Of a DNA stretch of 64,000 nt, positions 1-64,000 are shown piece after piece (the first letter of the stretch is position 1; each line of letters begins with the position of its first letter). Under the pieces are notes generated by a model, which worked only from the letters and a program-made list of their open reading frames with translations, searched no databases and was not told the origin of the DNA. Made by a program: the position numbers and the translations under genes. The DNA is from Bacteriovorax sp. Seq25_V (GTDB taxonomy: Bacteria > Bdellovibrionota > Bacteriovoracia > Bacteriovoracales > Bacteriovoracaceae), in NCBI RefSeq assembly GCF_000447795.1, contig NZ_AUNI01000010.1, forward strand, positions 62,001 through 126,000, read 5' to 3'.

Positions 1-131
1 TCTATAGAAATATTAAACCTTGGAGAATGACGAGAATTGTTTTCGGTGCAACACAAGTAATTGAATTTGAGGCCGGAAAACTAAAGGGCGATCTTAAGGT
101 CGGAGAAGAGTTAGAGTTATGTATAAATTAG
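1..131 (+). CDS. C-terminal fragment of an unidentified protein
   Basis: The frame is open from the window edge to a TAG at 129-131 and encodes about 42 residues, ending GEELELCIN. The next gene starts inside it at 119, a 13-nt overlap that suggests co-transcription and translational coupling with the FHA cluster. The fragment is too short to assign to a family. A short internal ATG at 27 is unlikely to be the true start because the frame continues upstream to the edge. Confidence 0.6.
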   Translation, partial: YRNIKPWRMTRIVFGATQVIEFEAGKLKGDLKVGEELELCIN

Positions 132-1684
132 TTGTAGTCGCAGGAAAACTGCGCGGAACAGAGTATGAGCTTGCAGAGGGAGAAAATACTCTTGGGCGAT
201 CGGACGAGTGCACAGTTCACTTTCCAGTAGAAGGTGTTTCTAAAAAGCATTTATCTATTTCTGTGACTGGTGATGTTGCCTACATTAAAGATCTCGGTAG
301 TGCTAACGGTACTTTCGTAAATGGGAAAATCATTAAGCGAACTACTGTGAAAAATGGAGATAAAATCGCTCTTCCAGACACCATACTTCAGGTTGTTCAA
401 GTTAAAGAAAAAAAGAAAATTATTAAGAAGAAAATAAAAAGTGAAGATGATGATGAACCAGACTTCTTAACTGGTGGTGATATGCCAGAGAATGTCGCAG
501 GTAAGCTTATTTGGCTCTTTAAGTATCGCTTCATGTCTATTATCCACGGAATTAACAATGAATATGAATGGCGTATATTAATTGCCATTTTACTATTTAT
601 CTTCGTTGTCGTTAACGTAACACTAACTATCTTGCCTGTTTTAAAAACAAGTAAGGCGCTACTTCTTTATGAAGTTGCTAAAAGAGGCGAGCATTATGCG
701 GATCAGATCAAGAGAATGAACAGGAAAGCCCTGTCTATTAAAGATCTTGATCGAGTTGATACATCGTTTTTAGAAGCAAATAACATGGGGATTGTTTCGT
801 ATGATCTCTTCGATATTAGTGGACGAATTGTTAGACCACTTAGTCGCTTGAATCAATATATTGATGACCCTTTTTCCGCACAAGTTAGACAGTGGGCTGA
901 AGCAAATCCTCGAAACATCGATAATGGGTTTGTTGTTCGACTAGAAAATAATGAAATTGGTATTGGACAGGTCATCAAGGCTCCAAACATGAAAACAGGT
1001 GAATCTGATATTGTTGGTGTTATTGCAATTCGATTTAAACCTACATCAATTACAGAAGAGGCAACGAAAAGCCAGGTTGCATACTTTGAGGCTCTAATTA
1101 CATCATTTATTGCATCGATTATTTTCTTTGCGATTTTATACTATCTAACACTACGACCACTGGAAGAGATGAAGTTTCAGATTGAAGAGTCGTTAAGAGG
1201 CAAGCGTAGAACACTTGAAAGTCAGTTTTTGTGGGGAGAGCTATCTCCATTAAGATCATCTGTGAATACAATTTTGCAGCGATTACGTGAGCTACAAAAG
1301 GATTCTATGGATGATGATTTTACAGAATTAGAAAGTGATGAAACTTATGTTGCTTCTCTTTATGAATTTATGCAAGGGGCAACAGGTCCTGTGTTAATTC
1401 TTAATTCAGAGAAGAATCTCTCTCATATTAACGGGCAAGCAGAGGACATTACAGGGATTAGGGAATCTTCATCTCTGGGAATGAGTTTGCTCGATGTCGC
1501 AAGAGAAAAAGGTTTTGCTGCCACGGTGATGGAGCTATGTGATGCATCTGGTGAGAATGGTGGAACTTCACAACATGGAGAATATGAACTTGCTGGACAT
1601 CCATATAGTATCTATACGGTAAGTCTAATTGGAAAAGATAATTTTCCAAAAGCATTTTACGTAACGTTTGTACAAGAGGGTTAA
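119..1684 (+). CDS. FHA-domain transmembrane sensor-like protein
   Basis: This 521-aa protein starts with a canonical FHA phosphothreonine-binding domain (about residues 5-95). The binding-loop signature is intact: GRS at 26-28, SKKH at 41-44 and NGT near 63. A basic/acidic linker leads to a first membrane helix (about 152-174), a region of about 150 residues predicted to be periplasmic, and a second helix (about 327-347). The cytoplasmic C-terminus (about 410-521) looks PAS-like (LILNSEKNLSHINGQAEDITG). The layout resembles a sensor with two membrane helices and a periplasmic loop, but there is no kinase, cyclase or methyl-accepting domain. It probably recruits threonine-phosphorylated partners to the membrane and links them to a periplasmic signal. 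It is first of five co-oriented genes ending with a phosphatase and a receiver protein. The FHA domain is certain; the sensory role is inferred. Confidence 0.88.
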   Translation: MYKLVVVAGKLRGTEYELAEGENTLGRSDECTVHFPVEGVSKKHLSISVTGDVAYIKDLGSANGTFVNGKIIKRTTVKNGDKIALPDTILQVVQVKEKKKIIKKKIKSEDDDEPDFLTGGDMPENVAGKLIWLFKYRFMSIIHGINNEYEWRILIAILLFIFVVVNVTLTILPVLKTSKALLLYEVAKRGEHYADQIKRMNRKALSIKDLDRVDTSFLEANNMGIVSYDLFDISGRIVRPLSRLNQYIDDPFSAQVRQWAEANPRNIDNGFVVRLENNEIGIGQVIKAPNMKTGESDIVGVIAIRFKPTSITEEATKSQVAYFEALITSFIASIIFFAILYYLTLRPLEEMKFQIEESLRGKRRTLESQFLWGELSPLRSSVNTILQRLRELQKDSMDDDFTELESDETYVASLYEFMQGATGPVLILNSEKNLSHINGQAEDITGIRESSSLGMSLLDVAREKGFAATVMELCDASGENGGTSQHGEYELAGHPYSIYTVSLIGKDNFPKAFYVTFVQEG

Positions 1685-1690
1685 CCTTAA

Positions 1691-2674
1691 ATGAGTAAAG
1701 CGCCTGTTAAAATTACTAAAGACTTAACACTTCCAGAGACAGCTGGGGTGTATCATCGTGTCGTTTGTATGACAGGAAAGAATAAAGGTCTTTGTTATTA
1801 CCTTAATGGTAACCGAATGGTTATGGGGCGATCTAATAAGGCCGATATTCAAATTCTAGACACTCAAGCATCAAGAGAGCACGTCGAATTATCACGTGTT
1901 GGAAAGGATATCGTCCTTACTGATCTTGGCTCACAAAATGGCGTCGTAGTTAACGATCTCGATGTGAAACAGCACAAGTTAAAAAATGGCGACAAGATAA
2001 TAATAGGCTCGACAGTTTATAAGTATTCTATTCTCGATATTATGCCACTCGCTCTAGTTGAAGATGAAGACGATGATGAAGAAGAGGAAGAAGAAGTTGA
2101 AGAAGTAAAGTCTAAGGTAAAGAAGTCAAAAGCGAAGCCTAAGAAAAAGAATAATTTAATGTTGATTATTCTTATTCTTGCTGCTGCTTTTTTATTCCTT
2201 CCTTCAGATGAATCTGGTGATGCAACAAAGAATGCAAAGAATAATTCAAATACCACACCTTTTATAGAGGGAACAAAGAAGACTACGAGTAAGAAGTCTG
2301 ATGTGGAGAAAGAAGTTGAAACAAAGGTAGAAGCTTATATTCATCGTGGTAGGAGAGAGGCGAGAGAAGGGAATTACTTCAGAGCGATGGAGGAATTTGG
2401 TGTTGCTCTAATGCTAGACCCAAATAGTGGGGATGCTGCTTTTCATATGAATAGAGCTAAGCAGAGGTTAGATGAGAAAATCGAAGTTATGTTCTTACAG
2501 GCAACAAAATATAAAGACTCTTTGAAATTTCATCAGGCTTTAATGACATATTGTAGTGTCGTAAAGTTACTAAAAGATTATCCAGATGATGAAAGATTTA
2601 AAGAAGCCGATAAAAATGTAAAAGATATGGCAACTAAACTTGGAAAGGATGAACGTGATAATCACTGTTTCTAA
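1691..2674 (+). CDS. FHA-domain protein with single TM and TPR-like C-terminus
   Basis: The protein has 327 aa. An FHA domain (about residues 25-115) retains GRS, SREH and QNG. It is followed by an acidic run, a Lys-rich run and one membrane helix (LMLIILILAAAFLFLP, about 155-171). The remaining C-terminus is predicted to lie outside the cytoplasm and is helical and TPR-like (AREGNYFRAMEEFGVALMLDPNSG). The gene begins 6 nt after the preceding FHA gene and its 3' end overlaps the next one, so the three FHA genes form an operon. Its architecture matches the second half of the downstream protein, suggesting divergence from a common FHA-TM-TPR ancestor. No enzyme domain is visible. A role as a phosphorylation-responsive scaffold is inferred. 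Confidence 0.87.
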   Translation: MSKAPVKITKDLTLPETAGVYHRVVCMTGKNKGLCYYLNGNRMVMGRSNKADIQILDTQASREHVELSRVGKDIVLTDLGSQNGVVVNDLDVKQHKLKNGDKIIIGSTVYKYSILDIMPLALVEDEDDDEEEEEEVEEVKSKVKKSKAKPKKKNNLMLIILILAAAFLFLPSDESGDATKNAKNNSNTTPFIEGTKKTTSKKSDVEKEVETKVEAYIHRGRREAREGNYFRAMEEFGVALMLDPNSGDAAFHMNRAKQRLDEKIEVMFLQATKYKDSLKFHQALMTYCSVVKLLKDYPDDERFKEADKNVKDMATKLGKDERDNHCF

Positions 2675-4877
2675 AAATGGAAATATTCTACATAAAATTG
2701 AATTAGCTTCATTTGTAGTTAAAGGGCAGGCGTCTACCTTCTATATAGGTAGGTCAAATGAATGTCACGTAATTTTAGATGATCAAAAGATATCACGACA
2801 GCAATGCCAACTGAGTTTTGATGGCAAAATATGGAAGATTCGTAATTTGTCAGATTATGTTGATGTCACTGTTAATAATGCTCAAATATATTCAGAAAAT
2901 ATTTTAAATAATGGTGATCTACTTAAGGTCGATGAATTCAGTCTCACTTTTGAGTTTGAATCAGCTCATAATATTCAAGAGACACCAGAAGTTATTGATG
3001 AAGTTGATGACAGTACTGAAAATACCGCTGTCATTGAAGATCGTACCGAAACGATACAAGAGGATTTTAGTGCTGAGGATGATGGAACTTTAACTGTTGC
3101 AGAAGAGCCAGTTGATTACACCGAAGCCTTAGACGATACAGTAGAAGAGGAAGCACCTCAAACGCTAGATGATTTTGACCAGTCATTTGATGAAAGTGAA
3201 TTAACTGAGAATAACTTTGAAACCCCTAGTGACGAGACCATGGGGGAGGATGAGATGTTAGATGATTATGCGGATTCATATGATGATGAGTACGCAGTCG
3301 ATTCCTATGACGATGATGAGGGAACAAAGGTCTTAAGTGGATTTGCCAAGTTTTCATTAGAACTCTTTGGTGAGTTTGCCCCATACGACACTTTTAATAT
3401 TGAAGATTCTGAAGTTTTTATTGGTCGTGACCCAAAGAAGTGTAAGATCGTTCTTGCTGATCCAGAAGTTTCATCAGTTCACGCAGTACTTCGTAAAAAT
3501 AATATTACCTGTACATTAGAAGATTTACAGTCTGGAAACGGGACAATACTTAACGGAAAAAGGATTAACAAAAAAGATATCACAAATGGTGATGAGTTTA
3601 TTATCGGTGGGACAACATTTACTGTCCGTATTGGAAGCGAGTTCATCGATAGTCAAAAAGGCATGTTGATGCCTGTTGAAGAAAACCAAGTCGTCGAAGT
3701 TGAAGAAATTGTCGAAGTCATGGATGGTGACGATGCCGATTTTGACGGGGGAGAGGGTATTGACTCTAGTTCACTTGGCGGAAATAGTTCGTTATTCTCG
3801 AAAGAGGCACTTAAAGATCCTCAAAAGAGAAAGAAGCTCTTGATATATGCTGTCGTCTTAGTTGCCTTGTGGATTTTCTTGGATGATGGTGAGCAACCAG
3901 CTACTGAGACAGCAAAAAAAGCAAATGCCAAAAAGAATGAGAAAGTAGTCGAAGCTCAGAAACCTACTGAATCAAAGTTGACACCTGAGCAGGCCGCACA
4001 GGCAGAATCTCTTTATCAACTAGGGCAAGCCTTTCTTGTCGAGGGGAAGTATCCCGAAGCAATAGCTGAGTTTGAAAAGCTATTTTTGATCAAAAAAGAT
4101 TATAAAGAAGCAATTCAGTTAAATCAGCTTGCCAAGGAAAAACTAGCTCAGCTTGAAAAAGCAGAGCTAGAGAGACGAGCAGAAGAAGAACGCGCAATTA
4201 GAAAGAAGAAGGTACAAGAGCTACTTGAGAAAGCAGAAGTTGCAGTTAAAGAACGAAATGTATCATCTGCAGAAAATCTGTTTGTGAAAATTCGTGAAAT
4301 TGATCCAGATAATTACGATGTAACAAACTTAGAAATCGATTTAAATGCATGGAAAAAAGAAAAGGCGGAAAAAGAATTAGCTGAGGCCCAAAAAATTGCT
4401 GAGAGAAAGCGAATGGTTGATTCTTTAGCACCTGGTAAGGCTTTATATCTCAAAGAAGAGTGGTATCGTGCAATCGGCGAACTCGAAAAGTTCTTAACGA
4501 TTAAGAGTATGGATGAGGATCTTATTAAAGAAGGGACTGACATGCTTAAAGAATCTAAGGCAAAGCTTGGAGAGGTCGTAGAGCCTCTGCTTGGGAAAGC
4601 ACGTTCTTTGAAAGAAGGAGAAGATCTAAAAGGTGCCTATAACGTATACAATGAAATTTTAAAATATGATCCGACTTCTGTTGAAGCATTAAATGAGATG
4701 GATGATATTAAGTTCACTCTGACTTCGAGGGCGCAAAAAATATATCGTGAAGCTATTATTGCTGAATCTCTTGGTTTATTTGAAAAGGCAAAAGAGAAGT
4801 TTCAGGAGATTCAACAAATCACTCCTGAAGATAATGAGTACTATATTAAGTCTACTGATAGATTGAGGAATTTATGA
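2649..4877 (+). CDS. Tandem FHA-domain protein with TM and TPR/coiled-coil region
   Basis: The protein has about 742 aa. The first FHA domain (about residues 5-90) keeps GRS but has Q in place of the conserved His (SRQQ) and lacks the NG turn, so it may not bind phosphothreonine. A very acidic linker of about 140 residues follows. The second FHA domain (about 230-330) is near canonical (GRD, SSVH, GNGT). A membrane helix at about 400 precedes TPR-like and charged coiled-coil segments to the end. The start is uncertain. TTG 2640 and ATG 2649 are possible, but AAGGA sits at the best distance from GTG 2655. The 3' end overlaps the phosphatase start in an ATGA. One active and one degenerate FHA domain suggests a scaffold bridging several partners. 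Confidence 0.85.
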   Translation: MNVIITVSKNGNILHKIELASFVVKGQASTFYIGRSNECHVILDDQKISRQQCQLSFDGKIWKIRNLSDYVDVTVNNAQIYSENILNNGDLLKVDEFSLTFEFESAHNIQETPEVIDEVDDSTENTAVIEDRTETIQEDFSAEDDGTLTVAEEPVDYTEALDDTVEEEAPQTLDDFDQSFDESELTENNFETPSDETMGEDEMLDDYADSYDDEYAVDSYDDDEGTKVLSGFAKFSLELFGEFAPYDTFNIEDSEVFIGRDPKKCKIVLADPEVSSVHAVLRKNNITCTLEDLQSGNGTILNGKRINKKDITNGDEFIIGGTTFTVRIGSEFIDSQKGMLMPVEENQVVEVEEIVEVMDGDDADFDGGEGIDSSSLGGNSSLFSKEALKDPQKRKKLLIYAVVLVALWIFLDDGEQPATETAKKANAKKNEKVVEAQKPTESKLTPEQAAQAESLYQLGQAFLVEGKYPEAIAEFEKLFLIKKDYKEAIQLNQLAKEKLAQLEKAELERRAEEERAIRKKKVQELLEKAEVAVKERNVSSAENLFVKIREIDPDNYDVTNLEIDLNAWKKEKAEKELAEAQKIAERKRMVDSLAPGKALYLKEEWYRAIGELEKFLTIKSMDEDLIKEGTDMLKESKAKLGEVVEPLLGKARSLKEGEDLKGAYNVYNEILKYDPTSVEALNEMDDIKFTLTSRAQKIYREAIIAESLGLFEKAKEKFQEIQQITPEDNEYYIKSTDRLRNL

Positions 4878-5614
4878 TTGAGATTGAAAGCTATTATGCA
4901 AAAACTTTTCAGGGACCTTACCTCAATATCAATGAAGATGATATTATTGTAGATCTCGAAAGTAGACTCTTTGGAGTTTTTGATGGGTTTGGTGGCGGAA
5001 CTGTTGGTGATACAGCTGTCGCAATGGCCAGGGAGAAAGTCGGAGCATTCTTTACCAAGGTAAGTGTCGATCCTGATTCAACGATGCCATATTTCTTTAG
5101 TCCGAATTATTTATTAGAAACAAATTGTTTAATTAATGCCCTTGAGATTGCACATGCAACGCTTATTAATACAAATAAAGATAGACCAATGAATGAAAGA
5201 GCTGGTGTAAGTTGTCTTGTTGGTATTGTGAGTGAAAATATCCTGAGTCTAGCATCAACTGGAAATTGTGCAGGCTTTTTATATCGTGGAAATAAAGTTT
5301 CAGTAATCTCACCACCAGATACAATCACGCCAATTGGATCAATTGAAAATAATATGACAAATAGGACATTCCCTCTTTCTGGACTTGGTTTATTCGAAAG
5401 ATTAATGCCAAAAGTTTGGGAAATTAGTGTGCGAAAAGGTGATAAGATCTGTCTTCTGACAGATGGTGTTTATTCACGACTTGCTACTGATGATATTAAA
5501 ACAATTATTGAATCAACAATTACAGATGAACTAAACATAGTGAAGAGATTATTTAGTGTTTCTAACGATAGAGGTAACCTAGATAATCAGTCGGCTATTG
5601 TCATAACTCTTTAA
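4874..5614 (+). CDS. Divergent PP2C-family Ser/Thr protein phosphatase
   Basis: The 246-aa protein has PP2C landmarks in order: NED near the N-terminus, FDGFGGG where most members have DGHGG, LTDGVYSRL, and a terminal DNQSAIVI carrying the metal-binding DN. These Asp residues normally bind the two Mn/Mg ions that activate water to remove phosphate from Ser/Thr. The His of DGHGG is Phe, and the GDSR segment reads GNCAG, so the enzyme is divergent and its activity should not be assumed. It overlaps the tandem-FHA gene by 4 nt, implying tight coupling: FHA proteins read phosphothreonine and this enzyme may erase it. No partner kinase is present in the window. Confidence 0.88.
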   Translation: MIEIESYYAKTFQGPYLNINEDDIIVDLESRLFGVFDGFGGGTVGDTAVAMAREKVGAFFTKVSVDPDSTMPYFFSPNYLLETNCLINALEIAHATLINTNKDRPMNERAGVSCLVGIVSENILSLASTGNCAGFLYRGNKVSVISPPDTITPIGSIENNMTNRTFPLSGLGLFERLMPKVWEISVRKGDKICLLTDGVYSRLATDDIKTIIESTITDELNIVKRLFSVSNDRGNLDNQSAIVITL

Positions 5615-5671
5615 TTCTTTGTTGATTAGACGTCTATTTTAGGCAACAATAATAACTGGAGTTATTAATTT

Positions 5672-6832
5672 ATGACAAAAAAAATAATCGTTGCTGATGA
5701 CAGCCAAACAATTCAAAAAGTAATTAAAATCACCTTCGGGAGTAAGGGATATGAGCTCATTTCAGTTCTAAGTGAGAGTGAGCTTTATAATAAAATCTCA
5801 TCTGATGCTGACTTGCTACTTCTTGATTTTAGTCTGTCTGAAACAAAATCTGGATATGAGCTAGCAAAGGCTGTTCGTGAAAAGAATAAAACGATTCCAA
5901 TAATGGCCCTCCTAGGGACATTTGATACTATCGATGAGTCGCAATTTGTTGATTCCGGTTTCGCTGACAAAGTTGTAAAGCCATTTGAAACAGATAAATT
6001 TATACGTAAATGTGAAGCTCTTCTAAGTGCTGAGGTTGAGACTGCTACTGAAGTACTGGAAGAAGAGTCTGATGATGAGACTGATTTTTCTGATTGGGAT
6101 ATCAATTCACCTCAGGTTAAAGAAAGTGAAGCTGAAATTGAGGAGCTTGAAGAGTTCTCTGCTGATGCTTCTGATGAGATTGATTCAAATGACCTTGATA
6201 ATGAACTTGGAGGTTGGGGATTTAGTAAAGATGACCTAGCAGCAAGGGATTTAACAAATGATTATCCTGTATATCCTCCAGTAATCGAAGAGTCTAAAAA
6301 TATTGCTTCAAAATTCTTGTCAGCAAATACACTTGTTGAAGAAGTTGAAGATGAAGACTACACAGACTCAGAGGATGAAGTTACAAAAGAAATTTCTCTT
6401 GATGAGCTAGAGTCTCTTGATGCTGGTGATAGCCATGATGAGTTAGAAGCCCTTAGTGAAGAAGATATAGAATCATCTGATTTTTGGTCAGTTGATGAGG
6501 TTCTTTCTGAGCCAGAAGAGGTTTCTCTTATAGCAGAAGAAGAAATTGATTATGAAGAAGAGGAAACTGAAGCAGAACCTCTTGTTAATAACGATTTTCA
6601 CTACAATGTAATGGAGGGCAATAGTTCTCCAATGGTTGGGCTTTCTACTGAAGAGCTTAAAGAGGCATTGAAAGAAGACCTTTCTCCAATTGTTCATAAG
6701 TATGTTGATCAATACTGTAGAGAAAATATTGAAAAAATCATGTGGGATATTATTCCTGATCTAGCAGAAAATATTATTAAAAAAGAGCTTAAAAATATTA
6801 GTAAAGAGGTTTTAAGCTCTATTGATAATTAG
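5672..6832 (+). CDS. Receiver-domain protein with acidic linker and conserved C-terminal helix
   Basis: The 386-aa protein has a CheY-like receiver (residues 1-120) with the acidic pair D9/D10, candidate phospho-acceptor D52 and K103. The usual Thr/Ser after beta-4 appears to be Leu (IMALLGT), so the phosphorylation switch may be altered. About 200 residues of Glu/Asp-rich linker follow, then an amphipathic C-terminal segment of about 55 residues (DQYCRENIEKIMWDIIPDLA...). From memory, similar W-x-(V/I)-(V/I)-P-(D/E)-L-A-E endings occur in other deltaproteobacterial receiver proteins. There is no DNA-binding output. The layout recalls polar or motility hubs such as RomR and FrzS, but only by analogy. 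The last 21 nt overlap the convergent biotin ligase. Confidence 0.85.
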   Translation: MTKKIIVADDSQTIQKVIKITFGSKGYELISVLSESELYNKISSDADLLLLDFSLSETKSGYELAKAVREKNKTIPIMALLGTFDTIDESQFVDSGFADKVVKPFETDKFIRKCEALLSAEVETATEVLEEESDDETDFSDWDINSPQVKESEAEIEELEEFSADASDEIDSNDLDNELGGWGFSKDDLAARDLTNDYPVYPPVIEESKNIASKFLSANTLVEEVEDEDYTDSEDEVTKEISLDELESLDAGDSHDELEALSEEDIESSDFWSVDEVLSEPEEVSLIAEEEIDYEEEETEAEPLVNNDFHYNVMEGNSSPMVGLSTEELKEALKEDLSPIVHKYVDQYCRENIEKIMWDIIPDLAENIIKKELKNISKEVLSSIDN

Positions 6833-7495
6833 AGAGCCTGAGTAAATCTTAAGCTCTTTGTTATTGTTTTCAATAATGGCCTCTCCTGCGGGGCCAATTC
6901 CTTTAAAGATTCCATCAACTCTATCGTCACCATCAAGAATTGTAACTTTTTTTCCAAGGTGAACACAATTAGCATTCCAATCTGTAATTATCTGAGATGG
7001 TTCCATACGATTTTGCAATATGAATTCGTATATTGCTTTAGGTAGTGTTTCAAATTCAGTATCATTTAAAACAGCAGATGAGATTTCACCTTTACCTGTT
7101 TTATATTCTTCATGCTCTTCACCAACGCTCTGGCCCCAATTAAGACCAACTCCCACGATTGCAACTCCATCAATAAGTTGAATTAAGATTCCTCCACACT
7201 TATTGAGGTCTACAGATAGTAAGTCATTTGGCCATTTAAGTTTAACTTTTTCGCTGTCAATAAACTTGATCAGGAGTATGGCAATTTCTAGTGATGTGAG
7301 GGTTAGAACTTTTGATGGCGCAACCTTAAATGAAAAAGCTAGTGAGTTAGAAAATGAATCCCATTTGTTGGAAGAGCGCCCACGCCCTTTTGACTGATGT
7401 TTAGCACTAACTAGAAAATGTTCGGGTGAACCCTCGAGGTTTTCAATTAGATAGTCTTGAGTTGAGCTAATTGTGTCAAAATGTAGGTGTTTCAT
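6812..7495 (-). CDS. birA: Biotin--[acetyl-CoA-carboxylase] ligase
   Basis: The 227-aa protein is the catalytic core of BirA. It activates biotin to biotinyl-AMP and attaches it to the biotin carrier protein of acetyl-CoA carboxylase in the cytoplasm. The signatures are SSTQDYL near the N-terminus, [12 protein letters not shown] (the biotinyl-AMP loop), LKWPNDLL with the catalytic Lys, CGGILIQ, and GVGLNWG. There is no N-terminal winged-helix domain, so this is a monofunctional ligase that does not repress a biotin operon. It is divergent from rph and overlaps the receiver-protein gene by 21 nt tail to tail. Confidence 0.95.
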
Positions 7496-7553
7496 GGTGA
7501 CTCTGTTTATGTTAGAATTTCTTGTCTTTAATAATTATCAGCCTGAGGAATTT

Positions 7554-8261
7554 ATGTCACTAATTAAACGATCTGTACCTAGAGAAATCAAATTTCAAAA
7601 AAATATCAATCCTTATGCACTAGGGAGTGTTATTGCTGAGTTCGGTAATACGAAAGTTCATATTACTGCTACAATGGAAGATGGTGTCCCTCCATGGCTT
7701 AGAGGTCAAAATAGAGGCTGGGTAACGGCTGAATACTCAATGCTTCCAGGATCAACACATACAAGAAGTAGAAGAGAAGTTGGAAAACTTGGTGGCAGAA
7801 CTCAAGAGATTCAACGCTTAATCGCAAGAAGTTTAAGAGCAGTTATTGATTTAGAAAAATTAGGGGAAAGAATAATTACTCTTGATTGCGATGTTCTGGT
7901 AGCTGATGGTGGAACAAGGACAACATCAATTTCTGGAGCATACGTTGCACTAGAGTTAGCAATAAAGAAACTAATGAATGATGGTGTGATTACTGAAAAT
8001 CCAATTAAAGACAGTCTTGGGGCGCTTAGCATTGGGATTAATAAAAATGGTGAAGTTATCGCAGATTTAAATTACGAGGAAGATTCAAGCTGTGAAACAG
8101 ATATGAATATCGTAATGACAGGAACTGGAAAGTTCGTTGAAATTCAAGGTACAGCAGAGGGAGAACCATTTTCAAGCGAAGAGCTAATGGCCCTAATTGA
8201 TTGTGCAAAGACTTCCCTGGTACATGTATTTGAAGCACAGAAAAAGGTTTTAAGTGAATAA
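7554..8261 (+). CDS. rph: Ribonuclease PH
   Basis: The 235-aa protein is the phosphate-dependent 3'-5' exoribonuclease that trims tRNA 3' ends. Family hallmarks are [34 protein letters not shown] (phosphate and RNA binding) and [19 protein letters not shown] chose ATG 7554 over upstream in-frame starts because it has a good Shine-Dalgarno (TGAGGA at 7544-7549) and because the family begins with a short lead before the R-P-R-E-I-KF motif. Its stop overlaps the GTG start of rdgB, the common rph-rdgB pairing. A tRNA gene lies just downstream, the type of substrate it processes. Confidence 0.97.
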
Positions 8262-8859
8262 GTTTGTACTTGCGACAGGTAATGCTCATAAAGCAGAAGA
8301 ATTCGCAAAAATTTTTAATCCTGAAGTTTTGGAAATTTCGGCAGCCCCTGAAAAGCTCGAGGTTGTCGAAGACGGTGTGACTTTTCATGAGAATGCTTTA
8401 AAAAAAGCCAAGGCTTATTATGACAAATTTAAAACGCCAATTCTTTCTGATGACTCTGGAATTTGTGTGGCGGCCTTGCCAAATGAGTTAGGAATTCACT
8501 CAGCTCGTTTTGGTGGAGATGGCCTAACTGATAAAGACAGGGCAATGCTTCTTCTTGAGAAGATGCAAGACGAGAAAAATAGGGAAGCCTATTTTGTTTG
8601 TGTTCTCTGTTTTTATATCGATGAAAATAACATTTATTTCTTCGAAGGAAGAATGGAAGGCCAGATTAGTGACACCTATACTGGGGAGCATGGCTTTGGA
8701 TATGATCCAGTTTTCAAACCCTTAGCCCATGAAAGTGATAAGACAATCGCCGAGTTAGCTGAGTGGAAAGATGATAATTCCCACAGGGCAAAAGCTTGTA
8801 AGCAGGCTGAAATATTTTTTAGAGAAAGAAATTGCCAAAACGGAAAAGATAAATTATAA
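8254..8859 (+). CDS. rdgB: XTP/dITP diphosphohydrolase (HAM1/RdgB)
   Basis: The 201-aa protein cleans the nucleotide pool by hydrolysing dITP, XTP and related non-canonical purine triphosphates to monophosphate and pyrophosphate. It begins with [13 protein letters not shown], the family's T-x-N-x-x-K substrate-binding motif, and contains [23 protein letters not shown] and [11 protein letters not shown]. The GTG start at 8254 overlaps the rph stop by 8 nt. The length is typical of the family. It may be co-transcribed into the tRNA-Pro gene 22 nt downstream because no terminator separates them. Confidence 0.96.
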
Positions 8860-8881
8860 ACTAATCTCACAATCTTAATGT

Positions 8882-8959
8882 CGGAGCGTAGCGCAGTTTG
8901 GTAGCGCACTTGCTTTGGGAGCAAGGGGTCGGAGGTTCAAATCCTCTCGGCTCCGACCA
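8882..8959 (+). tRNA. tRNA-Pro (anticodon UGG)
   Basis: The cloverleaf has D arm GCGC...GCGC, anticodon stem CTTGC/GCAAG around loop TTTGGGA (anticodon TGG), T arm GGAGG-TTCAAAT-CCTCT, and an encoded CCA at 8957-8959. The acceptor strands CGGAGC and GCTCCG pair well, but the 3' strand contains one more base (CGGCTCCG) than a standard 77-nt tRNA-Pro, so one base may bulge at position 66. Its 3' end and trailing sequence are repeated twice downstream. Confidence 0.93.
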
Positions 8960-9092
8960 TTCTTTCCCAGTTCATTTTTAATATTACACGAACACAAATG
9001 GTCTTAAAAATATAGCGCTAACGCTTATATTTTTAGTTTTCGTTCTTACGCATCTTTGCGCCAAAGCCCGTTGGCCTTTGATCGCAAGATGT
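8950..9092 (+). repeat. tRNA-tail tandem repeat, unit 1
   Basis: This 143-bp unit starts with the last bases of tRNA-Pro (GCTCCGACCA) and its trailer TTCTTTCCCAGTTC. It then contains two hairpins. One is AT-rich with a GCGCTAACGC core (about 9007-9035). The other is a long imperfect palindrome (about 9049-9092, arms CATCTTTGCGCC.AAAG and CTTTGATCGCAAGATG). It is followed directly by a near-identical unit. The organisation resembles the repeats distal to E. coli tyrT. Confidence 0.88.
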
Positions 9093-9236
9093 GCTCCGAC
9101 CATTCTTTCCCAGTTCTAGTTTTTAATTTCACGAACATAAATGGTCTTAAAAATATAGCGCTAACGCTTATATTTTTAGTTTTCGTTCTTACGCATCTTT
9201 GCGCCAAAGCCCGTTAGCCTTTGATCGCAAGATGTG
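9093..9236 (+). repeat. tRNA-tail tandem repeat, unit 2
   Basis: This 144-bp unit again begins GCTCCGACCATTCTTTCCCA. From about base 50 to the end it differs from unit 1 at essentially one position (GTTAGCC instead of GTTGGCC). Differences cluster in the AT-rich stretch after the trailer. Both hairpins are preserved, which suggests recent duplication or selection for RNA structure. I found no convincing reading frame in it. Confidence 0.88.
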
Positions 9237-9292
9237 GCTCCGACCATTCTTTCCCAGTTCAGTTTTTTATTTCACGAATATAAATGATCTTA
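9237..9292 (+). repeat. tRNA-tail tandem repeat, partial unit 3
   Basis: The third copy keeps GCTCCGACCATTCTTTCCCA and the following AT-rich part through ATGATCTTAAA. It then diverges and lacks the long GC-rich palindrome. It leads into a bidirectional terminator at 9342-9366. The stretch from 8960 to 9340 holds these repeats and no gene. Confidence 0.82.
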
Positions 9293-9334
9293 AAGTTTCA
9301 GTGTTGATGCTAGAAATTTTAATTTGGTTTTATA

Positions 9335-9370
9335 AATCAAAAAGCACTCTTTCGAGTGCTTAGTTTTTAT
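9335..9370. terminator. Bidirectional rho-independent terminator
   Basis: A perfect 8-bp stem AAGCACTC (9342-9349) and GAGTGCTT (9354-9361) surrounds a TTTC loop. T-rich tracts lie on both sides: GTTTTTATT on the plus strand and TTTTTGATTT on the minus strand. It sits immediately after the stop of the small minus-strand gene and also closes the tRNA-repeat transcript. Confidence 0.85.
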
Positions 9371-9675
9371 TCTTGAGAAGATTCTTTTTTCTTCTCTTTC
9401 ATTTTCTTCTTCATTGCTTTTTTATGTTCTTGTCTTTTTTCTTTCATGCCTTTCATTTTCTCTTTCATTTTTGCACGACAAGACTTGAGTTCTTCACGAT
9501 TTTTAGCAGCAGAAATACAGGCCTTACCTTCAGTTAGACTTGAAATTCTTTCATCCATTCCTGCAAGGATTTTCGTTTTTGCTGCTTCAAACTTTTCACC
9601 TTTCTTTGCGTCTTTGTTGTCCGAAGCGAATGTACTGAGAGAAAAAATTGTAGCTAGAATTAAAAAATATTTCAT
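9367..9675 (-). CDS. Small secreted Lys-rich protein
   Basis: The 102-aa protein begins with a signal peptide (MKYFLILATIFSLSTFA, predicted cleavage before S18). The mature protein is highly charged and helical, with a Lys/Glu/Met-rich C-terminal half (KMKGMKEKRQEHKKAMKKK) and two Cys near the middle (ACIS and SCRA) that could form a disulfide. A good Shine-Dalgarno (AAGGAGA) precedes the start. It is monocistronic, with a palindrome in its leader and a terminator after its stop. I do not recognise a family. A periplasmic nucleic-acid, heme or metal-binding role would be a guess. Confidence 0.75.
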   Translation of the reverse strand: MKYFLILATIFSLSTFASDNKDAKKGEKFEAAKTKILAGMDERISSLTEGKACISAAKNREELKSCRAKMKEKMKGMKEKRQEHKKAMKKKMKEKKKESSQE

Positions 9676-9689
9676 TAAATTCTCCTTGT

Positions 9690-9706
9690 TATCGAGGGAC
9701 TCGATA
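9690..9706. promoter_or_regulatory. Palindrome in leader of the Lys-rich protein gene
   Basis: TATCGAG and CTCGATA form a perfect 7-bp inverted repeat separated by GGA, 15 bp upstream of the start at 9675. It has the size and symmetry of a dimeric repressor site, or could be an mRNA hairpin just upstream of the Shine-Dalgarno. Confidence 0.45.
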
Positions 9707-9796
9707 TTGTTATTTATTGTACGAAGACAAAACGTAAAAGTTTCTAAACATAGGCATATCGACTAAGAAAAATAACAACTAAAGAAAATTAGATAG

Positions 9797-10939
9797 TTAG
9801 GCAGCCTTTTTCTTTGGCTTCCCTTCAGGTTTTGTGAAGTCGCTACTAATCTTCTTAGGCTGAACCTTTTGAATCGGTAGAACTTTGTGGGCCCTTTCAG
9901 TGTCAAAATCTTCAGGAAGTTCAATACCGGCCTTACCATTAAGAACTGCTTTTGAGATTTTTTCAGTGAAGAATTTAAAAATTTCTGGATCTATTTTTTT
10001 ACCAACTGTTTTTTCCATGACAGCGAGTGCATCTTCAATTGGTAGAACATCAGAGTAAGATCTCTTCGTCGTGATAGCATCGAAAAAGTCTGCAATTGAG
10101 CAAACTCGTGAGAAAAGATGATGGTCCTTCCCAGGCAATTTATTTGGATAACCAGTTCCATCCCAGTTTTCATGATGCTCTAGAATAACTCTCTTGATTG
10201 CTTCCTTGTTTATTCCAGGTAGGTCAGGGGAAGATTGTTCAAAAAGCTCAGCTCCCAATTCTGGGTGAGTTTTGATGACATTAAAATCTTCATCAGAAAG
10301 TTTTCCTGTATTATTTAAAATATCTGTCGGGATTTTAGTTTTTCCTAAATCGTGTAAAAGGCCACCTAGACCAGCGCTAACGAGGTCTTCTTCTTTTGCG
10401 TTTGGTTTTAGAGATTTGAAAATTAAAACCGTGTACATACTTACATTGATAGAATGGTCGTAGGTATAAAAATCATGAAATGAAAGATCAGCAATAAGAT
10501 TCTTAAGATTGTTGATATCATAATCTCTAATTACGCCAACCATTGACTTCATTGATTCATGACAACCTTCAATTGCCTCGCCAAGGATTTGCGTATTAAA
10601 TTCCTTGGAAGGACTGAATATATCATCAAGATATTTAATAGCTGAATCTTTTATGACAGCTACTTTTTCTATATCTGCTGCATTTTTATGATGTACTAAA
10701 CTTTGTAAATATTTTGGGCGATCACTTTCTTTGACGTAGACACGAAGGTATTTTTTGAAACCTTCAACAAGCTCTTCACGGAGTACTTCTCCTTCACCAA
10801 CAATTTTTACAAATTTTTCAACGGATTCACGTGATGATGAATTCACATAAATTGGATATGGAATCGGCCCATCAATAAAGATAAGGTTGAAAGGGATTGT
10901 AAAATAACTCGAAGATTCTTGGTTTGTGTGATCGTTCAT
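9797..10939 (-). CDS. HD-GYP domain protein (probable cyclic-di-GMP phosphodiesterase)
   Basis: The 380-aa protein has an N-terminal region of about 150 residues without an obvious family, then an HD-GYP domain (about 150-340). The metal-binding HD is in GGLLHDLGKTKIP, with HPELGAEL and the defining HHENWDGTGYP, followed by SRVCSIADFFDAITTKRSY. HD-GYP enzymes hydrolyse cyclic-di-GMP to pGpG or GMP. The key His, Asp and GYP residues are present, so activity is plausible. The N-terminus contains no receiver or PAS domain that I can identify. The C-terminal tail is Lys/Pro-rich. The gene stands alone, so the signal it answers is unknown. Confidence 0.93.
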   Translation of the reverse strand: MNDHTNQESSSYFTIPFNLIFIDGPIPYPIYVNSSSRESVEKFVKIVGEGEVLREELVEGFKKYLRVYVKESDRPKYLQSLVHHKNAADIEKVAVIKDSAIKYLDDIFSPSKEFNTQILGEAIEGCHESMKSMVGVIRDYDINNLKNLIADLSFHDFYTYDHSINVSMYTVLIFKSLKPNAKEEDLVSAGLGGLLHDLGKTKIPTDILNNTGKLSDEDFNVIKTHPELGAELFEQSSPDLPGINKEAIKRVILEHHENWDGTGYPNKLPGKDHHLFSRVCSIADFFDAITTKRSYSDVLPIEDALAVMEKTVGKKIDPEIFKFFTEKISKAVLNGKAGIELPEDFDTERAHKVLPIQKVQPKKISSDFTKPEGKPKKKAA

Positions 10940-11075
10940 AAGTAAATTATCGACATCTGCTGGTATAAGCTTTAGTTATGAATTGTTAAGATGGATCGTG
11001 TTTACAGGAGGTTAGAGCATATAAGATGTAAATAATTCTTAAGTAAAAAATGGCGTTGCCGTTGTCAAAAATTTT

Positions 11076-11087
11076 GAGGTATACCTC
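11076..11087. promoter_or_regulatory. 12-bp perfect palindrome before a secreted-protein gene
   Basis: GAGGTATACCTC is a perfect palindrome ending 6 bp before the ATG at 11094. A TTGCCG element lies 17 bp upstream of GTATAC, so the palindrome may coincide with a -10 region and act as an operator. Alternatively it could fold in mRNA over the ribosome-binding region. Confidence 0.4.
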
Positions 11088-11093
11088 TCCATC

Positions 11094-11501
11094 ATGAAAA
11101 ATATAATACTACTCATCTCACTTTTGTCGGTTCACGCGATGGCGTCTACTGCTTGTTCAAATGCGAAGATTAACCAAGCCGACGAAATCATCATGGAAAA
11201 GTCTTGTGAGTCAATCTGTATCATCAAGGCCCTTGGTTCTGATGCGCGCGAGTATTTAAGAGTAAAATCGGTTAGTGGTATGAATATAGTACAATTGACA
11301 AAGTACTTAGATACTCCAAACTCGCTTCAAGAAGCGGCTTGGGAGGCATCTGATATTGTTAAAATCTATAGTAGCAGTAAAGAACAGCAAAATAAGGCTA
11401 CCATTGCTAAGTATTTTAAAGTTAAGCAAGTCCTTGAAATTATTCAAAAAAAATACGGTAAGGATGAGGATTCGGTTTCTCGTGTCTACAACTGTAAATA
11501 A
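11094..11501 (+). CDS. Secreted hypothetical protein
   Basis: The 135-aa protein has a clear signal peptide (MKNIILLISLLSVHAMAS), probably cut before the T/A-C segment. Four Cys occur early in the mature part (ACSN, KSCESICI) and one at the extreme C-terminus (YNCK), so disulfides in the periplasm are likely. The middle is helical. It is a single gene between the HD-GYP gene (divergent) and smc. I do not recognise a family. Confidence 0.75.
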   Translation: MKNIILLISLLSVHAMASTACSNAKINQADEIIMEKSCESICIIKALGSDAREYLRVKSVSGMNIVQLTKYLDTPNSLQEAAWEASDIVKIYSSSKEQQNKATIAKYFKVKQVLEIIQKKYGKDEDSVSRVYNCK

Positions 11502-11668
11502 CCCTCCAGATGTAAGTTTTTTTTATTCTCTAAGTAATCGAAACTACGTTGTCGCCGTAGGGGCAAAAAACTATTTTAAGTGTACGAATCCCTTCTGTTA
11601 ATGGTAGATTGGGTGTCTAACACACAACACTAATTTAAAATTATTTATTTTGAGACGACGGAGTAAAT

Positions 11669-14600
11669 GTGCAACTGAAAAGATTGATTATTCAGGGATT
11701 TAAATCATTCAAAGATAGAACGGTTATTAATTTCGATGATGGAATTACAGGAATCGTTGGGCCAAATGGATGTGGTAAATCTAATATCGTTGATGCCTTA
11801 TTTTGGGTAATGGGAGAGCAGTCTGCCAAGCACCTCAGAGGTAGTTCAATGAAAGACCTGATCTTTGCAGGATCTTCAAAATATTCTCCAGGTTCGTTTG
11901 CAGAAGCAACACTTGTTCTAGAGAACACTACTGGTAAGCATATTCATATTGGAAATAAGGTGGCGAGTCCTTCTGAGATTCAATTGACAAGAAAGCTTTA
12001 TAAAAATGGTGACACTGAATATCGTATCAACGGTGAACCTGCTCGTCTTAAAGATATCCAAGAAGTTTTCATGGATACAGGAGCTGGGGCGAAGTCTTAT
12101 TCAATTATTGCTCAGGGTGAGATCAATAAACTTGTTCAAATGAAGCCGGTTGAGCGTCGTACGATGATCGAAGAAGTTGCTGGTATTACAAAATTCAAAA
12201 TCAGAAAAAAAGAATCTCTAAAAAAGATTGAAGCTACAGAACAAAACTTAACTCGTCTTGCAGATCTAAAAATTGAAATTGAAAAGAACTTAAGATCGCT
12301 TCAAAAGCAAGCTGAGAAGGCAGAAAGAGCGAGAAGTTTAAAAGATAAAATTCAAAGAACAGAAATTTCTGTAAATGCTCACCGTATGTTTGACATGCTT
12401 AAAGAGCTTAGAGATGGAAGTAGTGAGCTTATTGAAAAGAAAATGCAACTTCAATCTTGGATTAATGAGAAGGAGCAACTAGAAATTTCACTAGAGGAAG
12501 AAAGATATACTCGCGAAGAAAAAGCAGAAGGAATTGAGAATCTTCAAAAAGAAAGAAATGAAATATCGAATAAGCTTGCAAAATCTGAAGAGAGATTAAA
12601 CTCACTTTGTTCAAGTTTAACTGATAAAGAAAAACAATTAGAAACAAGACAACAAGAGACTGAAGATCTTAAGACTGAAATCCTTGAGAGAAGAGAGAAG
12701 CGTGATGCGCTAATCGAAGAGAAAGAAACTGTTGTTGCTTCAGCAAAAGAAGAATTTGACTACGAAGCTGAAGAAGAAAGAATTGAAGAATTAAAAGCAG
12801 AACTAGAACTTAAGAAGGAAGCTTTAAATGATCTTAGAGACTCTCTAACTGAAAAGAAAGAAGAAGTTTCTAAAATGGATCAACTTGCTTTCCAAAATAA
12901 TTCTAAGCTTGAAGAATATGCTCGTTCTCTTCAAGATCTTGCAACTGAAATTGAAGCATTAGAAAAACAATATTCTGGTGTCTCAACTGAGATCGCAAAA
13001 GAAAGAGACGAAGTTAACGCTGCTGAAAAATTAGTAGAAGAGTTAACTTTTAAAGAATCGGTTTCAAAAAGAGAGCTTGAAGAGCTAACTCGTTTTGATA
13101 GAGATCTTGAAGCAACTTTAAAAACAAAAACAAAAGAACAAATTACTACTGAGTCTCGTTACAACTCTCTAAAAGAAGTTGCATCATCTTTAGAAGGTGC
13201 AAAAGAGGGAATTACTGAGTTCTTAAAAAACAATGAAACTGAAGCTTATAAGCTTTTAGGAAACCTTGTTAAGTGTGATGATAAGTACACTGCTGCTGTT
13301 GAGGCACTTCTCGGAGAGTTTTTCGATACTCTTGTGACAACTGAAGATGATCTAGGTCTACTAAAATCATGGGTAAATGATAACTCTGATAAGGCCCTAG
13401 AAATTCTTCTTGGTGATAAGTCTGCAGATCTTGTATCACCAGAAACAAAAGAGAGAATCTCTGTTAAGCTTGGACAAGAAATTGTAAGCCTTGCTTCTGT
13501 AGTTCAAATTCCAGAAGAATTTAAGTCAAGACTAACACCATACTTAGATGGATTATTCATTGTTGAGAATCTTGATCTTGATAAAGCAAAAACAATTTCA
13601 AGTGCGATTAACTTTATTGGTTTAACGGATATGTCTGGGAAGACAATCCTTAGAAATAGAAATAAGGCAACTGTTCTGGCCGTTAAATCAGCTGAGAATG
13701 AAGCACAAAGTGCTGTTGCTAGAAATAATAAAATTGAAGAACTTGAAGCATCTCTCGCTGTTTTAAACGAAGAAGTCGCTAAGCTTGAAGCACAAGTAGA
13801 AGAAAGCAATAATCTTGTTGCTGCCAAAGTTATTGAGCACGAAGAACTAAGAGATAAGCTTGCAAACTCTAAAGCTGACTTTGCCTCTAAGAAATCTGCT
13901 CTTGATTCTAAGCTTTCTGGAATGGAGAACGGTAATACAAGACTTGATATCTTAAAGTCTCGTCGCGATGAAACTTCAAAACTTCGTTTAGATATTCTTG
14001 AAAAAGAAGAGTCATTCTCTAAAGACAAATCTGCTATTGATGAAGAGCTTGAAGAAATCTCTGCATTAATTGAAGAAAGAGAAGCTGAATTTGAAGATGT
14101 TCGCTCTACTTACGAAGCAGATAGAGAAGTTCTAATGGCCAAACAAGTAGAAGCAAAGACTTTTGATCAAAGAGTGAAATCTCTAGAATCTCAAATATTA
14201 GATATCGAAGCTCAACTTGAAAAACAAGAACTTCGTATTCAAACAAACACAGAGTTAGTTGAAAAATTATCTGATGAGATGACTGTTGTTGAAGAAGAAC
14301 TTCAAACTCTTGAAGTAAGTAATAAAGAGACTGCAGAGATCCTATCTGATAAAGATGAAGTACTTTCTCACCTAAAAGACGAATTATCTGAACTTCTTCT
14401 TAGTATGCAGGAGAGAGAAGATAGAGTTAAGGCCCTTGGAAAAGATATCTCTAAAACTGATAAAGAAGTCACAGAAAAAGAAGTTCGTTTCGAGCAGTAC
14501 CTTGCTGAAGAAGAAGAGATTGTTAAGAATATATTTGAAAAGTATAGAGTGGATCTACGTGTTTCAATCGGTCGCTTCTTAGAATATGCTAACGAAGATT

Positions 14601-15352
14601 TCGAAAGACTTAATGACGTTTCTAGAATGTATTACATGGAAACTGAAAATGGTGTTGTTGAAGTTGAGGCCGTTTCTTATGACTTCGTAAGAAAATACGG
14701 TCAAGAATTGAAAGAACTTTCAAATAAGCTTAAAAACTATAAGAACGAGTATGTTAGACTTGGCGAGATTAACTGGCAGGCGATTGAAGATTATGACAGA
14801 CAAAAATTACGTCATGACTTCTTAAAGGTTCAGGAAGAAGAGCTAAGAAAATCTTTAGAAGATCTACAGACTGCAATTAATCATATTGATGAAAAATCTA
14901 AAGAGAGATTTGCAATTGCTTTTGAAGAAGTTAACGTTCGTTTCCAAAAAGTATTCCCAATCATCTTTGGTGGTGGATCTGCAACTCTGAAGATTGTAGG
15001 AAATATTGATGACCCTGAATGTGGTCTTGATATTATCGCTCAGCCACCAGGTAAGAAGATGCAAAATATCAACCTGATGTCAGGGGGAGAGAAAGCGATG
15101 ACAGCTGTATCTCTAATCTTCTCAATCTACCTTGTTAAGCCAGCTCCGTTCTGTCTTCTCGATGAGGTTGATGCCCCTCTTGATGATGCTAACGTTGGTA
15201 GATTCAACGAACTTCTAAGAGAGATGAGTAAAGAATCTCAATTTATTTTGATTACTCACAATAAGAAGACAATGGAGCTAAATGATACACTTTACGGTGT
15301 TACAATGCAGGAACCAGGTGTTTCAAAAGCTGTTTCTGTACAACTTCACTAA
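11669..15352 (+). CDS. smc: Chromosome segregation protein SMC
   Basis: The 1227-aa protein is the ATPase of the SMC-ScpAB condensin that compacts and segregates the nucleoid. It has Walker A in GPNGCGKSNIVDALFW (about residues 32-47), long coiled coils either side of a hinge (about 520-640), and C-terminal ABC signature LMSGGEKAM followed by Walker B FCLLDEVDAPLDDANV. The start is GTG 11669, preceded by GGAG at 11660-11663; an overlapping ATG at 11667 hits a stop at once. The length is at the usual upper end for bacterial SMC. No scpA or scpB is nearby. The coil segments are rich in Glu/Lys, as expected. Confidence 0.97.
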   Translation: MQLKRLIIQGFKSFKDRTVINFDDGITGIVGPNGCGKSNIVDALFWVMGEQSAKHLRGSSMKDLIFAGSSKYSPGSFAEATLVLENTTGKHIHIGNKVASPSEIQLTRKLYKNGDTEYRINGEPARLKDIQEVFMDTGAGAKSYSIIAQGEINKLVQMKPVERRTMIEEVAGITKFKIRKKESLKKIEATEQNLTRLADLKIEIEKNLRSLQKQAEKAERARSLKDKIQRTEISVNAHRMFDMLKELRDGSSELIEKKMQLQSWINEKEQLEISLEEERYTREEKAEGIENLQKERNEISNKLAKSEERLNSLCSSLTDKEKQLETRQQETEDLKTEILERREKRDALIEEKETVVASAKEEFDYEAEEERIEELKAELELKKEALNDLRDSLTEKKEEVSKMDQLAFQNNSKLEEYARSLQDLATEIEALEKQYSGVSTEIAKERDEVNAAEKLVEELTFKESVSKRELEELTRFDRDLEATLKTKTKEQITTESRYNSLKEVASSLEGAKEGITEFLKNNETEAYKLLGNLVKCDDKYTAAVEALLGEFFDTLVTTEDDLGLLKSWVNDNSDKALEILLGDKSADLVSPETKERISVKLGQEIVSLASVVQIPEEFKSRLTPYLDGLFIVENLDLDKAKTISSAINFIGLTDMSGKTILRNRNKATVLAVKSAENEAQSAVARNNKIEELEASLAVLNEEVAKLEAQVEESNNLVAAKVIEHEELRDKLANSKADFASKKSALDSKLSGMENGNTRLDILKSRRDETSKLRLDILEKEESFSKDKSAIDEELEEISALIEEREAEFEDVRSTYEADREVLMAKQVEAKTFDQRVKSLESQILDIEAQLEKQELRIQTNTELVEKLSDEMTVVEEELQTLEVSNKETAEILSDKDEVLSHLKDELSELLLSMQEREDRVKALGKDISKTDKEVTEKEVRFEQYLAEEEEIVKNIFEKYRVDLRVSIGRFLEYANEDFERLNDVSRMYYMETENGVVEVEAVSYDFVRKYGQELKELSNKLKNYKNEYVRLGEINWQAIEDYDRQKLRHDFLKVQEEELRKSLEDLQTAINHIDEKSKERFAIAFEEVNVRFQKVFPIIFGGGSATLKIVGNIDDPECGLDIIAQPPGKKMQNINLMSGGEKAMTAVSLIFSIYLVKPAPFCLLDEVDAPLDDANVGRFNELLREMSKESQFILITHNKKTMELNDTLYGVTMQEPGVSKAVSVQLH

Positions 15353-15373
15353 TTTCAAAAAACAAATTATACT
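15345..15373 (+). promoter_or_regulatory. Candidate sigma70 promoter for lolA
   Basis: TTCACT (15345-15350) and TATACT (15368-15373) are spaced by 17 bp, and the -35 element overlaps the smc stop. A transcript would begin around 15380, within the left arm of the palindrome described next, so DNA-level regulation is also possible. The prediction rests on consensus alone. Confidence 0.4.
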
Positions 15374-15403
15374 ATTGGGGTCTATTAATCGGAGACCCCA
15401 ATA
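15373..15403 (+). promoter_or_regulatory. Hairpin enclosing the lolA Shine-Dalgarno and start
   Basis: The arms ATTGGGGTCT (15374-15383) and AGACCCCAAT (15393-15402) are perfectly complementary and extended by a T-A pair that uses the A of the lolA ATG. The GGAG Shine-Dalgarno (15391-15394) straddles loop and stem. No T-run follows, so it is not a simple terminator. In smc read-through mRNA it would hide the lolA ribosome site. In DNA it would be an operator over the transcription start. Confidence 0.65.
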
Positions 15404-15999
15404 TGCTTAAATCATTTATCTTTCTTTTATCAATTCCGACTTTCGCTTTTATACCAAACTCATTCAAGATGAATTATACGCAAGAATTTAAATCGCAAGT
15501 GAGTCAGCAAAATAGAAGTGGAACAGGAGTGTTCGAATATAAATACCCAAGTAATTTAAAAATCGATCAAGAAAAACCAGAGAAACTTGTATATGTTTCG
15601 AATTCTAAAACCACTTGGATTTATCGTGCTCCACTATTTGACGACGAACCAGCTGAGGTAACTGTTCATAAGGGACAGGCCGCGAGCCTTTCAAGTTTTT
15701 TTGATATTCTAAAAGATGGACTAAAGACAAATGGAAACTATTCTGTCGCAATTAAGGGTAGTGAGGCTCTTTTAACATTTAACAAGTCAGCATCAAAATC
15801 AACTGGAATTAAAACTGCCACATTAAAATTTAATAAAGCTGATAGGCTAATCTTCGATGAACTTAATATTATCGATATTAGTTATACTGATGGTCGATTA
15901 GTTGAACTGAAACTTTCAAATATTGCAACAAAAGTTACATTTCCAGCCAAACATTTTGTTTTTGAAATTCCAAAAGGAGCGAAAGTACTAAAACAGTAG
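15403..15999 (+). CDS. lolA: Outer-membrane lipoprotein carrier LolA-like protein
   Basis: The 198-aa protein has a signal peptide (MLKSFIFLLSIPTFAF) and the LolA fold pattern: an early QEF strand, GTGVFEYKYPSNLKI (the family's reducing G-x-F-x-x-x-x-P-x-x-x-R-like segment), and VYVSNSKTTWIYRAPLFDDEPAEVTV. LolA collects lipoproteins released by LolCDE at the inner membrane and carries them across the periplasm to LolB. The sequence is divergent but order and length fit. It lies 50 bp downstream of smc behind an unusual hairpin, and convergent with the lytic transglycosylase with only 2 bp between stops. Confidence 0.85.
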   Translation: MLKSFIFLLSIPTFAFIPNSFKMNYTQEFKSQVSQQNRSGTGVFEYKYPSNLKIDQEKPEKLVYVSNSKTTWIYRAPLFDDEPAEVTVHKGQAASLSSFFDILKDGLKTNGNYSVAIKGSEALLTFNKSASKSTGIKTATLKFNKADRLIFDELNIIDISYTDGRLVELKLSNIATKVTFPAKHFVFEIPKGAKVLKQ

Positions 16000-16001
16000 T
16001 C

Positions 16002-18008
16002 TTAGTACTTTCCTTGAGAAAAGAATCTGTCTGTTATCGAAAATGGCTCTTTACTTAAGAGCCTTTTATAAACGAGATAGTTTCTCGTAACAAGTTTCAC
16101 GTAATTACGTGTTTCGCTATATGGAATTTGTTCAATAAATTCGATATCTGTTAGGCTCTTGTTGCGGCTTCTCCAACGGTGAACAGGGTTTTCGCCAGCG
16201 TTATAACTTGCCACAAAATTAATGAAATTAAAATTTTGCCTCTTCATAAGCTCTTCAAGAAGTATTGATGAGAGAGAAATATTTTTTTCAATATCATAAA
16301 GATCGTTAAAATCTTTGAACGCGATATTCGCTTTTTTTGAAAGTCGTTCGCCCTGTGCAGGTATAAGCTGTAGAAGGCCAAAGGCATCAGCCGGGCTTCG
16401 TGCGAATGGATTAAATGCAGACTCTTGTCTTGCAATAGACATTAGTAGAGGAGCGGAAACGTGCTCTGATCTATTCGCATTAATAAACTCATCACTAAAA
16501 GCTAGTGGAAACGAGTATAAAGGTGTTTCGCGAAGAAGATCTTCTTTCTTTTCTTTTGATAGAGAGAAGTACTTGAATATCATTTTGTCATAATAAGATG
16601 CTTGGTAATACTTTGATAAACTCGTGTTTGGATCATTATCAAGAATATTTTGTGCTAGTTCATCAAGATTGCAGTAGAGGGCCCAGGATAATGGGTCATT
16701 TCCATACTTAATTTTTTCTACTGAGTTTGGTAAAGTGCTTAGTTCATTTGAGTAAATATAGCTTAATTGCCCGTAATAACCATAAGGATCAGCTTTTCGT
16801 AGAAATCTTATTACATCTTGAGAGTCATCTTCTCTGTTAACCTTTTTCAAGATTGCTGCTTTCCAAAAATAAAATTTATAGTCTGGAGAATCTTCTTCTG
16901 TGTATTTTGATAGCCATTCTAAACTTAGGTTGTATTCCTTCTCTTTGTAGTAATACCAAGAGATGTTCCACAATGAATCATCTTTCAAGGATGCAAGTTC
17001 TTTTTCGTTTGAATCATTGGCTAAAGTATAAGCCTTCTTGTAAAAATTTATTGCTGTTTCAAGTTTATCCTCGTCTTCACTGATACCGCCAAGATAGAAG
17101 TAAACTTGTGCGAGGTGCTTATTTGCTAACTCTTTCAGTTTTAGTAGCCTACTCAGACGAGCCTTAGCCTTTGGGAATTGGTCATTCGTCCAGTAAATGC
17201 GTGCAAGAGTTATCGAATACTCAACATACTTATCGAGCCCGAAAGCGTTATCTTTTTTAAAGCTTAAAAACTTAACAAGACGTTGTGTTTGCTTGAGATA
17301 GGTTTCTTTATCTCGTTGAAGTTTGTAGCTCATGCGTACGCGCTCCCAAGCCTTAACTTGGTCTTCTAATGAAGTGTCTTTATGTCTTACAATTTTACGA
17401 TAAAGCTCACGGGCATGTTTGAAATTTCTATTTCGCTCAAAGTCTCTTGCTACATCATACATATTTTCCAATGTTACTTCTCGTGTGTATTGTGGCGAAA
17501 CATCTTCAAGTTTTTTATAAAGTTCTTCCTGAGGGAGTTTGTTTTTTTTTGCAATTTTAATTGCGTCTTGCAATAGATCTATTTTAGCTTTTTGAGTCTT
17601 CTGGTAATCAAGAAGAGTTAACTTGGCCTTAATGATCTCATCAGGAATTTTAGATTTTGATATGATACTCTCACTTAAATCAGCAAGTGACCAAGAGGGG
17701 AATGTTTCGAGTCTTTGAGATATATTTGAAATAAAAGTATCTTCTGGGTTACAGAGTAGAATGTACTTTGAAAGAAGCCATGGCGCCAATGGATGCTTGT
17801 CACTGGTTAACTCACGCAGCTCAGGGCAGCTTTTAAAATTCCTACTCTGGTCGTGCTCTTTTAACTTCAAAATAAGAAGAGCATTTCTTTGATCATCATT
17901 AGGATTCGAAAGCTTGGTAAGCTCGCTAAGTGGATTTTTTGGCGGAATGCCCTGTCGAGAACATGAGGCCATAAATAAGATCATTAGTATTATAGTTAAA
18001 TTTTTCAT
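16002..18008 (-). CDS. Soluble-type lytic transglycosylase lipoprotein (Slt family)
   Basis: The 668-aa protein cleaves the MurNAc-GlcNAc bond of peptidoglycan to form 1,6-anhydro ends. It starts with a lipoprotein signal (MKNLTIILMILFMASC), so I moved the start from an upstream in-frame ATG at 18176 to 18008. A long superhelical TPR-like region follows (about residues 40-500). The C-terminal catalytic domain carries IARQESAFNPFARSP with the catalytic Glu, GLLQLIP, VASYNAGENPVHRW and the Slt ending ETRNYVKLV. This is the Slt70 layout with lipid anchoring, probably to the outer membrane. It is divergent from rimO. Confidence 0.93.
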   Translation of the reverse strand: MKNLTIILMILFMASCSRQGIPPKNPLSELTKLSNPNDDQRNALLILKLKEHDQSRNFKSCPELRELTSDKHPLAPWLLSKYILLCNPEDTFISNISQRLETFPSWSLADLSESIISKSKIPDEIIKAKLTLLDYQKTQKAKIDLLQDAIKIAKKNKLPQEELYKKLEDVSPQYTREVTLENMYDVARDFERNRNFKHARELYRKIVRHKDTSLEDQVKAWERVRMSYKLQRDKETYLKQTQRLVKFLSFKKDNAFGLDKYVEYSITLARIYWTNDQFPKAKARLSRLLKLKELANKHLAQVYFYLGGISEDEDKLETAINFYKKAYTLANDSNEKELASLKDDSLWNISWYYYKEKEYNLSLEWLSKYTEEDSPDYKFYFWKAAILKKVNREDDSQDVIRFLRKADPYGYYGQLSYIYSNELSTLPNSVEKIKYGNDPLSWALYCNLDELAQNILDNDPNTSLSKYYQASYYDKMIFKYFSLSKEKKEDLLRETPLYSFPLAFSDEFINANRSEHVSAPLLMSIARQESAFNPFARSPADAFGLLQLIPAQGERLSKKANIAFKDFNDLYDIEKNISLSSILLEELMKRQNFNFINFVASYNAGENPVHRWRSRNKSLTDIEFIEQIPYSETRNYVKLVTRNYLVYKRLLSKEPFSITDRFFSQGKY

Positions 18009-18153
18009 CTCTTTTAGGATAGATGAACACGGGATAAGTATCAAGTCATTGAAAATACATTCACTTGACAGTGAAAAAATTGCATAAGCAGTTGAAAAAA
18101 CATTGGATTGATTATAAAAGAGTCTAATTTTTCTTACTGGAGCATTTATTTTT

Positions 18154-19548
18154 ATGGAAACCACTTCTAATAGCATGGATAAAAAGTTTATCGATAGAAC
18201 AGTATTTTTTACTTCTTTAGGTTGTTCAAAGAACCTCGTAGATGCTCAAGTTATGCTTGGTCATATGGGACTAAATGGTTTTCAAGTTGTTTTTGAGCCA
18301 AATGAAGCAGAGGTAATAGTTGTTAATACATGCTCTTTTATTGAAGCTGCGAAACAGGAGTCTGTTGATACTATCTTAGAGCTTGCTGACTATAAAGAAG
18401 AAGATAACGGTGTATGTAAGGCACTTGTTGTATCTGGATGTATGGCACAAAGATATGCAAAAGAACTTGAAGAAAATCTACCAGAAGTTGATATGTTTAT
18501 TGGCACAGGTGAATATCATAAAATTGTTCCTTTATTAAAAGCATTAGAAGAAAATAAATTAGAAAAGAAATCATTCGTTGAAATCCCGCGCTTTATTCAC
18601 ACGGAGTTTGATCCTCGTATGAATACTTCTCCATTTTATACAGCGTGGTTAAAAATATCTGAAGGTTGTAATAGAAATTGTACTTTCTGTATTATTCCAA
18701 CTTTAAGAGGAAGACTAAGGTCGCGAACGGTAGAGTCTCTTGTGAAGGAAGCTCAAACACTTTCTGAGACTGGAGTTAGGGAACTTAATCTTATTTCTCA
18801 AGATCTTTCAGATTATGGTGTGGACCTAGATGAAAATAACAATTTATTTAATCTCCTTTCTGGTCTCGAGACGGTTGAAGGTGTCGATTGGGTTAGATTA
18901 TTTTACTTTTATCCAGATGAGTTAACTGATGAAGTTATTGAAAAAATGGCAACATCTTCAAAAGTTTGTAAATACCTTGATATGCCAGTTCAACATTTTT
19001 CTGACTATGTTCTAAAGAGAATGAATAGAAAAATTACTGGTGAAAAGATCATGGAGCGTATCCAGAAGATCAGAAGCCGTATTCCGGGTATTGTTCTTAG
19101 AACTTCAATTATTGTTGGTTTCCCTGGAGAGAGTGAAGCTGATTTTGAAAAACTACTTGAAGGTATTAAAGAAGCTCGCTTTAACCATCTTGGAATTTTT
19201 AGATATTCTGATGAAGAGGGTACTCCTGCTTTCCGTTTAAAAGAAAAAGTGGATCAAGCAACGATCGATGAAAGGTTCGATAGACTTTTTGAAGTTCAAA
19301 AAGAAATCGCAAGAGAGCTAAATGAAGAATTCCTAGGACAGACAATTGATGTTCTTGTTGAAGGTACTCACGAAGATACAGATCTACTAATTGTTGGTAG
19401 ACATTTCGGACAAGCTCCAGATATCGATGGAAAAGTTATTATCAATGATCTTGGAGATGTTGAGCTTAAAGAGGGTGACCTCGTAAAAGTTGAGATCACC
19501 GATGTTCTAGATTTTGATTTAGTCGGTAAAGTGGTGACGATTAATTAG
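18154..19548 (+). CDS. rimO: Ribosomal protein S12 (aspartate) methylthiotransferase RimO
   Basis: The 464-aa radical-SAM enzyme adds a methylthio group to the conserved Asp of ribosomal protein S12. It has an N-terminal MTTase domain with cluster Cys in LGCSKNLVDAQ, VNTCSF and SGCMAQ. The CSKN-x-VD signature separates RimO from MiaB. The radical-SAM motif is CNRNCTFC, with IPTLRGRLRSR next to it, and a C-terminal TRAM domain (about 395-464). ATG 18154 has TGGAG upstream; ATG 18175 is an alternative. It overlaps the convergent lipoprotein gene by 4 nt. Confidence 0.96.
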   Translation: METTSNSMDKKFIDRTVFFTSLGCSKNLVDAQVMLGHMGLNGFQVVFEPNEAEVIVVNTCSFIEAAKQESVDTILELADYKEEDNGVCKALVVSGCMAQRYAKELEENLPEVDMFIGTGEYHKIVPLLKALEENKLEKKSFVEIPRFIHTEFDPRMNTSPFYTAWLKISEGCNRNCTFCIIPTLRGRLRSRTVESLVKEAQTLSETGVRELNLISQDLSDYGVDLDENNNLFNLLSGLETVEGVDWVRLFYFYPDELTDEVIEKMATSSKVCKYLDMPVQHFSDYVLKRMNRKITGEKIMERIQKIRSRIPGIVLRTSIIVGFPGESEADFEKLLEGIKEARFNHLGIFRYSDEEGTPAFRLKEKVDQATIDERFDRLFEVQKEIARELNEEFLGQTIDVLVEGTHEDTDLLIVGRHFGQAPDIDGKVIINDLGDVELKEGDLVKVEITDVLDFDLVGKVVTIN

Positions 19549-22500
19549 AGATCGTCACCTGGGAATGAGTAGCTACCACTTCTAGTGAGAGCTGCTCCTG
19601 CATGATTTCCGATAATGAAGTTTACTGTTTTAAACTCATTGTTAGAAAGGACCTCTCTAACGATCACATCCTCTCCACCAATATTTACAGTTTCACCGGC
19701 TTTAATTTCAGTTTCAAATAAAGTTCCAGTCCCTGTTACAGTAAAGAAGTCTGCTGTCGCACTCCCTGTTCCTGTTAAGGCAACGGTACTTGGCGTAGGT
19801 GTTGTTGTTGCATCACAACCTGAAAGATTCGGTGCTAAAGTATTTGCCCAGTCATCAATTTGATTATAAGAATTATTAAATGGGTCTAGAGTATTATCAT
19901 CCATCATATCTGCAAAGATTGAATCGATATTTTCATTTTGACTGAAGTTTCTATCAAACTCTCTGATATTTAGTCTAATCCTTGCTTTTATATCGTACGC
20001 TGAGTCGAGACACGTAAAAGTGTAGTATGGACTTGCCCCTTTAAAAGGATCAACATATTCAGAGATTGGCTTAGTTGAAGATAGATTTTTATAACGATCC
20101 CAGCTATTAGAGTATGTAATTGTTTCTGTGGATACAGTGTCCGAGTGACATGAGTTATTGAGCGCAAAATTAGCGATACTAATATTAGTCTTGTAGCCGT
20201 TATCAATTGGTGCGGTAATAGAATGTGTTGTCGTCGAATATCCATCATTTGCAGGTGAAATAATGCTCTTGATGCCACTTTCGATATTCGAAGTTGATGT
20301 AGCATCCCTTAAAGCTCCAGCAATACAGCTATTCCTATTTCCACCACAATCGATAGTTACATCTTCATATGTGTAAGTACAATCTGTAGGGGTATCAGGA
20401 TCTGTAGCAATTGTCCACGATCTAACTATATGAGAACCCTCATCGCAATTTGGGAGAGAGTCATCTGAAGGTGTATTACATAGTGACTCTGCAGTCATGT
20501 CTGTAATTTGAGTACTACCTGCTGTGAAGGCTGCATCAGCTGTCGCTGAAGAATTTAAACCAGTTGTTGTGTAAAAAGCGTTTACAGGAATAGAACTAGC
20601 GGTACATGAGTTACTTGCAATTGTAGAATACTTTGTAGCAGTTCCTGTTTCAGAAGGTCTTCTATTATAGAAAGCATAAGGTCTGTAGCTGATAAATTCA
20701 CACATCCCCTTACCAATAAGAGGTTTAAGTTTTGCACCCAGGTTATATAGATCAGATTCTCCAGCATCAAGCATACAGTCAATATCAACAATAGTTGTAT
20801 CTTGAACAGTTGCAAATCCTAGAATATCTTCTTTATTAATGCGACATTTTTTGTTCTTATTTGCCTGGCCAGCTTTGTGAAGAATATAGCTTGGTGCATC
20901 TGTAGCATCTGTTACTTGGAAGTAGTCATACACTTGTATATGAAGTGTAATAGACTGTGAGCCGATAATGTTGGTTCCTGTTAAAGTATAGGCTGTTTTA
21001 GCATAAGATTTAGTAGGTGTTCCAGAGATCACCCCAGACGAAGAAGAGAGTGTTAAACCTTCTGGTAGTGCTGGAGAAATTGTATAAACAATATCATCAC
21101 CTTTAACTCTAAAAGGTGAAATTATAGTTGGTTGTCCAACTTCAAGTTCAAGTTTTAAATTTGAAGCAACTTGGGTAATTGCCGTTCCGGCGTTGTATGG
21201 CTTCGTAGGATCAAGAATGTCACCATTGTTAAATGATACCTGAGTATTGAGTTGAATTTCAAGGTCACTCCCACTTAAAGCACTAACATATCCAGAAGCT
21301 GATTGATCTGAGATAACATCATAACCTTTTTTAAACCCAGCTCCTGTTGCAGCAGCTGCAAGAGTTGTTATCTGGTTAGGCGTCCAAAGGCTTATTACGG
21401 TTTGTGTTGTTGTTCCAGATACAGGGTTATTACTATCACATGAACTCGTATTAAAAATAGTTTGAGCTCCATCATCTTCAAAGTTGCCAGTTAAGCCTGT
21501 TGTATCTTTTGATTGTAGATAATAGATTGTATTTCCATCAATTTTAGTGATAGTCGCTTTTGCATTTCCTGACTGACAAATAATATAACCACGTGAAGTT
21601 CCACCAGGAGCAGGGTTATTGTAATCAGTGAATAGAGAAGCATCGGCAACGTTAATTAAACCAGAGATAAGCTCTGGGGCTTCTTGTATCTTTGCTTCAG
21701 CAGCCACAAATGTTTTTGCATTATCAACAAATTGGCCGTCAATAAAGTCAGTGTTAGAAGTTACTTCTACAACGACATAATTTGTAGTTTTGTATCGAAC
21801 AATACCTGTTCCAAATGTTGTAAGCGGAGCAATTGGAGAAGAAGAAATGTCACTCCCAACTCTGAAAGCTGATGTATCATCTAATTGGAGAATTTTCAAA
21901 TTTGCCAAAGAAAGCATTTCGGGTGCTTCAATGATACCTAGTCCAAAAGTGTATGTTTGGTTGGAAGACTGATTTTCAACGCTGAGTACATAGGTTTTCT
22001 TTGTTTGAGCAGTCGTCACTGTTCCGGTAATAAAACCAGTAGTCGTATCAAGAGTAAGTCCTGAAGGAAGAGCCGGACTGATGCTAAAAGTAACGCCGTT
22101 GTTGGCAACTAAAGCTGTTGCGCTTGATGACCCTGGATTGAGTTCAACTGTTGAGTTTGTTGGAAAATAAAAATTTACGTCCTCAATAACTGTTTCAGTG
22201 GAAACATATGCAGTTCCGTCGTCAAGCTCGTCACCAATAACAAACTTTGAGCTAACTGCAACGTCGACGAAAATATTGTCATTACCATCAACAAGATTAA
22301 TAGTCCCTGAGCCACTATTCTTAGAGACAAGTTGACTTGCACTAGAAAAAGCAGCGTTCGAATCTACTGCTAGGCCCATTTTTCTTGTTGCTGAAGTTGC
22401 TCCAAAAGTAACATGAAAGTCATCTGGAATCTCAGCTTCAACACCGATATCAACACCAACAGGACCAAGTTGAACATCTTCTAGACTATTTGGGTCTCGA

Positions 22501-22943
22501 TAAACGAGAGTAACGTAATAAGTAGATGAAACAACGGGTGTCGACGTTGTTGCAGTAATAACTCCAGTTGTAGTATTGAGATTCACTCCAGACGGAAGAG
22601 CGGGAGTGATTGTATAGCGCGGATTGAAATTATTTGCAGCATTGTTAGTTAATGCATTTTCAACCGGGAGTAGATCATTCAGATCTCCAGACGGATTAAG
22701 AAATGTTGTTGTGCCTGCAACAAAAATTGTGTCCGCATAGGATAGTGAAGTTGGTACGTTAAGTGTAGAAGCATCGATAGTATTCCCGTCGGAGTCTGTA
22801 AAAACGACTTCAGGGGTTTCAACAACCTCTTCCTTGACCTTTTTTACCGAATCTTCCTTGAACTTTGTTAGGCTATCCGGCATGCAGCCTTGAAACAAAA
22901 CCAGTAATAAAATAAATGTGCTAATTCCTTTTAACGTTCTCAT
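19545..22943 (-). CDS. Large surface lipoprotein with putative Ig-like (He_PIG) repeats
   Basis: The 1132-aa protein begins with a lipoprotein signal (ILLLVLFQGC, lipobox LFQGC). At least three He_PIG-type segments share the pattern ...I-x-PALP-x-G-(V/L)-x-L-(N/D/S)-x-x-(T/S)-G-x-I-(T/S): near residues 108, 285 and 690. The C-terminal third is rich in Cys and in Ser/Thr/Asn and contains no family I know. Composition and modules indicate an outer-membrane or cell-surface protein built of beta domains, possibly binding carbohydrate or another cell. It is monocistronic, with inverted repeats just upstream of its start. Confidence 0.82.
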   Translation of the reverse strand: MRTLKGISTFILLLVLFQGCMPDSLTKFKEDSVKKVKEEVVETPEVVFTDSDGNTIDASTLNVPTSLSYADTIFVAGTTTFLNPSGDLNDLLPVENALTNNAANNFNPRYTITPALPSGVNLNTTTGVITATTSTPVVSSTYYVTLVYRDPNSLEDVQLGPVGVDIGVEAEIPDDFHVTFGATSATRKMGLAVDSNAAFSSASQLVSKNSGSGTINLVDGNDNIFVDVAVSSKFVIGDELDDGTAYVSTETVIEDVNFYFPTNSTVELNPGSSSATALVANNGVTFSISPALPSGLTLDTTTGFITGTVTTAQTKKTYVLSVENQSSNQTYTFGLGIIEAPEMLSLANLKILQLDDTSAFRVGSDISSSPIAPLTTFGTGIVRYKTTNYVVVEVTSNTDFIDGQFVDNAKTFVAAEAKIQEAPELISGLINVADASLFTDYNNPAPGGTSRGYIICQSGNAKATITKIDGNTIYYLQSKDTTGLTGNFEDDGAQTIFNTSSCDSNNPVSGTTTQTVISLWTPNQITTLAAAATGAGFKKGYDVISDQSASGYVSALSGSDLEIQLNTQVSFNNGDILDPTKPYNAGTAITQVASNLKLELEVGQPTIISPFRVKGDDIVYTISPALPEGLTLSSSSGVISGTPTKSYAKTAYTLTGTNIIGSQSITLHIQVYDYFQVTDATDAPSYILHKAGQANKNKKCRINKEDILGFATVQDTTIVDIDCMLDAGESDLYNLGAKLKPLIGKGMCEFISYRPYAFYNRRPSETGTATKYSTIASNSCTASSIPVNAFYTTTGLNSSATADAAFTAGSTQITDMTAESLCNTPSDDSLPNCDEGSHIVRSWTIATDPDTPTDCTYTYEDVTIDCGGNRNSCIAGALRDATSTSNIESGIKSIISPANDGYSTTTHSITAPIDNGYKTNISIANFALNNSCHSDTVSTETITYSNSWDRYKNLSSTKPISEYVDPFKGASPYYTFTCLDSAYDIKARIRLNIREFDRNFSQNENIDSIFADMMDDNTLDPFNNSYNQIDDWANTLAPNLSGCDATTTPTPSTVALTGTGSATADFFTVTGTGTLFETEIKAGETVNIGGEDVIVREVLSNNEFKTVNFIIGNHAGAALTRSGSYSFPGDDL

Positions 22944-22961
22944 GACTATATTATCGACAAT

Positions 22962-22984
22962 AAAACTTAAAAAGTTTAAGTTTT
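22962..22984. promoter_or_regulatory. 10-bp inverted repeat upstream of the lipoprotein gene
   Basis: AAAACTTAAA (22962-22971) and TTTAAGTTTT (22975-22984) are exact reverse complements separated by 3 bp and begin 19 bp upstream of the start at 22943. The position suits a regulator site or a leader-RNA hairpin for the minus-strand gene. Confidence 0.5.
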
Positions 22985-23017
22985 GCGAAAAGTCCTGTAT
23001 TTATCGGCTTCTAGGCA

Positions 23018-23056
23018 ATTTTTGTCCATGATCAATTAAGAGAAATTGACAAAAAT
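23018..23056. promoter_or_regulatory. Inverted repeat overlapping a TTGACA element
   Basis: ATTTTTGTC (23018-23026) and GACAAAAAT (23048-23056) are exact reverse complements with 21 bp between. The right arm overlaps a consensus -35 hexamer TTGACA (23046-23051) facing the response-regulator gene at 23138. No strong -10 at ideal spacing is evident. It may be a looped or dimeric operator for the divergent pair. Confidence 0.42.
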
Positions 23057-23137
23057 CGTTGGCTTTTCAACATAAAATATTTCTATCTATCTAATATTAT
23101 GTAATCACCTATAATTTACTAAGTAGTAGGTAAATAT

Positions 23138-24433
23138 ATGAAGATATTGATTTTAGAAGATGATGAAATGGCAAGAATGGGCCTGTCGCTCATGCTAAAA
23201 AGATATGCTCGGACCTTTGAGTATAGCCAAGCTCATCTTGTCTTAAAAGAAATTGATGATATCGAAGCAGATTTAGCTTTTGTTGATTTAGATCTTGAAG
23301 AGGATCTTATTGGGCTTGAAGTAATTAGCCGTTTGAGTGCAAGAGGTATTAAGACCATTGCACTTACAGGGCATGAGGAAGATAGTATCATCTCTCAGGC
23401 TTACGAGTTTGGAGCATCTGACTTCTTAGTAAAACCTGCTACCGAAGAACAAATTGAATTTGTTATTAATAAGCAGAGACTTGGAAAAATATCTACTGAT
23501 GAGTTTAATATCTCTAAGCAAAACCTTGCAAAATTAAAGAATATCTTTTTAAAAAATCAAAATTTACTACTGACTGGTGACACTGGTACAGGAAAAACTT
23601 TTCTGGCAAAAGAGGTTCATCGCTATCTCTGTGAGCTTAGAGATAAGGTAGATCTTCCGTTTATTAGTGTTAATTGCAGTGAGCTTTCGAGAACTCTAAT
23701 CGAGTCTGAATTATTTGGACATAAGAAAGGAGCTTTCACTGGAGCAAGTGAAGATCGAAAAGGACGCATTGAGAGTGCCAATGGTGGTGTTTTATTTATT
23801 GATGAGATTGGGGCCCTTGATTTAGAGACTCAGGTTAAACTTTTGAAAGTGATAGATGAAAGAATAGTGTATAGGGTTGGGGATAGCGAGCCACGTAAAG
23901 TAGATTTCTTGTTAATAACAGCGACATGTGATGACCTGGAAAGAAATATCAAAGAAAAAGTATTCCGTCATGATCTTTTTCAAAGAATATCCGATATACA
24001 GATTAGACTTCCATCATTCTACGAATATACAAACTCACAAAAAATAGAGTTCATAAGAAAGATTATAAAGTTACAACCAAGAAGAATTGTTATTTCGAAT
24101 GAGGCCTTGGAATACCTATGTTCTCGACACTGGCCGGGTAATTTAAGAGAGATCACAAAGGCATTGAAAGAAATAACTGCTTCTGGAACAGGTGTGATCG
24201 GCCTCGAATATATGTACGAATACTTCTCTGGTCATGAAAAAGATTTTATTTCGAGAGAAGGACTTGATGGATTTGAAGATGTGGTGCTAGAAGTTGGACT
24301 ACCTAAGTTTATCGAAGAGGTTGAAAGATACTTTATTCAAAAAAGGTATGGGCAAAATCAACAGAAAGCGAGAACAACAATTAATGAGTTAAAAATTTCG
24401 AATAATATGTTTTATAAGTATATAAAAAGGTAA
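23138..24433 (+). CDS. Sigma54-dependent response regulator (NtrC family)
   Basis: The 431-aa protein has a receiver domain (residues 1-115; D8/D9, phospho-acceptor D50, Thr in ALTGH, Lys in LVKP) and an AAA+ activator domain (about 125-360). The AAA+ domain carries Walker A GDTGTGKT, the sigma54-contact loop GAFTGA intact, Walker B VLFIDEIG and the arginine-finger region. The C-terminus is a short Fis-like helix-turn-helix (TTINELKISNNMFYKYIK). It should activate RpoN promoters on phosphorylation. No histidine kinase is adjacent. The downstream secreted-protein gene starts 11 nt later, so the pair is probably one operon. Confidence 0.94.
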   Translation: MKILILEDDEMARMGLSLMLKRYARTFEYSQAHLVLKEIDDIEADLAFVDLDLEEDLIGLEVISRLSARGIKTIALTGHEEDSIISQAYEFGASDFLVKPATEEQIEFVINKQRLGKISTDEFNISKQNLAKLKNIFLKNQNLLLTGDTGTGKTFLAKEVHRYLCELRDKVDLPFISVNCSELSRTLIESELFGHKKGAFTGASEDRKGRIESANGGVLFIDEIGALDLETQVKLLKVIDERIVYRVGDSEPRKVDFLLITATCDDLERNIKEKVFRHDLFQRISDIQIRLPSFYEYTNSQKIEFIRKIIKLQPRRIVISNEALEYLCSRHWPGNLREITKALKEITASGTGVIGLEYMYEYFSGHEKDFISREGLDGFEDVVLEVGLPKFIEEVERYFIQKRYGQNQQKARTTINELKISNNMFYKYIKR

Positions 24434-24444
24434 TAGGAGTTTAA

Positions 24445-25251
24445 GTGAAAAGTATTTTTCTTGGTCTATTGATTTTAGTGAGCGTAAATTCCCATGCGCT
24501 TGATATGAATGAGCTTAAAGGGACATTGAAAAGTTTAACTGTAAAATTAATTGGTGAGGAGTACGCATCTAAAATTTTCGGTAAAGAAGATTCAGAGATG
24601 GAGTTACCTGCAATTCCAAAGATTATTTCAGACGCAACATCTACAGATATTTATAAGAAGAAAAAAGATAAAGTCACACTTAATTTAACTGAAGAGCAGA
24701 TTAATGAATATAATGTGAGTTATATAAATGAACTTATCATGGCAACTAGAGAAGTTAAGGCCAATAGAGATGAACTGGGGAAATGGTTTAATACTTTATC
24801 CCAAGGAGCAACTCGAGAAGGAGTTTATCGAGCAATGGTCTTAGATGATTATTATCGTCGTTTAGAAAACTATAATGATTCACCATCGCGTGCCCTTGTT
24901 GATTTTGCGATCTCTTTTATGAGTCGTTATGTGAATCAGAAAGTTTCAGAAAAAACATTAGCCTCTTTAAATTTATATTCTATTAAAAGACTCGTGACTG
25001 AGAAGGCTCTTGATATTGCTGATACATACTTAATTTCGGATCGTGATGAAGACTTCTATGCTTGGTACGCTGTCCTTTCTGCTGACCTTGCCAAAAACTA
25101 TCCTATATGGACAAATAAACTAAGATCACAAACAGATCCTAGTTCTCATCTATCTTGGGCGAAACGTGTTCCGAATCAATATGTTAAGTCAGAGATCATT
25201 ATTAAAATGCACATGCTATTTAATAATCTTCAAAAGAGATCTACAAATTAA
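24445..25251 (+). CDS. Secreted hypothetical protein
   Basis: The 268-aa protein starts at GTG 24445 with GGAG at 24436-24439 upstream. A signal peptide (MKSIFLGLLILVSVNSHA) indicates export. The mature part is mostly helical, without Cys or membrane helices, with a central segment YRAMVLDDYYRRLENYNDSPSRALVDFAI. It lies directly behind the sigma54 regulator, suggesting joint transcription, and its stop overlaps the convergent epmA by 4 nt. I do not recognise a family. Confidence 0.75.
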   Translation: MKSIFLGLLILVSVNSHALDMNELKGTLKSLTVKLIGEEYASKIFGKEDSEMELPAIPKIISDATSTDIYKKKKDKVTLNLTEEQINEYNVSYINELIMATREVKANRDELGKWFNTLSQGATREGVYRAMVLDDYYRRLENYNDSPSRALVDFAISFMSRYVNQKVSEKTLASLNLYSIKRLVTEKALDIADTYLISDRDEDFYAWYAVLSADLAKNYPIWTNKLRSQTDPSSHLSWAKRVPNQYVKSEIIIKMHMLFNNLQKRSTN

Positions 25252-26204
25252 TCCCAAAATGGATTACTAATTTTTGCAAGAGACATTAGAAGTCGTTCAA
25301 CACCAAGTGCGATGCCTGCACTTGGTGGTAATCCCTTTTTCAGTGCAGAGTAGAGAACTGAAGCCTCAGGTAGCTCATAACCATAGAAATTTTGCTTCTC
25401 TTTTGCTTGCTCGGTAAAGCGCGCTCTTTGCTCTGATTCATCTGTTAATTCATTAAAGCAGTTACAAAGTTCAACACCACGAGAATAGATTTCAAATCTC
25501 TCACATACTCGAGGGTCAGATTCTTTTATGGTTGAAAGAGCCTTTAGTGGTGCAGGAAATTCATAGAGAAGTAAGAAGTCATACTCAACAAACTTAGGCT
25601 CAACTTCGTTTAGCATTAATAAGAAAAAGAGATCGTCCCATGTTAGTTGTTCTCTGGCGGCGAGATGAATTGTTTTGAATTCATTTTTAATAAGCTCATA
25701 CAGATCGTCTTTGTTGAGATAGTCTAGGATATTAACTCCAACATACCTTTTAAAAGCTTGCGCCACTGTCATACGAGTGAATTTTACTTTTTCAAAATTT
25801 GTTGGAACTTGTTTACTTTTTAAAGAGTTGAGACAGTAAGAGAAGAGCTCTTCACAATCTTGCATGATCTGCTCATAGCGCTCATTACTTCGATACCATT
25901 CGAGCATTAAGAATTGTTTTCGGTGAGTGGTACTATCTGGCTCATCACGAAAGGCATAGCTTAGAGTGAAGATATTTTCGTAGCCTTCACTCAGAAGAGA
26001 TTTCATATGGAACTCAGGGGAAGTATGAAGGTATAGATCTCTGTTTTGCTTTGCGTGAATACTGTGGAGTTGAAAAGGGTGAATATGGGTCTCCATGCCT
26101 GGATTTGTTACAACGGGAGGAGTGATTACTTCAAGAAAACTCTTCGAATTAAAATATTCTTTGATTGAATTTTGTATGATAAAAAGTGGCTCATATTTTT
26201 TCAT
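25248..26204 (-). CDS. epmA: EF-P beta-lysine ligase EpmA (GenX/PoxA)
   Basis: The 318-aa protein is a class II lysyl-tRNA synthetase catalytic core without the anticodon-binding domain, the hallmark of EpmA. EpmA activates (R)-beta-lysine and attaches it to a Lys of elongation factor P to relieve stalling at proline runs. Motif 2 is in FTLSYAFRDEPDSTTHRKQFLMLEW and motif 3 in GIALGVERLLM. PGMETHIHPF matches the family start. Neither efp nor the aminomutase epmB is in the window. The gene is divergent from ftsY. Confidence 0.95.
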   Translation of the reverse strand: MKKYEPLFIIQNSIKEYFNSKSFLEVITPPVVTNPGMETHIHPFQLHSIHAKQNRDLYLHTSPEFHMKSLLSEGYENIFTLSYAFRDEPDSTTHRKQFLMLEWYRSNERYEQIMQDCEELFSYCLNSLKSKQVPTNFEKVKFTRMTVAQAFKRYVGVNILDYLNKDDLYELIKNEFKTIHLAAREQLTWDDLFFLLMLNEVEPKFVEYDFLLLYEFPAPLKALSTIKESDPRVCERFEIYSRGVELCNCFNELTDESEQRARFTEQAKEKQNFYGYELPEASVLYSALKKGLPPSAGIALGVERLLMSLAKISNPFWD

Positions 26205-26288
26205 AAGATAACTCGTACTTAACGCTTTGCGCTCTTTGTTTTTGTAGTTGAATATGACATAACAAGAGAAAATTTAAAAGGGTAAATA

Positions 26289-27521
26289 ATGGTTGAATTG
26301 ATTTCTACACTACAATCTTGGGTTGATGAAGCAGGACTTCATCTTGTGGTAACTGATACACATGCTTACGCTGCAATAGCTTTAATTGGATTAGTATTTC
26401 TTGCTGGTCTTTATTTAATTTTTAGAACCTCTTCAACTGATGTTGAAAAACAAATTGAGGAAGTGACTGAAGCTGTAAAAGCAGAAGTTTCAGCTCATGC
26501 CGAGATTGTTGACGTTGAAGAGTCACTTGATGCTCCGGCTCCAGTAGAGCTGAAAGAAGAAAAAGCACCTGAGCCACTGAAGACGCCAAAGCTTTCATGG
26601 AAAGACAGACTTGCGAAAGGGCTTAGTCAGTCTCGTACTGATGTTTGGGGGAAACTTGGCTCTCTTTTTGGGAAGGGAACAATTTCTGAAGATATCTTAG
26701 ATGAGATTGAAGAAATTCTTTATGGAGCAGACCTCGGTCCAACAGTAACTTCTGAGCTAATTGAGGCCATTGAAAAAGAAGTTAAAAAAGGCGAGATGCA
26801 AGAATCTGATTTTAAGAATTTCATTAAAAAGTTTTTAACGGAACAGATGGGATCTATTCAAGAAAGTATTAATTCGGACCTATTTGAGTTCAATCCAGCG
26901 GATAAGAAACTCAAGGTTATTATGATCGTTGGCGTTAATGGTGCAGGGAAGACGACGACAATTGGAAAGCTTGCGACAAAACTTACAGCGCAAGGAGCAA
27001 AAGTTGTTGTTGGTGCTTGTGATACTTTTAGGGCCGCAGCGGTTGATCAGCTACAAGTTTGGTGTGACCGAGCAAATGCAACAATGATTCGAGCTAAAGA
27101 GGGAGCTAATCCAAGTGGTGTGGGTTACGATGCACTGCAGACGGCAATGAATGAGGAAGCAAATTACTGTATCCTCGACACAGCGGGCAGACTTCATACT
27201 GCTGGAAATCTAATGGAAGAGCTAACAAAGAGTAAGAATGTTCTTAAAAAGCTAGATGACTCAGCGCCTCACCATACTTTATTGGTTATTGATGCGATTA
27301 CTGGACAGAATGCTTTAAGACAGGCCGAGGAATTTAATAAGGCACTAAACTTAACTGGTCTAATTTTTACTAAATGTGACGGATCTTCAAAAGCGGGGAG
27401 TGCGGTATCTATCGTTAAAAATCTCCAAGTTCCTATAACTTATATAGGAGTGGGTGAAAATGTTGAAGATTTAAACCAGTTCACCCTGGATGAGTACCTT
27501 GACGCTCTCGTTGGGAATTAA
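26289..27521 (+). CDS. ftsY: Signal recognition particle receptor FtsY
   Basis: The 410-aa SRP GTPase receives ribosome-nascent chain-Ffh complexes at the membrane and hands them to SecYEG. It has an N-terminal membrane helix (about residues 24-44), an acidic A region, and the NG domain (about 110-410). The G motifs are GVNGAGKTTTIGKLA, DTFRAAAVDQL, DTAGRLH and TKCDGSSKAG. An explicit transmembrane segment is a variation on the peripheral E. coli form but is seen in deltaproteobacteria. A zapA operon promoter lies just after its stop. Confidence 0.96.
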   Translation: MVELISTLQSWVDEAGLHLVVTDTHAYAAIALIGLVFLAGLYLIFRTSSTDVEKQIEEVTEAVKAEVSAHAEIVDVEESLDAPAPVELKEEKAPEPLKTPKLSWKDRLAKGLSQSRTDVWGKLGSLFGKGTISEDILDEIEEILYGADLGPTVTSELIEAIEKEVKKGEMQESDFKNFIKKFLTEQMGSIQESINSDLFEFNPADKKLKVIMIVGVNGAGKTTTIGKLATKLTAQGAKVVVGACDTFRAAAVDQLQVWCDRANATMIRAKEGANPSGVGYDALQTAMNEEANYCILDTAGRLHTAGNLMEELTKSKNVLKKLDDSAPHHTLLVIDAITGQNALRQAEEFNKALNLTGLIFTKCDGSSKAGSAVSIVKNLQVPITYIGVGENVEDLNQFTLDEYLDALVGN

Positions 27522-27537
27522 AAGCTCAATTGATACG

Positions 27538-27566
27538 TTGACGGTAGTAGTGCATAATATTAGAAT
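27538..27566 (+). promoter_or_regulatory. Strong candidate sigma70 promoter for zapA-fau-rny
   Basis: TTGACG (27538-27543) and TAGAAT (27561-27566) are separated by exactly 17 bp, 21 bp before the zapA ATG at 27588. It lies in the only gap before a three-gene operon. It is the best promoter match noticed in the window. Confidence 0.65.
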
Positions 27567-27587
27567 CTTTATAGGACGGATATAAAG

Positions 27588-27881
27588 ATGGAAGTTAAAG
27601 AATTTAATATTTTAGGGCACAGTATAAGACTTAAGGAAGTCGAAGACGAGACAGCTGTTTCACCAGATGAAATTGTTTCTTATGTAAACAATGAAGCTAT
27701 AAAAATGAAGCAGGGAAACCCTAATCTAAAAGATTCACAAATCGCAGTGTTACTTGCGCTAAAATATGCGACTGATAAAGTAACACTCGAGAGAGAATAT
27801 AAAGAAAGTATTACTGAGTTTGAAAAAATGGCTGAGGATGCTTTCAGGTTGATTGAGGAAGTAACACCATCGACTCACTGA
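27588..27881 (+). CDS. zapA: Cell division protein ZapA-like
   Basis: The 97-aa protein has the ZapA layout: an N-terminal beta segment (FNILGHSIRLKEVED), the central helix with ALKYATDKV, and a C-terminal coiled coil. ZapA binds FtsZ and bundles protofilaments at the division site. It overlaps the 5-formyl-THF cyclo-ligase start in ATGA, the classic zapA-ygfA adjacency. In many proteobacteria this junction holds 6S RNA, but here there is no space for it. Confidence 0.85.
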   Translation: MEVKEFNILGHSIRLKEVEDETAVSPDEIVSYVNNEAIKMKQGNPNLKDSQIAVLLALKYATDKVTLEREYKESITEFEKMAEDAFRLIEEVTPSTH

Positions 27882-28453
27882 TGAAAACAAAAAGTGAGCT
27901 TCGAAAAGAGTGTAGAGAAATATTAAAAGAGCTCAGTAAAAATCAGGCGCTTTTAAGTTCTAAATCTCAAGAAATTACAGACCAAATATATTCACTACTT
28001 CTATCTAATAAAATTATCCACCTAAATTTAGGAGCTTATTATCCACTTGATGATGAGCCAGAGATTACAGATCTCTTTGTAAACAAAAACCTTGGAAGAA
28101 TATCTTTTCCAAGTTTTGGTGAAGACACTGGCATGGTTTTTAAAATTGGCCAAGGTCATGAACTGAAGAAAAAAGAAATGTTTGGCCGAAGTTTTTTCGT
28201 ACCAAGCGAAGATAGTGAGGAAGTGGTTCCTGAAATTCTATTGATACCTGGTTTGGCTTTTAGCAGAGACGGAGCAAGGTTAGGTAGAGGGAAAGGTTAC
28301 TATGATCGTTATCTTGAAAATAAAAATTTGATAAAAATCGGCATCTGCTTTCATGAGCAATTAGTAGATGAGGTCCCAATGGAAGAGACAGACGTGAAAA
28401 TGGACTTCGTCATAACTGATAAATTGCAATTGAAAGTTGAGAATAGAAAATAG
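27881..28453 (+). CDS. fau: 5-formyltetrahydrofolate cyclo-ligase
   Basis: The 190-aa enzyme converts 5-formyl-THF to 5,10-methenyl-THF with ATP. The family hallmarks are the N-terminal K-x-x-L/R-K-x-x-R region, LGAYYPLDDEPEI, and the C-terminal ATP/Mg loop FSRDGARLGRGKGYYDRYL. The start overlaps the zapA stop, and rny follows 9 nt after, so it is the middle gene of a three-gene operon. Confidence 0.94.
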   Translation: MKTKSELRKECREILKELSKNQALLSSKSQEITDQIYSLLLSNKIIHLNLGAYYPLDDEPEITDLFVNKNLGRISFPSFGEDTGMVFKIGQGHELKKKEMFGRSFFVPSEDSEEVVPEILLIPGLAFSRDGARLGRGKGYYDRYLENKNLIKIGICFHEQLVDEVPMEETDVKMDFVITDKLQLKVENRK

Positions 28454-28462
28454 GGAGAAAGA

Positions 28463-30022
28463 ATGAATACTGAAGTAATACTGGCTTCTGTGCTTTTTCT
28501 GATCGTTGGTGTAATCGCAGGATTCGTTGTACGAGCAGGACAGGCTAAGAAAGAACTAGCAGAAAGAGAAAAGAAAGGTGACGAGATCATCGAAAAAGCT
28601 AAAGAGCAAGCTAAGGATATCAATTACAAGGCACGCAAAGAAGCGAAAGAATTAGCTCAAGAAATCAAAGAAGAAGCAGAGAAAGTTGCTGATAAAATGA
28701 AGAAAGAGCTTAACGAAGCTGAGAAAGATCTCAATAAGAAACAAGCTAAGCTAGAAACGAAGCTTGATGAAATTGAGGAAGCTAAGAAAAAAATTGATAA
28801 GAGAGAAGAAGAACTTAAAACGAAAGAACTTGAGATCTTCAAAGAAAAAGAAAGATACATTGTAAGACAAGAAGAATATGCAACTAAATTAACTGAAGTT
28901 GCGATGATGACTAAAGAACAAGCTAAAGAAGAACTTGTTAAGACGATGGAAGAAGAAGCCAAAGTTGAGTTTTCTAAAATGCTTATCAAAATGGAAGAAG
29001 AAGCAAAAGAGAACGCAGAAGATAAGTCTAAGAGAATTATCGGTATTGCGATTCAAAGATTTGCTGGTGAATATGTTGCGGAAAGAACAATTACTACAGT
29101 TGACCTTCCTTCTGACGATGTTAAAGGTCGTCTAATTGGTAGAGAAGGTAGAAATATTCGTGCTTTCGAGCAAATTTGTGGTGTTGATTTAATTATCGAC
29201 GATACTCCTGAGCTAGTTGTTATCTCTTCTTTCAACGTTGTTAGACGTGAAATTGCAAAGAGAACAATTGAAAAACTAATTGCTGACGGACGTATCCACC
29301 CAGCAAAAGTTGAAGAATTCCACGAGAAGTCTAAAGCTGAATTTGAAAAGCACCTTCTAACTCTTGGTGAAAAAGCACAGATGGAAATTGGTGTTCACGG
29401 AATCCACCCAGAAATCTTAAAACTGATTGGGGCCCTGAACTACAGAACTTCATATACACAAAACCAATATCAGCACGCAATTGAAGCAGCATTTGTTGCT
29501 GGTGCAATGGCTTCTGAGATGGGATTAAATGTTAAGCAAGCAAGACGTGCAGGTCTTCTACATGACATCGGAAAAGTTCTTGATGCTTCGGCTGAAGGTT
29601 CTCACGCTGTTATCGGTGCAGACTTTGCTAAGAAATACGGAGAGTCTCCAGATATCGTTCACGCGATTAGAGCTCACCATGATGATGAAAAACCAGAATC
29701 AATCCTTGCTCATATTGTTGCAGCTGCGGATGCTCTTTCTGGTGCTCGTCCAGGTGCCCGTAAGGCCCTTACTGAATCATATGTTTCTCGTCTTACAGAT
29801 ATCGAGGAAATTGTTAACTCTTTCGAAGGTGTTTCGAAGTCTTATGCAATTTCTGGTGGTCGTGAAGTTAGAGTTTTCGTTGAAAACGATAAGGTTAACG
29901 ATGAGCAAACTGTTATGCTTTCTCGTGAAATCGCTAGAAAAATTGAAGACGAAATGTCTTACCCAGGTACAATTAAAATTACAGTTGTACGTGAAACAAA
30001 ATCAGTTGGCGTAGCCAAGTAG
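28463..30022 (+). CDS. rny: Ribonuclease Y
   Basis: The 519-aa endoribonuclease initiates mRNA decay at the membrane. It has one N-terminal membrane helix (ILASVLFLIVGVIAGFVV), a long coiled coil (about residues 30-200), a KH RNA-binding domain (LIGREGRNIRAFEQICGVDL), and an HD domain with GLLHDIGKVLD and HDDEKPES. It is the last gene of the zapA-fau-rny operon and is followed by a strong terminator. Confidence 0.97.
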   Translation: MNTEVILASVLFLIVGVIAGFVVRAGQAKKELAEREKKGDEIIEKAKEQAKDINYKARKEAKELAQEIKEEAEKVADKMKKELNEAEKDLNKKQAKLETKLDEIEEAKKKIDKREEELKTKELEIFKEKERYIVRQEEYATKLTEVAMMTKEQAKEELVKTMEEEAKVEFSKMLIKMEEEAKENAEDKSKRIIGIAIQRFAGEYVAERTITTVDLPSDDVKGRLIGREGRNIRAFEQICGVDLIIDDTPELVVISSFNVVRREIAKRTIEKLIADGRIHPAKVEEFHEKSKAEFEKHLLTLGEKAQMEIGVHGIHPEILKLIGALNYRTSYTQNQYQHAIEAAFVAGAMASEMGLNVKQARRAGLLHDIGKVLDASAEGSHAVIGADFAKKYGESPDIVHAIRAHHDDEKPESILAHIVAAADALSGARPGARKALTESYVSRLTDIEEIVNSFEGVSKSYAISGGREVRVFVENDKVNDEQTVMLSREIARKIEDEMSYPGTIKITVVRETKSVGVAK

Positions 30023-30028
30023 TGATAT

Positions 30029-30052
30029 GGGTGCTTCGGCACCCTTTTTTTT
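30029..30052 (+). terminator. Rho-independent terminator of the zapA-fau-rny operon
   Basis: The hairpin GGGTGC-TTCG-GCACCC (30029-30044) has a stable UUCG tetraloop and is followed by eight T (30045-30052). The T-run directly abuts the ATG of the next gene at 30053. Confidence 0.93.
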
Positions 30053-30445
30053 ATGGATAAGAAAAAGTATTACATCATTCTCTTTGTTTTATTTTTAATC
30101 GAAAGCCTTCTCGATTACTTCTTTGATATCCCACTCGAATATCATCTATCCTATCTCGTTCCATTAGTATTTTCTTTGTATCTGACACATCCAAATATCG
30201 AAGAATATAAAAAGAGTCCGAGGCGATTTTATAGCTTTTCACGAGCGCTTTTTGGCTTTCATAATTTTCTAAGCAAGAAATTTGAGGGGCATAAGTATCG
30301 CGATGTGATTGTGACATTTGTTCCAAGCTTCACATTTTTCTGTGTGCTCTTGCTATTACAAATGAACTTTCTTTTAATTCTTGCTTACTTGCTTGGAGTT
30401 GTGGTCTTTATTGGTTTTGAAAGATTATACAATAAGATTCGATAA
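30053..30445 (+). CDS. Small integral membrane protein
   Basis: The 130-aa protein has membrane helices near residues 6-20, 33-45 and 83-120 and a basic cytoplasmic loop (SPRRFYSFSRALFGFHNFLSKKFEGHKY). Its ATG follows the operon terminator with no room for a Shine-Dalgarno; the bases just upstream are all T. Either the transcript is leaderless or the true start is different. The last 21 nt overlap the convergent dus gene. I do not recognise a family. Confidence 0.65.
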   Translation: MDKKKYYIILFVLFLIESLLDYFFDIPLEYHLSYLVPLVFSLYLTHPNIEEYKKSPRRFYSFSRALFGFHNFLSKKFEGHKYRDVIVTFVPSFTFFCVLLLLQMNFLLILAYLLGVVVFIGFERLYNKIR

Positions 30446-31417
30446 ATGATCTTTAAAATGTTCGAGTTTTTCGCTACGAAGAAACCTTCCGCGTACAGTT
30501 TCAAAGTCAGGGAAGTCATCAAAGATATACCTTGAAAAAGATTTAAATCGCTTAAGAATAATCTCTTCTTTAAGACCTTCGATTCTAAATTCTTTTTCTA
30601 GTTCATAGAAGTAAGTATCAAGATGTTGCTTTCTCTCTTCAAGAAGAAATTCTTCACTTAGAAAATGACTATTATCTTTGAACTGATCAAAGAGCGTTGC
30701 AAGCCATGGGGTTTTAAGAGCGCTTCGTCCTAACATTACTGCGTATGGATCACACTCATCAAAAATTCGAACAATATCTTCAACCGTCCAGATATCACCA
30801 TTTCCAATGATTGGAATATTGCAGGCCTTAACGGCTTGCTTAATGTACTTCCAATCTGCAATTCCTTGGTAGAGTTGGTCTCTTGTTCGTGCATGAATTG
30901 TAATGGCCTCAACGCCTTCATCTTCGAGAAGTTTCAAAATATTTAAGAAGTTCAGATCATCTTTATAGCCAACACGAATTTTTGCAGTGAAGACACCTTT
31001 AAAACTTTCACGAATTTCTTTGATTATTACTCTCAGGGCATCAAGATCGGAGAGTAAGAATGCGCCACCATGGTGTGCATTAACTTTCTTTGATGGGCAC
31101 CCAAGATTAAGATCAAGATGGTGATAACCAAGATCATTAATTATCGAAACCGTCTCTTTCGTTTGAGCACGGGCCGAAGTTAGAATCTGATATGAAGTTT
31201 TCTGGTAGAGCTTCTTATTTTCAAGGGCTCTTTTTCCATAGTGATTGTTGAGAGCTTCTGGATAAATATTCCCGACGCTAGGAACACGGAAAAAATCAGT
31301 ACTAAAATAGTCCCATTCACTGAATGCTCTGCCAACAGCGAGTCTATATGCACCGTCAGTTACACCTTCCATCGGGGCGAAGAGTAGGGAATGTTTTTTA
31401 AATGGCAGATTTTCCAT
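30425..31417 (-). CDS. tRNA-dihydrouridine synthase (DusC-like)
   Basis: The 330-aa flavoenzyme reduces uridine to dihydrouridine in tRNA using NADPH and FMN. It has APMEGVTD at the N-terminus, the catalytic Cys in LNLGCPSKKVN followed by HHGGAFLL, TIHARTRDQLYQG, and GNGDIWTVEDI with GRSALKTPW. The APMEGV-x-D start and GDIW segment resemble DusC more than DusA or DusB. The paralogue assignment is tentative. It is divergent from the Nudix gene with overlapping start codons. Confidence 0.92.
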   Translation of the reverse strand: MENLPFKKHSLLFAPMEGVTDGAYRLAVGRAFSEWDYFSTDFFRVPSVGNIYPEALNNHYGKRALENKKLYQKTSYQILTSARAQTKETVSIINDLGYHHLDLNLGCPSKKVNAHHGGAFLLSDLDALRVIIKEIRESFKGVFTAKIRVGYKDDLNFLNILKLLEDEGVEAITIHARTRDQLYQGIADWKYIKQAVKACNIPIIGNGDIWTVEDIVRIFDECDPYAVMLGRSALKTPWLATLFDQFKDNSHFLSEEFLLEERKQHLDTYFYELEKEFRIEGLKEEIILKRFKSFSRYIFDDFPDFETVRGRFLRSEKLEHFKDHLSNLIV

Positions 31418-31916
31418 GGCTTCCCTTATAGACTATGCGCAACAAACTGGCCAACTTTTTAAAAAATGTGTAGAAAAGCACATGCGAAAATTTATCTCAT
31501 TTGCCATGCCAATAAGAACTTCAAGAGAGGGGATAACGTTCTATTTTCAAGAGCGTAAAGAGGCTGGTGCACTTGATGGGAAGCTTGAGTTTCCAGGGGG
31601 GAAAATTGAGATAAATGAGAGCCCAGTTGAGGCCTGTATTCGCGAATTTGAAGAGGAAGTTGGTCCTAGAATTGCCGAGCCTCGCTTTCTTCAATTCTCA
31701 ATAGATCAATTTGACTATGAAGACCGCCAGGTTCAACTATATTCCTTTTATTTAGAAGTAACTGATGAAGATCAGTTTACAGATAGCTTGATCTCAAAAT
31801 TCATTCCTTTTGAAATGATGAAAAATGAGGTAATTAAATTAAATCTTCTTGATGCAAATTTTAGTATTGTGATGAAATTCTTGGAATTCAAGAAAAGTAA
31901 TATAATAGGTGCTTAA
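31416..31916 (+). CDS. Nudix (MutT-like) hydrolase
   Basis: The 166-aa protein has the Nudix box: GGKIEINESPVEACIREFEEEVG, with its REFEEEVG core binding Mg and pyrophosphate. FQERKEAGALDGKLEFPGG before it is MutT-like and suggests nucleoside-triphosphate or 8-oxo-dGTP substrates. The ATG at 31416 overlaps the start codon of the divergent dus gene, so the promoter would lie inside dus. ATG 31482, just before the first Nudix strand, is a plausible alternative start and would give 144 aa. It overlaps the next gene by 1 nt. Confidence 0.88.
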   Translation: MASLIDYAQQTGQLFKKCVEKHMRKFISFAMPIRTSREGITFYFQERKEAGALDGKLEFPGGKIEINESPVEACIREFEEEVGPRIAEPRFLQFSIDQFDYEDRQVQLYSFYLEVTDEDQFTDSLISKFIPFEMMKNEVIKLNLLDANFSIVMKFLEFKKSNIIGA

Positions 31917-32692
31917 TGAATTATATTTTAGAGCTCTCAAAATTCTATCTTCTCTCAGTTGGCTTTGGAGTTTTTATCTTTGCTCCAGTAGCAAATTCAA
32001 AAATGACTGGTGGAGGTTTTCAAAAATTACTAACGACTGTTTGTCTAAGCTCGATTTTTGGCGCGATTATCTGTCATGTTGTAATGGGAAAGTCTCTCGC
32101 AAATATTGAAGGAGCAATTCTTGTTGTATCAAGTATTTGTCTTCTTTTTCATCGCCAATTACACAATACACACGATGAAAAAAATTCTCTTTTATGGCTT
32201 CTTTATGCAATTCCGGCAGCATTAGGAATTGTTGAATTTTATTTTTATCAAACATACACACTAAGAAACTACTTGTTCATCATGAGTTCTGCTTACTACT
32301 TAGGAGCGATTACATATGCGATGATCTTGGGGCACTGGTACCTTGTAACTCCAAAGTTAAGTGAGAAACCATTAAAAGTTGCAACACTTATTATGTGGGC
32401 AATCATGATTCCAAAGATCATTTGGAGCTTTTATGAAGCTTCGAATGCGAGTGCTTACCTTGAATTGGGTACTATGCTTGGAGGAGGGTATTCTTTTAAC
32501 TGGATCATGTTTATCATGAGAGGTGTTTGGGGATACTTGGTAATTGGAGTAATGAGTTACTTCGGTTGGCGTCTTGTGTGCATGAGAAGTATTCAAAGTG
32601 CCACAGGTATTTATTATTCAATGACAATTTTTGTATTTATTGGAGAGCTAATCTCTAGTTATTTATTCTTTAAATTTGGACTACTAATATGA
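31916..32692 (+). CDS. Multi-pass membrane protein of unknown function
   Basis: The 258-aa protein has about seven or eight membrane helices through its length and short loops. Distinctive polar positions inside or near helices are SSIFGAIICHVVMG, LLFHRQLHNTH and MILGHWYLVTPKLSEKPL. Several His occur at helix edges and could bind heme or metal, but this is inference. It overlaps the Nudix stop by 1 nt and the zinc-ribbon gene by 4 nt, so three genes form an operon. I do not recognise a family. Confidence 0.75.
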   Translation: MNYILELSKFYLLSVGFGVFIFAPVANSKMTGGGFQKLLTTVCLSSIFGAIICHVVMGKSLANIEGAILVVSSICLLFHRQLHNTHDEKNSLLWLLYAIPAALGIVEFYFYQTYTLRNYLFIMSSAYYLGAITYAMILGHWYLVTPKLSEKPLKVATLIMWAIMIPKIIWSFYEASNASAYLELGTMLGGGYSFNWIMFIMRGVWGYLVIGVMSYFGWRLVCMRSIQSATGIYYSMTIFVFIGELISSYLFFKFGLLI

Positions 32693-33165
32693 TGGAGATT
32701 ACTCTTACTTGTACTGAATGTGGATCAGGGATTTCAATCGCACCAACTCTGGATGCAAAGAGTTGCGAGTGTAAAATTTGTGGAAAAGAACATAATATAT
32801 ATTTTACACCAGAGCATTTTGATGGTGTTTTAAAAGATTGCCCATGCTGTCAGCGCCAAGACTTCTATAAGCAAAAAGATTTCAATAGAAAGTTAGGAGT
32901 GACATTATTCGTGACAGCTGCATTATTATCAGTTTGGATCTTTATGAGTCCCTATGCACCTTATGCAGTCGCTCCATTTCTTGTACTTTATGTTTTTGAC
33001 TTTATTCTATTTAGAAAGCTTAAGCCGATTGGAATTTGCTATAAGTGTAATACAATCTTTAGGAATGTGACGAATATTCAAGATATCCATGATTTTAACC
33101 ATGAGATGAATGATCGAATTGTTTATTCAGACCATGATTTTAAGGGTGAGCACCTCGATCACTAA
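32689..33165 (+). CDS. Zinc-ribbon membrane protein
   Basis: The 158-aa protein has an N-terminal Cys-rich region with three CxxC pairs (CTECGS, CECKICGK, CPCCQR), predicted to bind one or two zinc ions. Two membrane helices follow (about residues 72-88 and 92-108), then a C-terminal CYKC half-site. It overlaps the upstream membrane protein gene in ATGA and may form a complex with it. The last 26 nt overlap the convergent solute-binding protein gene. Confidence 0.78.
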   Translation: MMEITLTCTECGSGISIAPTLDAKSCECKICGKEHNIYFTPEHFDGVLKDCPCCQRQDFYKQKDFNRKLGVTLFVTAALLSVWIFMSPYAPYAVAPFLVLYVFDFILFRKLKPIGICYKCNTIFRNVTNIQDIHDFNHEMNDRIVYSDHDFKGEHLDH

Positions 33166-33850
33166 GTTGTAATTTTCTGAGGCCCGCATTGAATTTATCT
33201 CTTAGTTCAAGTGAGCCTTTTTTCTTTTTTGGGAAAACCACATATAGTTTTTTTCTCTCAAGAATTGGCTCAAGAACTTTAAAGTCATGGCCCAAACCTT
33301 CTTTTTCTATCAAATAATCCATTACTTTTTTGTCAATGACAATGACATCAATTCTCTTGGCGATTAGTTTTTTGATATTATTAAGATCATCAAGAGCATT
33401 TTCCTTTGTGATTGTATTATTATCGTCGATGTATTCATTGTTGATGTAATTCTTAACGACTCCGATTTTATATTTAGTTAAAAAAGATAACTCTTTATAA
33501 CTATCGAGAGGAAAATCTTTGCGTGCAACTAGCACAAGAGGTGTTTCGTAAAATGGTTCAGAGTAATAGAAGTCTTTGCTTCTCGCTTCACTATAATATT
33601 CCGGTCCAAGGGCATCAACAAGACCATTTGATGCTAGCATAAGGGCGCGAGACCATGGATAGAAATTAAACTCCGCTTTTACATTGACCTGTTTGAAAAT
33701 CTTTTTCACAAGTATATTACTCTCGTTGAACTTGTCAGTAAGAGCTGAAGTGTACGGAGGCCACTCAAGTGTGGAGACCTTAACTACTTCTCCAGCTTGT
33801 GAAGGTAAAAATATTAGTAAAGCTAGTGTTGCTACAAGACTTTTCTTCAT
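33140..33850 (-). CDS. Periplasmic solute-binding-like protein (family 3)
   Basis: The 236-aa protein has a signal peptide (MKKSLVATLALLIFLPSQA) and the two-lobe pattern of amino-acid binding proteins: VSTLEWPPYTS, NFYPWSRALMLASNGLVDAL, and YYSEPFYETPLVLVARKD. These proteins bind small ligands for an ABC importer, but there is no permease or ATPase nearby. Orphan members often serve as sensors or have unknown roles. It faces away from the small Cys-containing protein gene at 33938. Confidence 0.88.
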   Translation of the reverse strand: MKKSLVATLALLIFLPSQAGEVVKVSTLEWPPYTSALTDKFNESNILVKKIFKQVNVKAEFNFYPWSRALMLASNGLVDALGPEYYSEARSKDFYYSEPFYETPLVLVARKDFPLDSYKELSFLTKYKIGVVKNYINNEYIDDNNTITKENALDDLNNIKKLIAKRIDVIVIDKKVMDYLIEKEGLGHDFKVLEPILERKKLYVVFPKKKKGSLELRDKFNAGLRKLQLSDRGAHP

Positions 33851-33937
33851 ATCTTAAGCATAACATAACGTAATAAATTATTTACATTTAACAATAGCTT
33901 TTATTAAGATAACAAAAAAATATATGGAGGTTTTGGA

Positions 33938-34183
33938 ATGAAGGAATTGTTAGTTTTTCTTAGCATTTGTTCGTTGTCTTCACTTGCAGGGATCAAAGAG
34001 GACTTTGTGGAGCAAGTGAAAAAAGAATGTGGCAAATCTGAGGATGAGGCTTCTGCCTTAGCTACGCCAGGTAGAGCTGGAAATGTAATTAAATACAAAC
34101 TGTGCCCACAGAATCCAGTTGTAGTTTCTGAGGATTGTAAGCTTAGTTGCTCAGCTTCTGCTGGGAATGTTGTAGGTAATTAA
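33938..34183 (+). CDS. Small secreted Cys-containing protein
   Basis: The 81-aa protein has a signal peptide (MKELLVFLSICSLSSLA). The mature part of about 64 residues has four Cys (ECGK, LCPQ, DCKLSC), suggesting two disulfides. A TGGAGG Shine-Dalgarno precedes the start. It lies 12 bp before the outer-membrane protein gene, so the two may be exported and work together. I do not recognise a family. Confidence 0.7.
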   Translation: MKELLVFLSICSLSSLAGIKEDFVEQVKKECGKSEDEASALATPGRAGNVIKYKLCPQNPVVVSEDCKLSCSASAGNVVGN

Positions 34184-34195
34184 ATAAGGAAAAGT

Positions 34196-35461
34196 ATGAT
34201 GAAAAAATTATTTGTAATTGTTCTTTCGGTAACAAGCATTTATGCGCAGGTTACGAAAAAAGAGATTAATGATATTCAGTCTCGATTAGAGGAACTGGAG
34301 CTTGTAAACTATACTAGGAATTTTTCAATTTCTGGTCAGTTGATTAATATGTATGAAGCATATGAAAAGAAAAAAACAACGGATATCTCAACTGGAGCGA
34401 CAGAGAAAGATGAAGTTAATGTTTATGCAACAATTGCGTCTCTTGACGTTAATTATGATGTGAATGATAGGATCAATTTTTATTCAACATTGGGAATGTC
34501 TAAGTTTTGGAATAACGAAGGACGCGATGGTGATGCAGAAGATTACTGGAATAAGTCTAATCAGGGAAGTTTAGGTTATCAGGGATCAACAGCTCGCTTT
34601 GATAAAGTGTTTTTTACGTATACACCTAATGAATATTACAATTTTGCTATTGGAAGAATGCCAACGAACTTCGGGCCACCTCAGCACCAGTTAGATGGGC
34701 AAGAGAGAAGTGGTACTTATCCAAGAATGGCATATAATTCAATATTTGACGGTGTTGCACTATCTATTAATTTAGCAAAATTTCTTCCAAAAGATCATAG
34801 TTTAAAATTAAAATTTTTCTACACTCCGTATATTAATATTGATAAATCAGACAGAACAAAGCAAAGGAAGACGCCTGCGGATACTTCTGGTAAGCCTGGG
34901 CCAAATGAGAAAGTTAAATCTGATACACTTCTATGGGCTTTTTTGGGAGAATACGAAGTTAAAAATCTTTCATGGGTAGACAGCTTAGAAATGTATATTT
35001 TCACATTGAACTATGAAGATTTCTGGTGGGAGTCATACAAAGATACTTATAGAGGATGGGGATATAATTGGACACTTGGGTTAAATGGAATTGCTAATAC
35101 TGGCCTAAATTTTTGGATGAGCTTTATTGGTACAGACTGGCAAGCAAAAGCAAATAATAAGCACATTAATGGAGAAGGATATCTATTCAACTTAAATTAT
35201 AAGTTTGATAGTACACATGTAGTTGGGGCCGAGTATCTTGTAACAAATAAGAACTACTATCTTGATGAATGGACGTATTTTAACATCGCTCCATTTTATA
35301 AGACATCAGATATGACTGGATATCATTTATACTGGTCAATGCCTATATATGATAACTTAAGAATGCGATTAGGTACGTATCAATACGAAGTTTCACACTC
35401 TGATTATTATAATAAGCAAGAGGGGAGCTCGTACTATGCAATGGTAAAATTAAGCTTCTAA
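34196..35461 (+). CDS. Outer-membrane beta-barrel protein (DUF3373-like)
   Basis: The 421-aa protein has a signal peptide (MMKKLFVIVLSVTSIYAQ), then a short coiled segment (KKEINDIQSRLEELELV) that recalls the anchoring coil of some porins. Alternating aromatic beta-strands run to a C-terminal ...YYAMVKLSF with terminal Phe, the outer-membrane insertion signal. Segments such as FFTYTPNEYYNFAIGRMPTNFGPP fit the DUF3373 family as I remember it. The substrate is unknown. It is the second gene after the 81-aa secreted protein. Confidence 0.83.
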   Translation: MMKKLFVIVLSVTSIYAQVTKKEINDIQSRLEELELVNYTRNFSISGQLINMYEAYEKKKTTDISTGATEKDEVNVYATIASLDVNYDVNDRINFYSTLGMSKFWNNEGRDGDAEDYWNKSNQGSLGYQGSTARFDKVFFTYTPNEYYNFAIGRMPTNFGPPQHQLDGQERSGTYPRMAYNSIFDGVALSINLAKFLPKDHSLKLKFFYTPYINIDKSDRTKQRKTPADTSGKPGPNEKVKSDTLLWAFLGEYEVKNLSWVDSLEMYIFTLNYEDFWWESYKDTYRGWGYNWTLGLNGIANTGLNFWMSFIGTDWQAKANNKHINGEGYLFNLNYKFDSTHVVGAEYLVTNKNYYLDEWTYFNIAPFYKTSDMTGYHLYWSMPIYDNLRMRLGTYQYEVSHSDYYNKQEGSSYYAMVKLSF

Positions 35462-35470
35462 TTACAAATA

Positions 35471-35498
35471 CTTAGGGTCACGGTTACGTGATCCTAAG
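35471..35498. terminator. 12-bp hairpin without a T-run
   Basis: The arms CTTAGGGTCACG and CGTGATCCTAAG pair over 12 bp (one G-T) around a GTTA loop, 9 bp after the stop of the outer-membrane protein gene. No T-tract follows, so termination would need another factor; the hairpin may instead protect the 3' end. The rest of 35499-35665 shows no gene, only AT-rich leader before the CorC-like gene. Confidence 0.5.
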
Positions 35499-35665
35499 TA
35501 AACTACGTTTCTGGCTATAGACTAAAATCTTGAAATAGTGTAAAATAATGCTAAACTTAATTAATTTAAGACTAATTGTTAGTTAGGTTAAATAACAAGG
35601 AATTTAACATAGAACCCCCGCAGAAGCGTTTAAACGTTTTTTCAAAAACCCCAGGACATTATTAA

Positions 35666-37006
35666 ATGGAGATAGACAGTTTTGAGATAGTCTCATTAAC
35701 GGTATGCTTTTGTCTTTCTGGATTCTTTTCAGGATCAGAGGCAGTTTTACTATCAGTCAGTCATGATCGCGCAAGACAATTAATTGAAGAAGGTGGACCT
35801 AAAGGTAAGGCCCTTAGCTTTATGGTTGAAAAACCAAGCGAACTTTTAACGACAATTCTTGTTGGAAATAATATTGTAAATATTTTCGCATCTTCTCTAA
35901 CCACAGTAATTGCGCAAAGAATTTTTGCAACTGATGCTATTAGTATTGCAGTAGGGGTAACAACTTTAATTATTCTAATCTTTGGTGAAATCATGCCAAA
36001 GACTTTTGCAAGAACTCATGCAGAATCTCTATCTGTTTTCACTATTCGTGTTCTACAGGTTTTCTACTATCTAACTTACCCAGTTATTAAGCTTATGGTT
36101 TGGGTTATCAATACAGTGCTTGGAGAAAATGCTCAACTTACCGGACGAGTGGTCACGAAAGACGATATTGAGTACATGATTCAAAAAGCGGAAAAAGAAA
36201 ATACAATGGATGCTAAGCAGATCGATATGATTAACTCGATTCTTGAGTTTCCAAAAATTAAAGTAAAAGACATCATGATTCCTCGAAAGGAAGTAAAGTA
36301 TATTCAGGTAAAAATGCAGTATAAAGAGATTATCAGTATAGTTAATCTCGATACGCACAGTCGCTACCCTGTTTGTGATGGAGAACTTGAAAATATAAAA
36401 GGTTTTCTTCATGTGAAATCACTTGCCTTTGTTAAAGATGAGGATAAGAAAGATTTTGATTTAATGAATTACCTCAAGGAACCGTTCTTTGTTTTCGAGC
36501 ATATGAAAATTCAGGCTGTATTTGATCACATGAATAGAAAGAAAGTTCACCTTGCCCTTGTGAAAGATGAGAATGGACTGATCGTGGGTATTATTACCCT
36601 AGAAGATATTATCGAGGAAATCCTTGGGGAGATTCAAGATGAGCACGACCTTGATGAAGAAGAAGTTCTAAAAGAGTATATGGAAGTTGATTCTGAAGAT
36701 GGAATTGTTGTTGATGGATCAATTTCTCTTAGAGAACTTTATAACGATTACGACATTAAAATTCCTTTAAATGATAATTATTCTACTCTAGCTGGCTTTG
36801 TACTGGATATGCTTGGAAATAACTTTCCTGAAGAAGGGCAGATTATCGTTTGGGAAGGATTAAGTTTCCATTTATTGAAAGTAGATGACTACGAAATTAG
36901 AGAAGTTCGTATCAAAGACGTTGATGGTGAAAAGCACTTATATTCTAAGCGTGAAGTTGTAGAATCAGCGTCACCGGAGCCAGAAGAACCAGAAGTTATT
37001 AACTAA
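35666..37006 (+). CDS. CNNM/CorC (HlyC-type) membrane protein
   Basis: The 446-aa protein has a four-helix CNNM domain (about residues 1-190; GFFSGSEAVLLSVS, LVGNNIVNIFASS, GEIMPKTFAR), a CBS pair (about 205-330; DIMIPRKEV, ...GIITLEDIIEEILGEIQDEHD), and a C-terminal CorC_HlyC domain (about 345-430). Relatives are Mg transport or Mg/Co-resistance proteins. The old hemolysin label is misleading. The intact acidic linker EDIIEEILGEIQDE is typical. It is convergent with the next minus-strand gene, overlapping by 4 nt. Confidence 0.93.
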   Translation: MEIDSFEIVSLTVCFCLSGFFSGSEAVLLSVSHDRARQLIEEGGPKGKALSFMVEKPSELLTTILVGNNIVNIFASSLTTVIAQRIFATDAISIAVGVTTLIILIFGEIMPKTFARTHAESLSVFTIRVLQVFYYLTYPVIKLMVWVINTVLGENAQLTGRVVTKDDIEYMIQKAEKENTMDAKQIDMINSILEFPKIKVKDIMIPRKEVKYIQVKMQYKEIISIVNLDTHSRYPVCDGELENIKGFLHVKSLAFVKDEDKKDFDLMNYLKEPFFVFEHMKIQAVFDHMNRKKVHLALVKDENGLIVGIITLEDIIEEILGEIQDEHDLDEEEVLKEYMEVDSEDGIVVDGSISLRELYNDYDIKIPLNDNYSTLAGFVLDMLGNNFPEEGQIIVWEGLSFHLLKVDDYEIREVRIKDVDGEKHLYSKREVVESASPEPEEPEVIN

Positions 37007-37833
37007 GGATTTAAGAAGTTAAATACTTCCTTGCTGAATACTTTTGGTATCCAAACTTCAAGATAAAAAGTTTTCGAATTAAATTCTAGAGGTATCTTCA
37101 TCACCACGCAATTTTGGAAGTGGTGATGGGCGCTACCTGCAACTTCAATTTTCTCTGATGGGAATTTATTATAAGGGTGAGCTAGGTAATCATGAAGCTT
37201 CACATCTTCAAAGTATTTGGAAGGAATATTTCCTGTAATAGCACTAAAAATAGGAGATAACTCTTTTTCACCCATTTCTTGGATGAAATCTTCAAAGAAC
37301 GACTCAGCTCCACCAATAACAAATGAGAAAAAAGAATTACTAAGCTCAAATGTTTGAAAATAATTCATTTGATTTAAAAAAGTTTGTGGTGAATCATCTA
37401 GGGATAATTCGCCACGCTTGAGTATGATTCCTTTCTTCGAAAAGAAATATTTCATTGTTTCATCCACATAACATTTAAGTAAACTCTCTACTCTAAGCTC
37501 TCGCTCTATGTTGTCGAGGAGTGTGATGTATTTGATCATATCTGTCGCAGGTAAAATATTACGATAACGATGATCACTAAGCTTGTTTAAAACTTTTTGA
37601 TCTGCATCAAATACTTGAAGCGAATAAGATGAACTCTTTAAAATTGTAGAGACAAAGTTAATAAGATCAAGGAGTTCGTCAGTTGGGGAGTCAAGTGGAG
37701 CCAGGTTTAAAAGAATATGCTTCGGGCTTTCAAGGTACCCTGACAAAGCTTTAGTTATGTCAGTATGATTCTCTCGAAATAAAGTGATGGCATCAAATTT
37801 TTTGTTGGTAATTTTTAAAAGAGCATCATTCAT
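37003..37833 (-). CDS. Hypothetical cytoplasmic protein, possibly STAS plus CheX-like
   Basis: The 276-aa protein has no signal or membrane helix. Its first 100 residues alternate strands and helices in a STAS-like way (KHILLNLAPLDSPTDELLDLINFV, then YSLQVFDADQKVLNKL). The C-terminal half has ELSPIFSAITGNIPSKYFED, which recalls the phosphatase helix of CheX/CheC. Neither match is strong, and catalytic Glu/Asn residues are not clear. The start overlaps the ankyrin gene stop by 8 nt, so the two are translated together and may be partners. Confidence 0.7.
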   Translation of the reverse strand: MNDALLKITNKKFDAITLFRENHTDITKALSGYLESPKHILLNLAPLDSPTDELLDLINFVSTILKSSSYSLQVFDADQKVLNKLSDHRYRNILPATDMIKYITLLDNIERELRVESLLKCYVDETMKYFFSKKGIILKRGELSLDDSPQTFLNQMNYFQTFELSNSFFSFVIGGAESFFEDFIQEMGEKELSPIFSAITGNIPSKYFEDVKLHDYLAHPYNKFPSEKIEVAGSAHHHFQNCVVMKIPLEFNSKTFYLEVWIPKVFSKEVFNFLNP

Positions 37834-40441
37834 CTTTCTTTATCCTTGAGGCTACGATTTTTCCGAGAATCATAAAGGCTTTTTTCTGTTTCATCGTCTT
37901 GGCTAAGTCTAATGCTGTTTTTCCACGGAAGTTTTTTTCAATAGGATCTTGCCCTAGCATAATAAGAAGCTTGATAGAGTTTAAGGCTCCTACAGATGCT
38001 GCTTGCATTAGGAGAGTATTGCCTTTGATTTTAGTGTCAATACTTGCAGAGTTATCAATGAGGATACGAGCACAATCTGCACGGTCTGCCTCAATTGCCA
38101 GTGACAGTGCTGTGTGACCATCAGTTCTTTTCTCGTCAATATTGCGAACTTTGTGAGCGAGATAATCAACAACTTCAGTATGTCCATTAAGCGAGGCAAT
38201 CATTAGACAAGATAAACCTTTTGTGTCTTTGATTTCATAATCTGCTCCCTGGAGAATGAGTTTCTTTAAAAGTGCAACTTGACCCTTCTCCGAAGCTATC
38301 CAGCATAGGGTTTGTCCCTTGGCATTTTTCATGTTGGGATCAACAGCATTTTCGAGAACTTTTTGTTCTTGTTCTGTTAGTTCTTCAGTATTTTCCTCTT
38401 TTGACTTCTCATTCTCTTTCTCTTCTTGAGCATCAGAGGTTAGATGCTTAATGGCAATCACATCATTATTCTTATCTTCGTCTATAGATCCTTTGACGAT
38501 ATAACCATCGGTCTCTTTGTCATTTTTTGCTGATTTTACAGTATCATTTAGCCGGTCAAAGCTAGATTCTGATGCCGGTTCAGATCCTTCAGTTCTCTTA
38601 ATATCTATAGAGTCTGACTGTTTGCCTGGAGTGAGAAGTTCAGGCCTTTTTATTTTTTCATTCTCAAGAATTTGGTGATTAGACTCACTGACTGTGATTT
38701 TTTCAGATTGTTGAACTTCTGGTGAACCGCTAATTATTCTCGCCTTCGAAGGCTCTTGTGGTGTTTCAGATCGACGAAGTTCCTTTGTCTCGTATGAAGG
38801 CTCGACTTCTTTGTTTACAGTAGTGATTTCTCCATACTCATCCTTAATAACGCGATCATCTGACTTAAGAATTCCAAAGGTGTCGTCCTCAACATTTTTA
38901 TCCACAGTACGAATTTGACCATATTCATCTTTATATTCATCTTTGAAGCCATCTCGAAGATAAGTAATATTTTTCTTCTTGTCGAGAATGACTTTGTTTT
39001 GCTCATCTGTTGTACTGTCTGGCACTTGAAAAGAATTTTCATCTTCCTGTTCTTCGCCACCTTGTAAGTGTTTTACTTTCATGAAGTCATCTTCGACTTC
39101 ATTGTTTGAACCCTCTTCAGATCTTTTGAGCTTTTGAATTACTATGTCTGATTCATGCTCATTACCTGATATAAATGAGCGATCTTCTTTAATGTGATCC
39201 GTTCCAGATAGTTTAGACGTTTCCCACGTTTTTTCAGAAATCCCTTCGACAGTTGTTCGCTCTTCTGGTGATACATCAGTATGTCCAGCTACTGTAGTGT
39301 TCTCATTTTGATTTTGCTCCAGATGATTACTAGAAAGTGGTCTTTCAATTTTTTCATTTTCTTTAACATTGATTTGATACTCGCCAACGTGAATTTTTTC
39401 TTGTTGGTGTGTTTTAATATCTTGTTGGCTTACTGTTATACTTTCGCGTTCAATAAGGCTTGGATCAGTTGACGTTACTGTCTGTCTTTCATTGTCTACT
39501 GAATTAGTATTCTCATTGCTCGTAATGCGATATATGTCCTCACTGGACTCTGGCTGGGATTCACTCTTTTCTGGAGTTGAGCGGTCTATAGAATAAGACG
39601 CCGTCTCAATTTCTTCCTTCGTTTTAATAGTGTCATCATAAGTAGAACCGTCTTCATAGATGATCTGATCTTTTTCATCTTCTGACTCGTGAACTATTTG
39701 ATAGTCAAAACCATCTTGTTCAGCCTTTTCACGTAAGCTAGCTAAATGCTCCTTAATTGAGTAGCTTGCTGCTTGTTCCATTGTTGGTAATTGCTCTCGA
39801 ATGACATCTGGAATGTCTGTTGGGCGTTCGTCAGCTGAGTCAGAATCAATGTTTTCATCTTTGATAGCATCAAACGTTTCATTTGCAACCTTGATCTCAT
39901 TCTCTTTGTGCGCAACAAATGTTTGTTCCATTTTTTCTTCAATACCATCGTCCTCACTTGCGCTCATCATTTCTTTGAGCTCTTCTGGACTGAGGTGCAT
40001 TACTGCCCACATTAGTGAATTAAAGCCATTGTTATCTTCTATGTCGCTGTCACTACCTTTACTCATGAGAAGTTTTACAAGTGGCATTTGCTTGAACTTA
40101 ATCGCGTGCATAAGAGGAATTCGGCCCTTATGATCCTGCTGATTTAAGTTCACCCCAATGAGTGTTAGTAATTTAGCTCCTTCGTAAAATCCAGAGCGGC
40201 ATGCATGATGAAGAGGAGAACGATTGAATTGATCAACACTATTGATATCGGCACCAAGTAAAACGAGTTGTTGAGAAATATGGAATTTACGGTATTGGAG
40301 TGCCTTGTGAAGTAGAGTTTCTTCACTGGAAAGCTTCTCGTTAATGTTTAAATCTCGCTTGATGTGATCGATTAAGACGGAAATAGCGTCATTTTCAACA
40401 GCATCAACCAAGATTTCTTGGGTTTGGGTATCAATAGTCAT
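37826..40441 (-). CDS. Large ankyrin-repeat protein with acidic central linker
   Basis: The protein has about 871 aa. Four ankyrin repeats at the N-terminus (about residues 40-170; TLLHKAL, SPLHHACRSGFYEGAKLL, IPLMHAIKFKQMPLVKLL) and about five at the C-terminus (about 710-865; CWIASEKGQVALLKKLI, SCLMIASLNGHTEVVDYL, TALSLAIEADRADCARIL) bracket some 500 residues of Glu/Asp/Lys-rich, apparently disordered sequence. The linker has imperfect internal repeats (DEYGQIRTVDKNVE and DEYGEITTVNKEVE; ENEKIERP and ENEKIKRP). Start 40441 gives MTIDTQTQE; upstream ATGs at 40453 and 40480 are possible. No signal peptide. A scaffold role is inferred. Confidence 0.87.
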   Translation of the reverse strand: MTIDTQTQEILVDAVENDAISVLIDHIKRDLNINEKLSSEETLLHKALQYRKFHISQQLVLLGADINSVDQFNRSPLHHACRSGFYEGAKLLTLIGVNLNQQDHKGRIPLMHAIKFKQMPLVKLLMSKGSDSDIEDNNGFNSLMWAVMHLSPEELKEMMSASEDDGIEEKMEQTFVAHKENEIKVANETFDAIKDENIDSDSADERPTDIPDVIREQLPTMEQAASYSIKEHLASLREKAEQDGFDYQIVHESEDEKDQIIYEDGSTYDDTIKTKEEIETASYSIDRSTPEKSESQPESSEDIYRITSNENTNSVDNERQTVTSTDPSLIERESITVSQQDIKTHQQEKIHVGEYQINVKENEKIERPLSSNHLEQNQNENTTVAGHTDVSPEERTTVEGISEKTWETSKLSGTDHIKEDRSFISGNEHESDIVIQKLKRSEEGSNNEVEDDFMKVKHLQGGEEQEDENSFQVPDSTTDEQNKVILDKKKNITYLRDGFKDEYKDEYGQIRTVDKNVEDDTFGILKSDDRVIKDEYGEITTVNKEVEPSYETKELRRSETPQEPSKARIISGSPEVQQSEKITVSESNHQILENEKIKRPELLTPGKQSDSIDIKRTEGSEPASESSFDRLNDTVKSAKNDKETDGYIVKGSIDEDKNNDVIAIKHLTSDAQEEKENEKSKEENTEELTEQEQKVLENAVDPNMKNAKGQTLCWIASEKGQVALLKKLILQGADYEIKDTKGLSCLMIASLNGHTEVVDYLAHKVRNIDEKRTDGHTALSLAIEADRADCARILIDNSASIDTKIKGNTLLMQAASVGALNSIKLLIMLGQDPIEKNFRGKTALDLAKTMKQKKAFMILGKIVASRIKKDE

Positions 40442-40507
40442 GATTATTCTCATAAATAAAATCGGTATCTTATGTGTCAATGTTTATCGCTCCATAGATA
40501 TAATTGA

Positions 40508-40537
40508 TTGGCGGCAACTATTTCCACCGCATATACT
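40508..40537 (+). promoter_or_regulatory. Candidate sigma70 promoter for the flavoprotein operon
   Basis: TTGGCG (40508-40513) and TATACT (40532-40537) are spaced by 18 bp. AAGGAG (40548-40553) then lies 7 bp before the ATG at 40561. The divergent ankyrin gene starts about 70 bp upstream. Confidence 0.5.
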
Positions 40538-40560
40538 ATGAGAAGCTAAGGAGCTGATGA

Positions 40561-41562
40561 ATGAATAAAATTTATGAAATTGCAGTTGTTGGTGGTGGGG
40601 CTGCTGGAATTATGGCCACACTAAGAGGTGTTCTCAATAACGATGAAGTTTTATTATTTCCAGGTGATGGAAAAGATAAAAAGCGTTCACGTGCATTTTG
40701 GGTTTCTAAAGTAGAAAATATGCCAGGCTATCATGATTATAAAAAAGGTATTGATAACCCAAATAAGTCAACTATCGAATGGATAGAGCAAAGTCATTTC
40801 AAAGATAGGCTCACACAAGTTAAAAATGTTGGAGTAAGATCAATTACCAAAAGAGATGATTTTTTCGAAATAACCGATAGTAATGATCAGAAATATAAAG
40901 CAAAGTATGTCGTACTTTGTACTGGGATCATGGATGTTCAACCTCACTTTAATAATTCAATCAAAGAGATCTTCCCATATGCAAATGCACAAACCGTAGA
41001 TTACTGTCTCCGTTGTGATGGACATCATGTACTTGGAAAACATACTTCAATCATTGGAAATACAAGCAGTGCAGCTTGGGTCGCTGTAATGCTAAAGGAA
41101 AGATATCAAACACCAAGTATGAGCATTCTCCTAAATGGTGCAAAGGCTGAATTTGATGATGATGTAAAAGAGTTAATTGATTTATATAAAATTGAAGTAT
41201 TTGAGAGTGAGATTATAGAGGTTCTTGGTGACAAAAAAACGGGCGTGCTTGAAGGCTACCGTTTTAAAAGTGGGCGCCAACTCCAGAGTGAATTTACGTT
41301 TGTTTCACTTGGAACAATTGTTTATAATGAATTAGCGAAGGAAATTGGAGCTGAGATAGATAATCGAGGTTATGTCGTTACTGACTCTAAAGGAATGACA
41401 AGAGTTGAAAATTTCTATGTCGCTGGTGATATTAGAGCAGGCTTTAAAAAGCAAATTTATACTGCATGGGATATGGCCGTAGATACAGTTGATGACATCA
41501 ATAGAAAAATTAGGGCAGAAAGGAGACATATTCTCCTTGAAAAAAAAAGGAATAAAAGTTGA
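40561..41562 (+). CDS. Thioredoxin-reductase-like flavoprotein
   Basis: The 333-aa protein has an FAD site VVGGGAAGIMA at the N-terminus, a redox-type CLRCDGH (C149/C152) in the place of the CATCDG of thioredoxin reductase, and the C-terminal FAD motif YVAGDIRAGFKKQIYTAWDMA. The pyridine-nucleotide site is altered (IIGNTSSAAW rather than GxGxSA). Known relatives pass electrons from NAD(P)H through FAD to a dithiol partner. It heads a tightly overlapping four-gene operon with two secreted proteins and a membrane protein, so a link to extracytoplasmic disulfide chemistry is possible but unproven. Confidence 0.87.
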   Translation: MNKIYEIAVVGGGAAGIMATLRGVLNNDEVLLFPGDGKDKKRSRAFWVSKVENMPGYHDYKKGIDNPNKSTIEWIEQSHFKDRLTQVKNVGVRSITKRDDFFEITDSNDQKYKAKYVVLCTGIMDVQPHFNNSIKEIFPYANAQTVDYCLRCDGHHVLGKHTSIIGNTSSAAWVAVMLKERYQTPSMSILLNGAKAEFDDDVKELIDLYKIEVFESEIIEVLGDKKTGVLEGYRFKSGRQLQSEFTFVSLGTIVYNELAKEIGAEIDNRGYVVTDSKGMTRVENFYVAGDIRAGFKKQIYTAWDMAVDTVDDINRKIRAERRHILLEKKRNKS

Positions 41563-41966
41563 AAATAATTATTTGTCTTGTTCTAAGTTCACTTATATAT
41601 GCTGATTTTACAGGGGAATGGAGTGGTGAAGGTTATTTCTACTCAACTCGAAGAGAAGGTAAGTGTACTGAGGTTTTCTTTAAACTCGTAGAGACAGATA
41701 AGAATTTTGAGATAGTGACTGGTGGATATAATTGTTCATTTATGTCTGCAGAATATCCAAATTCGGTTTTTGAAAGAACTGGTGATAAATTATTTTATGA
41801 AGGTGATGAAGTGGGATATGTTAACGACAATACCCTTCATCTTTCTTATTATGATGGACTTTATCAAGTTGATCTAATACGAGACGGAAATGAGATTATA
41901 TTTAAAGAACAGTGGAAAGACGATAGCTCTTCATTAGTAATTAAATCGAGTCTGAGTAAACTTTGA
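41559..41966 (+). CDS. Secreted hypothetical protein
   Basis: The 135-aa protein starts with TTG at 41559, overlapping the flavoprotein stop by 4 nt. A signal peptide (MKIIICLVLSSLIYA) precedes a small beta-rich domain (TGEWSGEGYFYSTRREGKC), with Cys near residues 36 and 59. The pattern resembles small lipocalin or avidin-like barrels, but I do not recognise a family. It is the second gene of the operon. Confidence 0.72.
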   Translation: MKIIICLVLSSLIYADFTGEWSGEGYFYSTRREGKCTEVFFKLVETDKNFEIVTGGYNCSFMSAEYPNSVFERTGDKLFYEGDEVGYVNDNTLHLSYYDGLYQVDLIRDGNEIIFKEQWKDDSSSLVIKSSLSKL

Positions 41967-42904
41967 AAATAAAATATCTTGTTGTCATCTTACTAACTGG
42001 TCATTGCTTTGGTGGTGACCTTTCTAATAAATATCTAAAATTAATCGAACGGAAAAATGAGATTTCTACGACCGAAATAAAGAAGCTAGTTGGTAATAGA
42101 ACTATCGTTTTTATTCCAGGAATTCTTTCTGAAACTGTGATTGAGGATTCTAGCCAAATAGTAAACTTCTCATATCTTATGGGCGATTACTTTAAGGAAC
42201 AGTTAAACTGGTGTGCCACAGAGAAAATTAAATGCCAACGCATAATATTAGAGTCTGAAGCAAGTGTTGATGTGAATAGTCTGCAACTGAGAAAAAGTCT
42301 TTCCGATATTACTGGTGAACTAATAGTGATTTCTCACTCAAAAGGTGGACTTGAGTTTTTAAATGTACTTCTAAATGATGACGATATTCGTTTGAGAACA
42401 CATGCGTGGATAGCAATGCAGTCGCCATTTAAAGGAGCAGTCGCAACGGAGATATTTTTAGATAATAAAATTCTTAAAAAAGGCGTCGAATGGCTCTTCT
42501 CATTTTTAGGGGGAAGCTCTGGAGGTGTTCAGTCAATCTCTGTCAAAGACCGTGAAGGTTATATTAAGTTGAACACTAAAATGATTGAAGAAAAATTACG
42601 TGATAAGAAATTTCTTCAGTATGGCTCATACATTAAAGATGAAGAAGGGGTCGAGACAATCCTAGGTTTTACGAGAGATTATATTATGGAAAGGAAGGGA
42701 AATAATGATGGCCTCGTAGAGCTTTCATCAACAACGTTAAATGTTGGTGATTTTGTCCATGAAGAGGGTGTCGATCACTTGTTACCAGTACTTAATCTTA
42801 AAAGATTAAAGCGAGTTACGCCGTTTGTTAGCAATAATAAGAATTGGAACTTAAATCGTGCTAAAATGTTAAAAAATCTACTATACATGGTTTTAAATGA
42901 TTAA
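41963..42904 (+). CDS. Secreted alpha/beta hydrolase (lipase/esterase-like)
   Basis: The 313-aa protein starts at TTG 41963, overlapping the previous stop by 4 nt. A signal peptide (MKIKYLVVILLTGHCFG) is followed by TIVFIPGILSE, the oxyanion-loop region of alpha/beta hydrolases, and the nucleophile elbow ISHSKGGLEF (S-x-S-x-G, Ser replacing the usual first Gly). A DHLL near residue 273 may give the catalytic His. Substrates of such secreted enzymes include lipids, esters and GPI- or surface-linked acyl groups; none is implied here. Confidence 0.82.
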   Translation: MKIKYLVVILLTGHCFGGDLSNKYLKLIERKNEISTTEIKKLVGNRTIVFIPGILSETVIEDSSQIVNFSYLMGDYFKEQLNWCATEKIKCQRIILESEASVDVNSLQLRKSLSDITGELIVISHSKGGLEFLNVLLNDDDIRLRTHAWIAMQSPFKGAVATEIFLDNKILKKGVEWLFSFLGGSSGGVQSISVKDREGYIKLNTKMIEEKLRDKKFLQYGSYIKDEEGVETILGFTRDYIMERKGNNDGLVELSSTTLNVGDFVHEEGVDHLLPVLNLKRLKRVTPFVSNNKNWNLNRAKMLKNLLYMVLND

Positions 42905-44462
42905 GAATTTGAAAACATTTATTACAATATTTGTAGGCGTTTACTTTCTATTTGCTCTCAAATATATGACTCAAAATCTCTTTCAGTATTTTGAGTATGA
43001 TTACTTTAACTTAAGTAATGAGTTTTTAAATTTTTGGCATGGGCTAAGTCACTCGAAGCTATTGAGTCGCTTCGCCTTAATCGATCTCACATATATCAAA
43101 GGTCATATTTATAACAATAATGGAGCGCCTGTTTCACTACTATATGCAATATTGGGAGATTTTGCATTCGGCCCGATACTACTTGTGCTCGTTATATCTC
43201 TCCATCTTTTCAGTGTTAAATTACTTGCTGATGAAAATAAATATAATGGAAGCCGTGTAGTTCTGTTCTATTTTTTCTTTATTCCTGTTGTCGATTTGTT
43301 TTTTACAAAAATGTTTAGTTCAGAAATTGCGACATGGTATGCGCTTACATTCTTATCATGGGGAATTTTGTATCTCAGAAGAAATAAATATTTATTAAGT
43401 AGCTTTCTTTTTCTTTTAACTGTACTTACACGTTCCGAATATATTGTTATATGCTCACTTCTTGCTGGTGTGATGATATACAGTAGGAAGAGGGCCGTGG
43501 TTTTATATTTTGTCGGTATTGCTCTTATGTTTTATCGAAACTATATTTGGACTGGAGAGTTTCCATCTTTCGCAGATGGGCAAGGGCGTCTTCATGATGC
43601 ATTGATTTCTTATTATGAGTTTTCCTTGCTTGATAGTCCTCGTTATCTCATGTCACGTATATGGTTTCATTTGAAGTCATTACTATTTTTTGATCCAAGC
43701 ATGAATATTTTCTCATTCACTTCTGATGGTATGTTCTATTTAGGGACACCTTTAGCCCTTGTACTTTTCTACTGGTGGCTTCCATTGATTGGAAAAAGGG
43801 AGATTAAAAAAGTTGTAAGAGATTACAGATTGATCCTAGTATTTTGTCTCATTCAATTCTTTGCAATTGCAATTGCATCGGAGACCTTCTTTGTTCGTTA
43901 TGCATATTCTTATCTCTTTGTGTTAATAACTATCTGTGCCTTTGCCGTTTCTAAACTAAGTAGAAAGCAATATCTGTTAGCGTTACTCGGACAGGTCGTT
44001 GTTCTGTTAATCTATAATATTAGTTTTAAGCCACTTGTATTTGAAAATGAAAAGCTGACCTCTAAAGCTATTAGAACGCTCTTAAGTGAAGGGGCACTTG
44101 ATTCAAAACCATGGTCAAATAAAATTACAAATAGTTTATCGTGCAGAGATAAAACATTGACTGATCGCCTGGTGAAAGGAGTTGAGTTAGATAATGAGCA
44201 CTGCTTTGTTGATGAACATTGGGTTTCGATCACTAGCGCTGTAGTGGGAAGCTGTACATATAGAATTGTATTTAAAACGGAAGAAGATTGCTCAAAGATT
44301 GAATATAAGAATAACTTTGGACAGAAAGGTTATCTGCAGCCAGGAATTATGTCGTCTTGTTATTACACCAATAAATTTAATAATTCCGTTGTAATTAGTC
44401 AGTTTGCGTTACCCGACAAAGGTGCGCGAGAAATTACAGAAATTTCTTTCAATTGCATGTAA
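42897..44462 (+). CDS. Polytopic membrane protein, GT-C-like, with Cys-rich tail
   Basis: The 521-aa protein has about ten to eleven membrane helices (residues 8-385), with ALTFLSWGILYLRRN and LLTVLTRSEYIVICSLLAG typical of lipid-linked glycosyltransferases of the GT-C fold. A C-terminal extracytoplasmic domain of about 140 residues has six Cys (SLSCRDKT, EHCFVDEHW, GSCTYR, DCSK, SSCYY, NCM). The start overlaps the hydrolase stop by 8 nt. Its 3' end overlaps the convergent aminotransferase by 64 nt. Function beyond membrane transferase-like is not recognisable. Confidence 0.75.
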   Translation: MIKNLKTFITIFVGVYFLFALKYMTQNLFQYFEYDYFNLSNEFLNFWHGLSHSKLLSRFALIDLTYIKGHIYNNNGAPVSLLYAILGDFAFGPILLVLVISLHLFSVKLLADENKYNGSRVVLFYFFFIPVVDLFFTKMFSSEIATWYALTFLSWGILYLRRNKYLLSSFLFLLTVLTRSEYIVICSLLAGVMIYSRKRAVVLYFVGIALMFYRNYIWTGEFPSFADGQGRLHDALISYYEFSLLDSPRYLMSRIWFHLKSLLFFDPSMNIFSFTSDGMFYLGTPLALVLFYWWLPLIGKREIKKVVRDYRLILVFCLIQFFAIAIASETFFVRYAYSYLFVLITICAFAVSKLSRKQYLLALLGQVVVLLIYNISFKPLVFENEKLTSKAIRTLLSEGALDSKPWSNKITNSLSCRDKTLTDRLVKGVELDNEHCFVDEHWVSITSAVVGSCTYRIVFKTEEDCSKIEYKNNFGQKGYLQPGIMSSCYYTNKFNNSVVISQFALPDKGAREITEISFNCM

Positions 44463-45736
44463 ATTTTATTTGTCACATTCGCAATTTTCTTAACATCATC
44501 ATCTGTTGAAAACTCGTTTATTGGTATGAATAGAGTATCATATTTAATGCGTTCTGATATCTGCTTGTTAGTTTCTGAGAAATAACTGTGACAAAGAGGA
44601 AGACCATATGAAGAGATATCAACTCCATTTTTAAAGAATAGATTTTGAATGAGATCCCTTTTTCCATAAGTCTTTATAGGGATATGGTAGTACGTATTGT
44701 TCTCAAGAGTAAGGAAGTTCTTTGGAATAGCTTTCTTTGAGTCTTCACTTAATAAGTTAAGATATAGTTCTAAAATTTCTCTTCTCTTTCGGTTTCCTGA
44801 TATTAGACGCTTGAGCATCTTCATATACAAAGATAGTTGTCCTTTACTTAGTGAAAAGAAGAAAAAGGAAGGAAAAGCTTCTCTGTGTGTAAACGAGTTT
44901 TCAAAAAAACGGTCTTGATTAATGGCCCTTGTGATTGTTCTCGCTTGCTCAAGCTTTGAGTAAGAGGAAGGAAATAGTATTTTAAATATACGTAGAGCGT
45001 AGTAAGTGGCAAAGCTAAAAATATATCTATTGCAAAAGAAATTGATTTTAAGACTGTCAATAATTTGGAATATAATCATTGATTTTTGAACTTTATTTCT
45101 GTCCTCATTCTTCGATTTTTCGTTTTTAATTTCATTTAATATGTATTGATCTTTGGTTGTAATAATCCCGCCAATAAGTGTTGATGCTGTTTTTCCTGTG
45201 GATAGTGATCCAATTGAGATGTCTGCAAATTTAAAGCAGTGCTCGTTGCCATAAGCCTGAGAGAAATCTTCGATGACGAAAATATTTCTATCCTTACAAT
45301 ACTTGTAGAGTGAAGATAATTCGGGGTCTATAGACCCACTTAGATGTGTGACTATAATCGCTAATACATCAGAGTCGAGACACTCTTTTGCATTCTGAAT
45401 GTCAATACCATGAGTTTCCTCATCCATCTCAATGAATAATTCTTGGAGCTGATTTAAGCGAATGGCATTTATCGTGTCTGGAATTGTAATGGATGTTGTA
45501 ACAATTCTTTTGCGATCAGGATAAATCTTTTTAATGGCACTCAACGCATAGTAAAGACCAATTCGAAATGAAGGTGAAAAAATAAATGATTGATTATTTG
45601 TTAAATTTTTCTTTGTTAAAGCTTCGATACTTAGATTGATTTCATCTGTTGATGAATTAAATGAAAAAATTGTATTGATGAGTAAATTTAATAACTCAGA
45701 GGTCTTGGCAAAATATCTACCTCTAGGGATTTTCAT
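44399..45736 (-). CDS. DegT/DnrJ/EryC1-like PLP aminotransferase family protein
   Basis: The 445-aa protein has the family order: an N-terminal SFRIGLYYALSAI helix, VTTSITIPDTINAI, VTHLSGSIDP, EDFSQAYGNE (the Asp that holds the PLP pyridine N), and STGKTASTLIGGIITT with the candidate PLP Lys. These enzymes usually aminate keto-sugars for surface glycans, although some act on other substrates. It is longer than typical and diverged around the Lys. It faces a radical-SAM gene 43 bp away; a similar pair occurs at 61303-63547. Confidence 0.8.
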   Translation of the reverse strand: MKIPRGRYFAKTSELLNLLINTIFSFNSSTDEINLSIEALTKKNLTNNQSFIFSPSFRIGLYYALSAIKKIYPDRKRIVTTSITIPDTINAIRLNQLQELFIEMDEETHGIDIQNAKECLDSDVLAIIVTHLSGSIDPELSSLYKYCKDRNIFVIEDFSQAYGNEHCFKFADISIGSLSTGKTASTLIGGIITTKDQYILNEIKNEKSKNEDRNKVQKSMIIFQIIDSLKINFFCNRYIFSFATYYALRIFKILFPSSYSKLEQARTITRAINQDRFFENSFTHREAFPSFFFFSLSKGQLSLYMKMLKRLISGNRKRREILELYLNLLSEDSKKAIPKNFLTLENNTYYHIPIKTYGKRDLIQNLFFKNGVDISSYGLPLCHSYFSETNKQISERIKYDTLFIPINEFSTDDDVKKIANVTNKIYMQLKEISVISRAPLSGNAN

Positions 45737-45779
45737 TTTAATGCTCGTTTTTATTTCGAAAATGATTTAGTCTAATTAT

Positions 45780-46859
45780 ATGATGTTTCTGTTGCAGTAT
45801 TCAAGACCGATCTATTTCTTCCTTTCAAAGGTTTACGGTGTCTTCTTACGTGCGACCAATAATATCCTTAATCTTGCTCCTCTCCGAATAACACTCCATC
45901 CGACATCGCGATGTAACTTTAAGTGTTCTTACTGCCACGTCGCTACTGGACTAAATAATGACAAGGATCCAATTGAGCTTAGCGAGTGGATGAAGGTTGT
46001 TAGTAGAATCAGACCATTCTCGATTGTCAGTTTTACTGGTGGAGAGCCATTACTCTTTAAAAATATAGAATCACTTATTAAGAAGTCAAAAAAACGCCTA
46101 TGCATGGTGACTCTTGTTACGAATGGAAGTCTTCTAACTCCAGAAAAGATAGATTCGCTTTATGAAAGTGGTTTAGATTATTTAATGATTTCGATCGACG
46201 GCTTTGAGAAAATCCATGATGAAAGTCGAGGCGTGCCAGGTTCATTTGCCAAGATCAAGAAAGCATTGGACTACATTGACCAAAAATATAATAATCGCTT
46301 GAGCGTTGGACTAAAGGTTGTTCTAAGTGAAACCTCAATAGAAGGGGTTTTCGAATTATTGGAATTTAGTAAGAAGCATCGTTGTGTTTCTGATGTTGCC
46401 TTTAACCTTATCTATGACAATGTTCCTAATGGTGCACTTTATTCATTTAGTGATCTTGAAAATGAAAACTTCTATGTGGGAAATACTTTTGAATATAGTG
46501 AAGAGGCAAAGCTGCGCCTTCAGCGATTTCTAAGCTCCAAAGAGGGGCGAGCGGTCAAGTCAGCATTTACATTAAAACTAAAAAATCAGAACGATTTACT
46601 CGACTATATTACTTCACCTCGATCATATGGTGTAAAAAAGTGCACTTTACCTTGGACAGATATCTCAGTTCTTCCTAATGGAGACATTACTTCATGCTTA
46701 AACTATAGACTTGGAAACGTTAAAGAGATCGATTATCAATTGGGAACTATAGTTAAAGCAAAGCGTACAAAGCTTTTTCAAAAATTCATGAAGATAAATC
46801 AATTCCTACCCGCATGTGAGGGTTGCCCACTAGCTCATTGTCATCAAGCTAAACGATGA
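45780..46859 (+). CDS. Radical SAM protein with SPASM-like C-terminus
   Basis: The 359-aa protein has the radical-SAM cluster motif CNFKCSYC, FTGGEPLLF (SAM-binding GGE), and LMISIDGFEKIHDESRG. The C-terminus has Cys in KKCTLPW, SCLNY, ACEGCPLAHC, matching a SPASM or twitch domain for an auxiliary cluster. Such proteins modify peptides or activate enzymes; others make surface or cofactor molecules. ATG 45780 or 45783 may be used. It lies between a DegT-like gene and a pilin-like adhesin gene. Confidence 0.87.
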   Translation: MMFLLQYSRPIYFFLSKVYGVFLRATNNILNLAPLRITLHPTSRCNFKCSYCHVATGLNNDKDPIELSEWMKVVSRIRPFSIVSFTGGEPLLFKNIESLIKKSKKRLCMVTLVTNGSLLTPEKIDSLYESGLDYLMISIDGFEKIHDESRGVPGSFAKIKKALDYIDQKYNNRLSVGLKVVLSETSIEGVFELLEFSKKHRCVSDVAFNLIYDNVPNGALYSFSDLENENFYVGNTFEYSEEAKLRLQRFLSSKEGRAVKSAFTLKLKNQNDLLDYITSPRSYGVKKCTLPWTDISVLPNGDITSCLNYRLGNVKEIDYQLGTIVKAKRTKLFQKFMKINQFLPACEGCPLAHCHQAKR

Positions 46860-47056
46860 AGCTTTTGCCTAAGGGTGCAAATAGCTAAATTTTCGATAAA
46901 ATAGGTTGATAATGCCCATATTTTGTTGGCAGCAGGTATTTTGCTTACTTGCCTTAACTTGTTGAAATTTAGTGTTTTACAATTAAATTTGTTATTTTAT
47001 TTTGTTTACTACGTCTTTAAAATATAATGAGAAGACATTGATATTTAGGAAAACCT

Positions 47057-49024
47057 ATGAAAAAAGTAAATTTGTTCAAATCTTCAAGTGGTTTCACGCT
47101 AGCCGAGGTTATGATTTCGGCCGGGATTGTTGGGGTTATCTCAGTAGCTGTTATGCAGTTAACAGGAAACCTTTTTAAGTCGACAAGATATACAAACCAG
47201 TCGATGACTGCGAACTCTTTACGTGCGACTCTCTACACCTCACTAAGATCAAAAAATGCATGTCAGACAACATTTGCAGGAGCAGTAGTAACGGCAAACG
47301 CAAACCTTGCAAGCATTGCTGGGCCTGGTGGTGGGGCCGTCATTACATCTGGTGCCGTTTTTGGTGATCCAAATCTAACAGATGCTTCAGGACGTATCAC
47401 TATTACTGATATTCATACAGAAAATTATCAAGCGAATGGCGCTGCTTATAGAAGTGATCCAACCCTTGGTGCTACAGATAGACAAAATGCAACGGTTGAT
47501 CTTGTGGTTGTTTATAAGCGCGGGGATTATGAAAATAAAGCAACTACAGATGCTGATGAAAAAGCGAAAACTCTAGGGTCAATTACTAATGAGTTAAGAA
47601 TCCCTGTTCAGCTAGTTCATGATACAGCTGGATCGGTAGTTACTTGTGATACTGAATCAAATACCTATACGAAAGCTCTATGTGACTCTCTTCAAGGTGA
47701 ATTGAATACAGATGGTTTCTGTCGTCATATTACTGTAGAAGATGATCTCGCACCGAACTCTGATTATGCAGCTACATTTAAAGGTAATGTAAATATTGAA
47801 GCAAGTAATATAACTCCAACGGCAAATGATCTTAGGGTAGATGGTTCGGTTGGTATTGGCCGTGATCCAGTTGAGTATGCTGGACAGGGTGGATACATGG
47901 CCGTTAAAAACTCAATTGTTGTTGGTGCTTCTCCACTGGCTCCTCCTAATGTGACTGCCTATGAAGAACCAGGTGTTGGTTTCTTTAATAACTCGCTTGG
48001 TGTTGGGAGAGATGCTGATGCTGCAAAAGGTTCGATCACAGTAGGGGCTTCTATCGCAATCGGTTCAACTGTCGCTTATCCAGGTGGCGATGGAAACGCT
48101 TCAGTTCAAAAGTCATTAGGTGTTGGTGTTAATCCAGCGGCGCGCGCGGCTGGTGAAGCGCATATAAATAATTCGATTGGTGTTGGTTCTACCAGGCCAC
48201 CGTTTGCAAATGCTGGTTCATTAAGAGCTGGTAGCTTAATTATTGATTCGGGGACATCTTTAGCGGACCCTGGAGCAGGTAATATCGTTGTTAGTGGTTA
48301 TGTTCACATTCCAAATCAAACTGAAAGTCAGGCCAATACTCCAACTCATGCCGCAACAATGGGATGGGTCGCTAGAAAAATTGCAGATACAATTACACCA
48401 GCGATTGGAAACTTAACATCTGTTTATAATGATATCTTATCGTCTAATCCATCAGAAGTAGGATTTGCTCAAATATGTCAAGGAATGCAAATTCAAAGTG
48501 CTGATGGTTCATATACGGTAGGGGTCTACTCGGCGGGACGATGTAATTTTGACTTAAAACACTGTACCGAATCAGGTGTTTGTAATGCTGTTTATGCTGG
48601 AACTGGTGGGGTAACTTCAATTGGTAATATAACCTCTACAAATGGTAATATTACAGCCAATTTAGGTAATATTAGTGCTCCTAAAGCAGGTGCAACAATT
48701 TCAGCCCCGAACGGAACTGTGAGTGCTAATAGAGTATCAGCAGCAAGTCAGTTATGTTTGAACGGAAATTGTAAAAGTAATTGGGAGCAAATAAATATTG
48801 GGACTTCAAGCTGTGTTACGGTCTCTGCTGGAAATCAATGCTCTTCCGGATACTTTATCTCACGAATTAATACAACAACGACAACAGTTCAGTATGTTTC
48901 TAACGTAACTCCAAATTATTATAATGGTTCTGTTACTTCGGTATCGGTAGCTAAGTCGACATCACCTACACTCGTGACTGGATTTAGCTATTCTTGCTGT
49001 AAGGCCGTTAATTTAAACCCATAA
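47057..49024 (+). CDS. Large pilin-like surface protein A
   Basis: The 655-aa protein has a type IV prepilin start: basic leader, G12 cut site, then FTLAEVMISAGIVGVISVAVM with the conserved Glu at +5. A pilin-like head follows. The middle (about residues 255-385) carries repeated modules such as SVGIGRDP, NSIVVGAS, NNSLGVGRD, KSLGVGVNP and NNSIGVGS, suggesting a beta-helix or stacked beta structure. The C-terminus has Cys-rich SGVCNAVY, CLNGNCKS and SSCVTV. It is far longer than normal pilins (about 150 aa). TATAAT at 47023-47028 may be its -10 element. The paralogue at 52059-55370 is convergent. Confidence 0.85.
   Translation: MKKVNLFKSSSGFTLAEVMISAGIVGVISVAVMQLTGNLFKSTRYTNQSMTANSLRATLYTSLRSKNACQTTFAGAVVTANANLASIAGPGGGAVITSGAVFGDPNLTDASGRITITDIHTENYQANGAAYRSDPTLGATDRQNATVDLVVVYKRGDYENKATTDADEKAKTLGSITNELRIPVQLVHDTAGSVVTCDTESNTYTKALCDSLQGELNTDGFCRHITVEDDLAPNSDYAATFKGNVNIEASNITPTANDLRVDGSVGIGRDPVEYAGQGGYMAVKNSIVVGASPLAPPNVTAYEEPGVGFFNNSLGVGRDADAAKGSITVGASIAIGSTVAYPGGDGNASVQKSLGVGVNPAARAAGEAHINNSIGVGSTRPPFANAGSLRAGSLIIDSGTSLADPGAGNIVVSGYVHIPNQTESQANTPTHAATMGWVARKIADTITPAIGNLTSVYNDILSSNPSEVGFAQICQGMQIQSADGSYTVGVYSAGRCNFDLKHCTESGVCNAVYAGTGGVTSIGNITSTNGNITANLGNISAPKAGATISAPNGTVSANRVSAASQLCLNGNCKSNWEQINIGTSSCVTVSAGNQCSSGYFISRINTTTTTVQYVSNVTPNYYNGSVTSVSVAKSTSPTLVTGFSYSCCKAVNLNP
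47843..48200 (+). repeat. Coding repeats of N-S-(L/I)-G-V-G modules
   Basis: Within pilin-like protein A, modules of about 20-30 residues each end in a strand-turn motif such as SVGIG, SIVVG, SLGVG, SIAIG, SLGVG and SIGVG. The pattern recalls stacked-strand heads of trimeric surface proteins, but sequence similarity alone does not establish that fold. The paralogue has equivalent modules in reverse orientation near 54190-54540. Confidence 0.6.
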
Positions 49025-49025
49025 T

Positions 49026-50573
49026 TTGGAAGCGAAAAAAAGTTATCATCTCATCTTATTTGCGCTCATATTTGTAATTCAATTTACATTTATGAGCGTC
49101 CATAAAATAATTCCTGCGGACATAATATATGGAATTAATGATCAGCAAGATATCCTAGTTAGTGATAAAGCTAAAGGCATAAATGAAAAAACTTATTTAA
49201 CAAAAAATATTGTCTCTCGAAATAGTACACCCATACTAACTTTTAAGATTGTAGGGAAAGAGTTCCCGATAAAGTTCTCAGCTAGACATGGAGGGCTAGG
49301 TCTTTCATTATATAAAATTCTAAATTATGTGTTCAATGAAAATACATTTGCAATTTGGCATGCATTATTTAAGTCTCTTGCCGCACTTCTCTTTTTTTTC
49401 GCGTTAAGAAATTTTATAGGTCAAAGGAAATCATCAATTGCGACAATGATGTTAGTTATTGATCCGATGTTTCTCACAAGCTATTTTGTTTTTATAACTG
49501 AACTTATAAATCTCACTTCAATGATGATTCTTTTTTATATTTTTTCTAGGAAACAAGAGATTAATTCGAGGGGGCTATTTTTAGTCGGAGCCCTAATTGG
49601 CTTCAATCTCTATCTCAGGCTTAATTTTCTTTGGATGATTGTTTGGGTGATTCCAATATTTTATACAAAAGAATCACTTAGACAAACTCTAACAAAAAAA
49701 CGAGTGTCACTATTCTTTATAGGAGGTTTCCTCGGAGGGGCCCTGTTTTTGTATCGATTGGATATTTCTCGTTTATTGGCTGAAGTTAGTCTCGTTATGC
49801 AAAGTTGGGATCCAACACACTTAATATTTTATTTTGTGAGACTACTCATGAGTCCGACAGCTTATAATCAATATTTTTTAGAAGTGGGATCAGCACTTAC
49901 AGTACCTATAGAAACGATTTTGTGTATGTTTGTATTGCTGCTAGTGTTTGGTAAAGTGAATTTTAGTGAAATGAATAAGAAAATACTTTTAGGGATATTT
50001 TTGTCATTGCTAACTGTTTATTTTTGTACTCGCGCAGGAGAGAATTATTTTCTATATTTGTCTTTTCTAATAATACCGATCTATTTCTTTGTTTTTACGA
50101 ATAAAATACGGATTAAGCCATTAGTGATTATTCTATTTTTACGTTTTTTAGTTTTTTCAAGTGCATACTACGGGTCCGGCGTATTAGCGATATTCGATTA
50201 CAAGACAAATGAACAAGTATGGAATAAGGCGGCTGCTTTCTCTGGTAAAAAGATAGTAAATCTTAGTGACTCAGATCATGGGAAAGGAAATTATTTGGGC
50301 CATAACTTAGAAATCTATAATCTAAATAGATATTTTTATGAGTACGATAATATGACTATAAATCTTGCACTAGCTTTATTCGGGCAAGATGGAGTACTTA
50401 TTCTTCCTGAGAGGGATATTTGGGGAGCTTGGTATCAGAATCAAGGTATTTTTGATTATCAAAAGTTTGAAGAAATGGCTCGCCGAGATGGAATTGAAAT
50501 TATAGAATATGATCATGTTAAGAAAAAAGAAGGTACAGGATACTATATTATCAATTATAAATTCAAAAAATAA
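49026..50573 (+). CDS. Polytopic membrane glycosyltransferase-like protein (GT-C)
   Basis: The 515-aa protein begins at TTG 49026, 1 nt after the pilin-like gene stop. An ATG at 49071 is a possible later start but would cut into the first membrane helix. About ten membrane helices span residues 10-400, with ARHGGLGLSLYKILNYV before the second and ATMMLVIDPMFLTSYFVFI later, typical of PMT/ArnT-like GT-C enzymes that use polyprenyl-phosphate sugars. The C-terminal 120 residues are soluble. It overlaps the next gene by 65 nt. Confidence 0.75.
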   Translation: MEAKKSYHLILFALIFVIQFTFMSVHKIIPADIIYGINDQQDILVSDKAKGINEKTYLTKNIVSRNSTPILTFKIVGKEFPIKFSARHGGLGLSLYKILNYVFNENTFAIWHALFKSLAALLFFFALRNFIGQRKSSIATMMLVIDPMFLTSYFVFITELINLTSMMILFYIFSRKQEINSRGLFLVGALIGFNLYLRLNFLWMIVWVIPIFYTKESLRQTLTKKRVSLFFIGGFLGGALFLYRLDISRLLAEVSLVMQSWDPTHLIFYFVRLLMSPTAYNQYFLEVGSALTVPIETILCMFVLLLVFGKVNFSEMNKKILLGIFLSLLTVYFCTRAGENYFLYLSFLIIPIYFFVFTNKIRIKPLVIILFLRFLVFSSAYYGSGVLAIFDYKTNEQVWNKAAAFSGKKIVNLSDSDHGKGNYLGHNLEIYNLNRYFYEYDNMTINLALALFGQDGVLILPERDIWGAWYQNQGIFDYQKFEEMARRDGIEIIEYDHVKKKEGTGYYIINYKFKK

Positions 50574-52056
50574 GAGAAATCAAATTTTTCTCCTGCTCAC
50601 TTTATTAGGGCTTTTTTTCTTCAGGCAATATCCACGCTATGACTATATTGATTACGGAGTGTACAATAGCTACGCTCATAGTATTATTGAAGATGGCAAT
50701 CTTAATATTAGTGATGAGCTTTATGAAATCAGAAAATATCGTAAAGAACCAATAATACAAACTCCTACAAACTATGACCCAGATTACCACAGTCACGGTA
50801 GCTCATTTGTTTTCGCTCCTTTTATTATAATTGGTAAACTCTTTAGTGATATCTCTCGAAGTCTTTCCGGTGATATATCGCAATACTTGAAAGCACCTTG
50901 GCCCTTAACTGAAACAAGATATTTAGAAGATATGTTTATAGGTGTAGGGTTATTTATGTTCGCCCTGATTGGGTTTTATCAGCTTTGGTCTTTTTGTTTC
51001 AGAGAGAGTACCAATCGCGATAAAGTTATCTCCATGGCCCTTCTTATGTGGGCAACACCTTTTTATATGTATACAATTCATTATCCAGGTAATATGAATA
51101 TCGTTCTCCTGCCGCTTCTAACTCTTTTATATAAATTTCTTTATGATAGAGAATTTACTTTAAATGAACGAGAGTTAGTTTACTTTGTTTCATTATTATC
51201 TATTGGTTTTATTATAAAAGTTGATATCGCTTTTGTTGCTGTTTTTTTACCAATTGTTTTTTGGAGATCAAGAGGAAATCTTACGCCAAAAGATTACGTG
51301 GGTCCTAGTTTTGTAGTTCTACTTGTTCTGATTCTCTTTCTTGTGAATCGCTACTTGCAGTATGGAAGTTTACACCTTGGTTATGGAGGTGTTACAAGTT
51401 CTTTTATTCCTCTGACAATGTTGTTTACTCCATTTTCAGGTCTTTTATATACTTGTCCTATTTTCATATTTTTGCTGATTTTTTATTTCTCGACAAAGAC
51501 TAAAGATAGAAATCTTACAATTTTACTGCTTTCACCTCTCGCAAAATTCATTGCAATTTCTTTTGCATTTAATTCTGGAGTTGATTTTGGTTGGCGTGAT
51601 GTCATTGGGAATCTTTATATTTGGGCTCTTGTTCTTGCTCATATCTTTAAAAATCATAAATTTAAGAGAGGATTTCTGTTAATTAGTGTTATTTGCATGC
51701 TTTGGACGATGTTTCTTTCTGCTTATTATAACCACTTACCATTCGGTGAAAGTTATAGCTTTTATTTAAATGTTTTTGCTGAGGGGATCAGCTTTTTACC
51801 GAATTATTTCTTTCTTTCTGTACAGGCTTTCCATTTTTCATGGTTACGGTTAATTCTTTTTATTTTACTTCTTTGTTTCTTATGTATTATCTCTAGAAAT
51901 AGAGAATTTATAGGACGCTATCTTCCACATTTTTTTATTATCAGTTATTTAATTGTGACATGCTTAAATTACATCAATAGAGATAATATTATCATCTATG
52001 ACGATGCTATCGTCACAGATGATATTAAGACTTGGTATTTAATAGAAAATAAATGA
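50509..52056 (+). CDS. Polytopic membrane glycosyltransferase-like protein (GT-C)
   Basis: The 515-aa protein has an N-terminal helix (QIFLLLTLLGLFFF), then a periplasmic loop starting RYDYIDYGVYNSYAHSIIEDGN with acidic residues where GT-C enzymes carry the catalytic D/E, and about ten more helices. Only ATG 50509 or 50515 can start it, so the overlap with the upstream gene is real (59-65 nt). It ends 2 nt before the convergent giant pilin-like gene. The truncated gene at 63544 has a similar start. Confidence 0.75.
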   Translation: MIMLRKKKVQDTILSIINSKNKRNQIFLLLTLLGLFFFRQYPRYDYIDYGVYNSYAHSIIEDGNLNISDELYEIRKYRKEPIIQTPTNYDPDYHSHGSSFVFAPFIIIGKLFSDISRSLSGDISQYLKAPWPLTETRYLEDMFIGVGLFMFALIGFYQLWSFCFRESTNRDKVISMALLMWATPFYMYTIHYPGNMNIVLLPLLTLLYKFLYDREFTLNERELVYFVSLLSIGFIIKVDIAFVAVFLPIVFWRSRGNLTPKDYVGPSFVVLLVLILFLVNRYLQYGSLHLGYGGVTSSFIPLTMLFTPFSGLLYTCPIFIFLLIFYFSTKTKDRNLTILLLSPLAKFIAISFAFNSGVDFGWRDVIGNLYIWALVLAHIFKNHKFKRGFLLISVICMLWTMFLSAYYNHLPFGESYSFYLNVFAEGISFLPNYFFLSVQAFHFSWLRLILFILLLCFLCIISRNREFIGRYLPHFFIISYLIVTCLNYINRDNIIIYDDAIVTDDIKTWYLIENK

Positions 52057-52058
52057 TA

Positions 52059-55000
52059 TTACGGACAATATTGAGTAGTGCCTACACAGATTTCACCTGT
52101 GCAGTGTCCATCATCAACCCATGACCCACTAGTACATACCTCTCTGTTCCAGCCCTCACAATATTTTTGACTTGCGCCCGTACAGCAGTTACTGCGGCTA
52201 GCTCCAGTAGAACGTGTATCACCTTCTGTACAAACCGAGACAGCAGTACAGCTACCACTTGCTGACCATGAACCGTTATTACAAGATGCCGAAGGACTAC
52301 CGGAGAATCCAGAATCACATGAATAACTTAATGTGCCACCGTGCAGAGTTGTTCCTGACGATGATGCTGTTGCATTTGAAATCGATGGAGCTGAAGAGTT
52401 CGAACAATTTGACATTGGCTTCGTTTCACTACAGCTATCATTTGAAGATCCAGAGCATGTCCAGGTCCATTCTGTTGCACCAGAGACGTTAGCTGTCGAC
52501 GTCCCCGTCGTGCAGCTATAGTGAGTAGAAGCACAAAGCCCTGGTCTTGTTTCAGTACAGTTTGCATTTGAACCACCGTGTTGACCTTCACAAGTCCAAG
52601 TCCACTCGGTCGTCGTTGTCGCCTCACTTCCTGCAAGTAGAGTTCCTTTTGAACATCCTGAATGAGATGATGAACAAACAGCGTTAATAGGTTTGCTCTT
52701 TTCACATAAGACAGTCCCTCCGGTACAATACCAAGACCACTTTGAAGTTGTCTGAGTACCACCAGTTGCAGCACCATCATTACATGTGTTGTAAGTAGTT
52801 CCACAAGCTGCCTTATACATCGTACAATCTGTATCCTCTCCACCATTTATTCCTAAACAATTCCATGTGTAGAATGTTCCATTGTCTAGTAGGTTACTCA
52901 GTGTACCGCCATCACATGATTGAATATGTGTTTCACCATTCTCATCATAAGGACACATTCCATCTTCTGGATAATTTGAATAACATTTTAGGTTACCACC
53001 ACCACCGATTCCGTTACAAAACCAAGTCGGAACAGTTGTTGAGCCAACAACTTCATCGGTAGTATCTGCAAATGTTCCCGCCGTACAAGTATTCGTTGAA
53101 GCACCACAAACTCCATCGGTTGTTTTAGGCTCTGTACAGCTTGCACTTGTTGCTGGTGCAGATACAGAACAAGTCCAGTAGTTATTATAAGTATCACTTG
53201 AGACTCCCGTCACTGAGCCAACCGAGCATGTATTAGTTGAAGCACCACAAACACCGTCAGATGGAGGTGTTACAGGTGTAGTACCACATTTGTAGTTGAT
53301 CATTTCACAACATTTCATGTTAACATTACTTACATAACGTTTGGTTGAATTTGATACGCCACTTCGTGAAGCATTACTTGCATACGTCCAATTGGAGTAG
53401 ACTGGGGTTGCTGAAACACCAAAGGTTCCGGCAGGACACTGACCCGATACGCTTCTAGTACTACAACTTCCATAATTAGTTCCAATTAGAATTGAACTCC
53501 AATTATTAATCTCACATGAATTCAGAGAAATAATCCCTCCTGAATTATTAGTCTTAACAGTCGATCCAATAACTTCACCAGAATTGGCAGAAATATTTCC
53601 TTGTGAGGCCGTGATATTTCCATTCGTCGCTGTTATATAGCTTCCATTTCCTGTTGTTGTAATATTGCCTGTTGAAGTTACAGTGTTTGCATAAATTTGC
53701 TGGCAAGTAGGGTCTGTCGCACTGTTCATGCTGCAGTGTTTTAGCAGTAGGTCACATGTTGAAAATCCTGATGGTACTCCGCCTACAAAGTTTGTTGGGT
53801 CAGGATTTCGTGCCCACATTCCCTTACAGATACTAATGAATCCTTTTCCATTCGGTGTTGTTTCATCTTGAATAGCAGTCATAACTTGTGCAACATCTCC
53901 CGCATGGGTCGGACTTATTGTTTGTGAAACTTTGTTTGCAACCCATGCCATTGTAGCCGCTCTCTGTCTTTCTGCGGCTGTGGTTGGAGCAAAATTTAGT
54001 GCTTGGCTTGGTATATTAAGAAAGCCATCGGCTTGCAGATTCCCACGGGCGCCACTGTTGTTAGAATGTGAAATCGCACCTGTTGTAGCAGAACTATCAC
54101 CAATAAGTGCAAAACTATTCGCGCCTTGAATGAATATAGCACCATCAGGCTTTGTTGCCGGATTTGCAAGACTTGTTACATAAAGAGTTTTCTTAACTTC
54201 AAGTGAGCCAGGGATTCCTGCTGCTGTGGCGGTCATCCCATTACCAACACTAAGTGAGTTTTTTACTGCGAGATCACCATCTTCTAGATTTACAGGACTG
54301 TCGCTTGGAAAGCTAGACCCGACTGAAACGGATTCATTAGCCAGTACAGAACCTTTGGCGGCGTTTGGAACTTTGCCTACACCGAGTGAGTTATTGATTT
54401 GAACAACACCTGCTTCATTGAATCCAGCATCATTTGGTTGTAATGCCGTAGCTCCAATTACCATTGAGCGTGAAATTGAAAGTTCTCCACCATCATCGTT
54501 ATTATCTATTGGGTCACGACCGACACCAACAGAGCCCTCTACTCTAAGATGATTATTTTTATCTGGGAATGCTGGTTGATAATTAAACTTACTTTCTTCA
54601 ACTAGTACATTACCTTTGAAGGTTGCAGCGTAGTCATTATTAGGAGCATTGTCGTCTTCGACATTTATGTGTCGGCAGTTACCATCTGTATCGATCAGTC
54701 CACCTAAAGACTGACAAAGACCTGTCGCTCTTTGGTCTGTTCCATCGACAATATGAATATTACATTCAGTGATGACACCAGTTCCTCCACCTGAGGTAGA
54801 GCTATGAACAACTTGAAGAGGAATATCGAGACGTTGAGTAGTGTTACCTGCACTTGCCGCATAATTCCCTTCTCTTTCGTAAATGATTTCCAATACAGTC
54901 GTTGCAGCACGCTTGTAACCTACAGCCCCATTTTCTCTATAAGGTGCGCCTGTTGCTGCATAGTTATTAAGTGTCATACTTACGAGACGAATAGCTGTAC

Positions 55001-55370
55001 TATTCGCGTTTACTTGACCTGCTTCGGACTTACCATAAATATCGTTCTTGGCCGGATCTGTACTCGCAAAAACTTTGAAGCCATCACTGAGATCAGTAAA
55101 ACCAGTCGTTCCGTCTGCAACGTTAACTCCACCAAGTGTTGCAAAACATGCAGATTTTTTTCTAAGCGCATTTAAAACTTCAAACTTAAATTTGTCTTCA
55201 AGAGAGCGCTGGGCTTCGTATTTAACAACTTTTCCAGAGTTCTTTGTTAGGTTTAGAACACCTACTGCTAGGGCTCCAACTAATGCAGAAGTTGCAATGA
55301 TCTGTGGTAGTACAGAACCTGAGTTCGAGCTAAAAATACGCTGAATAATTGATGTTTTATGGGACTTCAT
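52059..55370 (-). CDS. Giant pilin-like surface protein B with Cys-rich and Sushi-like modules
   Basis: The 1103-aa protein is paralogous to protein A. Shared segments include DYAATFKGNV, LRVEGSVGVGRDP, NNSLGVGK and ATMAWVANK. Its N-terminus has a prepilin-like leader and helix after G18 (SVLPQIIATSALVGALAVGV), but +5 is Gln, not Glu. The C-terminal 390 residues add six four-Cys modules (about 720-990; e.g. GVCGASTNTC...W-x-C), a Sushi/CCP-like module (CDSGFSGSPSASCNNGSW) and a Cys-rich tail. It is probably an extracellular adhesin. The genes between A and B encode membrane glycosyltransferase-like proteins. Confidence 0.83.
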   Translation of the reverse strand: MKSHKTSIIQRIFSSNSGSVLPQIIATSALVGALAVGVLNLTKNSGKVVKYEAQRSLEDKFKFEVLNALRKKSACFATLGGVNVADGTTGFTDLSDGFKVFASTDPAKNDIYGKSEAGQVNANSTAIRLVSMTLNNYAATGAPYRENGAVGYKRAATTVLEIIYEREGNYAASAGNTTQRLDIPLQVVHSSTSGGGTGVITECNIHIVDGTDQRATGLCQSLGGLIDTDGNCRHINVEDDNAPNNDYAATFKGNVLVEESKFNYQPAFPDKNNHLRVEGSVGVGRDPIDNNDDGGELSISRSMVIGATALQPNDAGFNEAGVVQINNSLGVGKVPNAAKGSVLANESVSVGSSFPSDSPVNLEDGDLAVKNSLSVGNGMTATAAGIPGSLEVKKTLYVTSLANPATKPDGAIFIQGANSFALIGDSSATTGAISHSNNSGARGNLQADGFLNIPSQALNFAPTTAAERQRAATMAWVANKVSQTISPTHAGDVAQVMTAIQDETTPNGKGFISICKGMWARNPDPTNFVGGVPSGFSTCDLLLKHCSMNSATDPTCQQIYANTVTSTGNITTTGNGSYITATNGNITASQGNISANSGEVIGSTVKTNNSGGIISLNSCEINNWSSILIGTNYGSCSTRSVSGQCPAGTFGVSATPVYSNWTYASNASRSGVSNSTKRYVSNVNMKCCEMINYKCGTTPVTPPSDGVCGASTNTCSVGSVTGVSSDTYNNYWTCSVSAPATSASCTEPKTTDGVCGASTNTCTAGTFADTTDEVVGSTTVPTWFCNGIGGGGNLKCYSNYPEDGMCPYDENGETHIQSCDGGTLSNLLDNGTFYTWNCLGINGGEDTDCTMYKAACGTTYNTCNDGAATGGTQTTSKWSWYCTGGTVLCEKSKPINAVCSSSHSGCSKGTLLAGSEATTTTEWTWTCEGQHGGSNANCTETRPGLCASTHYSCTTGTSTANVSGATEWTWTCSGSSNDSCSETKPMSNCSNSSAPSISNATASSSGTTLHGGTLSYSCDSGFSGSPSASCNNGSWSASGSCTAVSVCTEGDTRSTGASRSNCCTGASQKYCEGWNREVCTSGSWVDDGHCTGEICVGTTQYCP
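52240..52413 (-). other. Sushi/CCP-like module in surface protein B
   Basis: The segment has the Sushi spacing: CSNSSAPSISNATASS, G-x-x-L-x-Y-x-C-x-x-G-(F)-x-G, then SASCNNGSW and SGSC. The C-W-C order and the YSCDSGFSG core fit complement-control modules. Such modules are rare in bacteria and mediate protein-protein adhesion. The match is visual only. Confidence 0.5.
52414..53252 (-). repeat. Six Cys-rich repeats in surface protein B
   Basis: Six modules of about 40-50 residues share C-x(4-7)-(N/S)-x-C...G...(W/Y)-(T/F/N/Y)-C...C, e.g. CGASTNTCSVG, CGASTNTCTAG, CGTTYNTCNDG, CSSSHSGCSKG and CASTHYSCTTG. Four Cys per module suggest two disulfides each. Similar W-x-C...GG...C modules occur in other bacterial surface proteins, from memory. 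Confidence 0.7.
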
Positions 55371-55550
55371 TAGGTGTATCCTATTAATTTATTTAGTATA
55401 ATAAAAATTATATAGGAAATTGTATTTTGCACCAATCTTAAGCATAGTTTTCCCCTTTTTATATGTAATTTCAGTGCCTTGTGCTGTGTTCAGTAAAGAT
55501 GGTGTGCCATAAAAACTTGTTAAAGTTCTAAAATAAGCTATTATTTCAGT

Positions 55551-55844
55551 ATGAAATTAATAATTGTATTATTTATGGGGCTTACGCTCATTTCCTGTAA
55601 AAAAGAGAACAAAGAAGTTAAGGTCATCTATCCCGAAGGTTTCTTCTCATACAAAAGTGAACTTTATTTTTCAGATGGAAAAGCATTTTATTGTACATTT
55701 AGATCATGGGAACATTTATACGAGTTAAGAGGAACTGAGGAGAAACCTAAAACTCATATTCTGGCTCAAGAAGAACTCCCTCCTGATATGAGATTCGTTA
55801 AATACTGTAATACAAGTATCCTTACACCACTCTTTTATAAATAA
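55551..55844 (+). CDS. Small lipoprotein
   Basis: The 97-aa protein has a lipoprotein signal MKLIIVLFMGLTLISC (lipobox LISC, KK following). The mature domain has two further Cys (YCTF, YCNT) and is beta-rich. It stands alone between the giant pilin-like gene (divergent) and the carbamoyltransferase operon (convergent, 1 bp between stops). The 180 bp upstream is AT-rich and probably holds divergent promoters. I do not recognise a family. Confidence 0.7.
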   Translation: MKLIIVLFMGLTLISCKKENKEVKVIYPEGFFSYKSELYFSDGKAFYCTFRSWEHLYELRGTEEKPKTHILAQEELPPDMRFVKYCNTSILTPLFYK

Positions 55845-55845
55845 C

Positions 55846-56022
55846 TTAAAAGAGCGGGTAAATAAATGGTAGTACAGGTGATGAAATTTTTAAAATCACT
55901 ATCAAAATAGAGGTTAACAGTAAGATGATCAGTATTGGTAGAAGAAACCACTTCTTGTCTTTGTGTACTTGTTTTAATAGTGCCGAAAATAAGTGTCGAG
56001 CATAGCTTAGTATATTTTTCAT
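55846..56022 (-). CDS. Small DUF5989-like membrane protein
   Basis: This 58-aa frame begins MKNILSYARHLFSALLKQ, has a basic segment KDKKWFLLPILIILLLTSIL and ends SSPVLPFIYPLF. Its layout (basic W-(F/W)-LLP then helix, ending PFIY-x-LF) matches the DUF5989 family as I remember it, which is commonly found beside NodU-type carbamoyltransferases. Its ATG overlaps the carbamoyltransferase stop in ATGA, strong support for a real, coupled gene. Its role is unknown; it may be a membrane partner in surface-glycan assembly or export. Confidence 0.85.
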   Translation of the reverse strand: MKNILSYARHLFSALLKQVHKDKKWFLLPILIILLLTSILIVILKISSPVLPFIYPLF

Positions 56023-57746
56023 TTTTTAATCACAATCAAATTATCTAATAAGATAATATCAATAGGGGTTTTTAAAAAAAGTAAAAGTGCCTCTTTAGAA
56101 GACTTACATAAGGGATAACCACTTTCATTCAGAGATGTATTTAGAACAATCTGATTCTTAGTTTGAGAGATGAGATCATGGTAAAAGCCTTTCTTTGTAA
56201 GTTGAGGCCTAGTTGTTTTGTCGATGTGTATGGCACCACAAACGAGGGAGTGATATTCACTTTTTACGAGTGCGTCCGTTTGCATACCGTAAAAAGTTGA
56301 GTCGAAATTTTTGTCGACTAATATTTCTCGAGCTTTATCTTCGGTAAGAGATATCGCGTACGGACGATATGGGGCACGTTTCTTTATCTGTGTACTAATC
56401 TTTTTCGCGAGTTCTATAGAGTCACTTCTGCAAATAATAGATCTTGCTCCAAGTGCACGAGGCCCAAACTCGGCTTGTCCATTAACGAGCGCAACAATCT
56501 TGTCGTTGTTGACTTGCTCTGCTAAGAACACGGCACGTTCACTTTCTGTCAGCTCCAATATTTCTAAGGAAGAATATTGATTATTTTCACTGCTGTAGTT
56601 TGAAATATCCTTACTATCTAGAGAAGACAAAACATCTTTGACCTCATCGATTTCAACATAACTTCCGAGATAGAAATTTAAAGCAGAATCGTTACCAATC
56701 TTTCCTGATTTTGAAAGTGCTGCTCCAAGTGCGAGTCCAGCATCCCCAGGGGCTTGTGGGATAAAAATATTCTTAAACTTCGAATTTTCACGAATTTTTC
56801 TTATGAGCTTACAGTTCTGCGCTCCACCACCAGAAATACAAAGATTAGAAATATTATCATCCTGACAATGAAAATTTATGAAAGAGATTATCATCTCCTC
56901 AAAAACCTCTTGTATCGCAAGAGCATAATCGGCATAGGTGAAGTGTTCATTAGAAGTATTAAAACACGAGAGATTAATTTTCTGTGAAGAATTTCTCGAG
57001 ACGCCTAAGAATTTTTCTAGTTGTTTTATATGAGCTTTAGCATTTAATGACTTCAAGTTAATAACACTTGAGTCAATAAGAATGTCACCATCTTTAAAAG
57101 TGACTATTTTTGAAAAAGGATTATTTTTCAATTGTTTTCCAAATGAACTTAGTGCCATGGTTGTACACTCAGAACTATTTGGAGAGAAACCCAACCAGTT
57201 TGTAACAAGGGAGTAGAGATAACATATACTATTTTCAAAAGATATAGATTTAACTAGTACATCATTTTTATATAGTGAGAGTGATTGATCTTGCCCAATT
57301 GAATCGAGTACCAAAGAGTAAGCGTTATCAAAATTACTCTGGTAGTATGCGCTATAGTGATGTGCTAAGTGGTGGTCTATGTAACTAATCTTATCGATAG
57401 ATATATTAAGAAACTCAGCTATGCGCTTAATACTCCAAAGATTAGACCCAAGCCACTTTTTTGAAAGAGAAATAAATTGAGAAATATTAAAAAGATCATG
57501 CTTGAAGAATGTGTCAAATCTTGAAATAAATTTTTGATAAGGATTTTCACCAAAAACAACATGATCGATTTGATCTGGTCTTATATTAAATCGCTCAAGT
57601 AGATATGTTAATGTATGTAGCGGAAAATTTGAATCATGCTTAAGGTATGTAAATCTATCTTCCTCACTACAAAAAATAACCTGCCCATTCTTAATTAAAG
57701 ATACAGATGCATCATGATATCCAAAGCAAATTCCTAAAATAATCAT
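56019..57746 (-). CDS. NodU/CmcH-family carbamoyltransferase
   Basis: The 575-aa protein transfers carbamoyl groups from carbamoyl phosphate through carbamoyl-AMP to hydroxyls, usually on sugars or secondary metabolites. It begins ILGICFGYHDASVSLIKNG (Kae1-like ATPase fold, HD motif), has SYIDHHLAHHYSAYYQS (metal-binding His), CISGGGAQN, and a C-terminal YrdC-like part with GQAEFGPRALGARSI, RAPYRPYAIS and LNTSLNESGYP. The length and order are typical. It overlaps upstream and downstream genes by 4 nt. Acceptor unknown; co-occurrence with surface-glycan genes suggests a saccharide. Confidence 0.94.
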   Translation of the reverse strand: MIILGICFGYHDASVSLIKNGQVIFCSEEDRFTYLKHDSNFPLHTLTYLLERFNIRPDQIDHVVFGENPYQKFISRFDTFFKHDLFNISQFISLSKKWLGSNLWSIKRIAEFLNISIDKISYIDHHLAHHYSAYYQSNFDNAYSLVLDSIGQDQSLSLYKNDVLVKSISFENSICYLYSLVTNWLGFSPNSSECTTMALSSFGKQLKNNPFSKIVTFKDGDILIDSSVINLKSLNAKAHIKQLEKFLGVSRNSSQKINLSCFNTSNEHFTYADYALAIQEVFEEMIISFINFHCQDDNISNLCISGGGAQNCKLIRKIRENSKFKNIFIPQAPGDAGLALGAALSKSGKIGNDSALNFYLGSYVEIDEVKDVLSSLDSKDISNYSSENNQYSSLEILELTESERAVFLAEQVNNDKIVALVNGQAEFGPRALGARSIICRSDSIELAKKISTQIKKRAPYRPYAISLTEDKAREILVDKNFDSTFYGMQTDALVKSEYHSLVCGAIHIDKTTRPQLTKKGFYHDLISQTKNQIVLNTSLNESGYPLCKSSKEALLLFLKTPIDIILLDNLIVIKK

Positions 57747-58345
57747 CTTATCACTCTCTTACTTAGGAAAACCAGTAGTGAATATGGAAGAATGACAAGA
57801 TAAATAATAACTAATAAAAGACTTATTAATTGACCAGCAACTTGATTCCCAATATTTGAATATTTGTATCGAAACCAGAATAGTTTATCCTTTATATCAG
57901 CACTCTTATGGCTTCCAGCGTGTTGAATTTCGTCTTTAATTATTTGATGTAGCCCGCGCTTGAGTTCTGCATTCTTAGTGTGTCGATGAATATGAATGAA
58001 CTTTTTGAGAGCATCCGCTTCGCCAATTTCGCAAAGCCTTGTGAATCTTTCAGGATTATTCTCGTTAAAATAGATTGACCTTGTCGGTGACTCATAAAGA
58101 AAAGGCGATAGGGAGCTATCTATCAATATTCTTTTGAAAATTGTTGCGTGCTGTCTTTCCTCTAGTGCTTGAAGAAGAAGTCTCTTTTTTATATGGCTTG
58201 GTGTTGATTCTTTAATGTTGGACATTATCTGCCAATGACTATCATCTTCTATGTAGTGGAAGCGTTTCAAGAAACGATGGAGGAATGAGGTACTTTTCTC
58301 CATCAGTATAGAACTGATAATATATTTTATCTTTAATATGAACAT
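57743..58345 (-). CDS. Ferritin-like protein with C-terminal membrane anchor
   Basis: The 200-aa protein contains two ExxH helices, LEERQHATIF (about residue 68) and KDEIQHAGSH (about 138), with an intervening EIGEADALKKF, the four-helix di-iron arrangement of the ferritin-like superfamily. The C-terminus has one or two membrane helices (QLISLLLVIIYLVILPYSLLVFL). Its start coincides with the previous stop (1 nt shared) and its end overlaps the carbamoyltransferase start by 4 nt. Family members include hydroxylases, desaturases and rubrerythrins. It may oxidise a lipid-linked or glycan substrate; that is inference. Confidence 0.72.
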   Translation of the reverse strand: MFILKIKYIISSILMEKSTSFLHRFLKRFHYIEDDSHWQIMSNIKESTPSHIKKRLLLQALEERQHATIFKRILIDSSLSPFLYESPTRSIYFNENNPERFTRLCEIGEADALKKFIHIHRHTKNAELKRGLHQIIKDEIQHAGSHKSADIKDKLFWFRYKYSNIGNQVAGQLISLLLVIIYLVILPYSLLVFLSKRVIR

Positions 58346-58755
58346 TATTCTTCGAGTTTGAAGTTAACCCACTCCTCTGGCGGAACGAATCTATTAATTG
58401 CTTCCTTATTTAGTCTAACTACATAGTCCTTTTTAGGTAATTGAAATCTCGATGCAATCAGATTGATTGCTCTATGCATTCGAATCACAGCAGCATCAAT
58501 AACTTGCTGTTCGGTAAGTTTGATATCTTTTTCCTTTTTGTACTGATCCCAATAGTAGTGATAAATCTCCATTTCAAGATGGATATTATTTGGTTCAGAA
58601 AACCAAAGTGTAGACTGTGTGTGATGAAATTTGCCGTGATCAGGGAAATGATAATTATATATATGAGTGATAAACCTACCAGGATTTACGTCTACTTTTA
58701 CAAAATCTTTTGCAAGTACTGTAAATGAAAAAAGAAGAATAAAAATTTTAATCAT
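58345..58755 (-). CDS. Secreted His-rich hypothetical protein
   Basis: The protein has about 136 aa. I chose ATG 58755 because it gives a clean signal peptide (MIKIFILLFSFTVLA) and an 8-nt overlap (ATGATTAA) with the upstream gene. Starts at 58764 and 58776 exist. The mature part has HIYNYHFPDHGKFHH and MEIYHYYWDQY, a concentration of His and aromatic residues that could bind metal. It is third in the SGNH-carbamoyltransferase operon. I do not recognise a family. Confidence 0.68.
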   Translation of the reverse strand: MIKIFILLFSFTVLAKDFVKVDVNPGRFITHIYNYHFPDHGKFHHTQSTLWFSEPNNIHLEMEIYHYYWDQYKKEKDIKLTEQQVIDAAVIRMHRAINLIASRFQLPKKDYVVRLNKEAINRFVPPEEWVNFKLEE

Positions 58756-59074
58756 TGTCTTTATCATGATAATCAACTTTAACTGTTAGTTTAGGAACAT
58801 TAAACTTCTTGTTCTCTATTTCAATTTGTTTAACTATTTTCATCGCAAGTTCGTCTCTTTCTTTAAAATTTTCAAATCCGCCCTTTTTTAAATAGAGGCG
58901 AACAAAAACTTGAGAAAATGGTGTGAAGAAATCCAACTCAAAATCATAATTCTTTGTAGGTTTAATAGGTTTTGAATTAACGGTGTAAATCAATGCTTCT
59001 ATACGAGGCATTTCGATTACAGTTGCATGCGTTTGAAAAAAAAATAATGTTCCAATGATTAGTAGTTTTAACAT
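58748..59074 (-). CDS. Secreted hypothetical protein
   Basis: The 108-aa protein has a signal peptide (MLKLLIIGTLFFFQTHA). The mature part has alternating strands and helices with no Cys, ending in an acidic VDYHDKDND. It begins 15 nt after the SGNH gene stop and overlaps the next gene by 8 nt. No family is recognised. Its neighbours indicate an envelope role. Confidence 0.65.
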   Translation of the reverse strand: MLKLLIIGTLFFFQTHATVIEMPRIEALIYTVNSKPIKPTKNYDFELDFFTPFSQVFVRLYLKKGGFENFKERDELAMKIVKQIEIENKKFNVPKLTVKVDYHDKDND

Positions 59075-59089
59075 GCCCTTATTATAACA

Positions 59090-60148
59090 TTAGTCTAACT
59101 TTAAAAAAGAGAAAATTTCCTCTGCAATCAACTCATGTGTTTCTTCTGAGAGATGATCATCGAGATCATTCAGTGGCGTATTGAAAATGGAACTTACATC
59201 GCGATTTGCATATTTAGATGCAATATCAACAGTTGTGATACCTGACTGATTTAGTTTTTTGGTAAATATAAAATTCGGAGATGAGCCTTGCTGGTATAGA
59301 GACTTATTTGGAACAAAAACACTTAAGAATTTTGCTTTCCTCTTGTTAGCAATACCATTAACCAGTTTATTTAAGAAGATAACAACTTCGTCTCCATCGA
59401 TTTCTTCTTTTGTACATTTAACAACTGGGAGATCCTTAATTGTCAGATCTTCTATAATATTACCAAAGAAATTAAGTAACTCTAACTTGAAGGGATTGAT
59501 ACTTAAGCTGAAGCGAGGAGAGAACATTGACTCATTGGCCCAGCGCTGACGTGAAAAATAAAGAGGTCTTTTAGGTGGTGTATTGTAGCGGCAAGGAGAT
59601 TCTTCATGTTGAAAGGCGATTGTAGGCCTTGATACCCTGTGCTCGTAGATAAGACTATTGTTATAAGAATCATTATGTCCGTTAATCCAAATTATTGCCT
59701 TGATAGATTTGTAATTTCTAAAGTCACGAAGAAATTTTAGATAAGTTTGAAATGAAGAATAGCTAATATCAGAAATTGTTCTGACTTGATAATCGATACT
59801 ATTTTTTTGAAGGAGATCATTAAGTTTAAATTGAATCGTTTGGTGAGTGGGCTTTCCCCATCCCCAGACGTGGCTGTCTCCGATTAAAAGAATTGTTGGT
59901 TTGCTGTATTCAGTGACATTTTGATCGATGATTCTTTCTGATAATTGATCCGTCTGGTAGGTTAGGCCATTGATTACAAGTTTATCATTTGGAGAGGTAA
60001 TGTAACCAAGCTCTTGATCATAAATCATCTGTGATGTCGTCTGATCATACGTGATATCAATATCTCTCAAGTAGAAAGTAACGAAGATTTGGTTAGCGAC
60101 AAGAACGGATAAAAGTAGTGATGTCAGCAGGAGCATTATCTTGTGCAA
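59090..60148 (-). CDS. Membrane-anchored SGNH/GDSL-like protein
   Basis: The 352-aa protein has an N-terminal membrane anchor or signal (IMLLLTSLLLSVLVANQIFV) and the SGNH blocks: LLIGDSHVWGWG with the Ser nucleophile (block I), NGHNDSYNN (block III), and a C-terminal DDHLSEETHELIAEEI giving the Asp-x-x-His pair. Such proteins are esterases, lipases or O-acetylesterases/acetyltransferases acting on glycans. It is first in a six-gene minus-strand operon with carbamoyltransferase and DUF5989-like genes. Opposite it, a GT9 gene starts 76 bp away. Confidence 0.87.
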   Translation of the reverse strand: MHKIMLLLTSLLLSVLVANQIFVTFYLRDIDITYDQTTSQMIYDQELGYITSPNDKLVINGLTYQTDQLSERIIDQNVTEYSKPTILLIGDSHVWGWGKPTHQTIQFKLNDLLQKNSIDYQVRTISDISYSSFQTYLKFLRDFRNYKSIKAIIWINGHNDSYNNSLIYEHRVSRPTIAFQHEESPCRYNTPPKRPLYFSRQRWANESMFSPRFSLSINPFKLELLNFFGNIIEDLTIKDLPVVKCTKEEIDGDEVVIFLNKLVNGIANKRKAKFLSVFVPNKSLYQQGSSPNFIFTKKLNQSGITTVDIASKYANRDVSSIFNTPLNDLDDHLSEETHELIAEEIFSFLKLD

Positions 60149-60224
60149 TTCGTCACCTCGTGTATAATATTATAGTTAAGTATTAGGTATCAGACAGTTT
60201 GAGTCAAGTGAGCAAAACCTTGTT

Positions 60225-61316
60225 ATGAAAAGACATCATCTAGAAAAATATGCAAGAGTGCTACTAACTTTAGATAAGATATGGCTTCCTATGTCTAAGT
60301 TATCGTCTTTCTTAAAAAAAAATAAAAAATTGAAGAATAATGTCTTAGTCCTGAAACTATACGAAAAGGGTGCGTTGGCACTAGTTTCACCTTTAATACA
60401 TGAATTAGAGAATCAGGGTGATGATGAAGTATATTTTGCAACTCTCGACCTCAATGAAGATGCTCTTATATTTCTTCCATCTATAAAGAGAGAAAATATT
60501 TTTCTTTTTAATACAACGTCTTTCATAAAATTTATAGTTTCTCTTTTTAAATATGTTATGTGGTCGAAAAGTCTAGGCTTTAAGGCCGTGTTTAATTTAG
60601 ATATTTTTTCAAATGTTAGTAATGTAATAATGAACTTTAGTTTCGCAGGTAGACGCTATAGGATAAATCAAGATGATTCTGACCAATCTCTAGCCTATAA
60701 TTCGAAAGTTCATATATATGAGCATTATTCAAAACTATTTAACAAATATCTAAAAGTAGAGAGTTACCTGCCAAGTTATCCTGAGCTATTTAAGGAAACT
60801 AAAGAAAAGATTATATCTTTGTATTTAAATACAAACGATCCTCTTTGGCAGAGATCATGGACATATCAAAATTGGATAAGCTTGATTGAAAGATGTGAAA
60901 GTTACTACGGCGATGAATATGAAATTAAAGTATTTGCTCCATATGTAGAGCATGATGCTATTTTTCTGAAATATTTTTCCAAATATTATCAACCAACAGA
61001 GAGTTTGAATTTGTTGATGCAGAAAATTGCTGCTAGCACAGTATTTGTAACGACGGATTGTGGACCATCGCACTTTTCAGCCTTCTGTAATACTAAGACG
61101 ATTACGCTCTTCGGTCCTGAGTCTTCAAGTTTTTTTGGTAGCTTGTCTTCGCATAATACGAATATCTCGAGTGAGGCGCCGTGTTCACCTTGCTTTAATC
61201 AATACAATAAATGCATAAGTAGTTGTGAAGATAATGTTTGCATGAAGAATATTACAGTCGATAGAGTTATGGAATATATTAGACAATCTGTAGGAGCATA
61301 TAATGTTAGCGCGTAG
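60225..61316 (+). CDS. Glycosyltransferase family 9 (heptosyltransferase-like)
   Basis: The 363-aa protein has an N-terminal Rossmann-like half (NVLVLKLYEKGALALVSPLIHEL) and the GT9 C-terminal donor-binding half with FVTTDCGPSHFSAFCNTKTITLFGP, typical of heptosyltransferases that use ADP-heptose. Extra Cys follow (APCSPCFNQYNKCISSCEDNVC), as in many GT9 proteins. It begins a plus-strand run with the DegT, radical-SAM and GT-C genes and overlaps the DegT start by 14 nt. The acceptor may be LPS core or another surface glycan. Confidence 0.9.
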   Translation: MKRHHLEKYARVLLTLDKIWLPMSKLSSFLKKNKKLKNNVLVLKLYEKGALALVSPLIHELENQGDDEVYFATLDLNEDALIFLPSIKRENIFLFNTTSFIKFIVSLFKYVMWSKSLGFKAVFNLDIFSNVSNVIMNFSFAGRRYRINQDDSDQSLAYNSKVHIYEHYSKLFNKYLKVESYLPSYPELFKETKEKIISLYLNTNDPLWQRSWTYQNWISLIERCESYYGDEYEIKVFAPYVEHDAIFLKYFSKYYQPTESLNLLMQKIAASTVFVTTDCGPSHFSAFCNTKTITLFGPESSSFFGSLSSHNTNISSEAPCSPCFNQYNKCISSCEDNVCMKNITVDRVMEYIRQSVGAYNVSA

Positions 61317-62499
61317 GAAAATGTATTTCTCCTTCGGTGATATTTTTAAACTTTGTAAGTTTCTTATTAAGGGGCAGGACGAAATTATTGTCTCAAGACT
61401 TGAAAAGAAACTTAGTGCTTATTTCGGAAATCGAGATGTTATTACAACATCAAGTGGAAGAGAAGCAATTCTTCTTGGTCTTAAGTCCCTGGGACTCAGT
61501 GATGGGGATGAAATAATTGTTCCAGCTTTAACACTTGGAGAATTGATACCGTTACTTAAAAAACAAGGCTATAAAATAGTTCTTGCTGATATTTGTCCCA
61601 AGTCTCTAAATGTTACAGTAGATTCTCTGAAGAATAAGGTAAGTGACCAGACGAAATGTATTATGGTTACGCATTTGTTCGGTGTTCCTGCTGAGATTGA
61701 CGAAATTATTAAGTTTTCTAATGAAAAAGGAATTCCTGTTTTAGAAGACTGTGCACATACTATGTTTGCCTCTTATGATGATCAACCTCTCGGAGCATGG
61801 GGAGATGCTGCCATTTTGAGCTTTGAAGGGAATAAACCTCTTCCGGCTTATGGAGGAGGAGCACTTATTTTAAAGAGTCAGGCTAAAGCACAAGAAATAC
61901 GAGACTCTATAGAGAGTTTGCAAACGTTAAAACTTCCAATCAGTAAGAAGCTCTTTATGACAATAATTGAAGAGGTCTTTCTAATGAGTCCATTTTTTAA
62001 ACCTGTTGCTTCTATTCTATTTTCGGAAAAATTCCAAGCGACATTTGAAAAACACTATCGTGGGATGAATGATAAAGTTCGCCCAAAGAGTAGATTCACA
62101 AGTTTTCAGGCAGAGATAGCATTAGAAAACTATGAGGTCTTTAGTAAAAAACAGATCGCGAATATTGAAAAAAAGCTATCATTCGAGAAAATGATAGATG
62201 CAAATATTGCAAGAGTACAATCTGTCCCAACCAAGGGAAAGCCGAGTTTTTATAATTCAACAATTATAGTAAAAGAAACAGGTGGACCTAAAAGATTAAA
62301 GAATATTTTATTCAAAAATGGTTATGATTCTGGTTTTGGATCTGAGGTCATCGATTGTTGTGACAAGTATTTTGATGGGGAGTTTAATAGCCCGAATGCC
62401 AAGTGGGTTGAAGAGCAGATACTTTTATTACCAATACATGAGCGAGCAGAGAATAGGGACATTTTGAGAATTTCTAAAGTAGTAAATAATGCTAATTAA
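61303..62499 (+). CDS. DegT/DnrJ/EryC1/StrS aminotransferase
   Basis: The 398-aa PLP enzyme has TSSGREAILLGLKSLGLSDGDEIIVPALT, THLFGVPAEIDEI, LEDCAHTMFASYDDQPLGAWGD, and FEGNKPLPAYGGGAL with the Schiff-base Lys. Such enzymes aminate a keto-sugar nucleotide. The ATG at 61303 is in the GT9 end; ATG 61321 (MYFSFGDIF) is a plausible alternative. It overlaps the radical-SAM gene by 11 nt. A second DegT-like protein is at 44399-45736. Confidence 0.92.
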   Translation: MLARRKMYFSFGDIFKLCKFLIKGQDEIIVSRLEKKLSAYFGNRDVITTSSGREAILLGLKSLGLSDGDEIIVPALTLGELIPLLKKQGYKIVLADICPKSLNVTVDSLKNKVSDQTKCIMVTHLFGVPAEIDEIIKFSNEKGIPVLEDCAHTMFASYDDQPLGAWGDAAILSFEGNKPLPAYGGGALILKSQAKAQEIRDSIESLQTLKLPISKKLFMTIIEEVFLMSPFFKPVASILFSEKFQATFEKHYRGMNDKVRPKSRFTSFQAEIALENYEVFSKKQIANIEKKLSFEKMIDANIARVQSVPTKGKPSFYNSTIIVKETGGPKRLKNILFKNGYDSGFGSEVIDCCDKYFDGEFNSPNAKWVEEQILLLPIHERAENRDILRISKVVNNAN

Positions 62500-63547
62500 G
62501 AACTTAATGACATTTCTCAATTTAAAATCAAGTAAGATTAGAAAGAAAAGTTCTAAGTATATTCCGATTGTTAATCTTGATGTTATTGATAGCTGCACAT
62601 CAAAATGTAAAACGTGCCATATATGGAAGCATGATAATCCCGTAGCGGTTACATTTGAGGAATACAAAAAACTTCTGGCCGAATTAGGAGAGTTTAAAAC
62701 TCAAATCATCTCAATAGGTGGAGGAGAACCCTTACTTAGAAATGATATTTGTAATATTATAAAAGAATCTAAGAGAAATGGGTTTAGCGTTCATATGAAC
62801 TCAAGTTTAGTCGGTATATCTAAATCACAAATCGATCAACTGATCGATGCAGGATTAGACTTTATCCATGTTTCGATTGATCATTTTGAAAAAGATAAAT
62901 ACCATGAAATTCGTGGAATAAATGCACTTGATCATGTTCTTGGAAATCTAAACTATCTAGTCTCTAAAAATATAGAAGTAGGTATCAATGTTGTCATCAG
63001 TAAGCTCAATATATTAGATATTGATAGAATACTCGAATGGTGTCTAAAACAGAAAGTTCAAAAAGTGCAATTCATATTGGCTAAAAATACACTCCAGCAA
63101 AATGACATGAGTGATAGCGAGTTTCAAGAATATGCTTTAGCAGATAATGAAATTCTAGTAATAAAAGAGAAATTGCTCGCATTTCAAACTGCAGCAGAAA
63201 AAATTGGTGTACTGTCTAACTCCAGCATGTTCTTGGAAAATCTCATCGAAGTGAATAGGGAGAGGAGATTAATTCCGTGCTATGTGGGAAGGGCCACAGT
63301 GACAATCGATCCTTTTGGGTTTGTGAGAACTTGTTATGCATACCCATCAAAATTATCGATCAAAAATTCAACACTAAAAGATATATTACTAAGTAAGTCT
63401 TACGAGAGGGACTTAGCTAATGTCGATATGTGCAAGAAGGCTTGTCACGATGTTGGAAGTGCTGAGATTAGTATTCGCATGAATCTAAGGTATTCGATAC
63501 TAAACATTAAAAAAGTTATTTTAGAAGTTGTGAGATATACAAGATGA
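62489..63547 (+). CDS. Radical SAM protein with SPASM-like C-terminus
   Basis: The 352-aa protein has CTSKCKTC (the CxxxCxxC cluster motif), SIGGGEPLLRND and HVSIDHFEKDKYHEIRG. The C-terminus has IPCYVGRATVTIDPFGFVRTCY and MCKKACHDVG, fitting an auxiliary cluster-binding SPASM/twitch. It overlaps the aminotransferase upstream by 11 nt and the next membrane protein in ATGA. It resembles the gene at 45780 in organisation, although not closely in sequence. The substrate is unknown. Confidence 0.88.
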   Translation: MLIKNLMTFLNLKSSKIRKKSSKYIPIVNLDVIDSCTSKCKTCHIWKHDNPVAVTFEEYKKLLAELGEFKTQIISIGGGEPLLRNDICNIIKESKRNGFSVHMNSSLVGISKSQIDQLIDAGLDFIHVSIDHFEKDKYHEIRGINALDHVLGNLNYLVSKNIEVGINVVISKLNILDIDRILEWCLKQKVQKVQFILAKNTLQQNDMSDSEFQEYALADNEILVIKEKLLAFQTAAEKIGVLSNSSMFLENLIEVNRERRLIPCYVGRATVTIDPFGFVRTCYAYPSKLSIKNSTLKDILLSKSYERDLANVDMCKKACHDVGSAEISIRMNLRYSILNIKKVILEVVRYTR

Positions 63548-64000
63548 AAAAAAGTACTATCTTAAAATATCACTTAGAAATTATAGTCGTTGTTTTGCTT
63601 GTATTCTTTGGTTTATTTCTCAATTACTTTGATCCTTTTGTTAATGATCTCTATATACTGCAAGCTAATGCTATTTTAAACGGGAAGTTGGATATTGTTT
63701 CAGCTTCATCAGATTTATTAATCTTTGATTCAACTATTTATAAGAATTCTATTTATATGAGCTGGGGGCTATTGCCAGCGTTTGAGTATATTATCTTCTC
63801 TAAACTAACTTTCGGCATGCTTAGTCCATCGGTGCTTTTCTATATTCACTTAGGTCTAATTCCTATTCTTCTAAAAAAAATTTCAGAAAGTTCAAGTCTT
63901 GGTTATATTGCATTGATTTCACCGTTCTTTCTTTATTTTTTTAAACAAGATGTAGTGGCAGTAGACTTATCATTTATTTTTGGGCTTAGTTATTTCTTAG
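63544..64000 (+). CDS. Membrane glycosyltransferase-like protein (truncated by window)
   Basis: The open frame starts at ATG 63544 (overlap ATGA with the radical-SAM gene) and runs off the window after 152 residues. It has an N-terminal helix (LEIIVVVLLVFFGLFLNYF), then a loop DPFVNDLYILQANAILNGKLDI with acidic residues typical of GT-C enzymes, then hydrophobic helices. The start resembles that of the protein at 50509. It probably belongs to the same plus-strand operon as the GT9, DegT and radical-SAM genes. Confidence 0.75.
   Translation, partial: MKKSTILKYHLEIIVVVLLVFFGLFLNYFDPFVNDLYILQANAILNGKLDIVSASSDLLIFDSTIYKNSIYMSWGLLPAFEYIIFSKLTFGMLSPSVLFYIHLGLIPILLKKISESSSLGYIALISPFFLYFFKQDVVAVDLSFIFGLSYFL

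Follow-up and report, generated by a model that had tools for sequence, protein, structure and literature searches.

Behind a tRNA-Pro gene of Bacteriovorax sp. Seq25_V lie tandem repeats that each begin with the end of the tRNA gene itself. Repeats of tRNA ends, such as rtT of Escherichia coli, have been discussed mainly as sources of regulatory RNA, and the initial annotation of this locus pointed in the same direction. We asked what these repeats are and how they may have come to lie at a gene end, using a window of 64,000 nucleotides (the whole stretch of DNA analysed) and the genomes of relatives.

Tandem units behind tRNA-Pro

The host gene, a 78-nt tRNA-Pro(TGG) on the plus strand at 8882..8959, was identified by ARAGORN and Rfam, and an Rfam scan of the window returned the tRNA as its sole match. 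Tandem Repeats Finder delimited the array at 8949-9294 (period 143, 2.4 copies, 94% matches). Together with alignment, this bore out the two full units and one partial unit originally described: all on the plus strand, unit 1 spans 144 bp (8949..9092), unit 2 spans 143 bp (9093..9235) and partial unit 3 spans 59 bp (about 9236..9294). Unit 1 runs from the tRNA 3′ end with its trailer through a spacer to hairpin 1 and hairpin 2, while unit 3 holds the tRNA 3′ end, the trailer and the 5′ part of the element and has neither hairpin. As the annotation had stated, all three copies open with the tRNA 3′ end and trailer: (G)GCTCCGACCATTCTTTCCCAGTTC, comprising the acceptor 3′ strand, CCA and trailer, begins every unit. 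On the basis of direct reading, unit alignment and flank comparison, the first gene-end segment, GGCTCCGACCATTCTTTCCCAGTTC, was placed at 8949..8973, with further plus-strand copies at 9093-9116 and 9236-9260.

Each full unit contains a double-hairpin core, recognized by the covariance model R3 described below at 8998..9093 (72.3 bits) and 9141..9236 (67.6 bits), both on the plus strand. Within core 1, hairpin 1 (9004..9036, plus strand) has a conserved GCGCTAACGCTT apex and a covarying arm, and hairpin 2 (9049..9093, plus strand) sets its 3′ foot against the next gene-end copy; the hairpins of core 2 lie at ~9147-9179 and 9192-9236. When full units were folded, hairpin 1 was AT-armed and hairpin 2 contained internal loops, with z about -3.7 to -3.8 relative to dinucleotide shuffles. 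Aligned over 145 columns, units 1 and 2 are identical in 137, and their local alignment score of 126 compares with at most 19 among 500 shuffles. Of the eight differences, seven fall within the first ~50 bases (the spacer part) and one lies in the hairpin part, consistent with the two near-invariant hairpins per full unit noted at the outset.

Past the array, a terminator-like hairpin with a T-rich run, read directly in the sequence at 9344..9371 (plus strand), is probably the native tRNA terminator. Directly beyond lies a minus-strand open reading frame (ORF; 9367-9675, 102 aa) that is rich in Lys, Glu and Met and has a signal-peptide-like start; its repetitive coding sequence gives weak tandem-repeat calls at 9384-9472. 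Upstream, the ORF at 8254-8859 directly adjoining the tRNA gene was taken to be rdgB from its translation, and that at 7473-8261, on the same grounds, is presumably rph. The annotation was thus right to place rph upstream, although rdgB stands between it and tRNA-Pro. The tRNA itself differs from its 77-nt counterparts in relatives by an extra G (TCTCGGCTCCGA versus TCTCGCTCCGA), which belongs to the acceptor 3′ strand, where it is likely to form a bulge, and is also the first base of the repeated segment. It looks as if the acceptor 3′ strand had been rebuilt from the unit by slightly imprecise joining, although this is a single case that a sequencing error could also produce.

A local origin would be the simplest account: slippage between short repeats, with no mobility, would produce two and a half head-to-tail copies, and concerted identity is usual in arrays. 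The likeness to E. coli tyrT/rtT suggests a second one, in which the tRNA-Pro transcript runs through the units and is cut into small RNAs or serves as a nuclease sink. Read directly, tyrT of E. coli K-12 has three ~178-bp units, each of which closes with the 3′ end of tRNA-Tyr, and a different trailer after the last. E. coli rtT has a median copy number of 3, with 1 to 10 places per genome, and in the K-12 stretch scanned all Rfam rtT matches fell at the tyrT/tyrV locus. Our array has the same architecture, with head-to-tail units behind a tRNA, the tRNA 3′ end in each, structured sequence between and a different trailer after the last. The likeness proposed in the annotation therefore holds for architecture and not for the RNA family, since the RF00391 model found no match in the window or the whole genome up to E = 1, with a positive E. 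coli control. The RNA reading gains from the shared architecture and from the hairpins being the least changed part of units 1 and 2, and loses from the missing RF00391 match.

A dispersed family with two covarying hairpins

The genome has a further copy behind tRNA-Leu(TAA), where 92 bp match the unit at 77% identity; after it, 29 bases repeat without a mismatch the 3′ end and trailer of tRNA-Leu itself, not of tRNA-Pro. Because this copy carries the tRNA-Leu end, the double hairpin is the shared part, and the repeated tRNA end is taken from the host gene. The core accordingly measures ~95 nt with its two hairpins, and the whole unit ~145 nt. A core behind tRNA-Leu with the latter's own end counts against slippage, as do the spread over tRNAs and protein genes and the groEL insertion described below. 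Slippage is refuted as a complete account and is very improbable as the origin of the array, but may still explain its copy number.

Covariance models were built in three rounds (R1, R2 and R3) and run on relatives. R3 detected at least 78 cores in at least 26 of 129 genomes of the family, representing at least 12 of 48 genera; these counts are lower bounds, with limited candidates scored per genome and several assemblies fragmented. Among 240 further genomes of the phylum, the matches listed at E <= 0.001 were two weak ones (30 and 33 bits). Exact DNA patterns for the family were too strict and were dropped. A hairpin-2 pattern searched over 84,980 species gave 15 stretches, three of them in Bdellovibrionota-type assemblies, and contigs named through pattern search came from ‘Bacteriovoracaceae’ and ‘Oligoflexia’ assemblies. 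On inspection, the stretches in unrelated phyla, often inside genes, look like chance, as do two viral ones that represent one repeated coding match. Dispersed copies with no tRNA nearby were seen on JABIHA010000098.1 (L130) and JABIHA010000095.1 (L131) of a Bacteriovoracaceae assembly. A dispersed repeat unrelated to the tRNA had been named as the finding that would overturn the original interpretation; the core is indeed dispersed behind many tRNAs and protein genes, but its strong association with gene ends means that it is not unrelated to the tRNA.

Covariance analysis, proposed at the outset as a check of the two hairpins, found both to covary strongly. Paired positions had changed on both sides in 598 cells versus 95-151 for slid partners, and the covariation score was 0.488 versus at most 0.090 in controls, with none of 500 shuffles as good. 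The underlying alignment was fitted to the covariance model, which favours the structure. The effect size and an earlier 41-row count nevertheless make it hard to doubt that both hairpins exist in one strand at least. Free refolding of the 90-row alignment by RNAalifold recovered hairpin 2 only; support for hairpin 1 comes from per-copy folds, a curated alignment and pair counts. For the strand that folds, G-T wobbles (105) versus A-C pairs (75) give a difference too weak to decide. An intrinsic-terminator role for hairpin 1 was rejected on account of G+C-rich copies without a T run. Strong covariation in both hairpins speaks for the RNA reading; a selected RNA would be expected to covary just as much, and the correction of quasi-palindromes as DNA replicates would yield part of the pattern. 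Distinct copies within one genome have different stem sequences, which we counted against a mobile element in that it gives no sign of recent movement.

Gene ends, second gene ends and an empty site

Locations were assessed for 85 tabulated cores. A same-strand tRNA lies upstream of 31, with the first core 25-65 nt past the tRNA end; these sense hosts are tRNAs for Pro, Leu (three anticodons), Met, Ser (two), Asp, Arg, Val and His. Seven cores lie antisense on the 5′ side of a tRNA or tmRNA (Leu GAG, Trp twice, Ser, Arg and the tmRNA of genome G085). The two at tRNA-Trp have no direct repeat; one of them, in G141, abuts the EF-Tu stop codon with the foot of hairpin 2. Four further cores are antisense with the hairpin-2 foot on a CCA end (Leu CAA twice, Val and Ala), and 20 are antisense with the foot on the stop codon of an ORF encoding 100 aa or more, Pfam assigning these hosts to families that include EF-Tu, EF-G, GroEL, GMP synthase (GuaA), ribosomal protein S4 and CarD. 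Abutment on a stop codon was found for 23 of 85 cores versus 178 of 20,000 random positions (0.9%). In antisense cores, mostly 0 or 3 nt separate the stop codon from the conserved CCTGC/CCCGC of hairpin 2 (for example, L106, L105, L142 and L080), so that these cores are mostly phase-locked to the reading frame. Two cores (L114 in G059 and L160 in G015) lie beside cobalamin riboswitches; the sequence after them, AAGCCCGAAGACCTGCC, resembles the 3′ end of the riboswitch. The rest include several sense copies at protein genes and some unassigned cores. A junction sequence motif was looked for by eye, and none was found. Separately, tandem cores antisense and 5′ of tRNA-Leu(GAG) (L110/L123; G019, CATLVU010000050.1) repeat the complement of the 5′ end of this tRNA and its upstream region.

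This distribution bears directly on the RNA reading. In its favour, tRNA-linked copies are mostly sense and keep a near-constant distance, and RNAs of the rtT family near tRNA genes are expressed in Actinobacillus pleuropneumoniae according to Northern blot (PMC4986893). Against it stand the antisense copies 5′ of tRNAs and of a tmRNA and behind the stop codons of unrelated genes, as well as terminator-like hairpins between tRNA and core in G141 (tRNA-Asp) and G085 (tRNA-Pro). Moreover, at this tRNA-Pro gene the array is absent from most relatives. We consider a regulatory or processing RNA rather unlikely as the explanation of the array. A tRNA-Pro equivalent of rtT, as first proposed, is thus accurate for the position and not for the biology, given that one core family occurs at many tRNAs and protein genes, unlike rtT in the K-12 stretch scanned. 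For the suggested role as processing decoys for RNases, we found nothing in support, and some antisense copies upstream of tRNAs or behind stop codons would offer no tRNA 3′ end.

Sense copies share a layout in which an intact host gene on the left is followed by the core and, after hairpin 2, by a second copy of the host gene 3′ end. At metK in G003, both ends encode PWEELSYVEKLKALCL* (16 residues) and differ at 14 nucleotides over 17 codons with no amino acid change, a result that none of 200,000 simulations equalled. The two fabI ends in G089 show seven nucleotide differences and one amino acid change (66 of 200,000 simulations as good). As the differences are almost confined to silent sites, each copy must have had a history as coding sequence before the two came together, with at least one end coming from elsewhere; simple target-site duplication was dropped as the sole account for the same reason. 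An element arriving with a gene end of its own would be expected to leave this pattern, and homologous transfer of a larger segment would look similar. A restored host gene end with the native end displaced was found at metK, fabI and the RNA-methyltransferase-like gene of L167, in sense copies only, and in sense copies at tRNAs a terminator behind the second end also fits restoration of the gene end. At tRNA-Leu(CAA) of G003, two units share one common trailer, and the last gene-end copy runs into a terminator-like hairpin, as expected if it is the native end.

Among antisense copies of the stop-codon class, no second gene end was found. At groEL of G007, antisense units lie directly at the stop codon, and a terminator of the native type follows them. 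Four congeners are homologous up to the same stop codon and then have a terminator within about 30-45 bases, providing a clean empty site. The comparison identifies the G007 units as an insertion, not divergence; the insert looks tandem.

A candidate mobile element and its relation to known systems

Taken as a whole, these observations favour the array being a tandem amplification of a small, non-autonomous, two-hairpin mobile element that uses gene 3′ ends as insertion sites, with a probability of roughly 0.6. The sense order of gene, short AT-rich spacer, hairpin 1, hairpin 2, second gene 3′ end and own trailer or terminator would result if an element bearing the last bases of its target recombined at the end of that gene and pushed the native end aside. 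The antisense layout would have the foot of hairpin 2 joined directly to the stop codon or CCA end. Movement would depend on a trans-acting recombinase or transposase, whose substrate may be the folded single strand, with recombination presumably at the foot of hairpin 2. Tandem units may then arise through repeated insertion at the duplicated end or through unequal crossing-over, and any host RNA function would be secondary. Ordinary homologous recombination with a related species could also have brought the two gene ends together. The absence of a second gene end from antisense copies and the outcome of the recombinase scans given below likewise count against the mobile reading.

Phages and islands that restore the gene they enter provide the closest precedent, because there, too, incoming DNA supplies the gene end and the native one is displaced, matching metK and fabI. 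The cores might accordingly be attachment-site remnants of larger integrative elements, that is, tyrosine or serine recombinase islands at gene 3′ ends that have lost their cargo. Genes for tRNAs, tmRNA, guaA and groEL are typical targets of islands, and all of these kinds occur among our hosts. That an incoming attP can reconstitute the host tRNA is established (PMC10865867). In G015, a gene-bearing segment of ~4.3 kb separates the tRNA-Pro array from a fourth core (L107; G015:C4:327000-335000, about 1837-6300). This core is flanked by the same CCGACCAT ends as the array; the segment encodes, as judged by eye, a regulator, a cytochrome/FTR1-type permease and a cation-efflux-like protein, and a 140-aa ORF with a Pfam Recombinase domain adjoins the fourth core. 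In G096, a C-terminal phage-type integrase fragment (PF00589; 11679-11834 in L062) lies ~200-350 bp from a core. We treat this fragment and the Recombinase-domain ORF as leads only. No other such sequence was encountered on or near a core, and motif scans of ~12-20-kb regions around 20 loci detected no full-length tyrosine or serine recombinase. That nearly all copies lack cargo or a recombinase nearby, and that one hairpin family occupies dozens of unrelated targets, unlike the behaviour of a single integrase, make an island origin distinctly unlikely. The cores differ from such islands in their size of ~150 bp, the absence of genes or a detectable integrase, and their many targets per family.

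Palindromic repeats offer another comparison. REP/BIME palindromes often lie just behind stop codons, and our cores resemble them as palindromic repeats frequent at this position. The Yersinia palindromic sequences (YPAL/RU-2) and other bacterial miniature mobile repeats are likewise non-coding, span ~100-170 bp and have internal inverted repeats with insertion-site duplications of variable length, 3-26 bp for YPAL (PMC2229807). Spread of REP/BIME- or YPAL-like repeats by a transposase that targets 3′ flanks would account for small, structured, non-coding, intergenic copies in both orientations, often at stop codons, and rtT-like elements of E. coli and Enterobacteria do belong to the BIME repeats (PMC2965389). 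On the other hand, our family has two unlike hairpins in fixed order and tandem units that include the host gene end. Its hairpin-2 foot (helix 3) takes all pair types with compensation in place of the constant foot tetranucleotide of REP/BIME, and its second gene ends with silent differences are not simple target duplications. By description, YPAL is set apart by the exact gene-3′-end placement, these second ends and the two family-specific hairpins seen here. We therefore regard this origin as unlikely. Conventional MITE features (terminal inverted repeats, TA ends and duplications of constant length) were not seen: hairpin 1 and hairpin 2 are unlike each other, each folds locally and their order is constant, and direct repeats at cores vary from 13 to over 60 bp. 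Rickettsia palindromic elements are also small and occur in protein and RNA genes, among them tmRNA and M1 RNA (PMC2229807); those lie inside genes, whereas the cores are placed precisely at the gene end, and the product stays whole. When compared by eye with integron attC sites, the conserved apex GCGCTAACGC resembles part of the core site (RYYYAAC / GTTRRRY), but at the hairpin tip, not the foot.

The mobile gene-end element also casts rtT in another light. Membership of rtT-like elements in the BIME repeats (PMC2965389) and expression of rtT-family RNAs (PMC4986893) fit the idea of rtT-type arrays made from dispersed repeats, and the classic E. coli tRNA repeats may, by analogy, be mobile DNA and not a special tRNA accessory. 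More tentatively, there might be a new class of gene-free integrative elements of ~150 bp, new as judged within the open-licence literature, that capture a conserved gene 3′ end, cross species by means of a trans-acting recombinase on the folded strand, substitute their gene end for the resident one and accumulate in tandem, with rtT as the first-seen example; we hold this to be doubtful but conceivable.

The rtT-type architecture at this locus belongs to a family that occurs at the ends of many essential genes and can bring or duplicate the gene end, and the origin of rtT-type arrays becomes testable. The core family represents a compact natural system for gene-end insertion. It also carries a warning that the 3′-terminal bases of housekeeping genes and tRNAs can be foreign, as the extra base at the junction of the host tRNA-Pro may illustrate.
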